Origin: Janthinobacterium sp. Marseille
GTDB lineage: Bacteria > Pseudomonadota > Gammaproteobacteria > Burkholderiales > Burkholderiaceae_D
NCBI RefSeq assembly: GCF_000013625.1
Contig: NC_009659.1
Location: 4,046,252-4,110,251 of the forward strand
Direction: 5' to 3'
DNA: 64,000 bases
Within the stretch, counting starts at the first letter, position 1. Every line of letters begins with the position of its first letter. The position numbers and the translations under genes were made by a program. Below, piece after piece: positions 1 through 64,000 of this stretch. Under the pieces are notes generated by a model. It ran no database searches and was not told the DNA's origin. It worked only from the letters and a program-made list of their open reading frames with translations.

Positions 1-117
1 GAAATACCCAGTGTGCACCTAAGTGGCGAGTTGCGCCGTGGGTTACCGTACGGACTTCCGCAGCAATTACAGTAAGAATTGCATGGCAGAAATTCAGGCG
101 AGGCCGTTTTTGAAAGG

Positions 118-555
118 CTATTTTTTCCTGGCGCGGATGGGAGTCTGTTTCTTTTCAACGATCACCCCCAAAGCTGCCGCGCGCAGGATCTTGCGAAAAG
201 TCGGGCATTCCATATGGCTGGGAGCAGAACATTTGGCTGCATGGCGCAAGCCGTCACGCATGGCAGACAGTTGTCGTATGGTGTGATCCAGCTCATCCGC
301 TTTACTGACGAGCATTTTTCTATCTATTGCCAGTTTCTCCTGCGGCTCGAACATGAAGGCAATTTCATCGAGGGAAAAACCGGCGGCACGCCCCAGTGCG
401 ATCAAAGCCAGGCGTTCCAATACGGTCGAGTCGAAAACGCGGCGCAAGCCACTGCGTCCGATCGAAGCAATCAAACCTTTTTCTTCATAAAAACGCAGAG
501 TTGACGCCGGCACACCTGCTTGTGTGACGACTTCAGCGATATCCAGTCTTGCCAT
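118..555 (-). CDS. MerR family transcriptional regulator
   Basis: This 145-residue protein begins MARLDIAEV and has the MerR N-terminal winged helix in its first 70 residues ('AGVPASTLRFYEEKGLI'), followed by a dimerisation helix. Near the C-terminus it carries two cysteines in 'KCSAPSHMECPTF', fewer than the four-Cys iron-sulfur motif of SoxR, so a SoxR identity is not supported. An in-frame extension upstream to 819 exists but has no homology-like content and would overlap the divergent methyltransferase, so the ATG at 553-555 is the better start. The divergent neighbour (629) is a SAM methyltransferase that it probably controls through the dyad at 558-580. The ligand is unknown. Confidence 0.85.
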   Translation of the reverse strand: MARLDIAEVVTQAGVPASTLRFYEEKGLIASIGRSGLRRVFDSTVLERLALIALGRAAGFSLDEIAFMFEPQEKLAIDRKMLVSKADELDHTIRQLSAMRDGLRHAAKCSAPSHMECPTFRKILRAAALGVIVEKKQTPIRARKK

Positions 556-557
556 GC

Positions 558-580
558 TTGACCTCAAGTTGACTTTAAGT
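558..580. promoter_or_regulatory. MerR-type operator/promoter between the MerR and methyltransferase genes
   Basis: The stretch TTGACCTCAAGTTGACTTTA contains a -35-like TTGACC (558-563) followed at once by the dyad CTCAAGT/ACTTTAAG. This is the usual arrangement of MerR-family operators, which sit in the long spacer of the target promoter. No good -10 hexamer is evident. It lies directly upstream of the regulator start codon, so autoregulation is likely. Assignment is by pattern only. Confidence 0.5.
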
Positions 581-628
581 TGCACGATATCACTTCCGCG
601 TTTTGCTAGCCAATGAAAGGACATCGTC

Positions 629-1474
629 ATGAACGCCAAATCAAACAGCACTAACGAACAAAAAAATATCTGGAATGGTGATGCCGGAAGCGCATGGGTC
701 GAGACACAGCAACTGGTCGAGCACATGTTTAAACCGATTGAAAACCTGCTGCTTGATGGTATTCGCAACCCGGCCCGGCCAAGGGTACTGGACGTAGGTT
801 GCGGTACCGGCAGTACCACCCTCGCAGTTTCACGTCAGCTTGGCCCGCAGGGCCTGTGTGTCGGCATTGATATCTCACAACAGATGATTGCGGCGGCGCA
901 AGCTTCTGCAAAGGCACAGGGTTTGGCATCAGGTTTTATCTGCGCTGATGCGCAAACATATGCATTTGCAGCGGCGAGTTTTGATTTGATCATTTCGCGC
1001 TTTGGCGTGATGTTCTTCGATGATTCCATTGCTGCGTTTAAAAACCTGCGGCACGCAGCAAGTGAGCAAGCCGAGTGTAGATTCATTGCGTGGCGCAGCG
1101 CTGATGAAAACCCATTCATGACGACAGCCGAACGCGCTGCCAAAGCACTGCTGCCGCAGCTTCCTGCGCGCCAAGCAGACGAGCCGGGCCAGTTTGCTTT
1201 TGCAAGGCGGGAACGGATGCTTGAAATCCTGCAACGTGCTGGCTGGAGCCAAATCAAGATAGATGCGGTGGACGTTGTTTGTTCTTTCGCAGAACAAGAC
1301 CTGCTTCTTTACCTGAGCCGCATGGGTCCGGTTGCACGTATCCTGCCGCAACAGGATGAAGCGATGCGCAGCAAGGTGATCGAAATCGTACGCCACGCAT
1401 TCGAGCCTTATGTGCATCGAGACCAGGTTGTGTTTACAGCCGCTTGCTGGAAGGTGACTGCCTGTGCACGATAA
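629..1474 (+). CDS. Class I SAM-dependent methyltransferase
   Basis: This 281-residue protein has the Rossmann-fold methyltransferase motif I 'VLDVGCGTGSTT' (about residues 52-63), the acidic end of strand 2 in 'VGIDIS', and a motif-IV-like segment 'FDLIISRFGVMFFDD'. It resembles the UbiE/Methyltransf_11 group. The substrate cannot be read from sequence. Start context 'AAAGGACATCGTC ATG' gives a good ribosome binding site. It is divergent from the MerR gene, which suggests induction by the compound that MerR senses, and is followed 30-105 nt later by a glutamine amidotransferase-like gene that may be cotranscribed. Confidence 0.8.
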   Translation: MNAKSNSTNEQKNIWNGDAGSAWVETQQLVEHMFKPIENLLLDGIRNPARPRVLDVGCGTGSTTLAVSRQLGPQGLCVGIDISQQMIAAAQASAKAQGLASGFICADAQTYAFAAASFDLIISRFGVMFFDDSIAAFKNLRHAASEQAECRFIAWRSADENPFMTTAERAAKALLPQLPARQADEPGQFAFARRERMLEILQRAGWSQIKIDAVDVVCSFAEQDLLLYLSRMGPVARILPQQDEAMRSKVIEIVRHAFEPYVHRDQVVFTAACWKVTACAR

Positions 1475-1579
1475 AATCCGCTCGCAAGAACGAAAACCAA
1501 ACGCATGTTAAAGTCCTTGTCCAATGATGCACGGCTTCATTGTCGGCTCTATCCGATCAACCCACACATTGGTCACGGT

Positions 1580-2272
1580 ATGCACGTACACGTTCTACAA
1601 CACGTTCCATTTGAAGGCCTGGGCAGCATAGAAGAATGGCTGCAGCAGCGCAACATGAGCATCAGCTACACGCGCTTGTTCGAGTCGGCCAGCTTTCCAC
1701 CGCTGGACGGTATCGACCTGATCATTGCACTTGGTGGGCCGATGAGTGTGAACGATGAAGAAGAATTGCCGTGGTTGCGTGCAGAGAAGTTCTTTATCGC
1801 GGATGCGATTGCAAGTCACAAGGCGGTACTTGGAATTTGCCTCGGTTCACAACTGATAGCAAATGCGCTGGGAGCGAAGGTTTATCCGGCGGCAGAGAAA
1901 GAGATAGGCTGGTTCCCGATTGTGGCGGAGCCGGCGATGCTGGATGCGCTAGCCTTCCCTGCCAGCGTTGATGTCTTCCACTGGCATGGCGAAACCTTTG
2001 ATTTACCGGAAGGTGCGATCCACCTGGCCAGTAGTGCCGCCTGCCGTAACCAGGCGTTCCAGGTCGGGACCCGTGTCATCGGCCTGCAATTCCATTTGGA
2101 AACCACACCTGAAAGTGCGGATGCCATCATCCAGCACTGTGGGGAAGAACTGGTTCCGCAACGCTATATTCAAAGCGAAGCCAGCTTGCGCAATGCGAGC
2201 CCGGGCAACTATGTTGAAATCAATGCGCTGATGGCTTCCATCCTCGAATACCTGGTCTGCGATATAGATTAG
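1580..2272 (+). CDS. Class I glutamine amidotransferase-like protein (GMP synthase GATase type)
   Basis: The protein is a stand-alone triad GATase domain of 230 residues. It shows 'IIALGGPMSV' (oxyanion region), the nucleophile elbow 'LGICLGSQLIA' with the catalytic Cys, and 'LQFHLETTPE', which supplies the His-x-Glu pair. Such proteins act as glutamine or gamma-glutamyl hydrolases in amine catabolism, or have unknown amidase roles. The start is uncertain: an in-frame ATG at 1505 adds 25 residues, but the family normally begins at the MHVHVLQH segment, so I use 1580; neither has a strong ribosome binding site. It probably forms a unit with the methyltransferase upstream. Confidence 0.75.
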   Translation: MHVHVLQHVPFEGLGSIEEWLQQRNMSISYTRLFESASFPPLDGIDLIIALGGPMSVNDEEELPWLRAEKFFIADAIASHKAVLGICLGSQLIANALGAKVYPAAEKEIGWFPIVAEPAMLDALAFPASVDVFHWHGETFDLPEGAIHLASSAACRNQAFQVGTRVIGLQFHLETTPESADAIIQHCGEELVPQRYIQSEASLRNASPGNYVEINALMASILEYLVCDID

Positions 2273-2316
2273 ATTCAGACTAGATTCAGGCTAAATCAGA
2301 TTCAGCAGGCGGCGGC

Positions 2317-3276
2317 TCAACGCCGCTTTTTGACGCGTCCTATGCCTTCTTCGGTGCTGGCGCTCAATTGCTCACGCAGCCATTTATGCGCAGGATTACG
2401 CGCATCCCGTTCGTGCCACAGCATGTCGACGTGCACATCCGGCAATTCAAACGGCAGGTCCTTGGCAATCAATGCTTCCGCCATACCGGTAGAAGCGATC
2501 AAATGGCGCGGTAAAACCGTAATCAGGTCGGAACTGGCGACAACGCGGCCGGCGGTAAAGAATTGATTCACGGTCAGCAGGATGCGACGTTCGCGGCCAA
2601 GATTGGTCAGCGCCTCATCCATCAAACCTTTCGCACGTCCGGAAAAACTCACCAACAAATGATGCGCCGCACAATAGTTGTCCAGTGTCAGTTCGACTTT
2701 GGCCAAAGGGTGGTTTTTCCGCATCACACAGACATATTCGCCGGTATATAGACGTTCATGGCGGATCTGCGAAACAGCCGTGTTCTGGCCGCTTGCCAAT
2801 TGCGCCGCGACGCCCGGGAAAAAGCCGATTGCGAGATCAATATCACCGCGTAACAGCATGGGACGTGGTTCACGTGTGGTCAGCGGCACCATGCGGACAT
2901 TCAAGCCTGGCGCGTCTTTTTCGATCGCCCTTACCAGGAAAGGCAGCCATAAGGCGGCGGTGGCATCGGCCATTGCCATACGGAAAGTCGTGTTGGCGCG
3001 GGAGACATCAAAGGTATCGGGTGTGACCGCGGCTTCGAGGTCGGACAGCGCGCGGCGTACCACCGGCCATAGCTCTTCGGCCCGTGACGTCGGTTTGACA
3101 CCGTGGGCGGTGCGGATCACCAGCTCGTCGCCCAGGGTGTCGCGCAAGCGGCGCAAGGCATTGGACACGGCAGGTTGTGTCATTGCCAACAAATTCGCGG
3201 CGCGGGTCAGGTTTTGCTCCGTCATGACAGCGTCAAAGACGCGCAAGAGGTTCAGATCCAGGGTTAGAAAACTCAT
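2317..3276 (-). CDS. LysR family transcriptional regulator
   Basis: The 319-residue protein has the LysR N-terminal helix-turn-helix ('LNLLRVFDAVMTEQNLTRAANLLAMTQPAVSNALRRLR', residues about 7-45), a linker helix, and a type-2 periplasmic-binding-protein-like effector domain from about residue 95. The NodD/LinR-like opening 'LDLNLLRVFDAV' places it in the NodD-like subgroup that often senses aromatic or small organic inducers. The adjacent genes give no clear target: downstream is the convergent amidotransferase, and upstream the divergent small repeat protein at 3430. The stretch 3277-3429 separating them is AT-rich and could hold promoters for both. Confidence 0.85.
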   Translation of the reverse strand: MSFLTLDLNLLRVFDAVMTEQNLTRAANLLAMTQPAVSNALRRLRDTLGDELVIRTAHGVKPTSRAEELWPVVRRALSDLEAAVTPDTFDVSRANTTFRMAMADATAALWLPFLVRAIEKDAPGLNVRMVPLTTREPRPMLLRGDIDLAIGFFPGVAAQLASGQNTAVSQIRHERLYTGEYVCVMRKNHPLAKVELTLDNYCAAHHLLVSFSGRAKGLMDEALTNLGRERRILLTVNQFFTAGRVVASSDLITVLPRHLIASTGMAEALIAKDLPFELPDVHVDMLWHERDARNPAHKWLREQLSASTEEGIGRVKKRR

Positions 3277-3429
3277 ATTATTTTTACCAAAATTAGCTCA
3301 ATCAAGAGAGAGGCAGTCATATTCACGAAAACGATGACTGGTATCCTAAATTGAAATTAGATTTATATCTCTATCCTACCTATACTGCAATGCAACAACA
3401 AGGACTATTAGAGAAAAAAGGAAATCATC

Positions 3430-3918
3430 ATGTCAACTTTATCGAATAACTCATACACGAACCCGGCGCTGATCGCCGTTCCTGCAGTGTTGGCTGCGAT
3501 CGGCCTCGCATACAGCCCGGCCCGCCCAGCAATCATCGCGGTAGCAGCTGTCGTCGCGGTGGCAGTACTGTTCAAACCACTGACCCTGGCGCTGTTGCGT
3601 ACGGCTTTGCTGGCAATCACACCTAGCCAAACGGTTGCAGTTGCGAAGAAAAGTGCTGTCGCTGTAGCAAGCCCGGTACAAACCGCATTTGCATTGAATC
3701 GTCAAGCGAACCAGATCGCACAAACGCAACCTGCCCTGGCTGCCGAACTGCGTATGCGCGCTGCTTACTCTGCACCACAACGCATCAGCAAACGCGTCGC
3801 AGTGAAAGCACATGCACCGGTACAAACCGCATTTGCACTGAACCGCAAAGCGAACCAGATTGCCCAGACCCAACCTGAACTGGCGGCCAAGCTGCGTATG
3901 CAAGCTGCTTACGCTTAA
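3430..3918 (+). CDS. Small protein with membrane-like N-terminus and a duplicated C-terminal motif
   Basis: No family recognised. The 162-residue protein has an Ala/Val-rich hydrophobic N-terminal part (about residues 11-65), suggesting two membrane segments, then two near-identical copies of a 33-residue unit at residues 82-114 and 130-162, each starting PVQTAFALNR and ending LRMxAAY. The copies are separated by a basic linker. The protein is basic and Ala-rich overall. A ribosome binding site 'AAAAAAGGAAATCATC' precedes the ATG. A small gene follows at 3972 and a rho-independent terminator at 4241, so both may form one transcript. Function unknown. Confidence 0.65.
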   Translation: MSTLSNNSYTNPALIAVPAVLAAIGLAYSPARPAIIAVAAVVAVAVLFKPLTLALLRTALLAITPSQTVAVAKKSAVAVASPVQTAFALNRQANQIAQTQPALAAELRMRAAYSAPQRISKRVAVKAHAPVQTAFALNRKANQIAQTQPELAAKLRMQAAYA

Positions 3919-3971
3919 CGCCTGAGCCCGAGTTTTAGTTGAACGGTAATCAAATATATCTGATCAATTTA

Positions 3972-4181
3972 ATGCGACTGATAGCAGGCAACCTTTATGC
4001 CAGTTATGTCGTCCATGCATTACGTTGGTCACCTGCAGTACAAGCGCTGTTATCTGGCGTGGTGTTAAACGGTGGCGGCAGTTTCGCCGCCGTGCTCATC
4101 AGCCGGGCGCTGCGACCACGAATTGCGCGCATCCGGAAAAGTTTTAATGCCGATACCGAAGCGGTCAGCCCACAAGGATGA
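3972..4181 (+). CDS. Hypothetical small membrane protein
   Basis: This is a 69-residue reading frame (ATG at 3972; a TTG at 3939 would add 11 residues) with a hydrophobic middle ('ALLSGVVLNGGGSFAAVLIS') and a basic C-terminal stretch 'RALRPRIARIRKSF', consistent with one membrane helix and a cytoplasmic tail. It lies between the repeat protein and the terminator at 4241. No homology recognised; no strong ribosome binding site. It may be cotranscribed with the gene upstream. Confidence 0.4.
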   Translation: MRLIAGNLYASYVVHALRWSPAVQALLSGVVLNGGGSFAAVLISRALRPRIARIRKSFNADTEAVSPQG

Positions 4182-4240
4182 TCGTTTCGGTAAACGCTTT
4201 TACCAGTGTCTCCTCTTCCCTCTCAAGGAAGTACTTAAGG

Positions 4241-4273
4241 TCCCGCGAGTCCAAAGCTCGGCGGGATTTTTTT
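4241..4273 (+). terminator. Rho-independent terminator
   Basis: Stem TCCCGCGAG / CTCGGCGGGA with one bulged G and a 7-nt loop, followed by seven T. It closes the 3430-4181 transcript. Confidence 0.75.
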
Positions 4274-4509
4274 CGTCTGTAGCAAAGAATAGCGCTAAAG
4301 CATGACTGTTGTTTAAATCGGCTATTTTTTCCGATGTCATGATAAAGAAGCTAATTTCGTGCAAAATACAGCAAGGTAATCGTTTTGCACATCATCTATC
4401 CGGTGCAGCAAGGATAGTGCAGTGATGTTGATACTTAATTACGGAGTCAAGCAACTTGGGCCGTCTGATCAAAAACAACTATTCCAATATCGCATTGTTG
4501 AAAGACTTG

Positions 4510-4638
4510 ATGACAACGCCGCCGATGACGGCCAAGCAACATGCGGAAATCATGCGCAAGCGCATCGCTCATCGGCGTATGCTGGAAGAGGCGAAAGAAC
4601 TGAAAACCGCCAGCGAAGATGTATTCGAACAGTTGTAA
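4510..4638 (+). CDS. Putative 42-residue basic protein
   Basis: Short frame beginning MTTPPMTAK, highly charged and probably helical ('HAEIMRKRIAHRRMLEEAKELK'). An in-frame TTG at 4456 would extend it to 60 residues. Support is limited to its helical composition and the perfect terminator hairpin placed immediately after its stop. No family recognised. Confidence 0.3.
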   Translation: MTTPPMTAKQHAEIMRKRIAHRRMLEEAKELKTASEDVFEQL

Positions 4639-4642
4639 ATAA

Positions 4643-4670
4643 AAAAGCGCGGAATTCCGCGCTTTTGTTT
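4643..4670. terminator. Bidirectional rho-independent terminator
   Basis: Perfect palindrome AAAAGCGCGGAATTCCGCGC followed by TTTT, so it has a run of T on either strand. It separates the small plus-strand frame from the minus-strand tupA/fds operon. Confidence 0.75.
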
Positions 4671-4700
4671 TATGCCGGCTCCGAACTTACAGAGTCTGCT

Positions 4701-4728
4701 GCACTACGTATAGTTCCATACGTAGTGC
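4701..4728 (-). terminator. Hairpin downstream of tupA
   Basis: Perfect 10-bp stem GCACTACGTA / TACGTAGTGC with an 8-nt loop, 8 nt after the tupA stop codon on the minus strand. There is no T-run next to it, so it may be an mRNA 3' stabiliser, with real termination at 4643-4670. Confidence 0.45.
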
Positions 4729-4735
4729 GCCCTTC

Positions 4736-5548
4736 TTACTTGGCCGATGGGAAGAAAACCTGTTCGCCGTCAATCTTGTAAGCAGCGATTTTCTTTTGGC
4801 CTTCAGGCGAGGTCAGGTAATCGATAAACTGCTTCGCACCCTTGTAGTTAATGTCTTTATACTTGGCCGGATTGACTGCAATCACGCCGTACGGATTAAA
4901 CATTTTCTTGTCGCCCTGTACCACGATAGCCAGGCCGGTTTTGGCCTTATAGGCACCGTAGGTAGCGCGATCGGACAAGGTGTAGGCTTGCAGCTCGCCG
5001 GCCATCGTCAGCACTTCACCCATACCCAGGCCTGCTGAGACATAAGCACTGCCTTCCGGTTTCACGCCGATATCTTTCCAGTAGGATTTTTCCATAACGT
5101 CGGTACCGGAATTGTCACCGCGCGAAATGAATTTGGCCTTGCTGTCGACGATCTTTTTCATCGCAGCCAATACATCCTTGCTGCCCTTGATGCCGGCCGG
5201 ATCACTTACCGGGCCGACGATGATGAAGTCGTTGTACATCACATCGCGGCGATCAACGCCGTGACCTTCTGCGACAAATTTATCTTCCGCTGCGCGTGCG
5301 TGCACCAGTGTCACATCGACGTCGCCGTTCTTGGCCAGTTCCAGTGCCTTGCCGGTACCGACAGAGATCACGTGTACCTTGGAGTTGGTTTTGGCTTCAA
5401 ACTCGGGCAACAGATAAGGCAGCAAGCCGGAGCTTTCCGTGCTGGTCGTGGTGGACAGTTTGATGATTTGTTGTGCGAAGCCGAATGGCGCGACGAATGC
5501 AGATGCCAGAACAACGGCGGCAAGACGCAATAATGGACGACGTGACAT
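4736..5548 (-). CDS. tupA: Tungstate-type ABC transporter substrate-binding protein
   Basis: This 270-residue protein carries a signal peptide ending near 'FGFAQQ' and the signature 'STTTSTESSGLLPYLLPEFE' (residues about 31-50) typical of TupA/WtpA-like oxyanion-binding proteins. It also has 'SRGDNSGT' and 'NPYGVIAVNP', which line the binding site in the family. A strong ribosome binding site CAGGAGGAACC precedes the ATG. It lies on the same strand as and 101 nt after fdsD, at the 3' end of the formate dehydrogenase operon. No tupB or tupC gene lies near it, so it may hand tungstate or molybdate to another permease (for example ModBC, 9 kb away) or to one outside the window. TupA as against a molybdate-specific role is a family-based call. 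Confidence 0.85.
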   Translation of the reverse strand: MSRRPLLRLAAVVLASAFVAPFGFAQQIIKLSTTTSTESSGLLPYLLPEFEAKTNSKVHVISVGTGKALELAKNGDVDVTLVHARAAEDKFVAEGHGVDRRDVMYNDFIIVGPVSDPAGIKGSKDVLAAMKKIVDSKAKFISRGDNSGTDVMEKSYWKDIGVKPEGSAYVSAGLGMGEVLTMAGELQAYTLSDRATYGAYKAKTGLAIVVQGDKKMFNPYGVIAVNPAKYKDINYKGAKQFIDYLTSPEGQKKIAAYKIDGEQVFFPSAK

Positions 5549-5576
5549 GGTTCCTCCTGAAGTGTTTTAAGTGAAA

Positions 5577-5609
5577 ATGGCTGCGAACCCCGGAGGGCGG
5601 CGCAGCCAT
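5577..5609 (-). promoter_or_regulatory. Hairpin between fdsD and tupA (terminator or attenuator)
   Basis: On the minus strand the stem ATGGCTGCG / CGCAGCCAT encloses a GC-rich loop and is followed by TTTTC, about 30 nt before the tupA start codon. It could partly stop fds transcription and so lower tupA expression, or stabilise the upstream mRNA end. Confidence 0.45.
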
Positions 5610-5649
5610 GGTAATCGTGTTGAGTTGTCGAGACAACCCATCACAAAAT

Positions 5650-5880
5650 TTAGTTCAGCATTTTATGGGTGCGTACTGCATCGAGGACGATAGGTTTCAA
5701 GCCTTCGCCATTGTGCTGTTCTACATGCTCCATCAATGCGCGACGCATGCGTGGATCCCACGACCTTTTCAGATGGCCGGCGATTTCTTCCAGAGATTTG
5801 TTGCGGTCTCTCATGGTTTCAAAAAAGTCGCCGATCTGGTTAGCCATCTTGATCAGATTATCTACTGTGCTACCGCTCAT
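5650..5880 (-). CDS. fdsD: NAD-linked formate dehydrogenase, delta subunit
   Basis: The 76-residue protein matches the small FdsD subunit: 'NLIKMANQIGDFFE' at the start, then 'IAGHLKRSWDPRMRRALMEHV'. FdsD is part of the soluble Fds complex and is needed for full activity. It is the last fds gene, 20 nt after fdhD, with ribosome binding site GGAAGAG before the ATG. The order fdsG-B-A-C-D is the one known from Cupriavidus necator, which supports the call. Confidence 0.9.
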   Translation of the reverse strand: MSGSTVDNLIKMANQIGDFFETMRDRNKSLEEIAGHLKRSWDPRMRRALMEHVEQHNGEGLKPIVLDAVRTHKMLN

Positions 5881-5900
5881 TCTGCTCTTCCTTAATTAAA

Positions 5901-6728
5901 TTATTTCGACTCGCGTATCAGGCGATGCGCTTGCGCATAAACGACGTGGCTTTGGTCACGGACAAAACCAATCAGCGTGACATTGGTTTCTTCCGCCAGC
6001 TGTATGGCCAGGCTGGTTGGTGCTGAAATCGCGGCCAGGAAACCGATGCCCATGGTCGCCGACTTTTGTACCATTTCATAACTGGCGCGGCTGGTAATCA
6101 AAGCCGCTCCCTGCGTGAAATCACGCTTGTCATCAGCCATGGCGCCGATCAACTTATCGAGTGCATTGTGGCGACCAACATCTTCACGCACCAGATCAAC
6201 TGAACCATCCAGATTCAACCATGCCGCAGCGTGCGTGGCACCGGTGTGCTTTTGCAGACGCTGTTGCGACTTCATTGCCTTCATGCCGGCGTAAATCTGC
6301 CGTGCCGAAAACATTGCATGCCCGACGGTCGCCTGCGGATGACGAATCGCCTGTTCCAGCGTTTCTGCACCACATAAACCACAGCCGGTACGCCCGGTCA
6401 TATTGCGGCGTTTGTCTTTCAGTGTGACAAAGCGTTCCGTCGCGATACGCATTTGTACCTGTATGCCTTCGCAGCCAGGTACAACTTCGCAATCGTATAG
6501 TTCGGACTTGTCTTTCAGTATGCCTTCACTCAGCGAAAAGCCGAGTGCAAAATCTTCCAGGTCGTAAGGCGAGGCAAGCATGACGGCGTGCGAAATACCG
6601 TTGTACTCCAACGCGATCGGCACTTCCTCTGCGACATCGTCCTCACAGATCGTATGCTGGTCCGCATCCCATTTTTCTACCGGGACGCGAACCAGTGCTG
6701 TGCGTTCGTCGTCAGTGCTTGCATTCAT
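5901..6728 (-). CDS. fdhD: Formate dehydrogenase accessory sulfurtransferase FdhD (FdsC)
   Basis: FdhD moves sulfur from a cysteine desulfurase to the bis-MGD molybdenum cofactor of formate dehydrogenase. This 275-residue protein has the catalytic 'TGRTGCGLCGAETL' loop with the CxxC pair, the N-terminal 'EVPIALEYNGISHAVMLASPYDLEDFALGF' region, and 'DVGRHNALDKLIG' near residue 190, all family hallmarks. The ATG at 6726-6728 is preceded by AAAGGT at a suitable distance; an in-frame GTG one codon upstream is less likely. It lies between fdsA and fdsD, where the gene is also called fdsC. Confidence 0.95.
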   Translation of the reverse strand: MNASTDDERTALVRVPVEKWDADQHTICEDDVAEEVPIALEYNGISHAVMLASPYDLEDFALGFSLSEGILKDKSELYDCEVVPGCEGIQVQMRIATERFVTLKDKRRNMTGRTGCGLCGAETLEQAIRHPQATVGHAMFSARQIYAGMKAMKSQQRLQKHTGATHAAAWLNLDGSVDLVREDVGRHNALDKLIGAMADDKRDFTQGAALITSRASYEMVQKSATMGIGFLAAISAPTSLAIQLAEETNVTLIGFVRDQSHVVYAQAHRLIRESK

Positions 6729-6757
6729 CACACAGACCTTTAAGTTTTAGTCAGACC

Positions 6758-9631
6758 TTACTTCGATGTGGACAACTCCGAGCCACGTGGAATCATCTTC
6801 TCAGCGGCAAAGCTTTCTTGCTCGCGGTTGAAGCGATTATACGAGCGTTGCCATTCCGAAGGTTGGGCCACCGGCATTACTTGCACAGCTGTAACCTTGT
6901 ACTCAGGGCAGTTGGTCGCCCAGTCGGACGAGTTGGTCGTAATCACGTTAGCACCCGATTCAGGGAAGTGGAACGTGGTGTACACGACGCCTGGCTGGAT
7001 ACGTTCGGTAATATCTGCACGCAATACCGTTTGACCGGCACGCGATTCAATACCAACCCAGTCGTCCTGCTTGATGCCGCGCTCTTCTGCATCGTGCGGA
7101 TGGATTTCCAGGCGATCTTCGCTGTGCCACATATTGTTGAAGGTACGACGGGTTTGTGCACCAACGTTGTATTGCGACAGGATACGACCAGTGGTCAGGA
7201 TCAATGGGAATTTCTTATTGACCTTCTCGCCAGCACCGAAGTACTTGGTATTGATGAAGCGACCTTTACCGCGCACGAATTCTTCCGTGTGCATGGTTGG
7301 CGTACCTTCTGGCGCTTCCGCGTTGCAAGGCCACTGGATGCTGCCGCCCAATTCGTCGATACGCTTGAAGCTCACGCCGGTGAAGGTCGGGGTCAAGGCA
7401 GCGATCTCATCCATGATTTCACGTGGATGTTTGTAGTTCATTGGATAGCCGAGAGCGTTCGACAGCATTTGGGTGACTTCCCAGTCGCCGTAGCCCGATT
7501 TCGGTGGCATCACTTTGCGTACGCGCGAGATGCGACGTTCTGCATTGGTGAAGGTACCGTCTTTTTCCAGGAAGGACGAACCCGGCAGGAAGACGTGTGC
7601 GTATTTCGCGGTTTCGTTCAGGAAGATGTCCTGAACGATGATGCATTCCATCGCTTCCAGAGCAGCGGTAACGTGCTGTGTGTTTGGATCGGACTGAACA
7701 ATGTCTTCACCTTCGCAGTACAGGCCCATGAAGGTGCCGTCCATCGCTGCATCGAACATGTTCGGAATACGCAGGCCTGGTTCGGATTCCAGTGTGCAAC
7801 CCCAAACTGCTTCGAATTCGGCGCGTGCGACGGAATCGGATACGTGACGATAGCCTGGCAGTTCGTGCGGGAAGGAACCCATATCGCAGGAACCTTGCAC
7901 GTTGTTTTGACCGCGCAACGGGTTCACGCCGACGCCGTCACGACCAATGTTGCCGGTTGCCATCGCCAGGTTGGCGATACCGATAACGGTGGTCGAACCT
8001 TGTGCGTGTTCGGTCACGCCGAGGCCGTAATAGATTGCTGCATTGCCGCCGGTTGCAAACAGACGCGCTGCGCCACGAATATCAGCAGCCGGTACACCGG
8101 ATACTTCTTCCATTGCTTCTGGCGAGTTTTCTGGCAGCGAAACGAATTCTGCCCATTCTTCGAACGAGTCAACTTCGCAACGTGCTGCGATGAAGTCAGG
8201 TTTGTGCAGGTTTTCGGTGATGATCACGTGCGCCAGAGCATTGACGATAGCAACGTTGCTGCCTGGTTTCAGTTTCAGGTGATAGTCAGCCTGGATGTGC
8301 GGCGATTTAACCATTTCAGTGGTACGTGGATCGACAACGATCAGCTTCGCGCCCTGACGGATGCGGCGTTTCATTTGCGATGCAAATACAGGGTGACCGG
8401 ACGCAGGGTTAGCACCGATGACCAGGATGACGTCAGACTTCATCACCGATTCAAAGGTTTGTGTACCAGCGGATTCACCCATCGTTACTTTCAAGCCGTA
8501 ACCGGTAGGCGAGTGGCAAACGCGTGCGCAGGTGTCAACGTTGTTGTTACCGAATGCAGCACGGACCAGCTTTTGAACCAGGTAGCCTTCTTCGTTGGTG
8601 CAACGTGAGGAAACCAGGCCACCGATCGAATCCTTGCCGTATTTAGCCTGGATGCGTTTGAGTTCGGAAGCAGCGTAGTTGATCGCCTCATCCCACGATA
8701 CTTCTTTCCATGGGTCGGTGATTTTGCTGCGGATCATCGGTTTCAACATGCGGTCTTTATGTGTTGCATAACCCCATGCGAAGCGGCCTTTGACGCAAGC
8801 GTGACCCTGGTTGGCTTTACCATCCGGGTTCGGCACCATGCGTACCACTTCATTACCTTTCATCTCGGCCTTGAACGAGCAACCGACGCCGCAGTATGCG
8901 CAGGTCGTTACTTTGCTGTGTTCTGCCTGTCCCATCATGATGACGGTTTTTTCGGTCAGTGTTGCGGTCGGGCATGCGTCTACGCAAGCGCCGCAGGAGA
9001 CGCATTCCGAATCAATGAAGTCTTCTTTTTGACCTGCCGAAACGCGCGAGGTGAAGCCGCGGCCGTCGATGGTCAGAGCGAAGGTACCTTGTGTTTCTTC
9101 GCAAGCGCGGACGCAGCGGTTACACACGATACATTTCGATGCGTCGTAGGTGAAGTAAGGATTGGATTCGTCTTTTTCCAGTTTCAGATGGTTTTCGCCA
9201 TCGTAGCCGTAACGTACGTCGCGCAGGCCGACTACACCAGCCATGTCCTGCAGTTCGCAGTTGCCGTTGGTTGGGCAGGTCAGGCAGTCCAGCGGGTGAT
9301 CCGAGATGTACAGTTCCATCACGCCACGGCGGATGTCTGCCAGCTTAGGAGTCTGGGTTTTGACTTTCATGCCGGCTTCGGCAGGAGTCGTACACGATGC
9401 CGGATAGCCGCGACGGCCTTCGATTTCAACCAGGCACAGACGGCATGAGCCGAAAGATTCCAGGCTGTCGGTGGCACACAGCTTGGGTACGTTGATGCCG
9501 TACTCAGCTGCTGCACGCATGACGGAAGTGCCTTGCGGCACAGTGATGGCTACGCCATCGATTTCCAGGGAGATCATGACTTCGGACGTGCTTTTTTTCG
9601 TGCCGTAGTCGATACCGTTAAGTTGATTCAT
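6758..9631 (-). CDS. fdsA: NAD-linked formate dehydrogenase, molybdopterin-containing alpha subunit
   Basis: FdsA oxidises formate to CO2 at a bis-MGD molybdenum centre. The 957-residue chain has, in order: an N-terminal plant-type [2Fe-2S] domain (Cys 52, 63, 66, 80), the His/Cys cluster segment 'DHPLDCLTCPTNGNC' (about 111-125), two 4Fe-4S motifs (Cys 167-177 and 210-220), the 4Fe-4S site 'CAYCGVGC' (244-251) of the molybdoenzyme core, and the active-site Cys372-His373 in 'RVCHSPTGYG'. The C-terminal molybdopterin dinucleotide domain follows. Translation starts at the ATG 9629-9631, preceded by GGAGCG; the longer frame up to 9682 overlaps fdsB. Tungsten can replace molybdenum in some relatives, which is relevant next to tupA. 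Confidence 0.97.
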   Translation of the reverse strand: MNQLNGIDYGTKKSTSEVMISLEIDGVAITVPQGTSVMRAAAEYGINVPKLCATDSLESFGSCRLCLVEIEGRRGYPASCTTPAEAGMKVKTQTPKLADIRRGVMELYISDHPLDCLTCPTNGNCELQDMAGVVGLRDVRYGYDGENHLKLEKDESNPYFTYDASKCIVCNRCVRACEETQGTFALTIDGRGFTSRVSAGQKEDFIDSECVSCGACVDACPTATLTEKTVIMMGQAEHSKVTTCAYCGVGCSFKAEMKGNEVVRMVPNPDGKANQGHACVKGRFAWGYATHKDRMLKPMIRSKITDPWKEVSWDEAINYAASELKRIQAKYGKDSIGGLVSSRCTNEEGYLVQKLVRAAFGNNNVDTCARVCHSPTGYGLKVTMGESAGTQTFESVMKSDVILVIGANPASGHPVFASQMKRRIRQGAKLIVVDPRTTEMVKSPHIQADYHLKLKPGSNVAIVNALAHVIITENLHKPDFIAARCEVDSFEEWAEFVSLPENSPEAMEEVSGVPAADIRGAARLFATGGNAAIYYGLGVTEHAQGSTTVIGIANLAMATGNIGRDGVGVNPLRGQNNVQGSCDMGSFPHELPGYRHVSDSVARAEFEAVWGCTLESEPGLRIPNMFDAAMDGTFMGLYCEGEDIVQSDPNTQHVTAALEAMECIIVQDIFLNETAKYAHVFLPGSSFLEKDGTFTNAERRISRVRKVMPPKSGYGDWEVTQMLSNALGYPMNYKHPREIMDEIAALTPTFTGVSFKRIDELGGSIQWPCNAEAPEGTPTMHTEEFVRGKGRFINTKYFGAGEKVNKKFPLILTTGRILSQYNVGAQTRRTFNNMWHSEDRLEIHPHDAEERGIKQDDWVGIESRAGQTVLRADITERIQPGVVYTTFHFPESGANVITTNSSDWATNCPEYKVTAVQVMPVAQPSEWQRSYNRFNREQESFAAEKMIPRGSELSTSK

Positions 9632-9647
9632 TTTTCGCTCCAGTAGC

Positions 9648-11204
9648 TTAAGCTGCGTTTGCCAATGTTTTTTGATCGCCAAAATCTTCTGGGAAGTGAT
9701 TCAGGGCGGACAACACCGGGAAAGGTGTCATATTGCCCATCGCACATAGCGATCCCGTTACCATCACATCGCACAAGTCACGCAGCAGATGGATCTGCTG
9801 TGGTCGATTCTGGTTCGCGATGATTTTGTCCATTACTTCCACACCACGTGTCGAGCCGATCCGGCACGGGGTGCACTTGCCGCACGATTCTTCTGCACAG
9901 AAGTGCATTGCGTAACGTGCTTGTTTGGCCATATCGACGGTATCGTCGAACGCGACCAGACCACCATGGCCTACGGTAGAGGCAACGGCAGCGAATGCTT
10001 CATAGTCAAACGGTGTGTCGAACAGTGATTCAGGCATGTAGGCACCGAGTGGGCCACCAACCTGGACTGCACGGATAGGACGACCGGATTCGGAACCGCC
10101 ACCAAAGTCGTACAGCAATTCGCGCAAGGTGACGCCGAATGCTTTTTCCACCAGGCCGCCGTATTTCAGGTTGCCTGCCAATTGCATAGGCAAGGTACCG
10201 CGCGAACGACCCATGCCGTAGTTTTTGTAGAATTCGGCACCGCGCGACAAGATCAATGGAACGGCCGACAGCGAAATGACGTTGTTGATTACGGTTGGCT
10301 GGCCGAACAAGCCTTGCAGCGCCGGCAGTGGCGGTTTGGCGCGCACCATGCCGCGTTTGCCTTCGATACTTTCCAGCATCGCAGTTTCTTCACCGCAAAC
10401 GTAAGCGCCGGCGGCTTTACGTACTTGCAGGTTGAAAGTGCGGCCGGAGCCGAGGATGTTTTCACCGAGGTAGCCGGCAGCGTTGGCTGCGACGATCGCT
10501 TCATTCAGATTGGCGATCGAATGCGGGTATTCGGAACGAACGTAGATATAACCTTCGGTTGCCTTGACGGCCAGGCCGGCGATGGTCATGCCTTCGATCA
10601 GCATGAATGGATCATCTTCCATCACCATGCGGTCGGAGAAGGTCCCGGAGTCGCCTTCATCGGCGTTACAGGCGATGTACTTTTGCGCAGCTTCTGCGCC
10701 GAGCACGGTTTTCCATTTGATGCCGGTAGGGAAAGCTGCGCCGCCGCGACCACGCAGGCCGGAGTCGGTTACTTCCTGCACGATCGCAGCAGGTTCCATC
10801 GCGATCGCTTTTTTCAGGCCGACATAGCCGTCGTGCGCCAGGTAGTCTTCCAGCGAAACCGGGTCAGTAATACCAACGCGTACGAATTGCAGGCGCTCCT
10901 GTTTCTTCAGGTAAGGGATTTCTTCGGTCAGGCCGAGTGCTTTTGGATGGCTGCCGCCGGTGGTGAAACCGGCATCAAACAGGCCGGCCACTTCGTGCTC
11001 TTCGATAGGACCAAAGCCGATACGGCCGGCATCGGTTGCAACTTCAACCAGTGGCTCGAGCCAGAACATGCCGCGCGAACCATTGCGCACCAGCTTGATA
11101 TCGATGCCGCGTGCCTTGGCTTCGCGTTCGATTGCCGCCGCGGTTTCATTGGCGCCGAGCGCCAGGGCGGTCGAGTCGCGTGGAACAAATATGGTTACGG
11201 TCAT
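9648..11204 (-). CDS. fdsB: NAD-linked formate dehydrogenase, NADH/FMN-binding beta subunit
   Basis: FdsB passes electrons from the FdsA clusters to NAD+ through FMN. The 518-residue protein has an N-terminal thioredoxin-like ferredoxin region, the NuoF-type FMN/NAD motifs 'GLRGRGGAAFPTGIKW' and 'YIACNADEGDSGTF', and the C-terminal 4Fe-4S ligands in 'ESCGKCTPCRIGS'. Its ATG overlaps the stop codon of fdsG by four bases, showing translational coupling, and its stop lies 16 nt before fdsA. Confidence 0.96.
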   Translation of the reverse strand: MTVTIFVPRDSTALALGANETAAAIEREAKARGIDIKLVRNGSRGMFWLEPLVEVATDAGRIGFGPIEEHEVAGLFDAGFTTGGSHPKALGLTEEIPYLKKQERLQFVRVGITDPVSLEDYLAHDGYVGLKKAIAMEPAAIVQEVTDSGLRGRGGAAFPTGIKWKTVLGAEAAQKYIACNADEGDSGTFSDRMVMEDDPFMLIEGMTIAGLAVKATEGYIYVRSEYPHSIANLNEAIVAANAAGYLGENILGSGRTFNLQVRKAAGAYVCGEETAMLESIEGKRGMVRAKPPLPALQGLFGQPTVINNVISLSAVPLILSRGAEFYKNYGMGRSRGTLPMQLAGNLKYGGLVEKAFGVTLRELLYDFGGGSESGRPIRAVQVGGPLGAYMPESLFDTPFDYEAFAAVASTVGHGGLVAFDDTVDMAKQARYAMHFCAEESCGKCTPCRIGSTRGVEVMDKIIANQNRPQQIHLLRDLCDVMVTGSLCAMGNMTPFPVLSALNHFPEDFGDQKTLANAA

Positions 11205-11680
11205 TGCACACCTCGCTTGGCCTGGATCAGGCTATTGAATTTTTCCTTGGAGACGCGGGCATACAGGTCGTCATCGATCTGGATCGCCGGGCCGCTCGCG
11301 CATTGGCCGAGGCAGTACACGGTTTGCAAGGTAAATTTGTTGTCATCAGTGGTGCCGTGAAAATCACAGCCCAGCAATTCTTTCGCATGGTCAGCCAGCG
11401 ATTCGCAACCGCGTGCCTGGCAAGCCTCGGCACGGCAGATTTGCACGACGTGCTCGCCGACCGGGTGTTGGCGGAAGAAGTGGTAATAGGTGATCACGCC
11501 GTGCACTTCCGCGCGCGAAATGTTCAAACCTTCGGCGATCGCAGGAACGATGCTGGGCGGGATGTACCCAACCACGCCCTGGATGTCGTGTAGGATAGGC
11601 AAAAGCGCGCCAGGTGTAGCTTTGCGCTGTGCAATAATGGCCTCGACCGCGGCCAAATCGAATGGGGTTTGGGTGTTCAC
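11201..11680 (-). CDS. fdsG: NAD-linked formate dehydrogenase, gamma subunit
   Basis: This 159-residue NuoE-like protein carries one thioredoxin-fold [2Fe-2S] cluster, with ligands visible in 'ICRAEACQARGC' and 'CLGQCASGPA'. It starts with GTG (11678-11680) behind the ribosome binding site GGAGACTC. It is the first gene of the fds operon and reads away from the regulator gene at 11922; the 241-nt gap holds two dyads that may be operators. Confidence 0.95.
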   Translation of the reverse strand: MNTQTPFDLAAVEAIIAQRKATPGALLPILHDIQGVVGYIPPSIVPAIAEGLNISRAEVHGVITYYHFFRQHPVGEHVVQICRAEACQARGCESLADHAKELLGCDFHGTTDDNKFTLQTVYCLGQCASGPAIQIDDDLYARVSKEKFNSLIQAKRGVQ

Positions 11681-11780
11681 TTAGAGTCTCCTGCTAGCGA
11701 CACCGATGGCAATACCGCATGCCGCGAGGTCGTGAAATCGAACGAAACCATACTGCTTCCTTGTTAAAAATTATCTTGTA

Positions 11781-11802
11781 TATATGCTTTTAATAGCATA
11801 TA
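11781..11802. promoter_or_regulatory. Palindrome in the fds promoter region
   Basis: Perfect inverted repeat TATATGC-N8-GCATATA, about 100 nt upstream of fdsG and 120 nt upstream of the divergent regulator gene. It is a plausible binding site for that regulator. It does not match the ModE-type boxes found elsewhere in this window. Confidence 0.45.
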
Positions 11803-11811
11803 GTTTAGGTA

Positions 11812-11841
11812 TGCTACCTATGTAACACGTGAAAGGTAGCA
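11812..11841. promoter_or_regulatory. Second dyad in the fds/regulator intergenic region
   Basis: Inverted repeat TGCTACC-N16-GGTAGCA, 7-bp arms, 80 nt before the regulator gene at 11922. It may be a second operator or the 5' hairpin of the regulator mRNA. Confidence 0.35.
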
Positions 11842-11921
11842 CCCGAAAACCAGGGCTTCAATAGGCTATCTTTTGCATAAGCAGGGAAAGATGCGTAAAC
11901 GCTACAAAGGCGGCATGACGT

Positions 11922-13010
11922 ATGTTTAAAGTTGTCATTAATCCCCACTGGGAAATTACCCACACCAACGACGCGCCGCTGGATACTGCGGTTTTGCTCA
12001 ATTTGCTGATGTCGATCCAGAAGACCGGATCCATCTCCAAGGCCGCGCGCCTGGTCGACTTGTCATATCGCTATTCATGGGGCTTGTTGCGGGAGGCGGA
12101 AAAGCTCTTCGGCACCGCATTGTTAAATACCGATCGTGGTCGCGGGACAACATTGACCCCTTTGGCGGAAAAGCTGATCTGGGCTGATCGCCGGATTCGC
12201 GCGCGCCTGTCGCCGACGCTGGAAAGTCTGGCCTCCGAGCTGGAAAGCGAAATCGGCAAAACCATCGTCGGTAAGACCAAGCCAATCCGGCTCGATGCCA
12301 GCCATGGTTTTGCGGTCGACGCCTTGTTGCACCAATTAACAGAGGCAAACCTGCCGGTCGATTTGCGTTATCGCAACAGCACCGATGCAGTTGCCGCTTT
12401 GTCACGCAATGAATGTGACCTGGCCGGCTTCCACGTTCCGCTCGGTGAATTCGAGAAAAAGGCGGTGGAGCGCTATACGCAGTGGCTCAATCCACGTGAA
12501 CATTGCCTGATCCACCTTGCAGTGCGTACCCAGGGTATGTTTGTGGCACCCGGCAATCCAAAGAAGATCACCGGCCTGCATGACCTGACACGTCCCGGCG
12601 TGCGTTTCGTCAATCGTCAGATCGGTTCGGGTACGCGGATGCTGCTGGAGTTGATGCTGGCCGGATCGAATATCTCGCCTTTCGATATCGAAGGCTATCA
12701 AAGCAATGAATTCACCCATTCTGCAGTCGCTGCTTATATAGCAAGCGGGATGGCTGATGTCGGGGTCGGTGTGCAAACGGCGGCGCATCGCTTCAGCCTG
12801 GATTTCATTCCGCTGATTCGTGAACGTTACTTCCTCGCCCTGCCGCTCTCCATCATGGATGACCCGCTGATCCAGTTGGTCATTGATGTGGTGCAGTCCG
12901 GATATTTCCGTAAAGTGATTAATGGTCTTGCCGGTTACGACGCCGGCGATACCGGCAAGATCCTGTTGCTGTCGGAAGCCTTCGGACATACCAAGGTTCC
13001 GACCGCCTGA
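11922..13010 (+). CDS. ModE/LysR-like helix-turn-helix regulator with binding-protein-like domain (candidate fds regulator)
   Basis: The 362-residue protein starts with a ModE/LysR-type winged helix ('LNLLMSIQKTGSISKAARLVDLSYRYSWGLLREAEKLFG', about 27-65) and continues with a periplasmic-binding-protein-like domain (PBP_like type) containing 'GVRFVNRQIGSGTRMLLELML'. That second domain is normally found in molybdate- or oxyanion-related regulators and in MoeA fusions. It is transcribed away from the fds operon, the position of FdsR in Cupriavidus necator, so it probably controls fds in response to formate or a metal oxyanion. Equivalence to FdsR is inference from position, so no symbol is given. 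Confidence 0.8.
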   Translation: MFKVVINPHWEITHTNDAPLDTAVLLNLLMSIQKTGSISKAARLVDLSYRYSWGLLREAEKLFGTALLNTDRGRGTTLTPLAEKLIWADRRIRARLSPTLESLASELESEIGKTIVGKTKPIRLDASHGFAVDALLHQLTEANLPVDLRYRNSTDAVAALSRNECDLAGFHVPLGEFEKKAVERYTQWLNPREHCLIHLAVRTQGMFVAPGNPKKITGLHDLTRPGVRFVNRQIGSGTRMLLELMLAGSNISPFDIEGYQSNEFTHSAVAAYIASGMADVGVGVQTAAHRFSLDFIPLIRERYFLALPLSIMDDPLIQLVIDVVQSGYFRKVINGLAGYDAGDTGKILLLSEAFGHTKVPTA

Positions 13011-13016
13011 GCATTG

Positions 13017-14093
13017 CTATTTAAGAATAGCGATGCCCTTGATTTGCGCAAACACCTGCCCACCCGGTGCCAGGTGCATTGCTTCGCATGATTTACGGGT
13101 AATGCGCGCCAGCAGGCGTGTGCCATTTGCATCCAGTCCTATCATTACCTGCCCCGGCGCATCGTCAGACAACTCCGTTACCGTTGCCGGGATGATATTC
13201 AGGATGCTGCTATCGCGTTGCGGCAGCAGGCTCAGGCTGACATCGCGCGCCTGTATCCGTATGCGTACCTGCTGACCTGCGGTGGCGGCCTGTTGCGGTA
13301 ATAGCAGCTGACCACCGGAGAACTGGGCAGACGTCAGGTGGAAATCCACATCATGGGCCGTGACAGTCGCGACTACCAGCGCACTGGCCGTATCGCCATG
13401 CGCAAAGTTGAGATCCAGGCGTGTCATCAGATCGCTGGTCGCGCCGCTGGCAATGACCTTGCCGCTTTCCAGCAAAACCAAATGATCGGCCAGGCGTGCT
13501 ACTTCGTCGGCCGAGTGGCTGACATAGATCACCGGGATGTCGAGTTCATCATGCAGCCTTTCCAGGTAAGGCATGATTTCTTCCTTGCGCTTGCTGTCGA
13601 GTGCTGCCAGCGGTTCATCCATTAAGAGGATGCGCGGGCTGGTTGCCAGTGCACGCGCAATCGCCACACGCTGGCGTTCGCCGCCGGACAATTTATCCGG
13701 ATTGCGTTGCAGCAGATGGCCGATGTCGAGCAAGGCGACAGCATGTTCCAGCGATACCTGATGCGTGGCAGCAGAAACGCGGCGCCTGCCGTATTCCAGA
13801 TTGCGCTGCACATTCAGGTGGGCAAACAGGCTGGCTTCCTGGAATACATAGCCGAGCGGCCGTTTATAGGTCGGCAGGAAGATATTCCGTTCGTCGTCCT
13901 GCCAGACCTCGCCGTTGACTTCCAGATAGGAACCGCTAAAGCGCTCCAGTCCGGTCATTGCACGCAGGCAGGTAGTTTTGCCGGAGCCGGACGGACCGAA
14001 CAGGGCGGTCACGCCACGGCCGGGCAAAGTCAGGTCGACGTCCAGTTTGAACGCACTGTAAGCGATATTGAATCGCGCGCGGATATCCGTCAT
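13017..14093 (-). CDS. modC: Molybdate ABC transporter ATP-binding protein
   Basis: ModC energises high-affinity molybdate uptake. The 358-residue protein has Walker A 'GPSGSGKTT', the ABC signature '[15 protein letters not shown]', Walker B '[11 protein letters not shown]', the switch His in 'VIYVSHS', and a C-terminal TOBE/mop domain beginning near '[10 protein letters not shown]' that binds molybdate. The start ATG (14091-14093) overlaps the modB stop, so the two are translationally coupled; the upstream in-frame extension lies inside modB. The gene ends 6 nt from the convergent regulator gene. Confidence 0.95.
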
Positions 14094-14764
14094 TTGCGCC
14101 GCCCGGTCGGATTCAATGTGTACAGTATGATCAGCACCGCCATCGAGAACACCAGCATACCGGCCGCGAGCCAATGTGCCTGTGCATACTCAAGTGCTTC
14201 AACATGGTCGTAAATTTGTACAGAAATCATGCGGGTCTGATTCGGGATATTGCCGCCTATCATCAGCACCACGCCGAACTCACCGACCGTGTGTGCAAAG
14301 CCCATCACGATAGCGGTCAGGTAACCGGGTTTGGCCAATGGCAGGGTGACACTGAAAAAAGTATCGAGAGGTGATGCGCGCAAGGTCGCGGCCACTTCGA
14401 GCGGGCGCTCACCCATCGCCTCAAAAGCGTTCTGGATAGGTTGTACAACGAAGGGCATCGAGTAAAAAACCGAGCCAACCACCAGGCCGGTGAAACTGAA
14501 GGGCAAAGTGCCGAAACCCATAGCCTGGGTCAGCTGTCCGACCGGGCCATTGGGCCCCAGCGCCACCAGTAGGTAAAAGCCGATGACGGTGGGCGGCAGC
14601 ACGATAGGCAGCGCAACAAACGCGCCGACCGGGCTTTTCAACCAGGAACGTGTGCGCGCCAGCCACCACGCCAGGGGCGTGCCTATCAAAAGAAGAATGA
14701 TGGTAGTGAGGCTGGCGAGCTTGAGGGTCAGGACAATCGCACCGATATTCGGATCGGTAAACAA
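14090..14764 (-). CDS. modB: Molybdate ABC transporter permease
   Basis: This 224-residue inner membrane protein has five or more hydrophobic segments and the BPD permease EAA-like loop around '[31 protein letters not shown]'. The '[23 protein letters not shown]' segment is characteristic of ModB. It lies between modA (12 nt gap) and modC (4-nt overlap). A companion ModA, ModC and ModE in the same cluster makes molybdate the likely substrate. Confidence 0.95.
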
Positions 14765-14776
14765 CGAGAACCTCTC

Positions 14777-15550
<774 letters not shown>

Positions 15551-15561
15551 TTAATAAACCT

Positions 15562-16356
15562 TTAGGCGGGTACCGCCAGAATGATGTGCGATGCCTTGAT
15601 CATGGCAGTAGCGCGTACACCTTCTTTTAAACCAAGCACTTTCACGCTTTCATTGGTGATGATGGATGCCACGGTCTTGCCGCCCGGCAGTTCAATCACG
15701 ACCTCTGCATTGACTGCGCCTTCCTGGCAACGAACAACGGTGCCGGTCAGGGAGTTGCGTGCACTGGTTTTGAAATTTGTTTCCACGGTGAGGATGATCC
15801 ATTGCGCCTTGACCAGCGCATAGGCTTCGGAGCCGACTTCGAGTGCCAGGTGCTCGGCACTGTCATTGGTGATGATGGCTGCCAGCTCTGCGCCATTGCC
15901 GATATCGAGTATGACCTCTGCATTGACGGCGCCTTTCTTGACGGCGCTGACGGTGCCGAGGAACTGGTTGCGTGCGCTGGTTTGCATATCGAATCTCCGG
16001 CTCATTGTGTAGTACTGATCAAAATCGTCCATGGTGCGGCCGATTGCCGCCGGCACTGCGGCCCATTCCTGCTCCAGGCGGCGGTAGGTTGCAACTACAC
16101 GCCTGCCATACTCGGTCAGGCAGGTGCCGCCACCGGTACTGCCACCCGGCTGGCGTATCACCAGCGGCTCATGCGACAGATTATTTACCGATTCGACGGC
16201 TTGCCATGCCGCCTTGTAACTCATGCCCATCGCGGTCGCTGCCGCAGAAATTGAGCCAGAGGCGTCAATCCGTTCCAGCAGCTCCAGGTGATCCCAGCGC
16301 TTGCCGCGCGATTTGGATAGACCTTCCAGTTTGATGGGCGAAGTTGTCTTGCTCAT
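15562..16356 (-). CDS. modE: Molybdate-responsive transcriptional regulator ModE
   Basis: ModE binds molybdate and then represses molybdate uptake genes and activates some molybdoenzyme genes. The 264-residue protein has the N-terminal winged helix ('LLERIDASGSISAAATAMGMSYKAAWQAVESVNN') with the 'GGSTGGGTCLTEYG' wing, then two tandem mop/TOBE domains that both begin TSARN and contain 'GAVNAEV' (about 124-190 and 196-262). I take the ATG at 16354-16356; the frame upstream starts at a TTG. It is the first gene of modE-A-B-C and a ModE-type box at 16427-16451 lies 70 nt upstream, so autoregulation is expected. Confidence 0.95.
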   Translation of the reverse strand: MSKTTSPIKLEGLSKSRGKRWDHLELLERIDASGSISAAATAMGMSYKAAWQAVESVNNLSHEPLVIRQPGGSTGGGTCLTEYGRRVVATYRRLEQEWAAVPAAIGRTMDDFDQYYTMSRRFDMQTSARNQFLGTVSAVKKGAVNAEVILDIGNGAELAAIITNDSAEHLALEVGSEAYALVKAQWIILTVETNFKTSARNSLTGTVVRCQEGAVNAEVVIELPGGKTVASIITNESVKVLGLKEGVRATAMIKASHIILAVPA

Positions 16357-16426
16357 AACAGTCACTATCTTTAAAAATGATGAAAGGCTGTTCAGCAAAA
16401 GTCGTTCTAAAAGTTGATACTATACA

Positions 16427-16451
16427 CGATATTACTTTTAACGACATAACG
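16427..16451. promoter_or_regulatory. ModE-type operator before modE
   Basis: Sequence pattern CGATAT-N13-ATAACG with the inner bases TTTTAACGAC. It resembles the enterobacterial ModE operators (CGnTAT ... ATAACG) and shares spacing and the inner 'AC' before ATAACG with two further copies in this window (20089 and 30106). Position fits control of modEABC and perhaps of the divergent LysR gene. Confidence 0.6.
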
Positions 16452-16630
16452 CGAACAGGATGAAGTACCGTCATTCTATTTGTGTATCGGGAATTCCGGT
16501 CGTCTATTGAACATGTTGGCAGCAGGGGCATTCCGGAAAATCGCAGATATGCGGATAAGATGAAGGCGACTTCCCTTCTTTCCGGCATCTCAGTAATCCC
16601 TTTTGTCATCACTAACTACGGGCTATACCG

Positions 16631-17569
16631 ATGTTTGTACGTCAGCTTGATTACCTCGTCACCCTTGCCCGGGAAAAGCATTTCGCCCGCGCCGCGGAAA
16701 TTTGCTGCGTATCGCAGCCGGCCCTCTCTGCTGCAGTAAGGAATCTGGAAACCGAATTGGGTATCGCCATTGTGCAGCGTGGCCAGCGCTTCCAGGGTTT
16801 CACGCCGGAAGGTGAGCGCATCCTCGATTGGGCGCGCCAGACCCTGGCGGCGCTGGAAGGCTTGAAGCAGGAAGCATCGATGTCACGCGTCAAGCTGACC
16901 GGTACACTGCGGCTCGGCGCGATTCCGACCACCATGCCTATCGTGTCGCTATTGACCGGGCAGTGCCGGGCGCAACACGCGGACCTGCGACAACTGGTGC
17001 TGTCGTTGAGCACGGAAGAAATCATGCGCCGGCTCGATGACTTTGAGCTGGATGTCGGCCTGACTTATCTGGAAGACCAGCGCCTGAATGGCTTCCACGT
17101 GCAACCTTTATATCGCGAACGCTATATGTTGCTGGCGCGTGAAGGCGCCATGCTGGATGGCAAGGCGGAGATCAGCTGGGAAGAAGCCGCCGAGTTTCCG
17201 CTGTGCCTGCTGACATCGCATATGCAGAACCGGCGCATCGTCGATGCCGCCTTCCGTCGTGCCGAGGTGCATCCGAATGTCGTGGTCGAGACCGATTCCG
17301 TATTCGCGTTATATTCACACGTGCGACACGCGAATCTATACAGTGTGGTGCCACACAGCTTGCTATGCCTGTTTGAACTGCGCGATGAAATGGTCGCGAT
17401 TCCTATCGTGCCGGAGTTGAGTCGTTCGATAGGATTAATCTCGCTTGATCATGATCCCTGCTCACCTATCGTCGTGGCGGCACGCAGTATTGCCGAGAAG
17501 ATCAATCTGCAGGCGCAATTCGATGCATACATAAGCGGCGGCTATCAGCCCATCACATCAAACGATTAG
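16631..17569 (+). CDS. LysR family regulator adjacent to the metal-free formate dehydrogenase
   Basis: The 312-residue protein has the LysR winged helix ('LDYLVTLAREKHFARAAEICCVSQPALSAAVRNLE', about 6-40) and an effector domain from about residue 90. It is OxyR/CynR-like in its N-terminus but lacks an obvious OxyR redox cysteine pair context. It lies divergent from modE and 127 nt before the formate dehydrogenase gene on the same strand, so control of that gene is likely. Whether it senses formate, oxidative stress or metal status cannot be told. Confidence 0.85.
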   Translation: MFVRQLDYLVTLAREKHFARAAEICCVSQPALSAAVRNLETELGIAIVQRGQRFQGFTPEGERILDWARQTLAALEGLKQEASMSRVKLTGTLRLGAIPTTMPIVSLLTGQCRAQHADLRQLVLSLSTEEIMRRLDDFELDVGLTYLEDQRLNGFHVQPLYRERYMLLAREGAMLDGKAEISWEEAAEFPLCLLTSHMQNRRIVDAAFRRAEVHPNVVVETDSVFALYSHVRHANLYSVVPHSLLCLFELRDEMVAIPIVPELSRSIGLISLDHDPCSPIVVAARSIAEKINLQAQFDAYISGGYQPITSND

Positions 17570-17696
17570 ACCGCAAAAAACATACTCCCTAAGATGGCTG
17601 CGCTGGGCATTCATTCTGATGTCCGCTTGCAGAAGAAAATTCAGCTACCGCCGGCAATTTTCGATGCGCCGTAGCAACCAACTTAGGAGAAGTAAC

Positions 17697-18899
17697 ATGG
17701 CAAAAGTTTTATGTGTTTTGTACGATGATCCAGTCAACGGTTACCCGAAGACTTATGCACGTGACGATGTAGCGCAACCATCGATCTACCCTGACGGCCA
17801 GACCTTGCCGACACCTAAAGGTATCGACTTCAAACCAGGTACCTTGCTGGGTAGCGTATCCGGTGAGCTGGGCCTGCGTAAATACCTGGAGTCGAATGGC
17901 CATACCCTGGTTGTTACATCCAGCAAAGACGGTGCAGACAGCGTCCTAGACAAAGAATTGCACGATGCAGAGATCATCATCTCGCAACCATTCTGGCCTG
18001 CATACATGACAGCGGAACGCATCGCCAAAGCGAAGAAATTGAAAATGATCGTGACAGCCGGTATCGGTTCCGATCACACCGATCTGGAAGCTGCCAACAA
18101 GCACAACATCACCGTCGCCGAAGTGACCTATTGCAACAGCCACAGCGTTGCTGAACACGTCGTCATGATGATCCTGTCGCAAGTACGTAACTACATCCCT
18201 TCGTACAACCAGGTTATCAACGGTGGCTGGAACATCGCTGATTGCGTTGAACGTTCTTACGATCTCGAAGCAATGAGCGTTGGTACTGTTGCTGCCGGCC
18301 GCATCGGTCTGCGCGTACTGCGTCTGTTGAAACCATTCGACGTCAAACTGCACTACATGGATCGTCACCGCCTGCCGGAAGCCGTAGAAAAAGAACTGAA
18401 CCTGACTTACCACAGCACGCTCGACAGCCTGACCAAAGTGTGTGACGTGGTGACCTTGAACTGCCCGTTGCATCCTGAAACAGAACACATGATCAACGAA
18501 AAAACCTTGAAAAACTTCAAGCGTGGTTCGTACATCATCAACACAGCACGCGGCAAACTGTGCGATCGCGACGCGATTGTTGCAGCATTGAAGAGCGGTC
18601 AACTGGCAGGTTACGCCGGCGACGTCTGGTTCCCGCAACCAGCGCCAAAAGACCATCCATGGCGCACCATGCCGCACCACGGCATGACACCACACATTTC
18701 CGGCACCAGCCTGACGGCACAAACCCGTTACGCAGCAGGTACCCGCGAAATCCTGGAATGCTACTTTGAAGGTCGTCCTATCCGTGACGAATACCTGATT
18801 GTTCAAGGCGGCAAACTGGCCGGCGTCGGCGCTCACTCCTACAGTGACGGTAACGCAACCAAAGGTTCGGAAGAAGCTGCGAAATTTAAAGTAGCGTAA
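17697..18899 (+). CDS. fdh: NAD-dependent formate dehydrogenase, metal-free D-2-hydroxyacid dehydrogenase type
   Basis: This enzyme oxidises formate to CO2 with NAD+ and needs no metal. The 400-residue sequence has the family's N-terminal 'VLCVLYDDPVNGYPKTYARD', the formate-site region 'QPFWPAYMT' and 'TAGIGSDHTDL', the coenzyme motif 'VGTVAAGRIGL', the catalytic-arginine strand 'NTARGKLCDRDAI', and 'PHHGMTPHISGTSLTAQTRYAAG' with the active-site His. These match the Pseudomonas sp. 101/Moraxella type enzymes, whose length is also about 400. I use the ATG at 17697 behind the strong site TTAGGAGAAGTAAC; a longer in-frame reading from 17619 lacks support. It is followed by hairpins and a terminator. 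Confidence 0.96.
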   Translation: MAKVLCVLYDDPVNGYPKTYARDDVAQPSIYPDGQTLPTPKGIDFKPGTLLGSVSGELGLRKYLESNGHTLVVTSSKDGADSVLDKELHDAEIIISQPFWPAYMTAERIAKAKKLKMIVTAGIGSDHTDLEAANKHNITVAEVTYCNSHSVAEHVVMMILSQVRNYIPSYNQVINGGWNIADCVERSYDLEAMSVGTVAAGRIGLRVLRLLKPFDVKLHYMDRHRLPEAVEKELNLTYHSTLDSLTKVCDVVTLNCPLHPETEHMINEKTLKNFKRGSYIINTARGKLCDRDAIVAALKSGQLAGYAGDVWFPQPAPKDHPWRTMPHHGMTPHISGTSLTAQTRYAAGTREILECYFEGRPIRDEYLIVQGGKLAGVGAHSYSDGNATKGSEEAAKFKVA

Positions 18900-18913
18900 T
18901 TCTGAACCGGCAA

Positions 18914-18939
18914 GCCAGCAGATGACCGGATCTGCTGGC
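18914..18939 (+). repeat. Hairpin after fdh
   Basis: Perfect 10-bp inverted repeat GCCAGCAGAT-N6-ATCTGCTGGC, 15 nt after the fdh stop and before the true terminator. Probably a 3' mRNA structure. Confidence 0.5.
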
Positions 18940-18950
18940 TACCCATTACT

Positions 18951-18987
18951 AATGCCGACGTGCAGTCCTGACGTCGGCATTTTTTTA
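18951..18987 (+). terminator. Rho-independent terminator of fdh
   Basis: Stem ATGCCGACGT / ACGTCGGCAT with a 9-nt loop, followed by seven T. Confidence 0.85.
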
Positions 18988-19032
18988 TCGATGCCTTGTC
19001 CTGCATCAGGCATCCATCAAGCAAGGTTTCTC

Positions 19033-19542
19033 ATGTCGAATTTATTCAAGAAGTTTTTTAGCAGCAGTATGGCGCTGCCGCCGCAGCCTACCCTTTCCAA
19101 TGTGCTCCTGTCCGGCCTCGGTGGTTTCTTCGCGATCAGTGTCATCGCATTGGCCGCAGACTATACGCAGGCGCTGTTGATACTAGGCTCCTTCGGCGCG
19201 TCATGCGTGATTGTGTTTGCGTTGCCGGATACGCCATTGGCACAACCGCGTAATGTGATCCTCGGGCATTTCCTGAGCAGCCTGTCGGGCCTGGTCTACC
19301 TGAATGTATTCGGGCCGCATTGGTGGGCTTTGGGTTTGGCGGTGGCAACAGCGATCATTATCATGATGGCTTGTCGTGTCGTGCATCCGCCGGCCGGTTC
19401 AAATCCGGTGATTGTTTTTCTCGCTGCGCCGGGCTGGAGCTTCTTGTTTTTCCCGACCCTGATCGGCGCTTGCATACTGGTGGTTGTTGCGATGATCTAC
19501 AACAATGTCGTACGCAAGAATAAGTATCCGAAATACTGGTAG
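19033..19542 (+). CDS. HPP family integral membrane protein
   Basis: The 169-residue protein has four predicted membrane helices and the family motifs 'GSFGASCVIVFALPDTPLAQPRNVILGH' and 'HPPAGSNPVIVFL', the second of which gives the family its name. HPP proteins are linked to nitrite transport in plants and cyanobacteria; in bacteria the role is mostly undefined. The ATG at 19033 begins the conserved part; the frame extends upstream into the fdh terminator. It is expected to be transcribed from its own promoter. Confidence 0.85.
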   Translation: MSNLFKKFFSSSMALPPQPTLSNVLLSGLGGFFAISVIALAADYTQALLILGSFGASCVIVFALPDTPLAQPRNVILGHFLSSLSGLVYLNVFGPHWWALGLAVATAIIIMMACRVVHPPAGSNPVIVFLAAPGWSFLFFPTLIGACILVVVAMIYNNVVRKNKYPKYW

Positions 19543-19629
19543 AAGAACGCCGGCCTGTTATCGCAAGTTGCGGTAGCAGATCGGCTGGCCTACGCGGGGG
19601 TGTGGTGTGGAGGTGAGTATTGCCGGTGC

Positions 19630-19908
19630 TTACATCGCGAAGCGTTCACCCAACTGGCTCAATGACTGCATCAGTTGTTCGCTGGTCTTGGATGTGGCTT
19701 CATCAATCGCCACCTTGACGATGCGCAAGGTGCGTTGCTCCGCTTCGAAAGCCGAAGTCTCGCATCCTTCAATCACGCCTTCTATCGGTTGCAGGTTTTC
19801 TTTATGCCAGACGCGATAGGTGCCGCCCCATTCCCCGAATGAGAAACCCCATGTTTGTTCGGTTGCCGTTACCGAGATAACGTACCCTTTGTATTCAAGC
19901 AAAGCCAC
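19630..19908 (-). CDS. Hypothetical protein, 92 residues
   Basis: No family recognised. The protein looks soluble: an N-terminal beta-rich half ('LEYKGYVISVTATEQTWGFSFGEWGGTYRVW') and a C-terminal helical half ('AEQRTLRIVKVAIDEATSKTSEQLMQSLSQLGERF'). The GTG start (19906-19908) has the ribosome binding site AGGAC. A ModE-type box lies 180 nt upstream (20089-20113) with no other gene between, so it may belong to the molybdate regulon. Confidence 0.65.
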   Translation of the reverse strand: MALLEYKGYVISVTATEQTWGFSFGEWGGTYRVWHKENLQPIEGVIEGCETSAFEAEQRTLRIVKVAIDEATSKTSEQLMQSLSQLGERFAM

Positions 19909-20252
19909 GATATTTGTCCTGTTAAAAATGTAACTGGATATGCCGGCTTGTCGACTCGTTCATTGCATCTTCAGATGCAATGGTCGGAAACCAAAGGCAA
20001 TAACGGGGTCGGTTATTTGCGTGGAAAATTGTGCCGGGAGGGTATGTATTTTGCAGAGCGGGCAAAACCGATTTCGTTATGCTCACAAGGATATAGCGTT
20101 AACATACATAACGCAAGTATTTACCAGCCTTCCCTTGTGACGCATCAATGAAGATTAGCCGAAATGTCGCAAGCATGCAGCAGCTTTATTGCTAAGCAAA
20201 ATGAGCAAGCGGATAGGAAGACGCTATCGGCAAATGATTGTCGCAGAGTCCC
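19909..20252. other. Intergenic stretch of 344 nt
   Basis: Between the start of the 92-residue gene and the end of the ModE-like gene. Apart from the ModE-type box at 20089-20113, which also contains the palindrome GCGTTA-N7-TAACGC, I see no gene or RNA structure I can support. Confidence 0.5.
20089..20113. promoter_or_regulatory. ModE-type operator upstream of the 92-residue gene
   Basis: Pattern GGATAT-N13-ATAACG, one base off the copies at 16427 and 30106 and with the same spacing and AC before ATAACG. It also includes GCGTTA-N7-TAACGC. Distance to the nearest start (19908) is larger than for the other copies, so its role is less sure. Confidence 0.4.
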
Positions 20253-20669
20253 TTATTTCGATGGGGTTTTTGTGGCCTTGCCTTTGGCGGCCGGAGGCGG
20301 TGTGGTGGACAGCAATTTGCTAAAGACAGCAAAGTCGCTGCTGATGGCTTTGGATGCCTTGCGCTCCATCGCGCGGTAACGTTCGACTACCCCGCGCCCG
20401 AAGTCGGTAACCTGGGCGCCGCCGCCACCGCTGCCGCCGGTACTGGTTACCACCAATGGTTCGATGAATGAAGCATTGGTGGTTTCCACCAGGGTCCATG
20501 CACGGCGGTAAGACATATTCATTTCCCTGCCGGCGGCCGAGATCGAGCCGGTGCGTTCGATTGCATCTATCAGGTCGGCACGACCCGGTCCCATCGCGGT
20601 CAGTTCGCCCATCAATACACGTACACGTGGTTGCGGGGCGTTGGATTTCTTAGTCTGGCTTTTAGGCAT
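20253..20669 (-). CDS. Single-domain ModE-like winged-helix regulator
   Basis: The 138-residue protein consists of the ModE N-terminal DNA-binding domain alone: 'RADLIDAIERTGSISAAGREMNMSYRRAWTLVETTN' and the wing 'STGGSGGGGAQVTDFGRGVVERYR'. It ends in a basic, Pro/Ala/Lys-rich tail and has no mop/TOBE ligand domain. Such short ModE paralogues (LysR-type HTH, MopB-like) occur in many betaproteobacteria. Without the molybdate domain it cannot sense molybdate in the known way; it may work with full ModE or respond by another route. Confidence 0.85.
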   Translation of the reverse strand: MPKSQTKKSNAPQPRVRVLMGELTAMGPGRADLIDAIERTGSISAAGREMNMSYRRAWTLVETTNASFIEPLVVTSTGGSGGGGAQVTDFGRGVVERYRAMERKASKAISSDFAVFSKLLSTTPPPAAKGKATKTPSK

Positions 20670-20745
20670 GGCTTGGACTCTTTACGGGATGCCCGTATTT
20701 TCGCCCAGATTCGCCTGAAATTGCAGTTCTTTATCGATGTGTCGC

Positions 20746-21519
20746 TTAAGGGCGGAGCAAGCGTGCGACATCTTGTGCCGCCTCACGCAGGATCGGCAAA
20801 ATTTCGTTCACGCGTGTTGCCGTCATGCGGGCCAAGGTGGTGGCGACCGTGATCGCTGCGACGGCGGTACCGGCGGCATTCCGGATCGGCAAGCCAAGTG
20901 CACTTACACCTGGTACCGCATGGTTGGAAATCCATGCATAGCCCAGTTCATGTGTGCGGTTGTAATGGTCGATCACATCATTGATATCGAGGTTTTCATA
21001 GACGCTTAAGCGTGGTTCGACTTCGCGCAATATCTGCTCCGCTTCCGCCTTCGGCAGGCAACTCAACAAGGCAAGACCACCGGCACTGACGCCCAGCGGT
21101 TGCCGGCTGCCGACAGGAACCACCGGGGTTTGGATCGGATAGTTGCCTTGGATGCGGCTCAGGCAGATAGCGTCATTGCCGCTGCGCACAAACAGGAAAG
21201 AAGTATCGCCGGTGCTTTGCGCGAGGCGCTCCAGCACGGGGGCGCAGATATCGCGCAAATTGAATTGATGGGTTGCCGCCAGTCCCAGTTCAAACATGAC
21301 CGGTCCCAGCGTATAGCGTTTGGAGCCGGACAGTTGCACCAGCATGCCTTCGGCGACCAGTGCTTTCAACATCCGGTGCGCGGTCGGATGTTCGAGCTCC
21401 ATTTCGCGTGCGAGATCGACCAGACGCATGCCGCCGGGCGTATGCCTGGCGATGTGCTTCATCGCCCGGATTGCGCGGGAAATCGATTGGGATCCTTCTC
21501 GTTTCAACACGTCCGGCAT
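20746..21519 (-). CDS. IclR family transcriptional regulator
   Basis: The 257-residue protein has the IclR winged helix (about residues 14-70: 'MKHIARHTPGGMRLVDLAREMELEHPTAHRMLKALVAEGML') and the GAF-like effector domain with 'PVVPVGSRQPLGVSAGGLALLS' and a C-terminal 'ALGLPIRNAAGTAVAAITVA'. I choose the ATG at 21517-21519; the GTG at 21531 lies inside the operator 21527-21540. It is divergent from the deacetylase-asparaginase-MFS genes and probably represses both directions until a substrate appears. Confidence 0.9.
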   Translation of the reverse strand: MPDVLKREGSQSISRAIRAMKHIARHTPGGMRLVDLAREMELEHPTAHRMLKALVAEGMLVQLSGSKRYTLGPVMFELGLAATHQFNLRDICAPVLERLAQSTGDTSFLFVRSGNDAICLSRIQGNYPIQTPVVPVGSRQPLGVSAGGLALLSCLPKAEAEQILREVEPRLSVYENLDINDVIDHYNRTHELGYAWISNHAVPGVSALGLPIRNAAGTAVAAITVATTLARMTATRVNEILPILREAAQDVARLLRP

Positions 21520-21526
21520 ATAAAAG

Positions 21527-21540
21527 TCCACATATAGGAA
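21527..21540. promoter_or_regulatory. Putative IclR operator, regulator side
   Basis: On the minus strand it reads TTCCTATATGTGGA, a 14-bp match in layout (TTCC-N6-TGGA) to the site at 21623. It lies directly before the regulator start, suiting autorepression. Confidence 0.45.
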
Positions 21541-21622
21541 TAAAAGAGATTGGTCTTGACCCGCTTATCCGCAAAAAATAGCATCGTTCGCAGAGTAATG
21601 GAACAGCTTAAATCCATATTTA

Positions 21623-21636
21623 TTCCACATAGTGGA
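21623..21636. promoter_or_regulatory. Putative IclR operator, structural-gene side
   Basis: TTCCACATAGTGGA, an inverted repeat flanked by TTTA / TAAAT, 55 nt before the deacetylase start. Same TTCC-N6-TGGA plan as the site next to the regulator. Confidence 0.5.
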
Positions 21637-21689
21637 TAAATAATCCGATCCAGCAAACATGGCAATTCACCAGTCTTTCAGGAGCAAGC

Positions 21690-22577
21690 ATGATGCAAAG
21701 TAAAACGTCGCCAACTTCACGCGAGCGGGTACCGTACGAAGCAATCGGCCAGCGCCGGCCTTTCGTCCTGCCTGGTAATGCACGCGTTGCGGTATGGACC
21801 ATCGTCAACCTGGAAAACTGGTTGCCCGAAAATGCGATGCCGCGCACGGTCTTGCCGCCACCTATGGGGCAAGCCTTATTGCCGGACGTTCCCAACTGGT
21901 GTTGGCATGAGTACGGCATGCGGGTTGGTTACTGGCGCATCCTGCAGACTCTGCAGGAGCGGAATATCAAAGCGACGCTGGCATTGAACGGCTCGGTTTG
22001 CACTGAATATGCCGCGGCCTGCGAAGCCGCGCTCAAGGCAGGCTGGGAATTCATGGGCCATGGCCTGGTGCAAAAACCCATGCACAGGGTCGAGGACCAA
22101 CTTGCAGAGATACGGCAAACCATGGAAGCGATTCGCCAGTTCACCGGCAAGGCGCCGCGTGGCTGGGAAAGCCCGGGCCTTACCGAAACAGCGGAAACGG
22201 CAGACTTGCTGGCCGAAGCCGGCATTGAGTATGTGGCGGACTGGGTGCTCGATGACCAGCCGGTGCCGATTCGTACACGTAGCGGCAGCCTGGTATCGGT
22301 GCCCTACACGGTGGAGATCAACGACGTCGTGATGTCGGCCATCCAGCAGCAACCATCGGATGAAATCCTGCGCCGCGGCCGCGACCAGTTTGACCAGCTC
22401 TACAAGGAAGGCGCGACCATTCCGCGCGTCATGGCGATCTCGGTACATCCTTACCTGACCGGCGCACCACACCGCATCCGCTATCTGGCTGAGCTATATG
22501 ACCACATCCGTAGCCATGACGGTGTGCTGATGTGTACCGGTGAAGAAATTCTCGATATCTATAAAAACCAGGCCTGA
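21690..22577 (+). CDS. Polysaccharide deacetylase family hydrolase (NodB-like fold)
   Basis: The 295-residue protein belongs to the polysaccharide deacetylase/PuuE group: 'RVAVWTIVNLENW', 'LQERNIKATLALNGSVC', the metal-site 'WEFMGHGLVQKPMH' and 'RGWESPGLTETAETADLLAEAGIEYVADWVLDDQP', and a final 'VMAISVHPYLTGAPHRIRYL'. Members of this cytoplasmic subgroup hydrolyse small amide or cyclic amide substrates (allantoinase PuuE is one) rather than sugar polymers. There is no signal peptide. It starts an IclR-controlled operon with asparaginase and an MFS transporter, suggesting degradation of an amide-containing compound. The exact substrate is unknown. Confidence 0.8.
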   Translation: MMQSKTSPTSRERVPYEAIGQRRPFVLPGNARVAVWTIVNLENWLPENAMPRTVLPPPMGQALLPDVPNWCWHEYGMRVGYWRILQTLQERNIKATLALNGSVCTEYAAACEAALKAGWEFMGHGLVQKPMHRVEDQLAEIRQTMEAIRQFTGKAPRGWESPGLTETAETADLLAEAGIEYVADWVLDDQPVPIRTRSGSLVSVPYTVEINDVVMSAIQQQPSDEILRRGRDQFDQLYKEGATIPRVMAISVHPYLTGAPHRIRYLAELYDHIRSHDGVLMCTGEEILDIYKNQA

Positions 22578-22632
22578 GTGTTGATCCGGCTTTTATCCAT
22601 TGCAAATACATCACAGGCTAGTGCCCAAGATC

Positions 22633-23643
22633 ATGAATAAAGCGCGCGTTTTCCTGGTGTCGACCGGCGGCACCATTACCATGACGTCGAATGCCGGCAG
22701 CGGTATTGCCCCTACCTTATCCGGTGAAGACCTGGTACGTGCCGTGCCGCAGTTGGCGCAGGCGGCGGAACTGGAAGTGCATTCCTTTTCGATGAAGCCA
22801 GGTGCTTCACTGACACTGCAGGATCTGGTCGATATCGCGGCCTTGCTGGATCAAAAGCTGGCGAGCGGATTTGCCGGTGCGGTAGTGGTGCAAGGCACCG
22901 ATACGATAGAAGAGACAGCATTTGTGCTCGACCTGTTGGTACAGTCGGAACGACCGGTGATTGTGACCGGTGCAATGCGCGGTGCCACCGCCGCCGGTGC
23001 CGACGGCCCGGCCAATTTACTGGCCGCAGTGACGGTCGCCGCCGCGCCGGAAGCGGCGGGCTTGGGCAGCCTGGTGGTATTGAATGATGAAGTTCATGCC
23101 GCGCGCTTCGTGCAAAAAATGCATACCGCTTCCACCGCGGCATTTGCCTCGCCTGGCTTTGCCCCTTTGGGCCGCGTGGTGGAAGGCGCTTTCGAGCGTT
23201 ACGCGACTTTGCCACGCACACCCCCGCTGCAACGTCCGTCTGCGTCGGATGATGTTGCGGTTGCCTTGATCAAGATTCCATTGGGAGATGACGGCCGCCT
23301 CTTCAAGGTATTGCCCGAGCTCGGTTATCGCGGTGCCGTGATTGAAGCGATGGGTGCCGGGCATTTGCCGGCCGGCCTGGCGGAAAAATTAGGTGTGCTG
23401 GCGAATGCGATGCCGGTGGTATTGGCAACGCGTGTTGCATCCGGCCCGGTCTTCACCCACACCTATGGCTTCCCCGGATCGGAAATGGATTTGCTGGCGC
23501 GCGGTGCCATTGCCGGTGGCAGCATCAGCAGCGTTAAAGCTTGTCATTTACTGCGCCTGCTGTTGGCGCAAGGCTTGAGCGGTAGTGCACTACGTGTCGC
23601 ATACGCGGAACGCAGTAACAGCCGCCGGACCGCGAATGTTTAG
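22633..23643 (+). CDS. L-asparaginase family amidohydrolase
   Basis: The 336-residue protein has both active-site signatures of the asparaginase/glutaminase family: 'VFLVSTGGTITM' (first catalytic Thr) and 'VVVQGTDTIEETAFVLDLL' (second Thr-Asp), plus 'VTGAMRGATAAGADGPANL'. It lacks a signal peptide, so it is probably cytoplasmic. The ATG at 22633 fits the conserved start; the frame extends 11 residues from a TTG upstream. Located between the deacetylase-like enzyme and the transporter, it may act on the amide released by the first enzyme rather than on asparagine itself. Confidence 0.85.
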   Translation: MNKARVFLVSTGGTITMTSNAGSGIAPTLSGEDLVRAVPQLAQAAELEVHSFSMKPGASLTLQDLVDIAALLDQKLASGFAGAVVVQGTDTIEETAFVLDLLVQSERPVIVTGAMRGATAAGADGPANLLAAVTVAAAPEAAGLGSLVVLNDEVHAARFVQKMHTASTAAFASPGFAPLGRVVEGAFERYATLPRTPPLQRPSASDDVAVALIKIPLGDDGRLFKVLPELGYRGAVIEAMGAGHLPAGLAEKLGVLANAMPVVLATRVASGPVFTHTYGFPGSEMDLLARGAIAGGSISSVKACHLLRLLLAQGLSGSALRVAYAERSNSRRTANV

Positions 23644-23696
23644 AAGCGCAGCATCGTCCATAAAAAATGGAACAGAAATCTAGGGAGGAATTCGAT

Positions 23697-24905
23697 ATGG
23701 AAAAGAATAAAACCGCACTATGGATGTTTGTCGTCCTGCTTTTTTCGTATGTCATCAATGCAATGGATCGCCAACTGTTTTCGGTACTGGCATCCGATGT
23801 ACGGGTGGCACTTGACCTGTCGGTACCGCAAGTGGGATTGGCGTCGACGGTCTTTACACTGGGCATGGGTGTCGCAGGTATTCCTACCGGTTACCTGCTG
23901 AGCCGGATGTCGCGCAAGAACGTGGTGCTGGTCGGTTTAATCATCTTTTCTGTCGCGACTTATCTGACGGCCTTGTCCACTGGCATGCCGGATCTCTTGT
24001 TCTATCGCTTCGTTTCCGGTCTCGGCGAAGCCATGCAATTGACGGCATTGCTGGCGATAGGAACCACCTACTTCTTTAACCATCGTGCGGTAGCAGCCAG
24101 TTCGCTGAACTTCACTTTTGGTATCGGTGCCATCATTGGGCCTAACCTCGGTGCAGCAATCCTGAACTCAACACATTGGCAAATGCCCTTCATGGTATTT
24201 GGCGCATCCGGCGCGCTTGCCCTAGTGCTTATCCTGATCTTTGTGAAGCCGTGGTTTACAGAAATCAAATCGGTTAAACAGGACGGTGCGGCAGAAGCAG
24301 CTGATGCAAATGCGGCTGACAGCGTGTGGTCACGCGTGCCGCTCACGCTGGCCCTGGCGACAGTATTTGCCGGCCTGGCGATTTATGGTTACCTGGGTTT
24401 GTATCCAACCTACTTGCGTGAGGCATTGGGCTTCACACCGAAGCAGGCCGGCTTTGCCGTCAGCTTCTATGGCCTTGGCGCGCTGCTCTCGTTGCTGGGC
24501 GGCTGGCTCGGTGATCGTTATAACTACCGTAAGCTCTTGTTCTTTTCCTTGGTGTTATCGGCGATTGCGGGTGGCTTGTTGTTCTCCGGCCTGGATAAAT
24601 CGCTGACCTTGCATGTAATTTTCTCCTTTGTGTTTGGCGGTGCTATCAGCGGCATGGTGTATGCGAATTTGTCGGCGGGCATCATCAAGTCCGTCAAACG
24701 CGTGAATGCTTCGTACGCATCCGGTCTGTTCGTTGCCAGCCTGTACATCCCGGCAGCATTTGCCGGTTATTTGCTCGGACAATTGAAAGAATCAGTCGGA
24801 TGGTCGATGGCGGGTATCTTGCAGGTATCCGGCTGCGCCCTGGTCGCTGCGGTGCTATCGATATTGGCGGGCGCTGGAGGAAAACAGCAGGCGTTGAAAA
24901 ACTAA
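23697..24905 (+). CDS. MFS transporter
   Basis: The 402-residue protein has about 12 membrane helices and the MFS opening 'VINAMDRQLFSVLASDVR', with the loop 2-3 motif region 'GYLLSRMSRKNVVLVG' and the matching loop 8-9 segment 'GGWLGDRYNYRKLLF'. The start is the ATG at 23697 behind the strong site AGGGAGGAATTCGAT. It is the last gene of the IclR-controlled cluster and is followed by a terminator, so it probably imports the substrate of the two hydrolases. Related to the anion:cation symporter or sugar-acid branch, but the substrate is not readable. Confidence 0.85.
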   Translation: MEKNKTALWMFVVLLFSYVINAMDRQLFSVLASDVRVALDLSVPQVGLASTVFTLGMGVAGIPTGYLLSRMSRKNVVLVGLIIFSVATYLTALSTGMPDLLFYRFVSGLGEAMQLTALLAIGTTYFFNHRAVAASSLNFTFGIGAIIGPNLGAAILNSTHWQMPFMVFGASGALALVLILIFVKPWFTEIKSVKQDGAAEAADANAADSVWSRVPLTLALATVFAGLAIYGYLGLYPTYLREALGFTPKQAGFAVSFYGLGALLSLLGGWLGDRYNYRKLLFFSLVLSAIAGGLLFSGLDKSLTLHVIFSFVFGGAISGMVYANLSAGIIKSVKRVNASYASGLFVASLYIPAAFAGYLLGQLKESVGWSMAGILQVSGCALVAAVLSILAGAGGKQQALKN

Positions 24906-24926
24906 AGTACGTCGTAAAGTAGAAAT

Positions 24927-24963
24927 AAAAAAGCGCGTCCTGAACAATAAGGCGCGCTTTTTC
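24927..24963. terminator. Rho-independent terminator, probably bidirectional
   Basis: Stem AAAAAGCGCG / CGCGCTTTTT, 15-nt loop, between the MFS gene and the convergent small gene. Confidence 0.8.
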
Positions 24964-24982
24964 TTTGGTGTGGCCGAGTACT

Positions 24983-25180
24983 TCAGGCCAATGCTTCCTT
25001 GGCAGCTTCTTCCGGCGTCAAGCCATCATAGAACAGGTCGGTGAACCATTCGATCTGTTCTTCAATATGGTCTTGTGCTTCTGCGACGGTGGCACCGCCG
25101 GCAACCAGGAAGCCTTCAACTTCTATGCACCAGTTAATCAGTGCGAGTGTTTCCGGATCCAGTTCTTCTTTCTTGGCCAT
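24983..25180 (-). CDS. Hypothetical acidic small protein
   Basis: A 65-residue acidic soluble protein starting MAKKEELDPETLALINWCIEVEG, with 'GATVAEAQDHIEEQIEWFTDLFYDGLTPEEAAKEAL'. The ATG at 25180 has GGAAGAC at the correct distance, so it is preferred over the ATG at 25195. No function recognised. It lies between two convergent-type transcription units. Confidence 0.65.
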   Translation of the reverse strand: MAKKEELDPETLALINWCIEVEGFLVAGGATVAEAQDHIEEQIEWFTDLFYDGLTPEEAAKEALA

Positions 25181-25264
25181 GATCTTGTCTTCCATTTATT
25201 CGGTGATGCTGACAGTGTCACATGGCAGCGCGGATAGTGGAAGCAGGATTTTTATAGCAAGGGC

Positions 25265-26638
25265 TTACAGCGATTCCAGGAAACGCAGCAAGGCGCTGCG
25301 GTCTTCAGTTGACATTGCGCGCACTGCTTCCTTCGAGAACTTGCCTTCACCACCATGCCACATGATGGCTTCGAGCAAAGTACGGGCGCGACCATCATGC
25401 AGGTAACCGGCGTCCGGATTGACCTTGTGTGTCAGGCCTATGCCCCACAGCGGCGGCGTGCGCCATTCCCTGCCGGTGGCAAGGTAATCACTGCGGCCAT
25501 CGGCCAGGCCCGGGCCCATATCGTGTAGCAGCAAGTCCGTATACGGCCGTATCAATTGATTCGACAAGGCAGGCAAGGCAGCATCCGGGCGGGTGCGTAG
25601 TGGTGATGCATGACAGGCGATGCAGCGTGCTTGTACGAACAAGCGGCTACCCTGGATGACTTGTTTGTCATTCACGTCGCGTCGTGCCGGTACTGCCAGC
25701 ATGCGTTGGTAAAACACCGTTGCATACAGTTCGGCGCGCGACAGCTCGGGTTCGCCACCGGATGGCGCGCGCTGGCAGGCAGTTTGTACTTTGGTGCAAT
25801 TTTCATGCGGCAGCAATGGAGACGTAATACCGAGGTCACCGGAGAAAGCATTCGCGATTTGCTCGGTCAGCGTCGCGACATTCGCCTTCATGCCGAAACG
25901 CCCTATTGCTTCCTTCTGCGCCATCGCATCCCAGACCATATTCACGCGTCCGGTGATGCCATCCGGCTTGGCTTGTTTTGCCATTGCCAGTATGGTTTCG
26001 TCGCTCACTGCTTCCAGCAGGCCGAGCCCATAGACGACCGGGCCTACGCGTGGTGAGACCATGACATCCTCGCCGAGCGTGCCGTATGCCATTTCCTTGA
26101 AATGGATATTGGGTTTGCGCAGCGTGACCTTGCTGCCGTCGGCCAGTGTTTCGACGTGTTCGTCGTAGATCAGGAAGCCTATGCCTTCACCAGCTACTCC
26201 CGGCACGCCACGTTCATTCAATTGATCGCCGTACGCAGGATGTGGTTTCGGGCCACCATGCGGATTGCTGCCGGGTATGCTCAGGCGCAAGAGCATCGCT
26301 TGCATGCTGCCGTCAGGACCATCGGGTGCGCCGCCACGACCATTTTTTGCATGACAGGCAATGCAGGAAATGCGGTTGTATAGCGGGCCGAGTCCGGCCG
26401 CCCGGTCATTTGCCGGTGCGATGACCCACGATTGGCGGAACAGGCCGCGGCCTTGTATGAAGGCGGCCATATTGTCCGGATCCATGACCGGACTGGCTTG
26501 CGAATATGCCTCGCGGCTGTCGTCAAAGACAGTGGCGCTGCCACCGCTGAGTGCTTTGGTATCAACGCTGGCTGCACCGCTCAATAGCAAGGCTAGCGGC
26601 AATATGCCCAGATAGCCGATGAAACGCTTGAGTTTCAC
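25265..26638 (-). CDS. Di-haem oxidoreductase (DHOR/thiol oxidoreductase family) c-type cytochrome
   Basis: The 457-residue exported protein (N-terminal signal 'YLGILPLALLLSGAAS') has two CxxCH haem motifs, 'SCIACHAKNGRGG' (about residue 93) and 'RCIACHASPLRTRP' (about residue 345), plus further family segments 'PPLWGIGLTHKVNPDAGYLHDGRARTLLEAIMWHGGEG'. It resembles CcoP/MauG-like di-haem proteins often found next to iron and haem-like uptake genes. It starts at GTG overlapping the stop of the binding-protein gene, so the two are coupled. Its substrate is unknown; a role in changing the redox state of a metal ligand before or after uptake is speculation. Confidence 0.88.
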   Translation of the reverse strand: MKLKRFIGYLGILPLALLLSGAASVDTKALSGGSATVFDDSREAYSQASPVMDPDNMAAFIQGRGLFRQSWVIAPANDRAAGLGPLYNRISCIACHAKNGRGGAPDGPDGSMQAMLLRLSIPGSNPHGGPKPHPAYGDQLNERGVPGVAGEGIGFLIYDEHVETLADGSKVTLRKPNIHFKEMAYGTLGEDVMVSPRVGPVVYGLGLLEAVSDETILAMAKQAKPDGITGRVNMVWDAMAQKEAIGRFGMKANVATLTEQIANAFSGDLGITSPLLPHENCTKVQTACQRAPSGGEPELSRAELYATVFYQRMLAVPARRDVNDKQVIQGSRLFVQARCIACHASPLRTRPDAALPALSNQLIRPYTDLLLHDMGPGLADGRSDYLATGREWRTPPLWGIGLTHKVNPDAGYLHDGRARTLLEAIMWHGGEGKFSKEAVRAMSTEDRSALLRFLESL

Positions 26639-27981
26639 TGCGTGCTCGCCTGCTTACCGCTTGCGTTCAATACTTCCTGTGAGAGTTGTTCAGCACGTTC
26701 ACGGTTTTGTCGGATGCGTGCAGTCCATTGCGCAGTAAGCGCATCATTGCGGTGGGCGTCCGTCGTTTCATCAAATGCGAAAACAAATTGTGGCGCGAGC
26801 GCGGTGGCTTCCGCTTCGCTCAACGGTATCGTATCGAGCAAGCCGCGCGCTTGTGCAGCCTTGGCCTTGAGTTCGGCATTGTTTGCAGCACGCTCTGCCC
26901 GCATGACTTTATCGTTGGCCTGGCGCAGGCGCGCATGTTCATTGCTGATCAACACGTCAAACAAGGTGTTGTTGAAGCCCTGGCGCGCCAATGCACGCTC
27001 TGTATCAAAGATGAATGGCATCGCTTTGGCCGCTTCGAATGGATCGAAGTAACCGGCTGGCTTACTCGCATACACGGCAGGGCGAACCGGCAGTTTACGG
27101 ATGTCATGATGGAACAGGATTTTCTGCCCTTCATCCGACAATACGAAAGTGGCAAAGGCACGAGCGGCTGTCGGATTCGGTGCCCCCTTCATGATGCCTA
27201 CATGTGCCGGTGAATAACCGGTAATGCCGGGATAGATAAATTCGAGCGGCGCGCCATTGGCAATCGCCGACTTGATAAAGAAGTCGATAGACACGCCGAC
27301 ACTGGCCTGGCCGTTACGGACATCATCGGAAATATTTGCGCCGCCCTGACCCAGCAGGCGCGCATTGCTGCCTATGGATTGCAGCAAGGCCCAGCCTTTA
27401 TCCCAGCCATATCCTTGCAGGATGATGTCTATGAGGATCGGTGCGAAGCCGACTTTGCCGGGAACCGGGAAAACGATTTCATCTTTCCACTCAGGGCCGG
27501 TCAAGTCTGTCCATTGTTTTGGTTGCGGCAATTTTTTATCTTGCAGGCGTTGCGGATTGATCGCAAAGCCATAGCCCGCGATTTCAGACGCGAGATAGAA
27601 ACCGGCAGGATCGGAGATCGGGAAGCCGCCGACTTTGGCAGGCAGGCCCTTCATATCCAGATCGGGACGGCGGAATGCACCCTCTTTGGCGAGGATTTGG
27701 AAATTACGTTGTGCCGGTGTCCAGTAGACATCGACATCACCTTGATTCGGTTTGCGCAAGTAAGACAGCGCATCACCGGAACGACGCCAGAGAATTTCGA
27801 CGCGGGTGCCGGGATGCGCTTTTTCAAAAGCAGCTTCGAAACGCGCCACCACTTCTTCCGGATAACTGGTCATGACCACGACCTTGCCGGCGGGTTTATC
27901 TGCCGCCACAGCGATGACAGATGCAAAGCTGAAGATCGCAGCAGCGAACAGCTTACGGAGAGAAAGTGATGTGCGTAGCAT
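26635..27981 (-). CDS. Extracellular solute-binding protein, iron-type (family 1)
   Basis: The 448-residue periplasmic protein has a signal peptide ending near 'VIAVAADKPAG', and typical family-1 binding segments: 'VVVMTSYPEEVVARFEAAFEKAHPGTRVEILWRRSGDALSYLR', 'GDVDVYWTPAQRNF', and 'GVSIDFFIKSAIANGAPLEFIYPG'. It is about 100 residues longer than ordinary FbpA/AfuA proteins; the extra C-terminal part is charged and coiled-coil-like ('EHARLRQANDKVMRAERAANNAELKAKAAQARG'). No permease or ATPase gene is nearby. It lies 10 nt after the TonB receptor gene, so both belong to one uptake unit, with the cargo unproven. Confidence 0.85.
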   Translation of the reverse strand: MLRTSLSLRKLFAAAIFSFASVIAVAADKPAGKVVVMTSYPEEVVARFEAAFEKAHPGTRVEILWRRSGDALSYLRKPNQGDVDVYWTPAQRNFQILAKEGAFRRPDLDMKGLPAKVGGFPISDPAGFYLASEIAGYGFAINPQRLQDKKLPQPKQWTDLTGPEWKDEIVFPVPGKVGFAPILIDIILQGYGWDKGWALLQSIGSNARLLGQGGANISDDVRNGQASVGVSIDFFIKSAIANGAPLEFIYPGITGYSPAHVGIMKGAPNPTAARAFATFVLSDEGQKILFHHDIRKLPVRPAVYASKPAGYFDPFEAAKAMPFIFDTERALARQGFNNTLFDVLISNEHARLRQANDKVMRAERAANNAELKAKAAQARGLLDTIPLSEAEATALAPQFVFAFDETTDAHRNDALTAQWTARIRQNRERAEQLSQEVLNASGKQASTQ

Positions 27982-27991
27982 AGCGAAACTC

Positions 27992-30016
27992 TTAGAAACG
28001 GTAGTTCATGTTAGCGAAGAAATTGCGGCCTTCTTCATAATAGCCTTCGGAATACGCATAGTTGCGATCCAGCAAATTGTTGACCCCTGCTTCCAGTGTC
28101 ACGTCCTTTTGCAAGGTGTAGCTGAGTTTTGCATTCACCATGCTGAAGCCGTTTGCAATACGTGTACCGGTGTCATTGCTGTAACGTTTGGAATTGTATT
28201 CCGCACTGCCGATCACATTCATACTAGGAGTTGCCGCCCATTTCGCATAGGTGAACAGTTTGTGCGCCGGCGCATCCGTCAGGTACTTCGAGTCGGATTT
28301 GTTTTTCCGGTCGAGGTAGGTGTAATTGCCACCCAGTTCCAGCGTATTCGTTACTGCCGCGGTCAGGCCGAGTTCGATACCCTTGCTTGCAACCTTGCCG
28401 ATGTTTTGCATTTGATTACAGGCTTTTCCAGCATTCTTGCTATCCGGGCAGACAGTACCCGCCACGATATTCGATTGCATCATGTCGGTGATGTCGCTAT
28501 AGAAAATGGCAGCATCGACCCGTACTTTCGAGTTCAGCTTTTCCGAAATGCCCAACTGATAGTTGATCGCACGTTCGACGCTCAGATCCGGATTCGGGAT
28601 GGCGGTACCTAGGCCACCCGAGTAACGTTGCTTGATCGTCGGGAAGCGCGATTTGCGTGCGATGGTGAAGTAGGCATTGCCGGTTTCCGAGGTGTGATAA
28701 ATCAAACCTGCCTGTGGATTGAAGGCGGACGAATCCTTGACCGGGAATTCATACAGGCCGCGTGCCTTGTCCCATTTTTGCGCGATCTCTTCCTTGCGCT
28801 TGTCGTAGCTGGCACCCACGATCAGATCCAGCTTGTTCGTGAGCTTATGCGTATCTTCAATGCCGATCGAAGTGGTGCGGTCTTCCGAGCGTTGTTCAGG
28901 TTCACCCAGGTTATGTTCCTTGTGGAAGTCCTTCTTCACATGCAGCGAGACCTTCAGGGTATTCACATCCGATATTTTGGTGCCGAGTTCCACACTACCG
29001 CCATAGGTATGGTCGTCATAGAAGCTGCGGAACGCGTAGCCTTTTGACACTCCGGTATACGTTGCATCGTCATAGGAGGTCAGGCGATTGGTGAATTTGT
29101 CGTAGTACAAACGGGTTTTGATGTACGAGTCCTGGCCGATTGCCGTATTCGAGATGAAATACAAACTCTCTTTATCCCATGCCGGCCATTGCCAGTAGCG
29201 GGCGGTATCAACCTTGCCTGCATAAGGCGGGCTGCCCTTTTCACCTTTTTGATTGATGTAGTTCAGTGCGTATTCATCAGTCGCATTCGGGGTCAGGCCC
29301 ACTTTGAGGTTGAGCTTTTTATCTGTACTGTACGAGTTGCGTCGTTCGCGATCCGCCTGCTCAGGCACAGGGCGGAAATCGCGTGACAGCGTATATGCGT
29401 CGCGGTCGAGATAGGACAAGCCCAATTGCGCGTACCACAAGCCCTGATTGGTTCCGAGATTGATATTGGTGCTCTTGCCATTGCTGTTGAAACTATCATT
29501 GCTGCGGATGCCGACGCCGACATTACCTTCGAATGCTTTTACCGGGCGGCGTGTTACCAGGTTGATCGCGCCGCCAATGGTGTTGGAGCCGTACAGTACC
29601 GAGCTGAAACCTTTGGCTACTTCTATGGTGGAGAGGTCGTAAGTCGTGAAGCGCGACATATCGACGTTGCCGTCATAAGGAACGTAGATTGGAATGCCAT
29701 CGATGAACACCGGTACCTGGCGGCTATCGAAGCCGCGTACGGTCACCATGCGTTCATTGCGCTGCCCGCCGCCTGTCGTGGTAACGCCCGGCAGCAGGTC
29801 GAGTGCATCGACCAGGGTGTCGCGATTGAAGTCATCCAGATCTTCGCGGGTGACGGAGCCGCCACCTACGGCTGGAGCCCTGGCGCCGGAGCCGGCCACA
29901 TTGATTTCACCGAGCTTGAATACATTGGATTCGTTGGCCGGTTCTGCAGCGAAGCTGCTACCGAAAGCCAGCAGCAAGGACGCTGCAATGGTGGTGCGAG
30001 ACAACGGGTATTTCAT
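27992..30016 (-). CDS. TonB-dependent outer membrane receptor
   Basis: The 674-residue protein has a signal peptide ('LLLAFGSSFAAEP'), a plug domain with 'VTREDLDDFNRDTLVDALDLLPGVTTTGG' and 'MVTVRGFDSRQVPVFIDGIPIYVPYDGNVD', and a C-terminal beta barrel ending 'NFFANMNYRF'. A TonB-box-like 'FKLGEINVAG' precedes the plug. It heads the operon receptor, binding protein, di-haem cytochrome, and a ModE-type box sits 90 nt upstream. That makes a molybdate- or metal-oxyanion-related cargo plausible, although iron chelates are the usual cargo for the family. Confidence 0.88.
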   Translation of the reverse strand: MKYPLSRTTIAASLLLAFGSSFAAEPANESNVFKLGEINVAGSGARAPAVGGGSVTREDLDDFNRDTLVDALDLLPGVTTTGGGQRNERMVTVRGFDSRQVPVFIDGIPIYVPYDGNVDMSRFTTYDLSTIEVAKGFSSVLYGSNTIGGAINLVTRRPVKAFEGNVGVGIRSNDSFNSNGKSTNINLGTNQGLWYAQLGLSYLDRDAYTLSRDFRPVPEQADRERRNSYSTDKKLNLKVGLTPNATDEYALNYINQKGEKGSPPYAGKVDTARYWQWPAWDKESLYFISNTAIGQDSYIKTRLYYDKFTNRLTSYDDATYTGVSKGYAFRSFYDDHTYGGSVELGTKISDVNTLKVSLHVKKDFHKEHNLGEPEQRSEDRTTSIGIEDTHKLTNKLDLIVGASYDKRKEEIAQKWDKARGLYEFPVKDSSAFNPQAGLIYHTSETGNAYFTIARKSRFPTIKQRYSGGLGTAIPNPDLSVERAINYQLGISEKLNSKVRVDAAIFYSDITDMMQSNIVAGTVCPDSKNAGKACNQMQNIGKVASKGIELGLTAAVTNTLELGGNYTYLDRKNKSDSKYLTDAPAHKLFTYAKWAATPSMNVIGSAEYNSKRYSNDTGTRIANGFSMVNAKLSYTLQKDVTLEAGVNNLLDRNYAYSEGYYEEGRNFFANMNYRF

Positions 30017-30105
30017 CTTACTCCCTCTACTATTTTATGGCCTCTCTGGCTGCTACGTTGTAGCCGATCAGGAATAACGACCTTTTTAAAAAGCGAGAGT
30101 ATATA

Positions 30106-30130
30106 CGTTATGTATTTAAACGACATAATG
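30106..30130. promoter_or_regulatory. ModE-type operator before the TonB receptor operon
   Basis: CGTTAT-N13-ATAATG with inner AAACGAC, same spacing and half-sites as the box before modE (which has ATAACG). Located 90 nt before the receptor start. A ModE-family protein is the best candidate for binding. Confidence 0.6.
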
Positions 30131-30220
30131 TTTTAACGCGGAATTAACAGGATTTGATGCCTGCTTGCCACGATTTGCGTGCTGCTATGGCAGGTATAAG
30201 AAGAGCCCTGCTGCTTGAAG

Positions 30221-30260
30221 TGCCGGGTCAAATTGTCGCTATGCCTGGCCAAATTGTCCC
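30221..30260 (+). promoter_or_regulatory. Tandem dyads (candidate enhancer sites) upstream of oxlT
   Basis: Two direct copies, TGCCGGGTCAAATTGTCGC (30221) and TGCCTGGCCAAATTGTCCC (30242), start 21 bp apart, i.e. two helical turns, and each has a near-palindromic core GnCAAATTGnC. They lie about 110 nt upstream of the sigma-54 start point, a normal place for NtrC-class activator sites. Confidence 0.6.
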
Positions 30261-30326
30261 GCCTGTAAATTTATGTGCATTCGCAACAAACCTTAAGAAT
30301 CAAGAGCTTGTACTGACTCCCCCATC

Positions 30327-30342
30327 TGGCATGTCGATTGCC
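30327..30342 (+). promoter_or_regulatory. Sigma-54 (-24/-12) promoter of oxlT
   Basis: TGGCATGTCGATTGCC fits TGGCAyrN4TTGCw with exactly 10 bp between GG and GC. Predicted transcription start near 30353, leaving a leader of about 100 nt before the oxlT ATG at 30453. Confidence 0.6.
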
Positions 30343-30452
30343 TATAGATCCCGGCCTGGTGAAGAAGCTTCACCGCAGACGATGCATGAGCGCCGTCAAA
30401 AACGCCTCGCAACACAGCGATGTTGTGAACAAGATCAAATGAGGAGATTTAC

Positions 30453-31856
30453 ATGCTCGATTTTTTTTCAAAAGATAAAAGTGTCGCCGGTCCCGGCTTC
30501 AATCGTTGGATGGTGCCGCCGGCTGCATTGGCAGTTCATCTATGTATCGGACAGGCCTACGCCTTCAGCGTATTCAATGGCCCCTTATCCAAACTGATAG
30601 GTATTGATAGTCCGGCACCGGACGACTGGAAGTTGACTACATTGGGTTGGATCTTCAGCCTCGCGATTGTTTTCCTCGGCCTGGCCGCTGCCTTCGGTGG
30701 CAAATGGCTGGAAAAAGTTGGCCCGCGCCTGACCATGTTTGTTGCCGCTTGCTGCTTTGGCGGCGGCTTCCTGATTTCAGCCATCGGTGTGTCCCTGCAC
30801 CAGATCTGGCTGGTGTACCTGGGTTATGGCGTGATCGGCGGTATCGGACTGGGCCTCGGTTATGTTTCGCCGGTCTCAACGCTGATCAAATGGTTCCCTG
30901 ATCGCCGCGGCATGGCGACCGGTATGGCGATCATGGGTTTTGGTGGCGGCGCGATGATAGGTGCCCCGCTGTCGGTTTACCTGATGGAGCACTTCAAGAC
31001 CGCGACCTCGGTCGGTGTAACTGAGACCTTTGTCGTGATGGGCGTGCTTTACTTCATCTCGATGTCGATAGGCGCGATGGCGATCCGTATTCCCCCACCT
31101 GACTGGAAACCTGCAGGCTGGGTGCCGCCCGTCGTTGAAAACAAGATGATCACCAAACATCATGTAGACATCGATCAGGCGATGAAGACACCGCAGTTTT
31201 ACTTGCTGTGGCTGGTCCTGTGCCTGAACGTGACGGCCGGTATCGGCGTATTGGGCCAGGCCTCGGTGATGATCCAGGAAACCTTCAAGGACACCGTGTC
31301 GGTGGCTGCCGCGGCCGGTTTTGTCGGCTTGCTCAGCGTCTTCAATATGGGTGGCCGTTTCTTTTGGTCTTCCGCTTCCGACTACCTTGGCCGCAAGCGC
31401 ACCTACTTCATCTTCTTTATCGTCGGCATCATCCTGTATTCGTGCATCCCATACACCGGTCATAGCGGTAGCGTGGCGTTGTTCGTGATTTTCTACGGCA
31501 TCATCGTCAGCATGTATGGTGGTGGCTTTTCGACTGTGCCGGTCTATCTGGCCGACCTGTTCGGCACCAAGTTCGTCGGCGCCATCCATGGTCGCTTGCT
31601 GACCGCATGGTCGGCGGCAGGCGTACTGGGGCCGGTGCTGGTTAATTACATCCGCCAGTACCAGATCGACCAGGGCGTGGCCAAAGGTGACGCCTATGCG
31701 GTCACCATGTACATCATGGCCGGCCTGCTGCTGGTTGGTTTTGTCTGCAATATGCTGATCAAGCCGGTTGATGCCAAACATTACATGCGTGATGACATGG
31801 CTAAAGCGAATAAGCCTGTGCATGGCGGCAATGCACAATCCACAGCCGCAGCTTAA
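30453..31856 (+). CDS. oxlT: OxlT-family oxalate/formate antiporter (MFS)
   Basis: The 467-residue protein has 12 membrane helices and the OFA family opening 'LAVHLCIGQAYAFSVFNGPLSK', with 'WFPDRRGMATGMAIMGFGGGAMIGAPLS', 'DYLGRKRTYFIFF' and 'LADLFGTKFVGAIHGRLLTAWSAAGVLGPVL', all typical of OxlT-like carriers. Known members exchange oxalate and formate or import related monocarboxylates; no oxalate decarboxylation genes are in the window, so the substrate may be formate, oxalate or another acid. Ribosome binding site GAGGAG precedes the ATG. A small membrane protein gene follows, and a sigma-54 promoter with two dyads precedes it. Confidence 0.8.
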   Translation: MLDFFSKDKSVAGPGFNRWMVPPAALAVHLCIGQAYAFSVFNGPLSKLIGIDSPAPDDWKLTTLGWIFSLAIVFLGLAAAFGGKWLEKVGPRLTMFVAACCFGGGFLISAIGVSLHQIWLVYLGYGVIGGIGLGLGYVSPVSTLIKWFPDRRGMATGMAIMGFGGGAMIGAPLSVYLMEHFKTATSVGVTETFVVMGVLYFISMSIGAMAIRIPPPDWKPAGWVPPVVENKMITKHHVDIDQAMKTPQFYLLWLVLCLNVTAGIGVLGQASVMIQETFKDTVSVAAAAGFVGLLSVFNMGGRFFWSSASDYLGRKRTYFIFFIVGIILYSCIPYTGHSGSVALFVIFYGIIVSMYGGGFSTVPVYLADLFGTKFVGAIHGRLLTAWSAAGVLGPVLVNYIRQYQIDQGVAKGDAYAVTMYIMAGLLLVGFVCNMLIKPVDAKHYMRDDMAKANKPVHGGNAQSTAAA

Positions 31857-31872
31857 TGATCCGGAGAAATAT

Positions 31873-32007
31873 ATGAATGCAAATACTTCTGTTAGTGGCA
31901 AACAAACCAGCCCGGTGCTGATCGCCCTGTTCTGGGCTTACGTTACCATCCCGTTGATATGGGGCGTGTGGTCCACCTTGCAAAAGGCGATGGCGCTATT
32001 CCATTAA
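31873..32007 (+). CDS. Small membrane partner of the OFA transporter (MFS small subunit)
   Basis: A 44-residue protein beginning MNANTSVSGKQ with one hydrophobic helix ('PVLIALFWAYVTIPLIWGVW') and a short basic-neutral tail. The ribosome binding site CCGGAGAAAT and the 16-nt gap from oxlT support translation and cotranscription, and the terminator follows at 32029. Short single-helix proteins in this position accompany OFA-family transporters in many proteobacteria and are annotated as small MFS subunits; the biochemical role is not settled. Confidence 0.8.
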   Translation: MNANTSVSGKQTSPVLIALFWAYVTIPLIWGVWSTLQKAMALFH

Positions 32008-32028
32008 GCCCGCCTGGATGGAAGCAAG

Positions 32029-32059
32029 GCGAGGTACTTCGCAGTACCTCGCTTTTTTT
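32029..32059 (+). terminator. Rho-independent terminator of the oxlT operon
   Basis: Perfect 10-bp stem GCGAGGTACT / AGTACCTCGC with a TCGC tetraloop and seven T. Confidence 0.9.
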
Positions 32060-32187
32060 GTATCCGGCCTACATAACGACCTTTGCCTTGTATCCGTGTC
32101 GGGTGGGCGCATACTGCAGAATGGGCAAATATGGGTTATAAGAAAAAGATATCCATAGTTCGTGGTTTATCCCGCATAGAAATCAAT

Positions 32188-33576
32188 ATGAGCGCTGTAA
32201 CTCCTGTTAACAACCCGGAAGAACCCTTCGTCGAAGCATTTGGCGGCTGGCAAGAACGCTCCATCCTGATCGTGGACGATGAGCCCGGCATGCGCAGCTT
32301 TTTGCAACGCACGCTGGTGGGCCGTTGCAGTCGCGTCGAAGCAGTGGACTCGGTGGAGGCCGCCAATGTTCTATTGGGGCAGCAGCATTTCGACCTGATC
32401 ATTCTGGATAACTCCCTGCCCGGCAAATCAGGCGTTGACTGGTTGCAGGAGATACGCGAACTCGGCTTGCATAATGACGTGGTCCTGATCACGGCCTTTG
32501 CCGATCTGGAAACAGCGATCCGTGCCTTACGCGCCGGTGCTGCCGATTTCCTGCTCAAGCCGTTCCGCGTCAACCAGATACTGAGTGCGATAGGCCGTTG
32601 CTTTGACCGCGCCCACTTGCGACGTGAAAACTTCATCCTGCGCCGTGAACTGGATTCGCATATCGACCTGGCCGGCGTGGAAGGATTGGTCGGAGCTTCT
32701 GCGGCACTGGAGCCGATACGGGAAGCGATCAAGCGCCTCGCTACCGTACCGAGTACGGTATTGATTACCGGTGAGTCCGGTACCGGCAAGGAAATCGCCG
32801 CGCGGGCGATGCATAAACTCAGCAATCGCTCGCACAACCATTTCGTTCCGATCAATTGCGGCGCGGTGGCACCAGACATCATCGAAAGTGAATTATTCGG
32901 CCATATCAAGGGCGCTTTCAGCGGCGCGGCATCATCGCGCGAAGGCCTGTTCTTTTATGCACAGGGTGGCACCCTCTTCCTTGATGAAGTCGCCGAACTG
33001 CCGCTGGCGATGCAAGTCAAACTGCTGCGCGTACTGGAAGAAAAAAGAATCCGCCCGGTCGGTGCCGAACGTGAAATACCGGTCGATGTGCGTGTCATTG
33101 CGGCGACCAATCGCAATGTGGAAGAGGCGGTGCAGGAAGGTCGCTTCCGGCAGGATCTTTATTACCGGCTGAATGTAGTGCAACTGCATATGCCGCCCTT
33201 GCGTGAACGTACGGAAGACATCCCGGCACTGGCAGAATACTTCGTGCGGCAACTGGCCCAGCAACTGGGCGTGCCGGCGAAGAAGCCGGACAGCGCGCTC
33301 TTCGCATCACTCGCCGGATATAGTTGGCCAGGTAATGTACGCGAATTGCGCAACCTGATAGAACGCTGGCTGATACTCGGCAATATCTCCGACGTCACAG
33401 CTGCAAACAATACGGGCAGCACGACCACGAATGGTGATGTCACGCTGGAAGCCGTCGAGAAACAACACATCCTGAAGATACTGGCCGAAGTCGGCGGCAA
33501 CAAGACGGAGGCCGGGCGTCGTCTCGGTATTTCACGCAAGACCCTCGAGCGTAAATGCGCCGAGTGGGGCGTATAG
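32188..33576 (+). CDS. Sigma-54-dependent response regulator (NtrC family)
   Basis: The 462-residue protein has a receiver domain (acidic pair DD30-31, phosphoacceptor Asp74 in 'LIILDNSLPG', Lys124), a central AAA+ domain with Walker A 'GESGTGKE' (195-202), and a C-terminal Fis-type helix-turn-helix ('ILAEVGGNKTEAGRRLGISRKTLERKC'). The sigma-54 contact loop reads GAFSGA (242-247) instead of GAFTGA. It overlaps by operon logic with the kinase gene 12 nt downstream and lies next to the sigma-54-type oxlT promoter, so control of the antiporter is likely. In-frame starts upstream (32083, 32131) exist but lack ribosome binding sites. Confidence 0.9.
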   Translation: MSAVTPVNNPEEPFVEAFGGWQERSILIVDDEPGMRSFLQRTLVGRCSRVEAVDSVEAANVLLGQQHFDLIILDNSLPGKSGVDWLQEIRELGLHNDVVLITAFADLETAIRALRAGAADFLLKPFRVNQILSAIGRCFDRAHLRRENFILRRELDSHIDLAGVEGLVGASAALEPIREAIKRLATVPSTVLITGESGTGKEIAARAMHKLSNRSHNHFVPINCGAVAPDIIESELFGHIKGAFSGAASSREGLFFYAQGGTLFLDEVAELPLAMQVKLLRVLEEKRIRPVGAEREIPVDVRVIAATNRNVEEAVQEGRFRQDLYYRLNVVQLHMPPLRERTEDIPALAEYFVRQLAQQLGVPAKKPDSALFASLAGYSWPGNVRELRNLIERWLILGNISDVTAANNTGSTTTNGDVTLEAVEKQHILKILAEVGGNKTEAGRRLGISRKTLERKCAEWGV

Positions 33577-33588
33577 AAACGGCTGATA

Positions 33589-35616
33589 GTGCGACGCCTG
33601 ATGCTATGGCTTGCGAGCCGTCATTTCCTCGGCAATCTGTCGGTGCGTACCAAGCTGCTATTGGTGGCGCTGGTACCTTTGCTGACGGCGCTGCCCATCC
33701 TGTTTTCGCTGATCTTTTACTGGGGCATAGGTTATTACGACCGCCTGCTCACCTTCAAGGTCAGCAGCGACCTGGCAGTCGCACATGAATACTTTATCCA
33801 CGTACGTGAACGCATAGGCCTGGATGTATCCAGCCTCGGTGATTCCTATCGCTTCGTCACTACAGTGCGTGATGACAATCACGCGAACCTGCAGCGCATG
33901 CTGGCGGATAAACAAAAAGCGCTGGATCTCGACTTCCTGAACTTCCTCGATCCGGAGGGACGTGCCATTGTTTCGTCGAATGGCAAACCGGCCGACCTGA
34001 TTGCGGAGAGTTGGCCGGTGGTATTCAGTGCATTGCAGGGTGAGAAAGCAACCGAGATCGATATTTACTCGGAAGAGCAATTGCGCCAGCTCAGCGACAA
34101 GGCGGCGCAACAGGCGTATCTGGAATTGCTTAGTACCTCGAATGCGGCACCGACCAAAAAAACCGCAGAAAAAAGCGGCATGGTGATCCACTCGGCGACC
34201 CCGGTGTATGACGACGACGGAAAATTGCTGGGTGTGCTGGAGGGTGGCATGCTGCTGAACCAGAACCTCGGTTTCGTCGATACCATCAATAGCCTGGTCT
34301 ATGCCGAAGGCTCCCTGCCGGAAGGCAGCGCCGGTACCGCAACCCTGTTTATCGATGATGTGCGTATCGCGACCAATGTACGATTGTTTGGCAACAAGCG
34401 TGCATTGGGAACCCGTGCATCCCAAATCGTGCGCGACCATGTACTCAACGATGGCAAGACCTGGCTGGATCGTGCTTTCGTCGTGCATGATTGGTATATC
34501 TCCGCCTACGAGCCGATCAGCGACAGCTTCGGCAAGCGCGTCGGCATGCTCTACGTCGGTTATCTGGAAGAGCCCTTCCGCAAGGCCAAGGAAACCGCCA
34601 TCATCTTGCTGGCACTCCTGTTCACGGCGATAGGCATAGGCGGCGCATTCTTCTCTTTACGTGTGGCGCGCAATATCTATGGGCCGCTGAAGAGTATGAA
34701 CCAAACCATGACCGCAGTCGAATTGGGCGATATGCATGCGCGTACCGGTGTGCAGGCACGTGACGAACTGGGTAATCTGTCGCGCCACCTGGATGACCTT
34801 CTGGAGACGGTGCAACAACAAAATGCCGAGTTGAAGAGCTGGGGTAATGAACTCGATCGCAAGGTGGTGGAACGTACCGCCGAACTGGAGCAAACCAATA
34901 AACTGCTGGTGCAGGCACAACAGCAATTGGTGCTGGCGGAAAAACTGGCAGCGATTGGTGAAATCACGGCCGGCGTTGCCCATGAAATCAATAATCCGGT
35001 CGCTGTCCTGCAAGGAAACCTGGATGTATTGCGTGACACCCTCGGCGCGGCGGCGAAGCCGGTACAGGGTGAGTTGCAATTGATGGACCAGCAGATTTAT
35101 CGTATCAACACTATCGTCACCAAGCTGCTGCAATTCGCGAGTCCGGGTGAATTCGCCGGTTACGTTGAAACGGTCGTTATCGATGAAATCGTTGCAGATT
35201 CATTGGTGCTGGTCCGGCATTTGTTGAATCAAAGCCGTATCGCTGTCGTGCATAAAAAAGAGGCGACACTGCCGGTGTCCATCAACCGTGGCGAATTGCA
35301 GCAAGTCCTCATCAATCTATTTACCAATGCCATCCATGCAATGAAGGATGGCGGCAGCCTGACTATCAGCACTAGCGACTGGCAGGAGGCGGATGGCAAG
35401 CGCGGCGTGGCGATAAGTGTGGCCGATACCGGCAGCGGCATCCGGAAAGAAGATATCGCGCATATCTTCGATGCTTTCTTCACGACCAAGCGCCAGGGCG
35501 GTACCGGCCTGGGCTTGTCCATCAGCTATACGCTGGTAGCGCGGTATGGCGGCACCATCACGGTCAGGAGCGAAGAAGGTGCCGGCACTGAATTCACGGT
35601 TCGTTTGCTCGCATGA
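33589..35616 (+). CDS. Sensor histidine kinase with periplasmic double-Cache domain
   Basis: The 675-residue protein (GTG start) has a first membrane helix (about 22-50), a large periplasmic Cache-type domain (about 51-335) with 'VIHSATPVYDDDGKLLGVLEGGMLLNQNLGFVD' and 'DWYISAYEPISDSFGKRVGMLYVGYLEEPF', a second helix (about 336-357), HAMP and coiled coil (358-450), the phosphoacceptor His465 in 'ITAGVAHEINNP', and an ATPase domain with 'LFTNAIHAM', 'DTGSGI' and 'GGTGLGLSIS'. Such NtrB/DctB-like kinases commonly sense small carboxylates. It follows the response regulator in one operon, and by context may sense oxalate, formate or a related acid. This is inference. Confidence 0.9.
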   Translation: MRRLMLWLASRHFLGNLSVRTKLLLVALVPLLTALPILFSLIFYWGIGYYDRLLTFKVSSDLAVAHEYFIHVRERIGLDVSSLGDSYRFVTTVRDDNHANLQRMLADKQKALDLDFLNFLDPEGRAIVSSNGKPADLIAESWPVVFSALQGEKATEIDIYSEEQLRQLSDKAAQQAYLELLSTSNAAPTKKTAEKSGMVIHSATPVYDDDGKLLGVLEGGMLLNQNLGFVDTINSLVYAEGSLPEGSAGTATLFIDDVRIATNVRLFGNKRALGTRASQIVRDHVLNDGKTWLDRAFVVHDWYISAYEPISDSFGKRVGMLYVGYLEEPFRKAKETAIILLALLFTAIGIGGAFFSLRVARNIYGPLKSMNQTMTAVELGDMHARTGVQARDELGNLSRHLDDLLETVQQQNAELKSWGNELDRKVVERTAELEQTNKLLVQAQQQLVLAEKLAAIGEITAGVAHEINNPVAVLQGNLDVLRDTLGAAAKPVQGELQLMDQQIYRINTIVTKLLQFASPGEFAGYVETVVIDEIVADSLVLVRHLLNQSRIAVVHKKEATLPVSINRGELQQVLINLFTNAIHAMKDGGSLTISTSDWQEADGKRGVAISVADTGSGIRKEDIAHIFDAFFTTKRQGGTGLGLSISYTLVARYGGTITVRSEEGAGTEFTVRLLA

Positions 35617-35632
35617 AAAACGGATAGCTTAA

Positions 35633-35670
35633 AAAACAAAACCCGCCGGAACATGGCGGGTTTTGTTTTT
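35633..35670. terminator. Bidirectional rho-independent terminator
   Basis: Stem AAAACAAAACCCGCC / GGCGGGTTTTGTTTTT with T-runs on either strand, between the kinase and the convergent lipoprotein gene. Confidence 0.85.
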
Positions 35671-35683
35671 CATCAGTGCAAAC

Positions 35684-35998
35684 TTACTTTTTTTCGCTGG
35701 CACTAGGTGCGGTGGAATGATTGTTTGCCTGTCCGGATAAAGGCATCGCAGATGATTCCTGCTCCTTGCTAAGCTCCTTTGGCGTTGCCTGCGTAGATCC
35801 GCTGGCATCGCCACTGCCGGTCGTGGCACCAGGTGCCGCTGCGGGCGTGCTGGCTTCGGAGGGCGGCATCGCGCTGACCGGTGCAGCAACCGAGCCGCTG
35901 CTATCGAGTTTGGGAGTCGGCGGCGTTTCTGCTTTCTTGCAACCGATTAATAGCAGCGCCAGAAATGCGGAAACCAGAATGGAACGGGAGAACGACAT
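35684..35998 (-). CDS. Putative lipoprotein
   Basis: A 104-residue protein with signal peptide and lipobox 'LALLLIGC' (Cys about 20), so it is probably lipid-anchored. The mature part is low-complexity, rich in Ser, Ala, Pro, Thr and Gly, with no domain I recognise. The ribosome binding site AGGAGGT is just upstream of the ATG. It faces the kinase gene across a bidirectional terminator. Function unknown. Confidence 0.75.
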   Translation of the reverse strand: MSFSRSILVSAFLALLLIGCKKAETPPTPKLDSSGSVAAPVSAMPPSEASTPAAAPGATTGSGDASGSTQATPKELSKEQESSAMPLSGQANNHSTAPSASEKK

Positions 35999-36144
35999 GT
36001 GACCTCCTTCAGTGGGTTGGTCGTCCCATTGTAGTGGGCGGAATACAGAAGGAAAGATCTATTTGCGGATAATAAGAAAATTGATCCGGATAGCGGGGAT
36101 TTTGTAAAAATTACAGGGTATGGCATCCCTGCCTGTTTGCGTAG

Positions 36145-36197
36145 CCGGTGACAGCTGTCATTCCTTGCGACTAAACCGGAATGACAGCTGTCACTGG
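36145..36197. repeat. 20-bp inverted repeat with internally palindromic arms
   Basis: Arms 36145-36164 and 36178-36197 are reverse complements except for one base and enclose 13 nt. Each arm contains the perfect palindrome TGACAGCTGTCA, so the two copies are 33 bp apart. It begins 1 nt after the permease stop codon on the minus strand. No T-run follows. It may be a strong 3' mRNA hairpin or a pair of protein sites. Confidence 0.65.
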
Positions 36198-36198
36198 T

Positions 36199-37548
36199 TC
36201 AGGCCTCTACGTCCCGCCCTGCCTCGGCAATCGCAGCACGAGCGCTTTCGGCAGATTCCAGCCCGTTGAAAAACAGATTCAGTACCACGGCCGATATCGC
36301 GGTCAGCAAGATGCTGCTTTCCAGCAGCGGGGCCAGCTCCTTCGGTAATTGCGCAAAGAATTTCGGCGAGACAACCGGGATCATGCCGATACCGATACTG
36401 ATCGCGACGATGTAGAGATTGCGCATATTGCCGCGGAAATCCACCCGGGTCAGCACCTTGATGCCGCTCGCTGCAACCATACCAAACATTACGATGCCTG
36501 CGCCGCCGAGGACAAAAGTTGGAACCGAGGCGACGATGACCGCCAGCTTTGGTACCAGGCCGAGCGTAATCAGAATAAAGCCGGCGGTGACGCACACCCA
36601 GCGACTCTTGACGTTGGTGACACTGACGAGTCCGACGTTTTGCGCATAAGAGGTATAGGGGAAGGTGTTGAATACGCCACCTAATACAGTACCTATGCCA
36701 TCGGCGCGGAAGCCGCGCACCAGGTCCGGTTCGGTGACCGGGCGCCCGACAATTTCGCCGACCGCCAAAAACATTCCGGTCGATTCGATGAAGGTCACAA
36801 TCATGACAATGCACATCGCTGCGACGGCCCAGAAGCTGAAGGTCGGCATACCAAAATGGAAAGGCGTCGTTACACCAATCCAGGGTGTGACCGTCAGCTC
36901 ATCGAGGGAAATCTGGCCGAGGAAGAAAGACAGGATGAAGCCAAATAACAAACCGAGCAGAATCGCAATATTGGCGATGAAGCCGCGTCCATAGCGCACC
37001 AGTAGCAGGATGCAAACCAACACCGCTGCTGCCACGCTGAGGTATAGCGGAGCGCCGAATTGCGGATTGCCATAACCACCGCCGGCCCATGCCACTGCGA
37101 CTCCCATCAGGGACAAACCGACTGCCAGGATCTCGGTGCCAGTCACGATCGGTGGGAACAAGCGCAACATTTTTCCTATGACGGGTGCGATCAACAGACC
37201 GAACAGGCCGGCTGCGATGGTGGCACCATAGATGCCCAGCAGGCCGACATTGGGATCCGATCCTATCGCAATCATCGGGCCGATTGCGGTGAAGGTGACG
37301 CCCATCATGATAGGCAAGCGTATGCCGACTCCTTTCCATCCAATAGTCTGGATCAGGGTGACCAAACCGCATGCGAGCAAGTCGGCGTTGATCAGGAAGG
37401 CAATTTGTTCCTTGGGTAATTTAAGTGCCGCGCCAATGATAAGCGGGATGGAAATTGCACCGGCATACATCACCAGCACATGTTGCAGGCCGAGGGCCAG
37501 CAAGGTGCCTAGTGGTAACCGTTCATCGACCAAATTTTTTGTATTCAT
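36199..37548 (-). CDS. Nucleobase:cation symporter-2 family permease (xanthine/uric acid type)
   Basis: The 449-residue protein has about 12-14 membrane helices and family signatures: the N-terminal 'ALGLQHVLVMYAGAISIPLIIG' and the conserved 'FVILESTGMFLAVGEIVGRPV' and 'GGVFNTFPYTSYAQNVGLVSVTNVKSRWVC' regions of the UraA/XanQ/UapA group. The 'TxxPYTSYAQNVGL' type is closer to xanthine/urate carriers than to uracil ones. It lies 174 nt after the ndmE-like gene on the same strand, so it probably imports the methylxanthine or the xanthine produced by the demethylase system. Specificity is inference. Confidence 0.85.
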   Translation of the reverse strand: MNTKNLVDERLPLGTLLALGLQHVLVMYAGAISIPLIIGAALKLPKEQIAFLINADLLACGLVTLIQTIGWKGVGIRLPIMMGVTFTAIGPMIAIGSDPNVGLLGIYGATIAAGLFGLLIAPVIGKMLRLFPPIVTGTEILAVGLSLMGVAVAWAGGGYGNPQFGAPLYLSVAAAVLVCILLLVRYGRGFIANIAILLGLLFGFILSFFLGQISLDELTVTPWIGVTTPFHFGMPTFSFWAVAAMCIVMIVTFIESTGMFLAVGEIVGRPVTEPDLVRGFRADGIGTVLGGVFNTFPYTSYAQNVGLVSVTNVKSRWVCVTAGFILITLGLVPKLAVIVASVPTFVLGGAGIVMFGMVAASGIKVLTRVDFRGNMRNLYIVAISIGIGMIPVVSPKFFAQLPKELAPLLESSILLTAISAVVLNLFFNGLESAESARAAIAEAGRDVEA

Positions 37549-37722
37549 CTTTGTCTCCTATCGGTCTGATGACCGATTTGTTTTTTTTGAGATACTCACG
37601 GGTCTTCTTATGTTTTCAAGCTGTATTGCAAACGATGTATACCCTCCCCTTTCTGCCAGATACTGTTTGTCGTCCTGATGACGGACGTCACATCAACAGA
37701 CCTTGCAACAGACATCCTGGAT

Positions 37723-38400
37723 TTATTGACAGGTTTCTTCCGCAAGTGAGGCCGGCTCGAAGGAAGCTGAGGTTGGAAAAATCCCCGACATGACGGTGAA
37801 TCCGGGGATGCGTTTGACACGGTCCAGCCAGCGTCGTACCGCCGGGTAGTCGAGTAGTGAAACGCCGGCTTCATCCGACAATGCGATATACGGGAAGCAG
37901 GCAAGATCCGCGATGGTGGGTGCGGCGGCCGGACATAGCCATTGATGTCCATTTTGTTCCGCCGCCCACAGGTGTTCGTCCAGTATGCGCAGTAGTTCGT
38001 GCGCGCGGGCACGGCATTGCTCTGCATTGAAATCGTAAAAAAACAAATCATGCAAACGTGCAGCGGAAATCGAGCCGGTCAAACCATCGGCAAACGCGAG
38101 CCACATATTTGCCTGGCCGAGGATGGCGGGCGCATGTGTCGGATACCAGGTCAAACTGGTGTCGTATTTGTTCGCCAGGTAAACCAGGATGGCCTGGGCA
38201 TCGCGCAACACGAAATCATCATCGCGCAATACCGGCAACTGGCCGAGTGGATTGATGCGCAGGAAGGCCGGTGATTTATGTTCCCTGGACGGGAAAAATT
38301 CCACTGTCTCTATCGTGTACGGTAGCTTCAGGATGGAAAGGAGCATCCGCACCTTGTAGCAATTCCCCGAGAGTTCATAGTCATAAAGCGTGATCATCAT
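37723..38400 (-). CDS. ndmE: Glutathione S-transferase-like protein (NdmE-type)
   Basis: The 225-residue protein has an N-terminal thioredoxin-like GST domain ('TLYDYELSGNCYKVRMLLSILKLPYTIETVEFFPSREHKSPAFLRINPLGQLPVLRDDDFVLRDAQAILVYLANKY') and an all-helical C-terminal domain. In Pseudomonas putida CBB5 a GST-like protein, NdmE, is a structural component that holds NdmC and NdmD together for N7-demethylation. Length and position next to the ndmC/ndmD-like genes match. An ordinary GST is possible, so the symbol depends on context. Six nt separate it from ndmD. Confidence 0.75.
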   Translation of the reverse strand: MMITLYDYELSGNCYKVRMLLSILKLPYTIETVEFFPSREHKSPAFLRINPLGQLPVLRDDDFVLRDAQAILVYLANKYDTSLTWYPTHAPAILGQANMWLAFADGLTGSISAARLHDLFFYDFNAEQCRARAHELLRILDEHLWAAEQNGHQWLCPAAAPTIADLACFPYIALSDEAGVSLLDYPAVRRWLDRVKRIPGFTVMSGIFPTSASFEPASLAEETCQ

Positions 38401-38406
38401 TCGTCC

Positions 38407-40149
38407 TTATAAATCCAGTTCGAGTTCTTCCGAGATGGCGCGTGACACGCAAGCCATCATGCAGGTATTCGCTGCTTTTTCCTGCGGTGTGAGATAGCTG
38501 TCCCGATGTTCCGGCACACCGCTGCTGACGCGTGTCAGGCAGGAGCCGCATATGCCTTGCTCGCAGGAAGCTTCGACCGGAATGCCATTACGTTTGAGTG
38601 CAGCCAGCAAAGTTTCACCGCGCGGTACGGTGATGGTTTGGCCGTTGCGTTTGAGTTTTACGGTGAAAGGCTTGCCATCACCGAAGTCTTTATCGTTGCG
38701 GAAAATTTCGAAACGCACATCAGCGTCCGGCATGCCGGCTGCCTGGGTACAGGCACGTATTGTGGTCAGCATGGGACCGGGGCCACATGCGTAGACGATT
38801 TGTGGCTGTGAAGATTGCGTCAGCACCTGGTCGAGGATGCTTTTTGTTTCTTGTGGTGTGCATGCGGCATGCAATACCAGTTTGTCCTGGAAGGCTGCCA
38901 TACGACTGGCAAAAGACACATGCTCGTCACTGCGCACAAAATAATGCAGGCGGAAATCCTTGCCTGCGGCATGCAGGGCTTGCGCCATCGAAACCAGCGG
39001 CGTGATGCCGATGCCGCCGGCAATCAATACCGGATACTTCGGCGTATCGAGCAGAGGAAAGGTATTCCGTGTAGGAACGAATTCCAGATGCGTACCAGGC
39101 AACGCACTCGCATGCATGGACGCCGAACCACCACGTGAGTCAGGTTCGAGTTTGACGCCTATGGTCAGGGTCGCCCTTTCAGTCGGGGCATTGACGATCG
39201 AATACTGGCGCACCAGTCCGGAAGGTGTGCGTAGATTGATATGGGCACCGGCTTGCATGGGCGGCAGCTTGCCGGAGATCGAGCGCAGTTCAAAGGCCAT
39301 CACGCCGTCGGATTCTTTCCATCTGCGTAGCACTTCGCAAATGATGGATGCGCTTCCAGCCTGTTTGTTGGGTACGATGAAGCGTATGGGCTTCAATTGA
39401 TCCGTTTGTTCGGTAACTGTTGGCGAACATTCTGCTGCGAGAGTCCGGCGGAGGTCTTCCAGCAGGAAGGCATGATGCTGTCGTACGACTTCGCTGGCAG
39501 ATGCATCGCCGCTTACGGCAGCGTGGACCAGGGTTTTACCGGCGCTGGCGGGCAGCAGGTTGAATTGCACATCAACGGGTCCGGATTCTCCGAGCACGCT
39601 GATCCTGAGTGAGTAAGAAGACAGGTGGCTGACTTCGGCGCTATTGGTCGGCACACTTGTTTCTGCTGCCTTGGGCGAGTATCGATAATGTTCAAGTGCG
39701 GCCCGGACCCGCTCCAGCGGGCCCTGCATGGCGACGCTCCGCAGCACGATTGCCTGCTTCGAAGGGCTTGCTGAAAACTGTGGCTCTGTTGTGTCCGGAT
39801 CGAATGCGGCCCAGACAAAGCCATTTCTTTCGCTCACAGGCAATGTCAGCACGCAGGCTTTGCTGGGTTCGCTATCGTCCCGATGCGCCGGCACGAAGGA
39901 GCAGCCACCATCGCCACTTTCAAAGGACCAGCCGTGATATCGACATTGCAGATCGGTGCCGGTGTTGGTGCCCAGCGTCAGGCGCAAGCCACGATGCGGA
40001 CAGCGGTTTTCCCACACGTTGACGGCACCGGTATCGTCGCGCCATAGCGCCAGTTCATAGCCGAATAACTGCGCATGCGCGACATGGCGGTACGGTAATT
40101 CTGTACTGCGGACCAGCGGGAACCAGCTGCGTGTATCTATATTGTTCAT
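38407..40149 (-). CDS. ndmD: Rieske plus FAD/NAD reductase plus ferredoxin fusion, NdmD-like N-demethylase reductase
   Basis: The 580-residue protein combines an N-terminal Rieske domain (ligands Cys50, His52, Cys69, His72 in 'CPHRGL' and 'CRYHGW'), a middle region with no clear catalytic-iron triad, an oxidoreductase FAD/NAD part ('RQYSIVNAP', 'YPVLIAGGIGITPLVSMA', 'YACGPGPML'), and a C-terminal plant-type [2Fe-2S] ferredoxin ('CEQGICGSC', then a distal Cys). This architecture and size are those of NdmD, which transfers electrons from NAD(P)H to NdmA/B/C and supplies NdmC with its missing Rieske cluster. The gene lies 20 nt after the ndmC-like gene. Confidence 0.85.
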   Translation of the reverse strand: MNNIDTRSWFPLVRSTELPYRHVAHAQLFGYELALWRDDTGAVNVWENRCPHRGLRLTLGTNTGTDLQCRYHGWSFESGDGGCSFVPAHRDDSEPSKACVLTLPVSERNGFVWAAFDPDTTEPQFSASPSKQAIVLRSVAMQGPLERVRAALEHYRYSPKAAETSVPTNSAEVSHLSSYSLRISVLGESGPVDVQFNLLPASAGKTLVHAAVSGDASASEVVRQHHAFLLEDLRRTLAAECSPTVTEQTDQLKPIRFIVPNKQAGSASIICEVLRRWKESDGVMAFELRSISGKLPPMQAGAHINLRTPSGLVRQYSIVNAPTERATLTIGVKLEPDSRGGSASMHASALPGTHLEFVPTRNTFPLLDTPKYPVLIAGGIGITPLVSMAQALHAAGKDFRLHYFVRSDEHVSFASRMAAFQDKLVLHAACTPQETKSILDQVLTQSSQPQIVYACGPGPMLTTIRACTQAAGMPDADVRFEIFRNDKDFGDGKPFTVKLKRNGQTITVPRGETLLAALKRNGIPVEASCEQGICGSCLTRVSSGVPEHRDSYLTPQEKAANTCMMACVSRAISEELELDL

Positions 40150-40169
40150 GTATATCCTCGACGATGGAT

Positions 40170-41021
40170 TCAGTGGGCGGATGCACTGTATGTGCCGTAG
40201 CGCACATGACTGTCGCGCAGCATGCGCCGGTAAGCGGAGGACATCTTGTCTGCGCGCACCGGGTTTTCCTGAAGCGCATCAAGCGGCAGGCGTCGTGGCA
40301 CCTGGTTCACCAGGATCATCAGGTCCTGGCCAAAAATCGTTTGCTGGAAATGGCGTAGTTGTTCATCCGAGCTGATGTCGTCGATATAGACCATGACGGT
40401 ATGGGCGATGCACCAGTCCTCATTGACCGGCTGGATGAACAGGCATAAGGCATCCAGGCGTTCCGGCGACGAGTGGCTGTTTTTGTACAGGATCGCGATA
40501 TAGGGGCGGGCTACCCGGTAGATATAGAGGGTTTCGATACTCCCTTGGGCAATAGCGGAACCTTTGGGTTGTACGAAGCGGCAATTGGTAGCAAGGATTT
40601 CACCCGTCGCTGCATCGACGCTGACGTCATAAGGCAGGACCTCGGTTTGCGGTTCCGCACCCAGGATGTCGGTATGGACAAAGGGGAAGTGCGACATGTC
40701 GAGGAAGTTTTCCACCGCACGCAAACCGGACACATTGAGGCGTATCGAACCGGCACTGACGACACGACGATCAGCTTCGGCAAATTCCGGTAGGGGGAAG
40801 AAGTCGGGAGCAGTTGTTGTTAATGCAACCCATATCGTTGCATAGCGCTCGGTGATGTTGCAGGTGCCGCCATCAGCGCGGCTCACTTCATAAAGCGCGC
40901 CGCGCTTGCAGTATGTGATGGCCACACCGAGCAATTGCGTGTCATACGACAGGTTTTCCCGGATATCGCTGACGACCGCGACCGGGTGCCAATCGCTCCA
41001 AACCGGATCCTTTGCATCCAT
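40170..41021 (-). CDS. ndmC: Rieske-less mononuclear iron oxygenase, NdmC-like 7-methylxanthine N-demethylase
   Basis: The 283-residue protein is the catalytic half of a Rieske non-haem iron oxygenase. The region where the CxH/CxxH cluster should be (residues about 30-65) lacks those ligands, yet the iron-site motif 'VENFLDMSHFPFVHTD' (His111, His116) and the late Asp in 'QDLMILVNQ' are kept. The only such enzyme I know with a separate Rieske donor is NdmC, which removes the N7-methyl of 7-methylxanthine as formaldehyde. I choose the ATG at 41021 (ribosome binding site GGAGACGC); the longer frame to 41135 reaches into the operator region. Substrate is by analogy. Confidence 0.85.
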   Translation of the reverse strand: MDAKDPVWSDWHPVAVVSDIRENLSYDTQLLGVAITYCKRGALYEVSRADGGTCNITERYATIWVALTTTAPDFFPLPEFAEADRRVVSAGSIRLNVSGLRAVENFLDMSHFPFVHTDILGAEPQTEVLPYDVSVDAATGEILATNCRFVQPKGSAIAQGSIETLYIYRVARPYIAILYKNSHSSPERLDALCLFIQPVNEDWCIAHTVMVYIDDISSDEQLRHFQQTIFGQDLMILVNQVPRRLPLDALQENPVRADKMSSAYRRMLRDSHVRYGTYSASAH

Positions 41022-41054
41022 ATTGCGTCTCCTTTGTCTTTTAGTTTTATAAAC

Positions 41055-41064
41055 TGGTATACCA
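41055..41064. promoter_or_regulatory. GntR-type operator before ndmC
   Basis: Perfect palindrome TGGTATACCA, flanked by AAAC and AAAA, 34 nt before the ndmC start. It is the standard half-site layout (TGGT...ACCA) of FCD-type GntR regulators. The GntR gene at 41298 is the obvious candidate to bind it. Confidence 0.6.
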
Positions 41065-41297
41065 AAATATAGATCAAAGAAACCAAATGTGTAAAGAGGG
41101 AGTGTGGTGAATTTGTCCGGGCAATCGGAAAACAACGGGAATAAAGGGCGGGCACGGCAGTGTGAACACAGCTACCGGAGAAGGAAGGTGATTGAATTTA
41201 TTGGCTTTACAAGTGAGCAAGTGCTTACATGCAGCACCTTAGGGTGAACCGAATTGCTGGTTGGGGATAGTTTGAGGGCGCTGGGCCGGTATGCTGC

Positions 41298-42002
41298 CTA
41301 TAGCTGCAAGGCAGCGCGCAGATCAATATCCGGCGCGGAGCCTATCTCGAAGCGATAACCTTTTATCACCAGATTATTGTGGGATGCCAGCAATTGTTTG
41401 GCGCGGAAGCTGTCACGTGTTTCCAGTGAATCGACGAGTGCAATATGCTCACCGCGCAAATGACAGTAATCGAAATCGACCTTGTACAAAGCGGTAATCA
41501 AGGCTTCTTTCCGGCGCAGTCGCGCATGCATATTATTCAGCGGTTCGTTTGCCAGGCAACTGATGAGTAGCGTGTGAAAGCCGCGTCCCAATTTGTCGGC
41601 AAGGTCGTGATCCTCGGCCTTGAAGGCGGCATGTTCCTTGGCGGTGTGTTCGCGCAGCATGGCAATTTGTTCTGGTGTAATCGTCTGCATCAGGATGTCG
41701 ACGACGCCGCTTTCGACCACATGCAGTATTTGATACAGGTCGAACGCTTCCTGGAATGACGGATGTGCAACCTGGGACGCCCGTTTCGGTGAAATCGTAA
41801 TCAGCTCTTCCTGTGACAATCGTATCAATGCCTGCCGGATCACGGTTCTGCTGACGCCAAATATCTCGGCAAGCTCGCGTTCATTGAGCTTGGTTCCCGG
41901 CGGCAGGCGTCGTTCGTATATAGCTCCAGAGATGGTTTGTACAATTGTTTGAGTCAGCATAGCTGAATGAATCCTAAATCCAGACCGAGAAAACACTTCC
42001 AT
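41298..42002 (-). CDS. GntR family transcriptional regulator (FCD/FadR type)
   Basis: The protein has the GntR winged helix ('GAIYERRLPPGTKLNERELAEIFGVSRTVIRQALIRLSQEELITI') and an all-helical FCD ligand domain with metal-binding type residues ('DKLGRGFHTLLISC', 'RGEHIALVDSLETRD'). The start is uncertain: ATG at 42002 (234 residues) or ATG at 41960 (220 residues, with AGGATT upstream). It is on the same strand as, and upstream of, the ndm-like genes, with the operator at 41055 in between, so it probably governs them, with a methylpurine or breakdown product as ligand. Target assignment is inference. Confidence 0.85.
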   Translation of the reverse strand: MEVFSRSGFRIHSAMLTQTIVQTISGAIYERRLPPGTKLNERELAEIFGVSRTVIRQALIRLSQEELITISPKRASQVAHPSFQEAFDLYQILHVVESGVVDILMQTITPEQIAMLREHTAKEHAAFKAEDHDLADKLGRGFHTLLISCLANEPLNNMHARLRRKEALITALYKVDFDYCHLRGEHIALVDSLETRDSFRAKQLLASHNNLVIKGYRFEIGSAPDIDLRAALQL

Positions 42003-42288
42003 CGCTAAACGCCAAAGCACTGAGCTTGTGCATGCTTGCAGACAATGGGCTTCAAAAATGTGATTTGGATTATAACGTTAATGGACAGCGGCTTCGCATG
42101 CGCTGCGATGTACCGGTTTGCCTTCTTTGTCGACAGTTGTTGTAATCGCCACATGCCGGGACTTTGATTGTCGTGCCGGATGGTGGCCGACCTGATTTTC
42201 CGATTCACGCTATGCTGTCTATCTTTCATCCGCCAAGCGCATTTCCTTGCGCTAACGGATCGCATCCATTTGCCGGTAGATAGTTGTT

Positions 42289-43290
42289 ATGAAATCCCTG
42301 AAAAATATTCCTTTATCCGTTCTTGACCTGTCCCCTATCCTGGTTGACGGCACGCCTGCCGACGCGTTCCATCGTTCGCTCGACTTGGCCCAGCATGTAG
42401 AAAAGCGTGGTTACAACCGCTACTGGCTGGCCGAACACCACAGCATGCCCGGCATTGCGAGTGCCGCGACTTCTGTGGTGATTGGCTATGTGGCCGGTGG
42501 CACCTCGACGATACGTGTCGGTTCCGGCGGCATCATGTTGCCGAATCATGCGCCGCTGGTAATCGCCGAGCAATTCGGTACCCTTGCTTCCTTGTACCCG
42601 GGCCGGATTGATCTCGGCCTCGGGCGTGCACCGGGTTCGAACCAGGCGACGGCACGTGCATTGCGCCGGGAGATCAGTGACGACGGTAGTGAATTCCCGC
42701 GCCAATTGAATGAGTTGCGTGCCTTCCTGCAGCCATCGAATGAAAGCGCTGCCGTGCAAGCGGTACCGGGTGCAGGGATCGATATCCCGATCTGGTTGCT
42801 GGGTTCCAGCAGTTATAGCGCGCAACTGGCGGGCCACCTCGGTTTGCCGTTTGCATTTGCCGGTCAGTTTTCACCTGATTACATGCTGAACGCCTTGCAT
42901 TTGTATCGCCAGACTTTCCGCCCATCGGAAACGCTGGATGCGCCGTATGCGATGGTCGGTGTGAATGTGTTTGCGGCAGAAACGGAAGAAGAAGCGCAAC
43001 GTCTAGCCACCTCGCAACAGCAAATGCACCTGAGCCTGGTACGCGGTACGCCGGGCAAACTGCCGCCACCTATCGAGAATATGGATGATGCGTGGTTGCC
43101 GCATGAACGTATTTCGGTGGAGTCGATGCTGCGTGCTTCCATCATTGGTGACGCCGCCATCGTGAAAGAAAAACTGGAAGCCTTCCTCGAAACCACGCAA
43201 GCCGATGAAATCATCATCAACAGCATGATTTTCGATCATGCCAAGCGTGTGCGTTCGTATGAAATCGTCGCAGATGTATGGCAGGGCTGA
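42289..43290 (+). CDS. Luciferase-like flavin-dependent monooxygenase family protein
   Basis: The 333-residue protein begins '[48 protein letters not shown]', the opening of the bacterial luciferase-like LLM flavin-dependent oxidoreductase group, with '[42 protein letters not shown]' typical of the YhbW/MsnO8-type members. It would use reduced flavin and O2. It is divergent from the GntR gene across 286 nt and 34 nt upstream of tesB on the same strand. Substrate unknown. Confidence 0.85.
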
Positions 43291-43324
43291 TTTAATTTAA
43301 TCCGTCGTTACCCAGAGGCATTTC

Positions 43325-44188
43325 ATGTTGGATCTATCCTTATACAACACGGAAGAAATTACCCGGCTGCTCGCCGTACAGCAAACCGATACCGATAGAT
43401 TCATCGGTCAAAGTCATTTCATGGGTAGCCCGAACGTATTCGGCGGCCAGGCTTTGGGACAATCGCTCTACGCCGCCTGCAGCACCGTGCCGCAGCGGCG
43501 CCCGCATTCGATGCACGCCTTGTTTATCCTGCCGGGCAATCATCAATTACCAATTGAATACGAAGTCGAACGCGTGCGTGATGGCGGTACCTTCAGTACG
43601 CGGCGTGTGGTCGCGACGCAGGAAGGTCGACGCATCTTTGTGATGTCCGCTTCCTTCCAGTCGGAAGAAGAAGGCCTGTCGCATCAAAAGGCTGCTCCGG
43701 TGATGACTGATCCGGACACGCTGCCGTCCAGCGTGAAGCTGTGGCAGCAACGCGGGATCGCGAGTGGTCGCGCTTTTCATCCGGCACCGGTGGATTTTCG
43801 CGCGAATGTGGCGGATGATATTTTCGGTGGTGAACGCGCTTCGGCGGTGCGCCAGGTGTGGGCGCGTGCGCCTATGCAGTTGCCGGATGATCCGCTGGTG
43901 CACGAAAGCCTGTTTGCTTATGTATCCGATTACGGTTTGCTCTGGACTGCCTTGCAACCGCATGGCATCAAGATGAGTGATCCGCGCCTGCAAATCGCCA
44001 GCCTTGATCATACGATCTGGTTCCACCGCCCACTCCGTATGGATGACTGGCTGCTGTTCGCGATGGAAAGCCCGAATGCATCCGGTGGTCGCGGCCTCTG
44101 TTTCCTGCATGTCTACAATCAATATGGCGTACTACTCGCGACCGTGGCGCAAGAAGGCCTGATCCGTTTGCGCGACGATAAAAAATGA
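43325..44188 (+). CDS. tesB: Acyl-CoA thioesterase II
   Basis: TesB hydrolyses medium- and long-chain acyl-CoA to free acid and CoA. The 287-residue protein has double-hotdog fold signatures: 'GSPNVFGGQALGQSLYAACSTVPQRRPHSMHALFILPGNHQLPIEYEVERVRDGGTFSTRRV' and 'ASLDHTIWFHRPLRMDDWLLFAMESPNASGGRGL', with the conserved active-site Asp, Thr/Ser and Gln types in place. It is close behind the luciferase-like gene and overlaps the PAP2 gene by four bases. Confidence 0.88.
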   Translation: MLDLSLYNTEEITRLLAVQQTDTDRFIGQSHFMGSPNVFGGQALGQSLYAACSTVPQRRPHSMHALFILPGNHQLPIEYEVERVRDGGTFSTRRVVATQEGRRIFVMSASFQSEEEGLSHQKAAPVMTDPDTLPSSVKLWQQRGIASGRAFHPAPVDFRANVADDIFGGERASAVRQVWARAPMQLPDDPLVHESLFAYVSDYGLLWTALQPHGIKMSDPRLQIASLDHTIWFHRPLRMDDWLLFAMESPNASGGRGLCFLHVYNQYGVLLATVAQEGLIRLRDDKK

Positions 44189-44895
44189 AATCTTCCTATG
44201 CCCGTTTTGCCACGATCAACCTGATCGGCCTGCTGCTGAGCGGCTTGTTGTTCACCTGGATTGCACGCGACGGCGCGCTGGATTTCCGTCTGGCGCAGCT
44301 ATTCTTCGACGCGCCCAGCCATAGTTTTCCCTTGCGTGTTTCCGATGCGCTGGATCTGTGGGGGCATACAGTACTGAAATTATTTACGGTATGGATACTT
44401 GTCATTGCCGCGGTCGTGCTGGTGGTCAGCAATTGGGTCGATGCGTTGAAGCCGTGGCGACGCGCACTTTTCCTGTTTGTACTGATGGCCGGTTGCGCTG
44501 CTTTCGTGGTGCAAACCCTGAAAGGTGCGAGCGTGCATTCCTGCCCTTGGGATATCAATACTTTCGGTGGTACGGCGCAGTGGTTTCCGCTCTTTGGCCC
44601 TATCGGTGCAATGTCCGGCCCCGGCCTGTGCTGGCCCGGCGGCCATGCTTCCGGCGGCTTTGCGGTGATGGCGGGTTACTTCGCGCTGCGCGACAGCAAA
44701 CCAAAATTTGCGCGGGCGATTCTATGGTTCAGCCTGGGGATAGGTGCGGTGATGAGTCTGGTACAAATGGCGCGCGGTGCGCATTTCCTGTCGCACAATT
44801 TGTGGAGCATGTGGCTGGTGTGGGCGACTTGCTTCGTCATTGATGCGTTGTTGCGCGTCATACTGCCGCCGCCGCGTGGTGCGGTGAATGCTTAA
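44185..44895 (+). CDS. PAP2 family membrane phosphatase
   Basis: The 236-residue protein has about six membrane helices and the three PAP2 phosphatase motifs in variant form: 'KGASVHSCPWDI', 'PGGHASGG' and 'RGAHFLSHNLWSMW'. The catalytic His residues of motifs 2 and 3 are kept; motif 1 has Cys-Pro where Arg-Pro is usual, as in the HSCPWD-type branch. Such enzymes act on lipid phosphates or undecaprenyl-pyrophosphate-like substrates. Start overlaps the tesB stop by four bases. Confidence 0.85.
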   Translation: MKSSYARFATINLIGLLLSGLLFTWIARDGALDFRLAQLFFDAPSHSFPLRVSDALDLWGHTVLKLFTVWILVIAAVVLVVSNWVDALKPWRRALFLFVLMAGCAAFVVQTLKGASVHSCPWDINTFGGTAQWFPLFGPIGAMSGPGLCWPGGHASGGFAVMAGYFALRDSKPKFARAILWFSLGIGAVMSLVQMARGAHFLSHNLWSMWLVWATCFVIDALLRVILPPPRGAVNA

Positions 44896-45287
44896 GGCTG
44901 CTGCAATTCTTTGCTGATACGCGCTGCAGTTTCTTCATCGTGTTTCAGCCGACGCCGGTCCAGCCACCATGCGAGTACAGGCAGCACGATGAAACCTCCG
45001 GGCGCGACAAACAAGACCATGTAAGGACTCAATTCCACCAGCTTGTGCAGATGTACCTTGATGCGTTTGCGATCAAGCTCGGTCCACCGATAGCCATTGC
45101 GTTGTTTCATCAGCAAGGGCAAAAGGCCACGCATCTGCGTCATCTCATCCCACAGGCGTACGCGTTCCCGGCTCTGGATGGCCCACAGTGAATAAGCTGA
45201 GTTGCGGATCAGGCGAAAAGGGGATGCGATAGAAGCAATGATTCGACGTGGCACGTAAGATCCGAAAGGAAAAGGGCTGAGGCTCAC
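44892..45287 (-). CDS. LETM1-like domain membrane protein
   Basis: The C-terminal part 'MRGLLPLLMKQRNGYRWTELDRKRIKVHLHKLVELSPYMVLFVAPGGFIVLPVLAWWLDRRRLK' has the LETM1-type pattern: a basic helix, then 'PYMVLFVAPGGFIVLPVLAWWL', a membrane helix. LETM1 proteins in mitochondria handle cation exchange; bacterial members have no assigned role. The start is uncertain: GTG at 45287 (131 residues) or TTG at 45380 (162 residues), which overlaps a Fur-like box. Convergent with the PAP2 gene, whose stop it overlaps by four bases. Confidence 0.7.
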   Translation of the reverse strand: MSLSPFPFGSYVPRRIIASIASPFRLIRNSAYSLWAIQSRERVRLWDEMTQMRGLLPLLMKQRNGYRWTELDRKRIKVHLHKLVELSPYMVLFVAPGGFIVLPVLAWWLDRRRLKHDEETAARISKELQQP

Positions 45288-45376
45288 CCCGATTCTACGC
45301 GAAGCGGGCTGAACCGGCTGGGAAAGCAAAAATAGCCAATTTCTATCAAATTCTTTGTTTAAATCAATTTGTCCTA

Positions 45377-45396
45377 TCAAATGAGAATCGCTATCA
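45377..45396. promoter_or_regulatory. Fur-like box
   Basis: TCAAATGAGAATCGCTATCA resembles the Fur consensus GATAATGATAATCATTATC at most positions (AATGAGAAT and TATCA are shared). It lies between the LETM1-like gene and the DUF2061 gene, 44 nt before the latter. Confidence 0.45.
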
Positions 45397-45439
45397 TCTG
45401 TTACAAGGCTCAGGCAAAGATGACAGAAAGGATTCCACC

Positions 45440-45682
45440 ATGGTCACAGCAGCAAAAACCGTCAGTCAGGTCGCAATGCACATGAGTGTTGCGTTCGCCG
45501 TCATGTATGTCGCCACCGGTTCGCTCGCATTGGGCGGTGTGGCCGCAGTGGTCGAACCTATTTGTAATGTGATGTTGCTGCCCTTGCATGACAAGATGTG
45601 GGAACGTATCCGCGCCCGGGTCGAAGCGCGCAAGGCAAATGCTGCAGCTTCGTCCACCTCTTCCGGTATGCAGGCGGTCTGA
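45440..45682 (+). CDS. DUF2061 family membrane protein
   Basis: The 80-residue protein has the DUF2061 pattern: 'KTVSQVAMHMSVAFAVMYVATGSLALGGVAAVVEPICNVMLLPLHDKMWERI', with two hydrophobic segments, the conserved TGS and the Glu-Pro, and the His before Trp-Glu. Function of the family is unknown. The ribosome binding site AAAGGA is 7 nt before the ATG. A Fur-like box precedes it, which would make it iron-responsive. A terminator follows. Confidence 0.85.
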   Translation: MVTAAKTVSQVAMHMSVAFAVMYVATGSLALGGVAAVVEPICNVMLLPLHDKMWERIRARVEARKANAAASSTSSGMQAV

Positions 45683-45704
45683 GCGCCGACCAGTTTGCAG
45701 TCGC

Positions 45705-45732
45705 AAGCCGCTGATCATCAGCGGCTTTTTTA
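45705..45732 (+). terminator. Rho-independent terminator of the DUF2061 gene
   Basis: Stem AAGCCGCTGA / TCAGCGGCTT with TCA loop, then TTTTT. Confidence 0.85.
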
Positions 45733-45826
45733 TTGGCAGGCGCGGTACAAGCTGTCGGATAATAGTCAGCTTGATTGCTACTTACTTTGCAGTGACAACT
45801 CGCCTTACGCTTACAGGAATGTGTTC

Positions 45827-46798
45827 ATGAAAATCGCGATACTCGATGACTATCAGGATAGTGTGCGTCACCTGGATTGTTTCTCGCTGCTGGCCGGGCA
45901 TGAAGTCAAAATCTTTACCAATGGTGCGCGTGGCGTCGGCCAGCTGGCGATCCGGCTGGCGAGTTTTGACGCGCTGGTGCTGATACGTGAACGCACGGTC
46001 CTGTCGCGGCAGTTACTGGAAAAATTGCCGAACCTGAAACTGATTGCGCAAACCGGCAAGGTCAGCGGTCACATTGATTTGCCGGCTGCTGCAGCACGTG
46101 GCATCACGATAGTCGAAGGCGTCGGTGACCCGACTGCACCGGCGGAACTGACGTGGACCCTGATCATGGCCGCGATGCGCAAACTGCCGCAATACGTGAA
46201 CAACCTGAAGGATGGCTTGTGGCAAATTGCATCGATGTCGCCGGCGCGCAATACCCTCGGCACTGCGCTCAAGGGACGTACCTTGGCAATCTGGGGTTAT
46301 GGCCGTATCGGGCAAATGATCGCGGCTTACGGCAAAGCCTTCGGCATGGATGTGATGGTATGGGGACGCCCTGCCAGTTGTGAAGCGGCGGTGCGCGACG
46401 GTTACCGCGCCGCTTCATCGCAACAGGCTTTCTTCAGCGAGGCCGATGTATTGACATTGCACTTGCGCCTGAACGATGCGACGCGTGGCATTGTTACCGC
46501 CGACGACCTAGCACGCATGAAACCGCAAGCCTTGTTCGTCAATACCAGCCGCGCCGAGTTGGTGGCAACGGATGCATTGCAGGCAGCATTGGAACAAGGT
46601 CGTCCCGGCTATGCAGCACTTGATGTGTTTGAAAATGAACCGTTGCCGCCCGGCTCTCCCTTGCTGCGCATGGAGAATGTACTGGCGTCGCCGCATCTCG
46701 GCTATGTGGAGAAAGACAGCTACGAACTTTATTTCGGCAGTGCATTTCAAAACATCGTCGATTTCGCCAATGGCACGCCGAAGAATGTATTGAAGTGA
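45827..46798 (+). CDS. D-2-hydroxyacid dehydrogenase family protein
   Basis: The 323-residue protein has a D-isomer-specific 2-hydroxyacid dehydrogenase fold: 'LAIWGYGRIGQMIAAYGKAFGMDVMVWGR' (coenzyme motif Gly-x-Gly-x-x-Gly), 'ALFVNTSRAELVATDALQAAL' (catalytic Arg), 'ALDVFENEPLPPGSPLLRMENVLASPHLGYVEKDS' with the acid/base His. The N-terminal substrate half starts MKIAILDDYQDSVRHL, the variant group often near PdxB/GyaR-like genes of unknown substrate. The ATG at 45827 has AGGAA upstream; the frame extends back to 45695. Substrate cannot be named. Confidence 0.85.
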   Translation: MKIAILDDYQDSVRHLDCFSLLAGHEVKIFTNGARGVGQLAIRLASFDALVLIRERTVLSRQLLEKLPNLKLIAQTGKVSGHIDLPAAAARGITIVEGVGDPTAPAELTWTLIMAAMRKLPQYVNNLKDGLWQIASMSPARNTLGTALKGRTLAIWGYGRIGQMIAAYGKAFGMDVMVWGRPASCEAAVRDGYRAASSQQAFFSEADVLTLHLRLNDATRGIVTADDLARMKPQALFVNTSRAELVATDALQAALEQGRPGYAALDVFENEPLPPGSPLLRMENVLASPHLGYVEKDSYELYFGSAFQNIVDFANGTPKNVLK

Positions 46799-46828
46799 AT
46801 GCCTGCGGTGTAAGAAGCGCGTCAGTGC

Positions 46829-47599
46829 TTATTTGACGGTATCGGGTTTGTCCTTGCTGCTTTTCGCAGGCTTGGGCAGCACGGTCGCAGTGGTACTGGC
46901 GAGGTGTGCACTACCCAGCAACTTGGTCCAGCCCGGTGGCCATGGCAAGGCCGGGCCGCTGTACTCCGGCACACCACGTCGAACCGGAATGACCGGCAAG
47001 GCTTCCGGAATACGGCCATCCTGTTTATCCCAACCCAGTGAAAAGGTGTAGTCCGGCAGCAAAGCCTCGCACACCATATCGAACCATGCGGCGTGGTCTT
47101 CATCGCGTCCCAATGCCTGTGCCAGGCCGGTCGGATCGAACTGCGCCAATGTGCTGGCCAGCTCTTCGGTGGTTTCACCGGGCGCATCACCCCAACCCAT
47201 CACCGGATTGCAGTTGTATTCGGCACCCGAGCCATACCAGCCTTCGCGCCAGGGACGTTCCATCCAGTTGCGCGGGCCGGTGAATAAATGCCAGCGCCAA
47301 TGCAGGCCCGACGGTTTGGGCCAGCTGTACAGATACAGGCGTTGGTACCCGGCCTTATGCAACTCGCGCACCATCGCCATCAAGCGCGCATGCGGCATCG
47401 GATCCGGCGGTGTGCGTCGAAACAGGATCGCTTCACCATCCGCGTGCTGTACCTCATCGGTCGACAGATTCAAGTCGAGCGTGCGCATTTCATTGCCGAA
47501 GCGCGCAGAGATCCAGCCAGTCATCAAGTTAACGGCCGTAATCACACCATAGCCACGATGGCGATGGAAGATGACGGTGCCTGGAGCGATAGGTTTCAT
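46829..47599 (-). CDS. Conserved hypothetical protein, 256 residues
   Basis: No functional family recognised. The protein starts 'MKPIAPGTVIFHRHRGYGVITAVNLMTGWISARFGNEMRTLDLNLSTDEV', an SH3-like/CarD-like beta opening, and continues with a Trp-rich middle ('YLYSWPKPSGLHWRWHLFTGPRNWMERPWREGWYGSGAEYNCNPVMGWGDAPGETTEELASTLAQFD') and a Pro/Lys-rich tail. It has no signal peptide and no membrane helix. It is convergent with the dehydrogenase gene. Possibly a nucleic-acid-related or phage-interface protein, but nothing proves it. Confidence 0.65.
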   Translation of the reverse strand: MKPIAPGTVIFHRHRGYGVITAVNLMTGWISARFGNEMRTLDLNLSTDEVQHADGEAILFRRTPPDPMPHARLMAMVRELHKAGYQRLYLYSWPKPSGLHWRWHLFTGPRNWMERPWREGWYGSGAEYNCNPVMGWGDAPGETTEELASTLAQFDPTGLAQALGRDEDHAAWFDMVCEALLPDYTFSLGWDKQDGRIPEALPVIPVRRGVPEYSGPALPWPPGWTKLLGSAHLASTTATVLPKPAKSSKDKPDTVK

Positions 47600-47641
47600 G
47601 GCTAAAGCGGTGTTCGTAAGATTTGTTTAATCAAGGTTTCG

Positions 47642-47667
47642 ATCCCGCGCTAGTGTAGCGGGATTTT
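47642..47667. terminator. Weak hairpin terminator
   Basis: Stem ATCCCGC / GCGGGAT with a 9-nt loop followed by TTTCT. It is weak, with an imperfect T-run, and no clear plus-strand gene ends here. Confidence 0.3.
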
Positions 47668-47731
47668 CTGTTGTGCATGCCTGGTCTGTCGCATTTTTTC
47701 GCGCAAGAAAATGGCGCTCTGATACACGTGC

Positions 47732-47746
47732 GCACCATTATGGTGC
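47732..47746. promoter_or_regulatory. NtrC-type binding site
   Basis: GCACCATTATGGTGC inside the perfect palindrome CGCACCATTATGGTGCG. It matches the NtrC consensus TGCACC-N5-GGTGCA except for the outermost T/A pair. It lies about 125 nt upstream of the predicted sigma-54 start point of the Cache-CheW gene. Confidence 0.6.
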
Positions 47747-47837
47747 GAGGCAAGCGACCAAGTATACCGTGTTGGCGACAGCTGTGAATACACGTGCCGG
47801 AAATGCCGCTTCCAAGTGCGGATTAAGGCCGCATGGG

Positions 47838-47853
47838 TGGTCTGCAAATTGCT
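47838..47853 (+). promoter_or_regulatory. Sigma-54 promoter of the Cache-CheW gene
   Basis: TGGTCTGCAAATTGCT, with GG and GC 10 bp apart and the -12 TTGCT exact; the -24 element is TGG with T in place of C at the fourth position. Leader to the ATG at 47948 would be about 85 nt. Confidence 0.55.
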
Positions 47854-47947
47854 TTGAAGCATCTAAACGCGCAAGAAACACCAGCGCCATGTCCCGCAAT
47901 CAGGAACGCGGGGCAGCAACAGAATAATCAAAGCCCGGGAGCCCATC

Positions 47948-50521
47948 ATGAATCCGCAAGCCTCGCTACAAATCGATACCTTCCTGCCTTATATGCGCGA
48001 CGTCAGCCGTTGCGAGCAATCCTTGCGAGAGTTGAACCTGATGTGGCGCATGATCGAAGCATCGGCCAAGATGAATTGTCCGGTCGAGGCCAAGGCCATC
48101 CTGCCAACCATGGCTGCGACGCGCGCCGGTTTCAATCGCCTCGAGCAGGAACTGGTCAGCAGCCTGGTGCGCGAAAAAGTCGCGAATGTACTTGAAGAGA
48201 TTGGTACCAAGGCACAGTACGTCATCGATATCGTGGTGCGTAATCTGTACGAGCGTACCGCCGACGTCGGCTTCCTCGCGACCGACCGTGAGTTGTGCAG
48301 CTTCGTCGCCGGCCTGCATGAAGACCGCGACATGATACGTGCGCGCCTGCGTGCCTATCGCAACAAGTACACCGTCTACGATGAAATCATGTTGATCGAT
48401 GTGGCCGGCAATGTGCTGGTACAGATTGATGAAGCGACACCGCTGGAAGGTACGACCGATCCCTTGCTGCATGCGACGCTGGCTTCCGATACCTATGTCG
48501 AAACCTTCCGTGCCACCGACCTGCGTCCGGGCAAGCATGAAGCGTTGGTTTACTCGCGCCGCATGCATCATCCGGATACCGGCGCGGTGGTCGGCATCCT
48601 CTGCCTGTGTTTCCATTTTGAAGAAGAGATGGCAGGCATCTTCCGTTCGCACCGTGACCCGGCGCAACGCTCGAACATGCTGCTGCTGGATGGCAGCAAT
48701 CGTGTGATTGCCAGCGCCGATCCTTTGTGGATACCGGTCGGTGCGACGGTGCCGGTGAACCGTGACGCCGATCCACGCCTGGTGGTGTATGGCGGCCGTG
48801 AATACCTGGCGCGCACTTTCTCGGCGGATGGTTACCAGGGTTATATGGGGCCGCCGGGCTGGCAAGGGCAAGTCATGATTCCGGTTGAGCTCGGCTTTAC
48901 CGGTTTGGCGACGACTGCCTTGAAATCGCTGGATGCGGACGTGGCCGACGGCTTGCTGTCGCACGCGCAATCCTTTTGCCCGCCTTTGTTTGAAATCATG
49001 AGTGCGGCCGAAACCATACGGCGCGTCGTGTGGAATGGCCAAGTCATGACGGCCGGTCAAAACGGCGAATTGCTGAAACTCAAAACCATCCTGGAACAAA
49101 TCAGTGAAACCGGTGCGCGCAGTAATGAACTGTTTTCGCAATCGATACGTGATCTGTACGAAACCGTATTGTCGTCCAGCCTCAGCGATTCGGAATTTGT
49201 CTCGCACCTGATGGTCGATCTGCTGGATCGCAATTTGTATGAGCGCTCGGATGATTGCCGCTGGTGGGCGCTGACGCCGGAACTGCAAGTGGCGCTGGCC
49301 GAACCGCATAAATCGGCGGAGAGCGTGGCGCGCCTGACCGAGATCCTCGATTACATCAACTCGCTCTACACGGTTTACACCCGTATCTTTATTTACGATA
49401 GCGAAGGCGTGATCATTGCCAGCACCGACTTCAAGGAAGATGGCCTGGAAGTGGTCGGTACCAGCATAGACGGCACGACGCTGGAAAACGTCGCGATGTT
49501 GCGCAGTGACCAGCAGTATTACGTCACACCATTTGAAAGCACGGCCTTGTACGGAGAACGTCCGACCTATGTGTATCACGCTGCGATCCGTCATCCGGAA
49601 CATACGGCGCAGATGGTGGGTGGCATCGGCATTGTGTTTGATGCCGAGCCGGAATTCGCCGCCATGCTCAAAGGCGCGCTGGGTGACAAGGAAGACGTCA
49701 GCGCCCTCTTCATCAATCGCAGCGGCCGCATTATCTCCAGCACCGATCCGACCCGTCCGGTCGGCGATGTACTGGAAATCGCGCCGGAACTGTTGGCGAT
49801 GGAAAACGGCAGCAGCACCTCTCGTATCGTGATCCATGACGGTCATTACGCCATCCTCGGTTGCACGGTATCGCATGGCTATCGCGAGTTCAAGACTTCG
49901 GATGGGTATCGCGAAGATGTGTTGGCGGTGGTTTACAAATCCTTCGGTGAAGAACGGCAAAAACTCAATAACGGCAACAATGTCGATACCACGCTGGAAG
50001 TCGACATCAATGCGGTGCCGGGCCGTGAATTCGCCACCTTCTTTATCGATGGTTCGCTGTTTGCGATTGCCGCCGAACATGCAGAAGAAGCCTTGCCGGC
50101 TTCGGCCGTATCACCGGTCTCGATGGGCGGTCGTGCGGAACGCATAGGCATACTCGGGCTGCATCATGACAATGAAGCCAAACGTTTCGTCTGGGTCTTT
50201 GACCTGGGCCACCTGATGCGCGGCTATCGTTCCGAGATAGACAGCAGCAGCCAGGTCATCATCGTCAGGCGTGGCTCACAAAGCATAGGTTTGCTGGTCA
50301 GCGAATTGCACGGCGTGCCGGAATTCCAGGAGTCGCAAATCACGCCGACGCCATTAGCCAGCCCGAGCGATGGCATGCTGGTGACAGAAGTCATCCAGGC
50401 CAATGGTGGCCGTTTGCTGATCCAGGCAATCAATGTCGATCATTTGTTCGCCTTGCTGAACGACGAAGAAATCCCGATGCCGGCAGCAGCCGGTGCGGAA
50501 CCCATGAAAATCGCCGCATAA
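47948..50521 (+). CDS. Soluble protein with two Cache-like repeats and a C-terminal CheW domain
   Basis: This 857-residue protein has no signal peptide and no membrane helix, so it should be cytoplasmic. Two Cache-like sensory repeats are visible: one starts with 'RNLYERTADVGFLATDREL' (about residues 98-340), the other with 'RNLYERSDDCRWWALTPEL' (about 425-660), both continuing with a 'YTVYDEIM...' or 'YTVYTRIF' strand. The C-terminus from about residue 690 to 838 is a CheW-like domain ('FFIDGSLFAIAAEHAEEAL', 'FDLGHLMRG', 'SQVIIVRRGSQSIGLLVSELHGV'). There is no methyl-accepting signalling domain. It may couple chemotaxis-type signalling to a soluble ligand. The family function is not known to me. 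Ribosome binding site GGGAG precedes the ATG. Confidence 0.85.
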   Translation: MNPQASLQIDTFLPYMRDVSRCEQSLRELNLMWRMIEASAKMNCPVEAKAILPTMAATRAGFNRLEQELVSSLVREKVANVLEEIGTKAQYVIDIVVRNLYERTADVGFLATDRELCSFVAGLHEDRDMIRARLRAYRNKYTVYDEIMLIDVAGNVLVQIDEATPLEGTTDPLLHATLASDTYVETFRATDLRPGKHEALVYSRRMHHPDTGAVVGILCLCFHFEEEMAGIFRSHRDPAQRSNMLLLDGSNRVIASADPLWIPVGATVPVNRDADPRLVVYGGREYLARTFSADGYQGYMGPPGWQGQVMIPVELGFTGLATTALKSLDADVADGLLSHAQSFCPPLFEIMSAAETIRRVVWNGQVMTAGQNGELLKLKTILEQISETGARSNELFSQSIRDLYETVLSSSLSDSEFVSHLMVDLLDRNLYERSDDCRWWALTPELQVALAEPHKSAESVARLTEILDYINSLYTVYTRIFIYDSEGVIIASTDFKEDGLEVVGTSIDGTTLENVAMLRSDQQYYVTPFESTALYGERPTYVYHAAIRHPEHTAQMVGGIGIVFDAEPEFAAMLKGALGDKEDVSALFINRSGRIISSTDPTRPVGDVLEIAPELLAMENGSSTSRIVIHDGHYAILGCTVSHGYREFKTSDGYREDVLAVVYKSFGEERQKLNNGNNVDTTLEVDINAVPGREFATFFIDGSLFAIAAEHAEEALPASAVSPVSMGGRAERIGILGLHHDNEAKRFVWVFDLGHLMRGYRSEIDSSSQVIIVRRGSQSIGLLVSELHGVPEFQESQITPTPLASPSDGMLVTEVIQANGGRLLIQAINVDHLFALLNDEEIPMPAAAGAEPMKIAA

Positions 50522-50691
50522 GTTTGAAAGAAATCAGTCTGAAAGATGGATGGGCGCGGATATCGCCAGAGAGGCAAGCCCATCCATTTGTAAATTTATC
50601 GGCCAATAATTGCGCGCCTCTTTTCACAATCGCCCGGCTCGCGTTATGATGCGATATCCGCTTTTGGACTATCTCTGTTGTGTGACTCTAA

Positions 50692-51177
50692 ATGACACTG
50701 CGCATCATCGCTACCGGCGGTACTTTCGATAAGCATTACGATGAAATTACCGGTCAGTTGAATTTCAGTCATGGTCACCTGCCGCAGGTCATCAAGCGTG
50801 CCCGCATCACGGTGCCGCTACAGCTGGAACAACTCCCCTTCCTCGACTCGCTGGATATGCACGATGCGGATCGCCAGCGCATTGCAGCATCCTGCCTGCG
50901 CGCCGATGAAACCAGTATTGTCGTGGTTCACGGCACCGACACCATGCGTGAAACCGCCGAAGTATTGGGCGCTGCACAATTACCGAAGACCATCGTCCTG
51001 ACCGGTGCGATGATCCCTTATGAAGTCAAGAATTCGGACGCCCTGTTCAACTTCGGCTTCGCATGCGGCATTGCACAAGCGTTGCCGCATGGCGTGTACA
51101 TCGCGATGAATGCACAAATCTTCACCTGGAATAATGTGCGCAAGAACCGCAGTGCCGGTGTCTTCGAAAAAATCTGA
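50692..51177 (+). CDS. Short asparaginase-domain protein
   Basis: The 161-residue protein has both active-site motifs of the asparaginase fold, 'IIATGGTFDKHY' and 'SIVVVHGTDTMRETAEV', and 'IVLTGAMIPYEVKNSDALFNFGFACGIAQAL', but stops at the end of the N-terminal domain. The C-terminal domain of about 120 residues that completes a normal asparaginase is absent, and I see no remnant downstream. Single-domain members of this kind exist in proteobacteria, so it is not necessarily a broken gene. No clear ribosome binding site is seen. It follows the NtrC-type controlled Cache-CheW gene by 170 nt. Confidence 0.75.
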   Translation: MTLRIIATGGTFDKHYDEITGQLNFSHGHLPQVIKRARITVPLQLEQLPFLDSLDMHDADRQRIAASCLRADETSIVVVHGTDTMRETAEVLGAAQLPKTIVLTGAMIPYEVKNSDALFNFGFACGIAQALPHGVYIAMNAQIFTWNNVRKNRSAGVFEKI

Positions 51178-51213
51178 TCCGATTTCCCCTATCGCTGTAA
51201 ACCTGCCCGGCGC

Positions 51214-53268
51214 TTAAAAGTTATGCGTCAGGGTCAGGCGGACCGATCGCGGTTCGACCGGATGCGAGTGGATGTCATTCACGCCACCGGCCACTTCACC
51301 GTTCAGGCGTGAGCTGTAGTAATAGTCGATATCACTGGCTTTGCGATCAAACAGATTGAATACATCCAGCGTCAGCCTGGTCTTGGGGTTGACCTTGTAA
51401 CCCACGCGCGCGTAAGCAATCGCCGTCGCCTTGGAGCGCACGCTATTGTTTTCGATGAGTGGGCGTGCGCCAAAATAGCGGTACTGGAATGCGCCATACC
51501 AGCGGCCAAGCCCGGTGACGGTAGCGCCAAATGATACGACCCGGTCGATCGAACCGGGGATGTAGTCGCCGGCCGGATCCGCATCGCGATAACGCGCGCG
51601 CGACAAGGCCAGGTCGAGGTCAAACAAGAGCCAGGGTCGCGCGATGTAATGGTTATTCCATTCGATGCCGGTACGACGGCTGGCGCGGCTTGGTTCGGTT
51701 TCACCGGCATCACCGACAAACAACAATTCCGAATCAATATCCAGGCGCCATAAGGCCAGCGAGCTTTGCAGATTGGGGATGATCTCCGTACGCAGCCCCA
51801 CTTCCGCGCCGCGCGTGGCAACCAAAGGCGTTACCGGCGTGGATGCGCCGCCGCCCGGCAATTGCGTCTGCGTGGTGCCGCGGGCGTCATTGCTATGGAA
51901 GCCTTTGCCATAGTTCACGAAGTATTCGGTCTTGGCCCAGGGTCCGAAGATCAGCGACAGTTTGGGCGATACGGTATGGTCACGCGCCTTGCCTGAATTG
52001 CCGGCGATGTCGCTGTCTACATTGAAGCGGTAGGCGTCATAGCGCAGTGCCGCCACGGTGCGGAATTTCTCCAGCCATTGCGCAGAGTTCTCCGCGTAGA
52101 CACCTATGCTGGCTTCCTTCACTTTGTCTTCGCGTACGGTGGCGGTGCGCTCTTGGGCAATGGTGTCATACAGGCCGACCGGCGACAAACGGTCATAGCG
52201 TGTTTGGAAGCCAATCTTGTTTTGCATGGTAATGCCGCCGATTTTATCTATCCACGTTTGCGCGGCATTCAGGCCATACATGCGCCGGTTTTCACTTTGC
52301 TGGAATTGATCTCCATCAATAGGGTTATCCAGCAAGTAAGTGAAATTGCTAAACAAATTGAGTTTGGATTGCACCGCATACGCATTCAGTTCGAACAGGC
52401 TGTCCTGGCTGCGTTTATGCATCGCATAGCTCAGGCTGTAACGCGAAGTGCTACCACCGTCGGTCGGATCAATTGCGCCAAAGCGGCCGATCAGGCCGGC
52501 ATTGATCGCGCGTTGTGGAATCTGGTCGGTGGAGTTCCATGTGTTCTTGTAAGCCATACCGGTAATGCTGAAGCCTTCGTATTGATTGCCGCCGGTGTAC
52601 TTCAGGGTGCCGCTGTACTTGCGCAAATCTTCCGGGTTGTCCCACGGCCCTTTGTTGCGTGTGACTTCGAGGCCATACAGCAGTGTGCCGCTGCCGGCAT
52701 CGAAAGAGTCGGCCAGTACCGTGCGTTGGTAGCCGTGGCTACCCGCGGTAATCGAAGCGATGCCTGAAGGCAGCTTGTCGGCCAGGCGCATATGCGCGGC
52801 ACCGGCCGACGCGAAATCGCCTTCGTCTGCAAAGTAAGGCCCCTTCTTATAGTCAATCCGGTCTATCAGTTCGGGGATGATGAAGTTGATATCCGTATAG
52901 CCCTGGCCGTGGGCATGGGTGCGCATATTGACCGGTACATCGTCGACATAGGTGGCAAAGTCGGTACCGTGATCCAGGTTGAAGCCGCGCAAAAAGTATT
53001 GATTGGCCTTGCCGTCGCCACTGTGCTGCGTCACGATCATGCCGGGCACGAATTCCAGTAGTTCACCGGTGCGTAGCGCAGGCCGATTCTCGACCAGGCT
53101 GGAGGTGGCAGTGCCCTGACTGGCGGCATTGGAGCTGCCGACGGCATTGTTGTAGTGGCTGGTGACGTTGATGACGTCCAGTTCGGTCGGTTCCACTGCG
53201 ATGGCTGGACCGATTGCCGCCAAGGCCAGTGATATCGCCAATGGCAGCTTCTTTTTGCGAGCTTGCAT
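51214..53268 (-). CDS. TonB-dependent outer membrane receptor
   Basis: The 684-residue protein has a signal peptide ending near 'IGPAIAVEP', a plug with 'RTGELLEFVPGMIVTQHSGDGKANQYFLRGFNLDHGTDFATYVDDVPVNMRTHAHGQGYTDINFIIPELIDRIDYKKGPYFADEGDFASAG' and a beta barrel ending 'SVRLTLTHNF'. A TonB-box-like segment 'TELDVINVTS' precedes the plug. It belongs to a clade with a characteristic His-containing 'MRTHAHGQGYTD' plug loop of unknown cargo. I use the ATG at 53268; the frame continues to a TTG at 53280. No transporter or regulator is adjacent on its strand. Confidence 0.85.
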   Translation of the reverse strand: MQARKKKLPLAISLALAAIGPAIAVEPTELDVINVTSHYNNAVGSSNAASQGTATSSLVENRPALRTGELLEFVPGMIVTQHSGDGKANQYFLRGFNLDHGTDFATYVDDVPVNMRTHAHGQGYTDINFIIPELIDRIDYKKGPYFADEGDFASAGAAHMRLADKLPSGIASITAGSHGYQRTVLADSFDAGSGTLLYGLEVTRNKGPWDNPEDLRKYSGTLKYTGGNQYEGFSITGMAYKNTWNSTDQIPQRAINAGLIGRFGAIDPTDGGSTSRYSLSYAMHKRSQDSLFELNAYAVQSKLNLFSNFTYLLDNPIDGDQFQQSENRRMYGLNAAQTWIDKIGGITMQNKIGFQTRYDRLSPVGLYDTIAQERTATVREDKVKEASIGVYAENSAQWLEKFRTVAALRYDAYRFNVDSDIAGNSGKARDHTVSPKLSLIFGPWAKTEYFVNYGKGFHSNDARGTTQTQLPGGGASTPVTPLVATRGAEVGLRTEIIPNLQSSLALWRLDIDSELLFVGDAGETEPSRASRRTGIEWNNHYIARPWLLFDLDLALSRARYRDADPAGDYIPGSIDRVVSFGATVTGLGRWYGAFQYRYFGARPLIENNSVRSKATAIAYARVGYKVNPKTRLTLDVFNLFDRKASDIDYYYSSRLNGEVAGGVNDIHSHPVEPRSVRLTLTHNF

Positions 53269-53466
53269 ACCTGCTTTCAAATGTCTCGTGTGATGACGGC
53301 TTAATTTTTATAGTGTTTTGCCGAATAGTCCGGCACCGGGGGGCAACACGCCTTGATCCGGCTGTTGTACATTGCTATCAATGCGCCAGACATTTAGCAA
53401 AAAACGTACCTGTCTTTACAGGTATTCGCGCTACCGCCCACTCTGTAAACAATAGCGAGATCGACC

Positions 53467-55302
53467 ATGCACACGGCAGATGAAGAACTTTCGATTCCCA
53501 GGGCCATCGTCACCGATCGCGTCGCGCGGCTGCGCCTGCTGACGGGTTTGCTGCAGGGTGCCATCCTGTATGCACTTTATTTCAGCCTGAAAGAGAAATT
53601 CTGGCCGGCCACCAACGGCTATCTGTTTTCGCCGTTGTCGATGATCTTTGTTTTTGTTCCCATCCTCTTTATCTCTGCACTCGGGCATTTGAATGCGCGG
53701 CGCATGTGGATCTGGATGGTCGTCGCCGCACTGATATGCGTGTTGATGGGTGTTTACGATATCTGGCGCATCGGCTTCGACGACAGCAATCATTTGTTTG
53801 GTGAAAGTGGATTCCGGCGTACGCCATCCATCCTGGTACTACTGTTTGTCACCGGCGGCTTTTATATCGCGCATGCACTGGTGCTGGCTGCGGCTGCCGA
53901 CGAGCGCCGCATCGCGCGTTATCCGACTTATTTTGAAACAGCCTGGAAGCTGATCATCCAGGTCAAGTTTTCCATCCTCTTCGTCGCTGTCTTGTGGCTG
54001 ATCCTGTGGCTGGGTGCGACGCTGTTCATGCTGGTCAAAGTCAATTTCCTGCAAAAGCTGCTGGAGCAGTCATGGTTTGCGATCCCGGTCATCACCTTTG
54101 CTTTTTCTACCGCGTTACACATTACCGATGTGCGTCCGGGCATCGTGCGCGGCATACGCAGCCTCTTGCTCGTGCTGATGTCGTGGTTGCTGCCGATCAC
54201 CGCCTTGATCGTCGCCGGTTTCCTGCTCACGCTGCCATTTACCGGGCTTGAACCTTTGTGGGCAACGCGCCATGCGACTGCGGTCTTGCTGGGCGCGACC
54301 GCGACATTGGTGGTCTTGATCAATGCCGCCTTCCAGGGCGGTGAAGTCGGCAAGGAAGTCGCACGTGTATTGCGCATCAGTGCGCGGCTGGCTTGCCTGC
54401 TTTTGTTGCCGATGACGCTGATTGCGATTTATTCGCTGACCCTGCGCGTACAGCAATACGGCTGGAGCAATGACCGCGTGATCGCCGCCGCCTGCCTGTT
54501 GGTCGCAGCTTGCTACGCTTGCGGCTATCTGTGGGCGGCTGTGGAACGCGGCGTCTGGCTGGCGCGTATCGCGGCAATTAATGTGTTGACGGCATTCCTG
54601 GTGCTGGCGGTATTGATTGCATTATTTACGCCTGTCGCTGATCCGGCGCGGATTTCGGTCGCTAACCAGTTGGCGCGCCTGCAATCGGGCCAGGTCAGTG
54701 CCGATAAATTTGACTTTGATTACCTGCGCTTCGATGGCGCGCGCTACGGCGACCGTGCCTTGAAGGCATTCAAGGAAAAGGCCGAAGGTCCGGATGCGGA
54801 ACTGATTCGCAAACGCGCCACTGCCGCGCTGGAAAAGAAAGGCCGCTGGAGCCAGCAAAATCCGAATGCCAATACGCAGACCCGCAGTGAAAATATTACC
54901 GTCTGGCCGAACGGGCAAACCCTGCCGGAAGCCTTCCTCAAGCAGGATTGGGGTAATAGCGGACGGAATTACCTGCTACCGGATTGCCTGAAGTTGCAAG
55001 ACAGCAAATGCAATGCCTACCTGCTGGATCTGGATGGCGACGGCAAAACCGAAATCTTGTTGAGAAACGTGCAGGATTACGGGCAACTGGTGGTGTTTTC
55101 ACACCAGACCGACGGTTGGAAGCCGGCCGGCACCATGACCGGCAACCAGAATTGCAAGGAAGTGGCGCAAGCCCTGGCGGAGGGCCACGTTCGTACTGCG
55201 CCGCCCTTGTTCAATGACCTGGAGGTAGCGGGCCAGCGCTTGCACGTGCAACCATGGCCGGCCGACCAGCTTAAATGTAATGCACTGGCGGGTACTAATT
55301 AA
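53467..55302 (+). CDS. DUF4153-type polytopic membrane protein
   Basis: The 611-residue protein has about 12 membrane helices in its first 440 residues (DUF4153 type: 'RLRLLTGLLQGAILYALYFSLKEKFWP', 'YPTYFETAWKLIIQVKFSILFVAVLWLILWLGATLF', 'VKVNFLQKLLEQSWFAIPVITFAFSTALHITD'), followed by a soluble C-terminal domain of about 170 residues. That domain carries 'YLLDLDGDGKTEILL', an EF-hand/FG-GAP-like DxDxDG calcium motif. Function unknown; the family is common in proteobacterial envelopes. Confidence 0.8.
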   Translation: MHTADEELSIPRAIVTDRVARLRLLTGLLQGAILYALYFSLKEKFWPATNGYLFSPLSMIFVFVPILFISALGHLNARRMWIWMVVAALICVLMGVYDIWRIGFDDSNHLFGESGFRRTPSILVLLFVTGGFYIAHALVLAAAADERRIARYPTYFETAWKLIIQVKFSILFVAVLWLILWLGATLFMLVKVNFLQKLLEQSWFAIPVITFAFSTALHITDVRPGIVRGIRSLLLVLMSWLLPITALIVAGFLLTLPFTGLEPLWATRHATAVLLGATATLVVLINAAFQGGEVGKEVARVLRISARLACLLLLPMTLIAIYSLTLRVQQYGWSNDRVIAAACLLVAACYACGYLWAAVERGVWLARIAAINVLTAFLVLAVLIALFTPVADPARISVANQLARLQSGQVSADKFDFDYLRFDGARYGDRALKAFKEKAEGPDAELIRKRATAALEKKGRWSQQNPNANTQTRSENITVWPNGQTLPEAFLKQDWGNSGRNYLLPDCLKLQDSKCNAYLLDLDGDGKTEILLRNVQDYGQLVVFSHQTDGWKPAGTMTGNQNCKEVAQALAEGHVRTAPPLFNDLEVAGQRLHVQPWPADQLKCNALAGTN

Positions 55303-55543
55303 GCGCTGCGGCAATACAAACACAAGTTGTAGGGCTAATGCGCTTTACTTCAAACTTTGTTTTTAAATTTGTACTAGAATTTAAATCGAGTGGCTGTGAG
55401 TCGTACTGTAAAGCAGCAGCCTTTCACCAAGCTCAATCCACAACTCAATTATTAAGGGGAATTCGGCTGAACTCTTGAGTATCCAAGTTATCAAACGATG
55501 AGATCAAACTGAGAGACATAACGCAATCACTTGGAGGAAAAAA
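55303..55543. other. Intergenic stretch of 241 nt before the zinc-ribbon gene
   Basis: AT-rich region containing likely promoter sequences for the gene at 55544. I see no operator or RNA structure that I can name. A strong ribosome binding site (GGAGG) sits at its right end. Confidence 0.5.
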
Positions 55544-55771
55544 ATGGATAAAGCACTGAAATCATGTCCGTTTTGCGGCAGCAAAGCAGAATTGAAAGAA
55601 GCCCATTACCTTGAATCCGAATTGCCTTACAGCTACGTGCATTGCACGAGTGAAAGTTGCACCCTCAACCACAACACTGCGCATTTCAGCGGCAACACGG
55701 AAGCCAGGAATAGCGAAAATGCAGTCAGCGCCTGGAACAAACGACTGGAAATCCCGGCCCTGCACCACTAG
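55544..55771 (+). CDS. Lar-type zinc-ribbon protein
   Basis: The 75-residue protein starts 'MDKALKSCPFCGSKAELKEAHYLES' with a CxxC zinc knuckle, a second Cys pair in 'HCTSESCTLNHNT', and ends 'NSENAVSAWNKRL', the pattern of the restriction alleviation Lar-like proteins. The prototype protects phage DNA by modulating host restriction; most chromosomal copies have no known role. Ribosome binding site TTGGAGG precedes the ATG, and a terminator follows. Confidence 0.8.
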   Translation: MDKALKSCPFCGSKAELKEAHYLESELPYSYVHCTSESCTLNHNTAHFSGNTEARNSENAVSAWNKRLEIPALHH

Positions 55772-55794
55772 TTAAACCTGCAGTAACAAAGATC

Positions 55795-55821
55795 AATGGC
55801 TTGGGCGACCAAGCCATTTTT
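55795..55821 (+). terminator. Rho-independent terminator of the zinc-ribbon gene
   Basis: Stem AATGGCTTGG / CCAAGCCATT with GCGA loop, then TTTT. Confidence 0.85.
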
Positions 55822-55856
55822 ACGTGCGCTCCGTTTTTTAGATGGATGCAGCCAAT

Positions 55857-55885
55857 AAAAAAGCCCGCCTGAGCGAGCTTTTTTG
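55857..55885. terminator. Terminator-like hairpin
   Basis: Stem AAAAAAGCCCGC / GCGAGCTTTTTT with one internal mismatch and a CTGA loop, T-runs on either strand. It probably ends the minus-strand lpxO gene. Confidence 0.7.
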
Positions 55886-55901
55886 TTTTTAGCTGTCAAC
55901 A

Positions 55902-56804
55902 TCAAATCAGGATGATGGCAGCGACGATGCCGAGCAGGATAGACCACTTCACCAAATAGTAGAGCGGCTTGTTATAAGCCTTCAATTTCTTGCCGTTGGC
56001 GCGGATCGCATAGATATTCTTGAAAGCGCGGTTCACGCCGCCAGTGCGATCTTCCATGTCATTCGGTGCCGCCGTTGCTGACATCACCGTATTGCTGAAC
56101 CAGTGGTTCACCGCTTGCGCCCAGCGCCATTTCATTTTGCGTTCCAGATCGCAGAACAGGATGATGCGGTTCTTGTCGCTATTGTTGGCGGCCCAGTGGA
56201 TATAGGTTTCATCGAAGATCACCGCTTCGCCGTCGCGCCAGCTGTAATCGACGCCATCCACATTGATGAAGCAGCGATCATCATTTGGCGTCACCAGGCC
56301 AAGGTGATAGCGCAGCGAACCGGCATACGGATCACGGTGCTTACCGAGGTCCGCGCCCGGTGGCAATTGCGCGAACATCGCCGCCTTGATGCACGGGATC
56401 GAATCGAGAATTTCCACCGTGCGCGGGCAACGGGCGATCGCCGACGGATGGCTGTCACCGTACCACTTCAGATAAAAACGGGTCCAGCCGCGACGGAAGA
56501 AGGAATTGAAACCGGCGTCGTCCATCTTGGCGGATGCCTTGATGCCGCCTTCGCTTTGCAGCGCAACGGCTTCATCGCGAATCACTTCCCACTGGTCGGC
56601 CAGCTTTTTCAATTCCGGGTAGCTGTTGACGTCGTGGTAAGGCTTGTCCGGCAGGCTGGAAAACAGCGTCATGAACGCATTGATAGGCGCCATGAAAGTC
56701 GAATGGTCAGTCGACTGACGCAACCATTTATGCCGTATCTTGCCGCGGTAATGTGTATAGCAAACGCTGGCCAGAAACAGCGTGATAAGGGTCCATTTAA
56801 TCAT
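55902..56804 (-). CDS. lpxO: Aspartyl/asparaginyl beta-hydroxylase family dioxygenase (LpxO-type)
   Basis: The 300-residue membrane-bound protein has an N-terminal anchor helix, the 2-oxoglutarate/Fe(II) dioxygenase segment with HxD ('LGKHRDPYAG'), 'RCFINVDGVDYSWRDGEAVIFDETYIHWAANNSDKNRIILFCDLER' with the second His, and a C-terminal membrane helix ('LVKWSILLGIVAAIILI'). LpxO hydroxylates the secondary acyl chains of lipid A. The layout with helices at both ends matches LpxO rather than the peptidyl hydroxylases. No adjacent lipid A gene supports it, so the assignment is by family. Confidence 0.82.
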   Translation of the reverse strand: MIKWTLITLFLASVCYTHYRGKIRHKWLRQSTDHSTFMAPINAFMTLFSSLPDKPYHDVNSYPELKKLADQWEVIRDEAVALQSEGGIKASAKMDDAGFNSFFRRGWTRFYLKWYGDSHPSAIARCPRTVEILDSIPCIKAAMFAQLPPGADLGKHRDPYAGSLRYHLGLVTPNDDRCFINVDGVDYSWRDGEAVIFDETYIHWAANNSDKNRIILFCDLERKMKWRWAQAVNHWFSNTVMSATAAPNDMEDRTGGVNRAFKNIYAIRANGKKLKAYNKPLYYLVKWSILLGIVAAIILI

Positions 56805-56963
56805 TGGTCTGGATGATTTCAGATGCGAAAAAGCAAATTGTACCGAACTGCAGCGGGCTCTGCAGAAAGGTGTTGCTCTCTGAACATTATCTTAACAAAC
56901 GGGGGATTTTTGGCCGGGAGGCCCTGGCTAGCCGGCGTTCCTGCCTGCGGCTAGCCATGCTTC

Positions 56964-56991
56964 GGATCGCTACGCCGGGTGGTAGCGATCC
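56964..56991 (-). terminator. Hairpin downstream of icd
   Basis: Perfect 10-bp stem GGATCGCTAC / GTAGCGATCC with an 8-nt loop, 15 nt after the icd stop on the minus strand. No T-run follows, so termination may rely on Rho or on the second GGCTAGCC-containing repeat at 56927-56956. Confidence 0.5.
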
Positions 56992-57006
56992 GTTGACGGT
57001 TGTGGA

Positions 57007-59637
<2,631 letters not shown>

Positions 59638-61035
59638 TTACTTGCCGATACAGAAGCGGCTGAAAATCACGCCGAGCAAATCGTCGGAAGTGAATTCGCC
59701 GGTGATGCTGGACAATCGTTCCTGTGCCAAGCGCAATTCTTCGGCGAACAAATCCAGCGCCGGATCCGTTGCTTCACTATCATGCGCCGCGTGTTGCGCC
59801 GCCATTTCCAGATGGTCATGCGCTGACTTCAAGGCAACCAGATGGCGTTCGCGCGCCAGGTAGAGCGATTCGCCGGTTTGTTGCCAGCCGATCAGGCGCA
59901 ATAATTCACCGCGCAGCAAATCCATACCTTGCAGGTCGGTAGCCGACACATAGATATGCGTCGAATCCGGCATGCGGTCGATTGCAGGGCGGTGACCGGA
60001 CAGGTCGATCTTGTTCCAGATGCGCATGACCGGGATATTTTCCGGGAAGCGTTCGACGATTTGTTCATCGGCCCGGGTCGGGCCGCGGTTGGCATCCAGC
60101 ATGTGGATGATGACGTCGGCGGTCTTTACTGCAGCCCAGGTGCGTTCGATACCGATGCGCTCTACTTCGTCGGTCGCATCACTGGCATCGCGGATGCCGG
60201 CGGTGTCGATCACATTAACCGGTATGCCTTCGATCTGGATGGTTTCAATCACCTTGTCGCGGGTGGTACCGGCAATCGCGGTGACGATGGCGACATCGCT
60301 GCCGGCCAGTGCATTCAGCAACGAAGACTTACCGACGTTCGGTTGCCCGGCCAATACGATATTCAAGCCGTCGCGCAGCAAGGCACCTTGTGAAGCCTGG
60401 GTGAAAACAGCTTGCAGTGCCTCGCGTATGCCATTGAGCTGGCCGCGGGCGTCGGATTTTTCCAGGAAGTCGATTTCTTCTTCCGGGAAGTCCAGCGTGG
60501 CTTCGACCAGCATGCGCAGGTTGGTGATCTTGTCGACCAGGTCCTGGATGGTTTTCGAGAAAGCGCCGGACAAGGATTGTGAGGCCGACTTGGCGGCGGC
60601 TTCGGTCGAGGCTTCGATCAGGTCGATCACGCCTTCGGCTTGCGCCAGGTCCAGTTTGTCATTGAGGAAGGCGCGATGCGTGAATTCACCCGGTTGTGCC
60701 ATGCGTAGACCGATATCAGTACCCGCTTCCAAGCAACGTGTCAGCAGCATTTGCAGCACGATCGGACCGCCGTGGCCTTGCAGTTCCAGCACGTCTTCAC
60801 CGGTATAGGAGTGCGGTGCCTTGAAGTAGATCGCCAAACCCTGGTCGATCACACTGCCATCGGCATTGACGAAGTTGGTGAAAGTCGCATGGCGCGGCTG
60901 TAGTTCGGCACCTTTGGTGGCGCACACTGCCTCGATGATGGAAGAGATATTTTTACCGGAGACGCGTACGACGCCGATGCCGCCACGGCCTGGAGCGGTG
61001 GCGATTGCTGCGATGGGGGAAGAGTCAAAGTTCAT
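59638..61035 (-). CDS. mnmE: tRNA modification GTPase MnmE (TrmE)
   Basis: MnmE, with MnmG, adds the carboxymethylaminomethyl group to U34 of certain tRNAs. The 465-residue protein has the N-terminal tetrahydrofolate-binding domain ('[20 protein letters not shown]'), the helical domain, an embedded G domain with P-loop '[14 protein letters not shown]', 'DTAG' and 'NKID', and the C-terminal catalytic 'FCIGK'. It lies in the conserved rpmH-rnpA-yidD-yidC-mnmE block. Confidence 0.97.
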
Positions 61036-61073
61036 GCAGTAATTCTATAGGTTGTTCAGATGTTTTAGGCAAC

Positions 61074-61105
61074 AAAAAAGCCCGCAAACAACACGGGCTT
61101 TTTTT
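61074..61105. terminator. Bidirectional rho-independent terminator
   Basis: Stem AAAAAAGCCCG / CGGGCTTTTTT, 9-nt loop, between yidC and mnmE. Confidence 0.85.
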
Positions 61106-61137
61106 ATTTGCGGTAATCGGTGATTACCGGCGCTGAT

Positions 61138-62832
61138 TTAGTTCACGATGCCCATCTTTTTACTGATGGTCCATTGCTGCGCAATCGACAGGATGTTGTT
61201 GACTACCCAGTACAGCACGAGGCCGGCAGGGAAGAAGAAGAACATCAGCGAGAATGCGATCGGCATGAACATCATGACTTTAGCCTGGATCGGATCCGGC
61301 GGAGTCGGGTTCAGCTTGGTCTGGATGAACATCGAAATCGCCATCAGGATAGGCAGGATACCGATGGTCAGATGGAAAGAACCGATCATGTACGAACCGA
61401 ACAGGGTATCCGGCGACGCCAGATCGCTGATCCACAGCCATGGTGCATTACGCATTTCGACGCTGGCCAGCAGTACCCAGTACAGCGAAATGAAGACCGG
61501 GATCTGGATCACGATAGGCATACAGCCGCCCAAAGGATTGATCTTTTCTTTCTTGTACAGCTCCATCATGGCCGCATTCATCTTTTGCGGTTCGCCTTTG
61601 TACTTGGTACGGATTTCCGTCATCTTAGGCGTGACCAGTTTCATCTTGGCCATGCTGCGATAGCTGGCAGCCGACAATGGGAAGAACGCCAGTTTGATGA
61701 CGATGGTCAGCACCACAATGGTCCAGCCCCAGTTGCCGAGCAATTGGTGGATCTGGATCATCAGCCAGAAAATCGGTTTGGCGATAATCGTCAGCCAGCC
61801 ATAATCCTTGACCAGTTCAAAGCCAGGGGCGACTGCTTCCAGGCGTTTGGATTCTTGCGGGCCGGAATACAGCGTCGCGTCCATCGACTGGGTAGCACCA
61901 GGAGCAACTGCGCCCATAGGCATGATCGCGCCGACAGCGTACAGATTGGTTGCCAGTTTTTTGGTGAAGTATTCACGCGGCACATTGGCCGGTGGTACGA
62001 AAGCCGAAACGAAGTAATGCTGCACCATCGCGATCCAGCCGCTTTCGGCTTTCACGACGTGCTCGATCTTGCCTTTTTCGATCGATTCGAAAGTGACTTT
62101 CTGGAACTTGTCGCTATCCGAATAGACTGCAGGACCGGTGAAGGTGCTGTAGAACATCGATTCATTGTTCAGCTTCGAACCGTCGCGTACCAGTTGCAGG
62201 TAGAGCGATGGGTTGATCGCGGCAGCGGTTTTGTTGATGACATCATGTTTGATGTCGATCTTGTATTCGCCGCGCTTGAAGGTGTAGGTCTTGACCAGTT
62301 TGACGCCGTTTTGTTCGGCTTCCAGTACCAGTTGTACCTGGTCGCCGGCTTCCAGCGAGCGTGGGCCCGGGCGTACGGTGAACAGCGACTTGTGGTTAGG
62401 ATATGCGCCGCCGATCAGGCCGGTCTGGCCGAGATAGGTACGTGGCGGGGTCGAATCGAACAGCACGATATCTTTGGTCGAATCCGAGCTTTCGTGGTGC
62501 GTCAGCAATTCGAGGTGACGGATTTCGCCGCCGACGGTATCGATGTCAGCCTTGATCAGGTCGGTCGTGATGGTCACGATTTCGCTTTTGGTCGGTGCTA
62601 CGCTATCAGGCACACCGGTCGCATTGGCTGCGTGGGCGCTGGAAGTCGGGACATCTGCGGTTGGAGCCGCGGCCGTTTTACCGTCGTCAGTCGCAGCAGC
62701 AGGTTTGGCTGCTTGCGTGGTCGGATTGTCGAAGAAGATCGATGGTTTGCCGGTATAGCGGTTGTAGTTGTCCCACAGCATCAACAGTGAAAACGAGAAC
62801 ACAACCCACAGGACGGTACGTTTGATATCCAT
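61138..62832 (-). CDS. yidC: Membrane protein insertase YidC
   Basis: YidC inserts and folds inner membrane proteins alone and with SecYEG. The 564-residue protein has the N-terminal transmembrane helix ('[23 protein letters not shown]'), a large periplasmic domain with a Thr/Ala-rich linker (about 30-90), and the conserved five-helix insertase domain from about residue 350 ('[31 protein letters not shown]', '[23 protein letters not shown]'). Conserved location between yidD and mnmE. Confidence 0.97.
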
Positions 62833-62850
62833 AAGTGTCTTAATCAGTAA

Positions 62851-63111
62851 TCAGGAATGGCCGCAACCGCAAGCGGTTGTAGAAGTTTTGGACGATGATT
62901 TTTTGGGTACCGGATCAACGCCGCCGGCATGCCACGGATGGCATTTGCACAGGCGCTTGGTCGCCAAAAAGCTGCCCTTCAGTGCACCGTGCTCTTCAAG
63001 AGCCTCGATAGCATAGCTGGAGCAGCTTGGATAAAAGCGACAATTCTGTCCGAGAAACGGGCTGATGCCCAATTGGTAAGCACGTACCAGTAACTGCAAG
63101 ATCGTTTTCAT
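62851..63111 (-). CDS. yidD: Membrane protein insertion efficiency factor YidD
   Basis: The 86-residue protein has the invariant YidD core '[59 protein letters not shown]'. It aids YidC-dependent insertion. Its ATG overlaps the rnpA stop by four bases and its stop lies 18 nt before yidC. Confidence 0.95.
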
Positions 63112-63518
63112 TTGTTCGCCTCCGGCAAACGCTGCGAAACACCTTGATGCAGACTTAGAGAAGCAAACAGTCGCGTCAATTCTTCCCGTAATGCGGCTTT
63201 CAGGCTGGCCGTGGTGGCTGGCCCTTTTTTCGAATTAACAGGTTGTGACAGACGAACGATGCAATCGATGGACGGCAATGCCGTTTGTCGGAACAATTCC
63301 CGCGTCACGCGTTTGATCGTATTACGAGTCACGGCACGTGGCGCGAAGCGCTTGGCTGCTACCACACCCAGACGGGCGTGTGGCAGATCGGTCTGACGCG
63401 TGTACAGCACGAAGTGTGCGGTACGTTGCACGGGTCGCAAACGAAAAACGGATGAAAATTCATCCGTTTTAACGATCCGCCGATCGCGTGCAAAGTCGAG
63501 CGAACGATCGCCGGTCAC
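63108..63518 (-). CDS. rnpA: Ribonuclease P protein component
   Basis: RnpA binds the RNase P RNA and matures tRNA 5' ends. The 136-residue protein has the conserved '[14 protein letters not shown]', '[29 protein letters not shown]' (the RNR-type RNA-binding motif) and '[10 protein letters not shown]'. Translation begins with GTG at 63518; the ATG at 63523 is out of frame. It overlaps yidD by four bases and lies 9 nt after rpmH. Confidence 0.95.
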
Positions 63519-63527
63519 GCCATTCGC

Positions 63528-63662
63528 TTAAGCAGCGAGGCGTTTGCGGCCTTTAGCGCGACGTGCATTGAGCACAGCGCGGCCACCGCGGGTTGCCATA
63601 CGGACGCGAAAGCCATGGGTGCGCTTGCGGCGTACGACGGAAGGTTGGTAAGTACGTTTCAT
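63528..63662 (-). CDS. rpmH: Large ribosomal subunit protein bL34
   Basis: 44 residues, '[21 protein letters not shown]' onward and ending 'GRKRLAA', the textbook bL34. It is the first gene of the conserved oriC-proximal operon and precedes rnpA by 9 nt. Confidence 0.98.
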
Positions 63663-63797
63663 GTTGGTCTCGCTAATCAGCAAATAATATAAATCGGAAC
63701 ATCACGCGCCCATCGCCAAATTTCTGGGCAGCTGGTGCATGCTGATGCCTGACTGGCGACAACACAACTTACCAACATCCTGGGTAGTGAACCCTGA

Positions 63798-63827
63798 ATT
63801 AGACAGCATTTTCTGCTTCCCTGTCAA
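63798..63827 (-). promoter_or_regulatory. rpmH promoter
   Basis: On the minus strand: -35 TTGACA (63827-63822), 18 bp spacer, -10 TCTAAT (63803-63798), a near-consensus sigma-70 promoter reading toward rpmH. Confidence 0.7.
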
Positions 63828-63879
63828 TCACTTAGCATACTTTTACGCAAGAAGTACACATTGAAATAAGCGTCCAGCC

Positions 63880-63888
63880 TGTGGATAA
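63880..63888. promoter_or_regulatory. DnaA box
   Basis: TGTGGATAA, the reverse complement of the consensus TTATCCACA. Its place between rpmH and the presumed dnaA suggests the left part of oriC. Only one exact copy is seen in the window. Confidence 0.6.
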
Positions 63889-64000
63889 CTTTGCCGGTCA
63901 AGGGTAGAATAGGCCAACATGTGGCGCGCCGACCGGCATATAAATAGACCACCCTTGGCCGCCGCAGCAACACCCCCGAACAAATTCACGTAGACGATTC

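Follow-up and report, generated by a model that had tools for sequence, protein, structure and literature searches.

Three neighbouring genes on the minus strand of the Janthinobacterium sp. Marseille genome (NC_009659.1), separated by gaps of 20 and 6 nt, raise the question of whether this bacterium carries a split Rieske oxygenase of the NdmC/NdmD/NdmE type, and on which methylated purine it would act. They were examined in a window, the whole analysed stretch of 64,000 nucleotides, together with the adjacent permease and regulator genes (Table 1). The locus as a whole, including its mechanism and origin, is best explained as an operon which very probably encodes an NdmCDE-type methylxanthine N7-demethylase. 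The three proteins are like NdmC, NdmD and NdmE of Pseudomonas putida CBB5 in order, sizes, domains and iron and cluster ligands, and a like gene order is present in other bacteria. The original prediction had named this type from the gene order and the sizes (283, 580 and 225 residues), and the identities to the CBB5 proteins and to those of an ndm cluster in P. putida MT178 (L006) bear it out. Position 41064, where its segment stopped, coincides with the last base of an operator-like palindrome; no gene ends there.

Table 1 Features of the ndm-like locus (positions in the window)
Feature	Position	Strand	Remarks
NCS2 purine permease, PbuX subfamily	36199..37548	-	449 aa
ndmE-like GST	37723..38400	-	225 aa
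ndmD-like, Rieske + shrunken oxygenase domain + flavin/NAD reductase + plant-type ferredoxin	38407..40149	-	580 aa
ndmC-like, Rieske-less oxygenase catalytic subunit	40170..41021	-	283 aa
Operator-like palindrome TGGTATACCA	41055..41064	.	33 nt upstream of ndmC ATG
GntR/FCD regulator	41298..41960	-	start placed at the ATG that agrees with the 220-aa ndm regulator of P. putida MT178

The NdmC-like protein has 58 % identity (98 % coverage) with NdmC of CBB5 (P0026, named M1EY73) and 58 % with that of MT178. It contains the Pfam domain VanA_C and a sub-threshold KshA_C match, and no Pfam Rieske domain was found in it. The proposed retention of the iron site and loss of the Rieske ligands was upheld: H111, H116 and D233 are conserved in 113/113 aligned rows (the window protein, two paralogues and 110 of 120 listed relatives), and the CxH..CxxH motif is absent from all 120 relatives surveyed, which were the best 120 of 2258 (another list of relatives comprised the best 120 of 382). 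The motif is present in 73/73 loci of the full-length oxygenase set (L016-L088), a sample of which was used for the trees. A structure model (pLDDT 88), built from alignment A2 with 67 sequences, matched SxtT, GxtA, NdmA and NdmB in Foldseek. In a quick tree of 88 rows, hand-picked from the listed relatives and loci, the 65 Rieske-less rows all formed one clade (98, starred). The window protein fell in a clade of 8 rows, not in that of the CBB5 enzyme but sister to it (17 rows, joint support 91), both being nested within a starred clade of 37 rows. Phylogeny thus groups it with NdmC.

The second protein was correctly predicted to combine a Rieske domain with a reductase and a ferredoxin. Pfam Rieske (PF00355) was found at residues 8-90 and FAD/NAD and Fer2 domains in the C-terminal half, and the ligands C50, H52, C69 and H72 are conserved in 150/150 aligned Rieske rows, with the window protein counted twice. 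Identity is 41 % to NDMD_PSEPU and 41 % to NdmD of MT178. The substrate of the NdmC-like protein may differ from that of the characterised enzyme, because this NdmC belongs to the sister clade and the NdmD is only 41 % identical.

The third protein, GST-like as proposed (Pfam GST), has 67.3 % identity over 217 aa with NdmE of MT178, and the purine permease lies next to it, also as proposed. The permease scored 526 bits against TIGR03173 (cut-off 414) and has 69 % identity with the MT178 permease; the regulator, with Pfam GntR and FCD domains (found in a scan that included 11 further residues ahead of the start), has 62 % identity over 220 aa with the MT178 regulator. Gst9 of Janthinobacterium sp. 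Marseille is published as 67.4 % identical to NdmE of CBB5 and replaces it in E. coli, where it supports N7-demethylation alongside NdmC and NdmD of CBB5. Judged from its sequence, the GST of the window is this Gst9. Janthinobacterium sp. Marseille is listed in a 2015 review among the closest ndmCDE homologues, and NdmCDE is termed unique among Rieske oxygenases there; this review was the only literature found on split Rieske oxygenases. The window locus, taken as the published ndmCDE homologue of this strain, is already known and not novel, since the homologue is in print and its NdmE has served under the name Gst9; no difference between the two was found. No assay of its NdmC or NdmD was found in the literature searched.

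The palindrome TGGTATACCA has one exact match in the window, with 0.05 expected, and 11 further sites across five other ndm clusters, so that six clusters contain it; a C precedes 12/12 sites. It would have a part in GntR control of the ndm genes, and being shared by these clusters it offers a simple handle on that control. Matches with two mismatches were at chance level in the window (17 found, 15.2 expected), and no exact match was found upstream of the permease. Neither the fused cluster of Sinorhizobium meliloti (L108) nor the remaining clusters of this genome (L008, L102, L103) contain the palindrome, and no paper on GntR/operator control of caffeine N-demethylase genes was found in the literature searched. 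A candidate GntR target sequence is CTGGTATACCA.

The sequences show the domain layout, the ligands, the gene content, the phylogeny and a xanthine dehydrogenase encoded in the genome; the substrate, the electron route, the role of NdmE and the GntR/operator control we infer. The permease would bring in a methylxanthine. NADH would supply electrons to the C-terminal half of NdmD, with its flavin and ferredoxin domains. The N-terminal Rieske cluster would take them up and pass them over a protein-protein interface to NdmC and its mononuclear iron (H111, H116, D233); the distance from Rieske cluster to iron is about 12 Å in known oxygenases. Using O2, NdmC would hydroxylate the methyl group at N7, so that formaldehyde and xanthine are set free, and NdmE would serve as a non-catalytic GST-like scaffold.

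The original prediction of a system without NdmA or NdmB holds within the window and fails in the genome: the whole-genome check found a full-length Rieske oxygenase of the NdmA/NdmB type at 240.6 kb on the same contig. In contrast to CBB5, ndmA/ndmB do not adjoin the other ndm genes here; the NdmB-like gene lies elsewhere, in a cluster (236-245 kb) with its own reductase, a permease, a GntR regulator, and the formaldehyde-detoxifying genes frmA (621 bits) and frmB (439 bits), each of which scored above its cut-off. The oxygenase has 60 % identity with the product of the gene in the NdmB position of the MT178 cluster and 57 % with that in the NdmA position, and among PDB entries it matched NdmB best, with 485 bits, the QL mutant of NdmA with 447 and NdmA with 443. 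At the positions of NdmA residues 282 and 286 it has Q and L, as in NdmB. These two residues reportedly set the position of demethylation in NdmA. Two NdmA mutations suffice according to a published source; a text search of the literature for N282Q/F286L found no paper. In an 8-row NdmA/NdmB tree the gene stood in a three-way fork. On these sequence grounds it is a probable N3-demethylase, and no close N1-demethylase was found in the genome.

The argument for growth on 7-methylxanthine rather than caffeine therefore does not follow, because an NdmA/NdmB-type oxygenase is encoded on the same contig. With a probable N3-demethylase elsewhere in the genome, the substrate forecast for the organism is corrected: since the two specificity residues of the 240.6 kb oxygenase are NdmB-like, theobromine and 3- and 7-methylxanthine are better predicted substrates and make up the predicted diet. 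A further cluster with a Rieske oxygenase, permeases and a reductase was observed at about 2.83 Mb of the genome.

It is unlikely, though the best of the alternatives, that the operon demethylates some other N-methylated purine, such as 7-methylguanine or some methylated base set free when RNA is turned over, and not plant methylxanthines. Janthinobacterium sp. Marseille is a water bacterium with no obvious link to coffee or tea, the position of its NdmC in the sister clade would agree with such a substrate, and a second NdmC-type cluster of the genome adjoins a PnrA-like ABC binding protein (purine nucleoside type). However, the permease and the regulator are closest to their ndm cluster counterparts, the palindrome is common to the window and five other ndm clusters, and the NdmB-like gene and the formaldehyde-detoxifying genes are in the same genome.

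Molybdenum-independent hydroxylation of the purine ring of xanthine or hypoxanthine would also account for the adjoining purine permease, and an annotated HpxD was among the records matching a free-standing Rieske relative (34 %). HpxD/HpxE consists of a full-length Rieske oxygenase and a separate reductase, whereas here the catalytic gene is Rieske-less and the reductase is fused to the Rieske protein. In the tree the window protein groups with NdmC, apart from the full-length oxygenases, and the genome encodes a molybdenum xanthine dehydrogenase (XdhB, 1297 bits, cut-off 849.5); an enzyme of this kind is thus very improbable. That the missing Rieske domain marks a broken oxygenase pseudogene next to an unrelated reductase is scarcely credible, as it is contradicted by the ligand conservation in both proteins (113/113 and 150/150 rows), the open frames, the tight gene spacing and the like gene order in other bacteria.

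The subunits NdmC and NdmD may share one origin. The suspicion that the middle of NdmD contains a decayed oxygenase domain was substantiated: the model of residues 1-244 (alignment A1, 80 sequences; the VIA-align list consists of Foldseek matches re-examined, with no separate search) resembles an entire oxygenase subunit in shrunken form, and across the NdmD family the oxygenase iron ligands are not conserved. A D-x2-H-x4-5-H string after residue 115 was present in 2/150 relatives (P0142, P0260), out of register as judged by eye, and D232 of the window protein lies near the expected place of the Asp ligand, in a column with D or E in just 23 % of 147 rows. The profile match of the middle region with NdmC covered 52 columns only, at 12 % identity.

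The chances are about even that NdmC and NdmD 1-244 go back to one full-length oxygenase subunit as two complementary copies, each half decayed, and do not represent an oxygenase plus a Rieske domain that was split from it; they would have a single origin, as separate subunits first, with the Rieske copy fused to a reductase afterwards. The part of the Rieske domain that binds the cluster would have gone from one copy, NdmC, and the iron site from the other, NdmD. If so, NdmC and NdmD would form one mixed ring, in which electrons cross only at junctions from Rieske copy to catalytic copy, and the GST would fix the stoichiometry.

Unfused clusters are found in this genome (1.888-1.893 Mb, with two catalytic genes and a reductase) and in other loci (L009-L014, L105-L107). 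Their NdmC-like proteins are 40-48 % identical to that of the window, and they have a similar GST and a similar shrunken Rieske subunit which, unlike NdmD of the window, is free-standing without reductase fusion. By this comparison the fused form seems to be one derived branch within a wider family of split oxygenases, whose simpler unfused members make the assembly and the electron path testable. The pSymA cluster of S. meliloti (L108) has a fused NdmD-like protein and a GST, as in the window, but differs in having a pair of NdmC-like genes and, in place of the NCS2 permease, an ABC transporter of the BMP type. In the Rieske tree (105 rows, 46 of which entered the careful tree), three unfused Rieske proteins (L009, L010, P0165) fell inside the fused NdmD clade, so that one exclusive clade of fused NdmD is disfavoured (p-AU 0.022), and their placement requires either repeated fusion or a subsequent loss of the reductase part.

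In the window, a GntR/FCD regulator gene is followed by three close genes and an NCS2 purine permease gene. The ATG of ndmC, at 41021, is preceded by an AAGGAG ribosome site, as read directly from the sequence. The predicted NdmC, identical in length to both of its nearest relatives, matches VanA_C and, weakly, KshA_C (the catalytic C-terminal domain), with no Rieske family match in Pfam, and, among characterised proteins, is closest to NdmC of Pseudomonas putida CBB5 (58 % over 98 %). The original prediction that this protein had kept its iron site and lost its Rieske ligands was borne out, with D108, H111, H116 and D233 conserved in all 113 aligned rows (of which 110 come from the best 120 of 2258 relatives) and a Rieske motif in none of the best 120 of 2258. 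The predicted model (pLDDT 88) resembles full-length oxygenases (TM by query length 0.79–0.84 for SxtT/GxtA, 0.67–0.71 for NdmA and NdmB), and comparison of the modelled strands by eye suggests that the N-terminus still builds the outer sheet of a Rieske domain, mainly the cluster-holding part having been lost. For known oxygenases, PMC12445004 gives about 12 Å for electron transfer from Rieske cluster to iron.

Coordinates of features in the window and at other loci
Feature	Locus coordinates	Own-genome position	Content
GntR/FCD regulator	window 41298..41960, strand -		
TGGTATACCA	window 41055-41064		candidate operator
ndmC	window 40170..41021, strand -		283 aa
ndmD	window 38407..40149, strand -		580 aa
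ndmE	window 37723..38400, strand -		225 aa
Inverted repeat, then T run	window 37560-37589, strand +		possible terminator
NCS2 purine permease	window 36199..37548, strand -		
Second NdmC-type cluster	L008:9756-15239	1,887,755-1,893,238	two catalytic genes, separate Rieske protein, separate reductase, GST
NdmB-like cluster	L102:6493-15296	236.5-245.3 kb	full-length oxygenase
Further oxygenase locus	L103:6529-14534	~2.83 Mb	full-length Rieske oxygenase, 37 % to NdmA-position gene
Cupriavidus sp. EM10 plasmid	L110:9666-15285		ndm cluster, broken frames

The ndmCDE locus of this strain is already known, since both it and its Gst9 have been published. A 2015 review, citing Summers 2013, lists ndmCDE homologues of unknown function in Janthinobacterium sp. 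Marseille, Klebsiella and Pseudomonas sp. TJI-51. Gst9 of this strain, 67.4 % identical to CBB5 NdmE, substitutes for NdmE in N7-demethylation in E. coli, the structure of the complex being unsolved at that date (PMC13237722, 2026); the window GST is 67.3 % identical to NdmE of P. putida MT178, which fits the published value. Conversion of 7-methylxanthine by strains with ndmCD alone was already proposed in PMC8055839. No earlier account of the genome-wide picture, the evidence for complementary decay of NdmC and NdmD 1-244, or the palindrome was found in the open-licence PMC papers searched, Summers 2013 not being among them.

The trees have few columns, rows chosen by hand and several long branches. 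The catalytic tree sets all 65 Rieske-less rows apart from full-length oxygenases as a single clade (98*), within which the 8-row clade of the window NdmC is sister to a 17-row clade containing CBB5 NdmC (joint support 91). All split Rieske rows likewise form one clade against full-length oxygenases (n = 86, support 94; n = 38, 100/100 in the careful tree). Forty fused NdmD rows fall within one clade (99*) that also includes three unfused rows; a clade of fused NdmD alone was disfavoured (p 0.022, careful Rieske tree). Because the sampled full-length oxygenases carry no reductase fusion, the split Rieske subunit was likely unfused at first.

Rieske-less NdmC was found at 18 loci (window, L006-L015, L105-L111), a sample biased by retrieval through likeness to the window protein; at E 1e-40, 4 of 369 genomes of the class matched, including that of the window. 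A GST-like gene lies close by at all 18 and a Rieske partner at 17, L015 being truncated by the contig end. NdmD is fused, with open frames, at six loci (window, L006, L007, L108, L109, L111) and frame-broken at L110, where the NdmA-like, C, D and E genes are all affected, through either decay or sequencing error. Ten loci are unfused (L008-L014, L105-L107), one of which (L008) has an adjoining reductase; L105-L107 span <4 kb and L011 and L013 <9 kb, so that a farther-off reductase would escape detection.

L008 belongs to the same genome. Its order over 1.888-1.897 Mb is a LysR-type regulator (named from its sequence alone), NdmC-like 1, a PnrA-like binding protein, reductase, Rieske protein, NdmC-like 2, GST, ABC ATPase and permeases. 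The triad is present in both NdmC-like proteins. The free-standing Rieske protein (231 aa, 35 % to NdmD 1-239) has 382 relatives at E 0.001, the best 120 of which comprise 113 of <270 aa and 7 full-length oxygenases.

The claim that NdmA and NdmB are missing stands for the window and fails genome-wide. The genome is assembled in a single contig (4,110,251 bases); an NdmB-like cluster lies at 236-246 kb, which on a circular contig would put it ~264 kb from ndmC. Besides the oxygenase it encodes S-formylglutathione hydrolase (frmB), S-(hydroxymethyl)glutathione dehydrogenase (frmA), AraC-type and GntR regulators, a TIM-barrel protein, its own reductase and a permease (55 % to that of the window). 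The oxygenase shares 60 % identity with the NdmB-position gene of the P. putida MT178 cluster and 57 % with its NdmA-position counterpart, has NdmB as best PDB match, and carries Q and L, as in NdmB, at the two sites altered in the 'NdmA QL mutant'. Together with the xanthine dehydrogenase encoded in the genome, these findings lead us to predict a diet of theobromine, 3-methylxanthine and 7-methylxanthine. Since the genome search turned up no close N1-demethylase, the second-best NdmA match reaching 37 %, we do not predict that caffeine is broken down completely; possibly one enzyme has wider position specificity. Next to the oxygenase at ~2.83 Mb lie a reductase gene and two genes resembling purine permeases.

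The palindrome TGGTATACCA, a candidate GntR operator, lies 33 nt ahead of ndmC as the sole copy in the window (0.05 expected; one copy in 5 of 100 shuffles). It was absent from L008, L102, L103 and the Sinorhizobium meliloti pSymA cluster (L108), and from 1.417 Mb of other loci, which exclude matching and own-genome loci and thus provide a contrast, not an independent test. Eleven additional sites occur in five other ndm clusters (six with the window), each with a C directly before it, like the window site, and all except L007:27501 lie no more than ~200 nt from an ndm oxygenase gene or from the TIM-barrel or permease gene that goes with it. The inverted repeat and T run ahead of the permease gene, noted by eye, may act as a terminator of plus-strand transcription.
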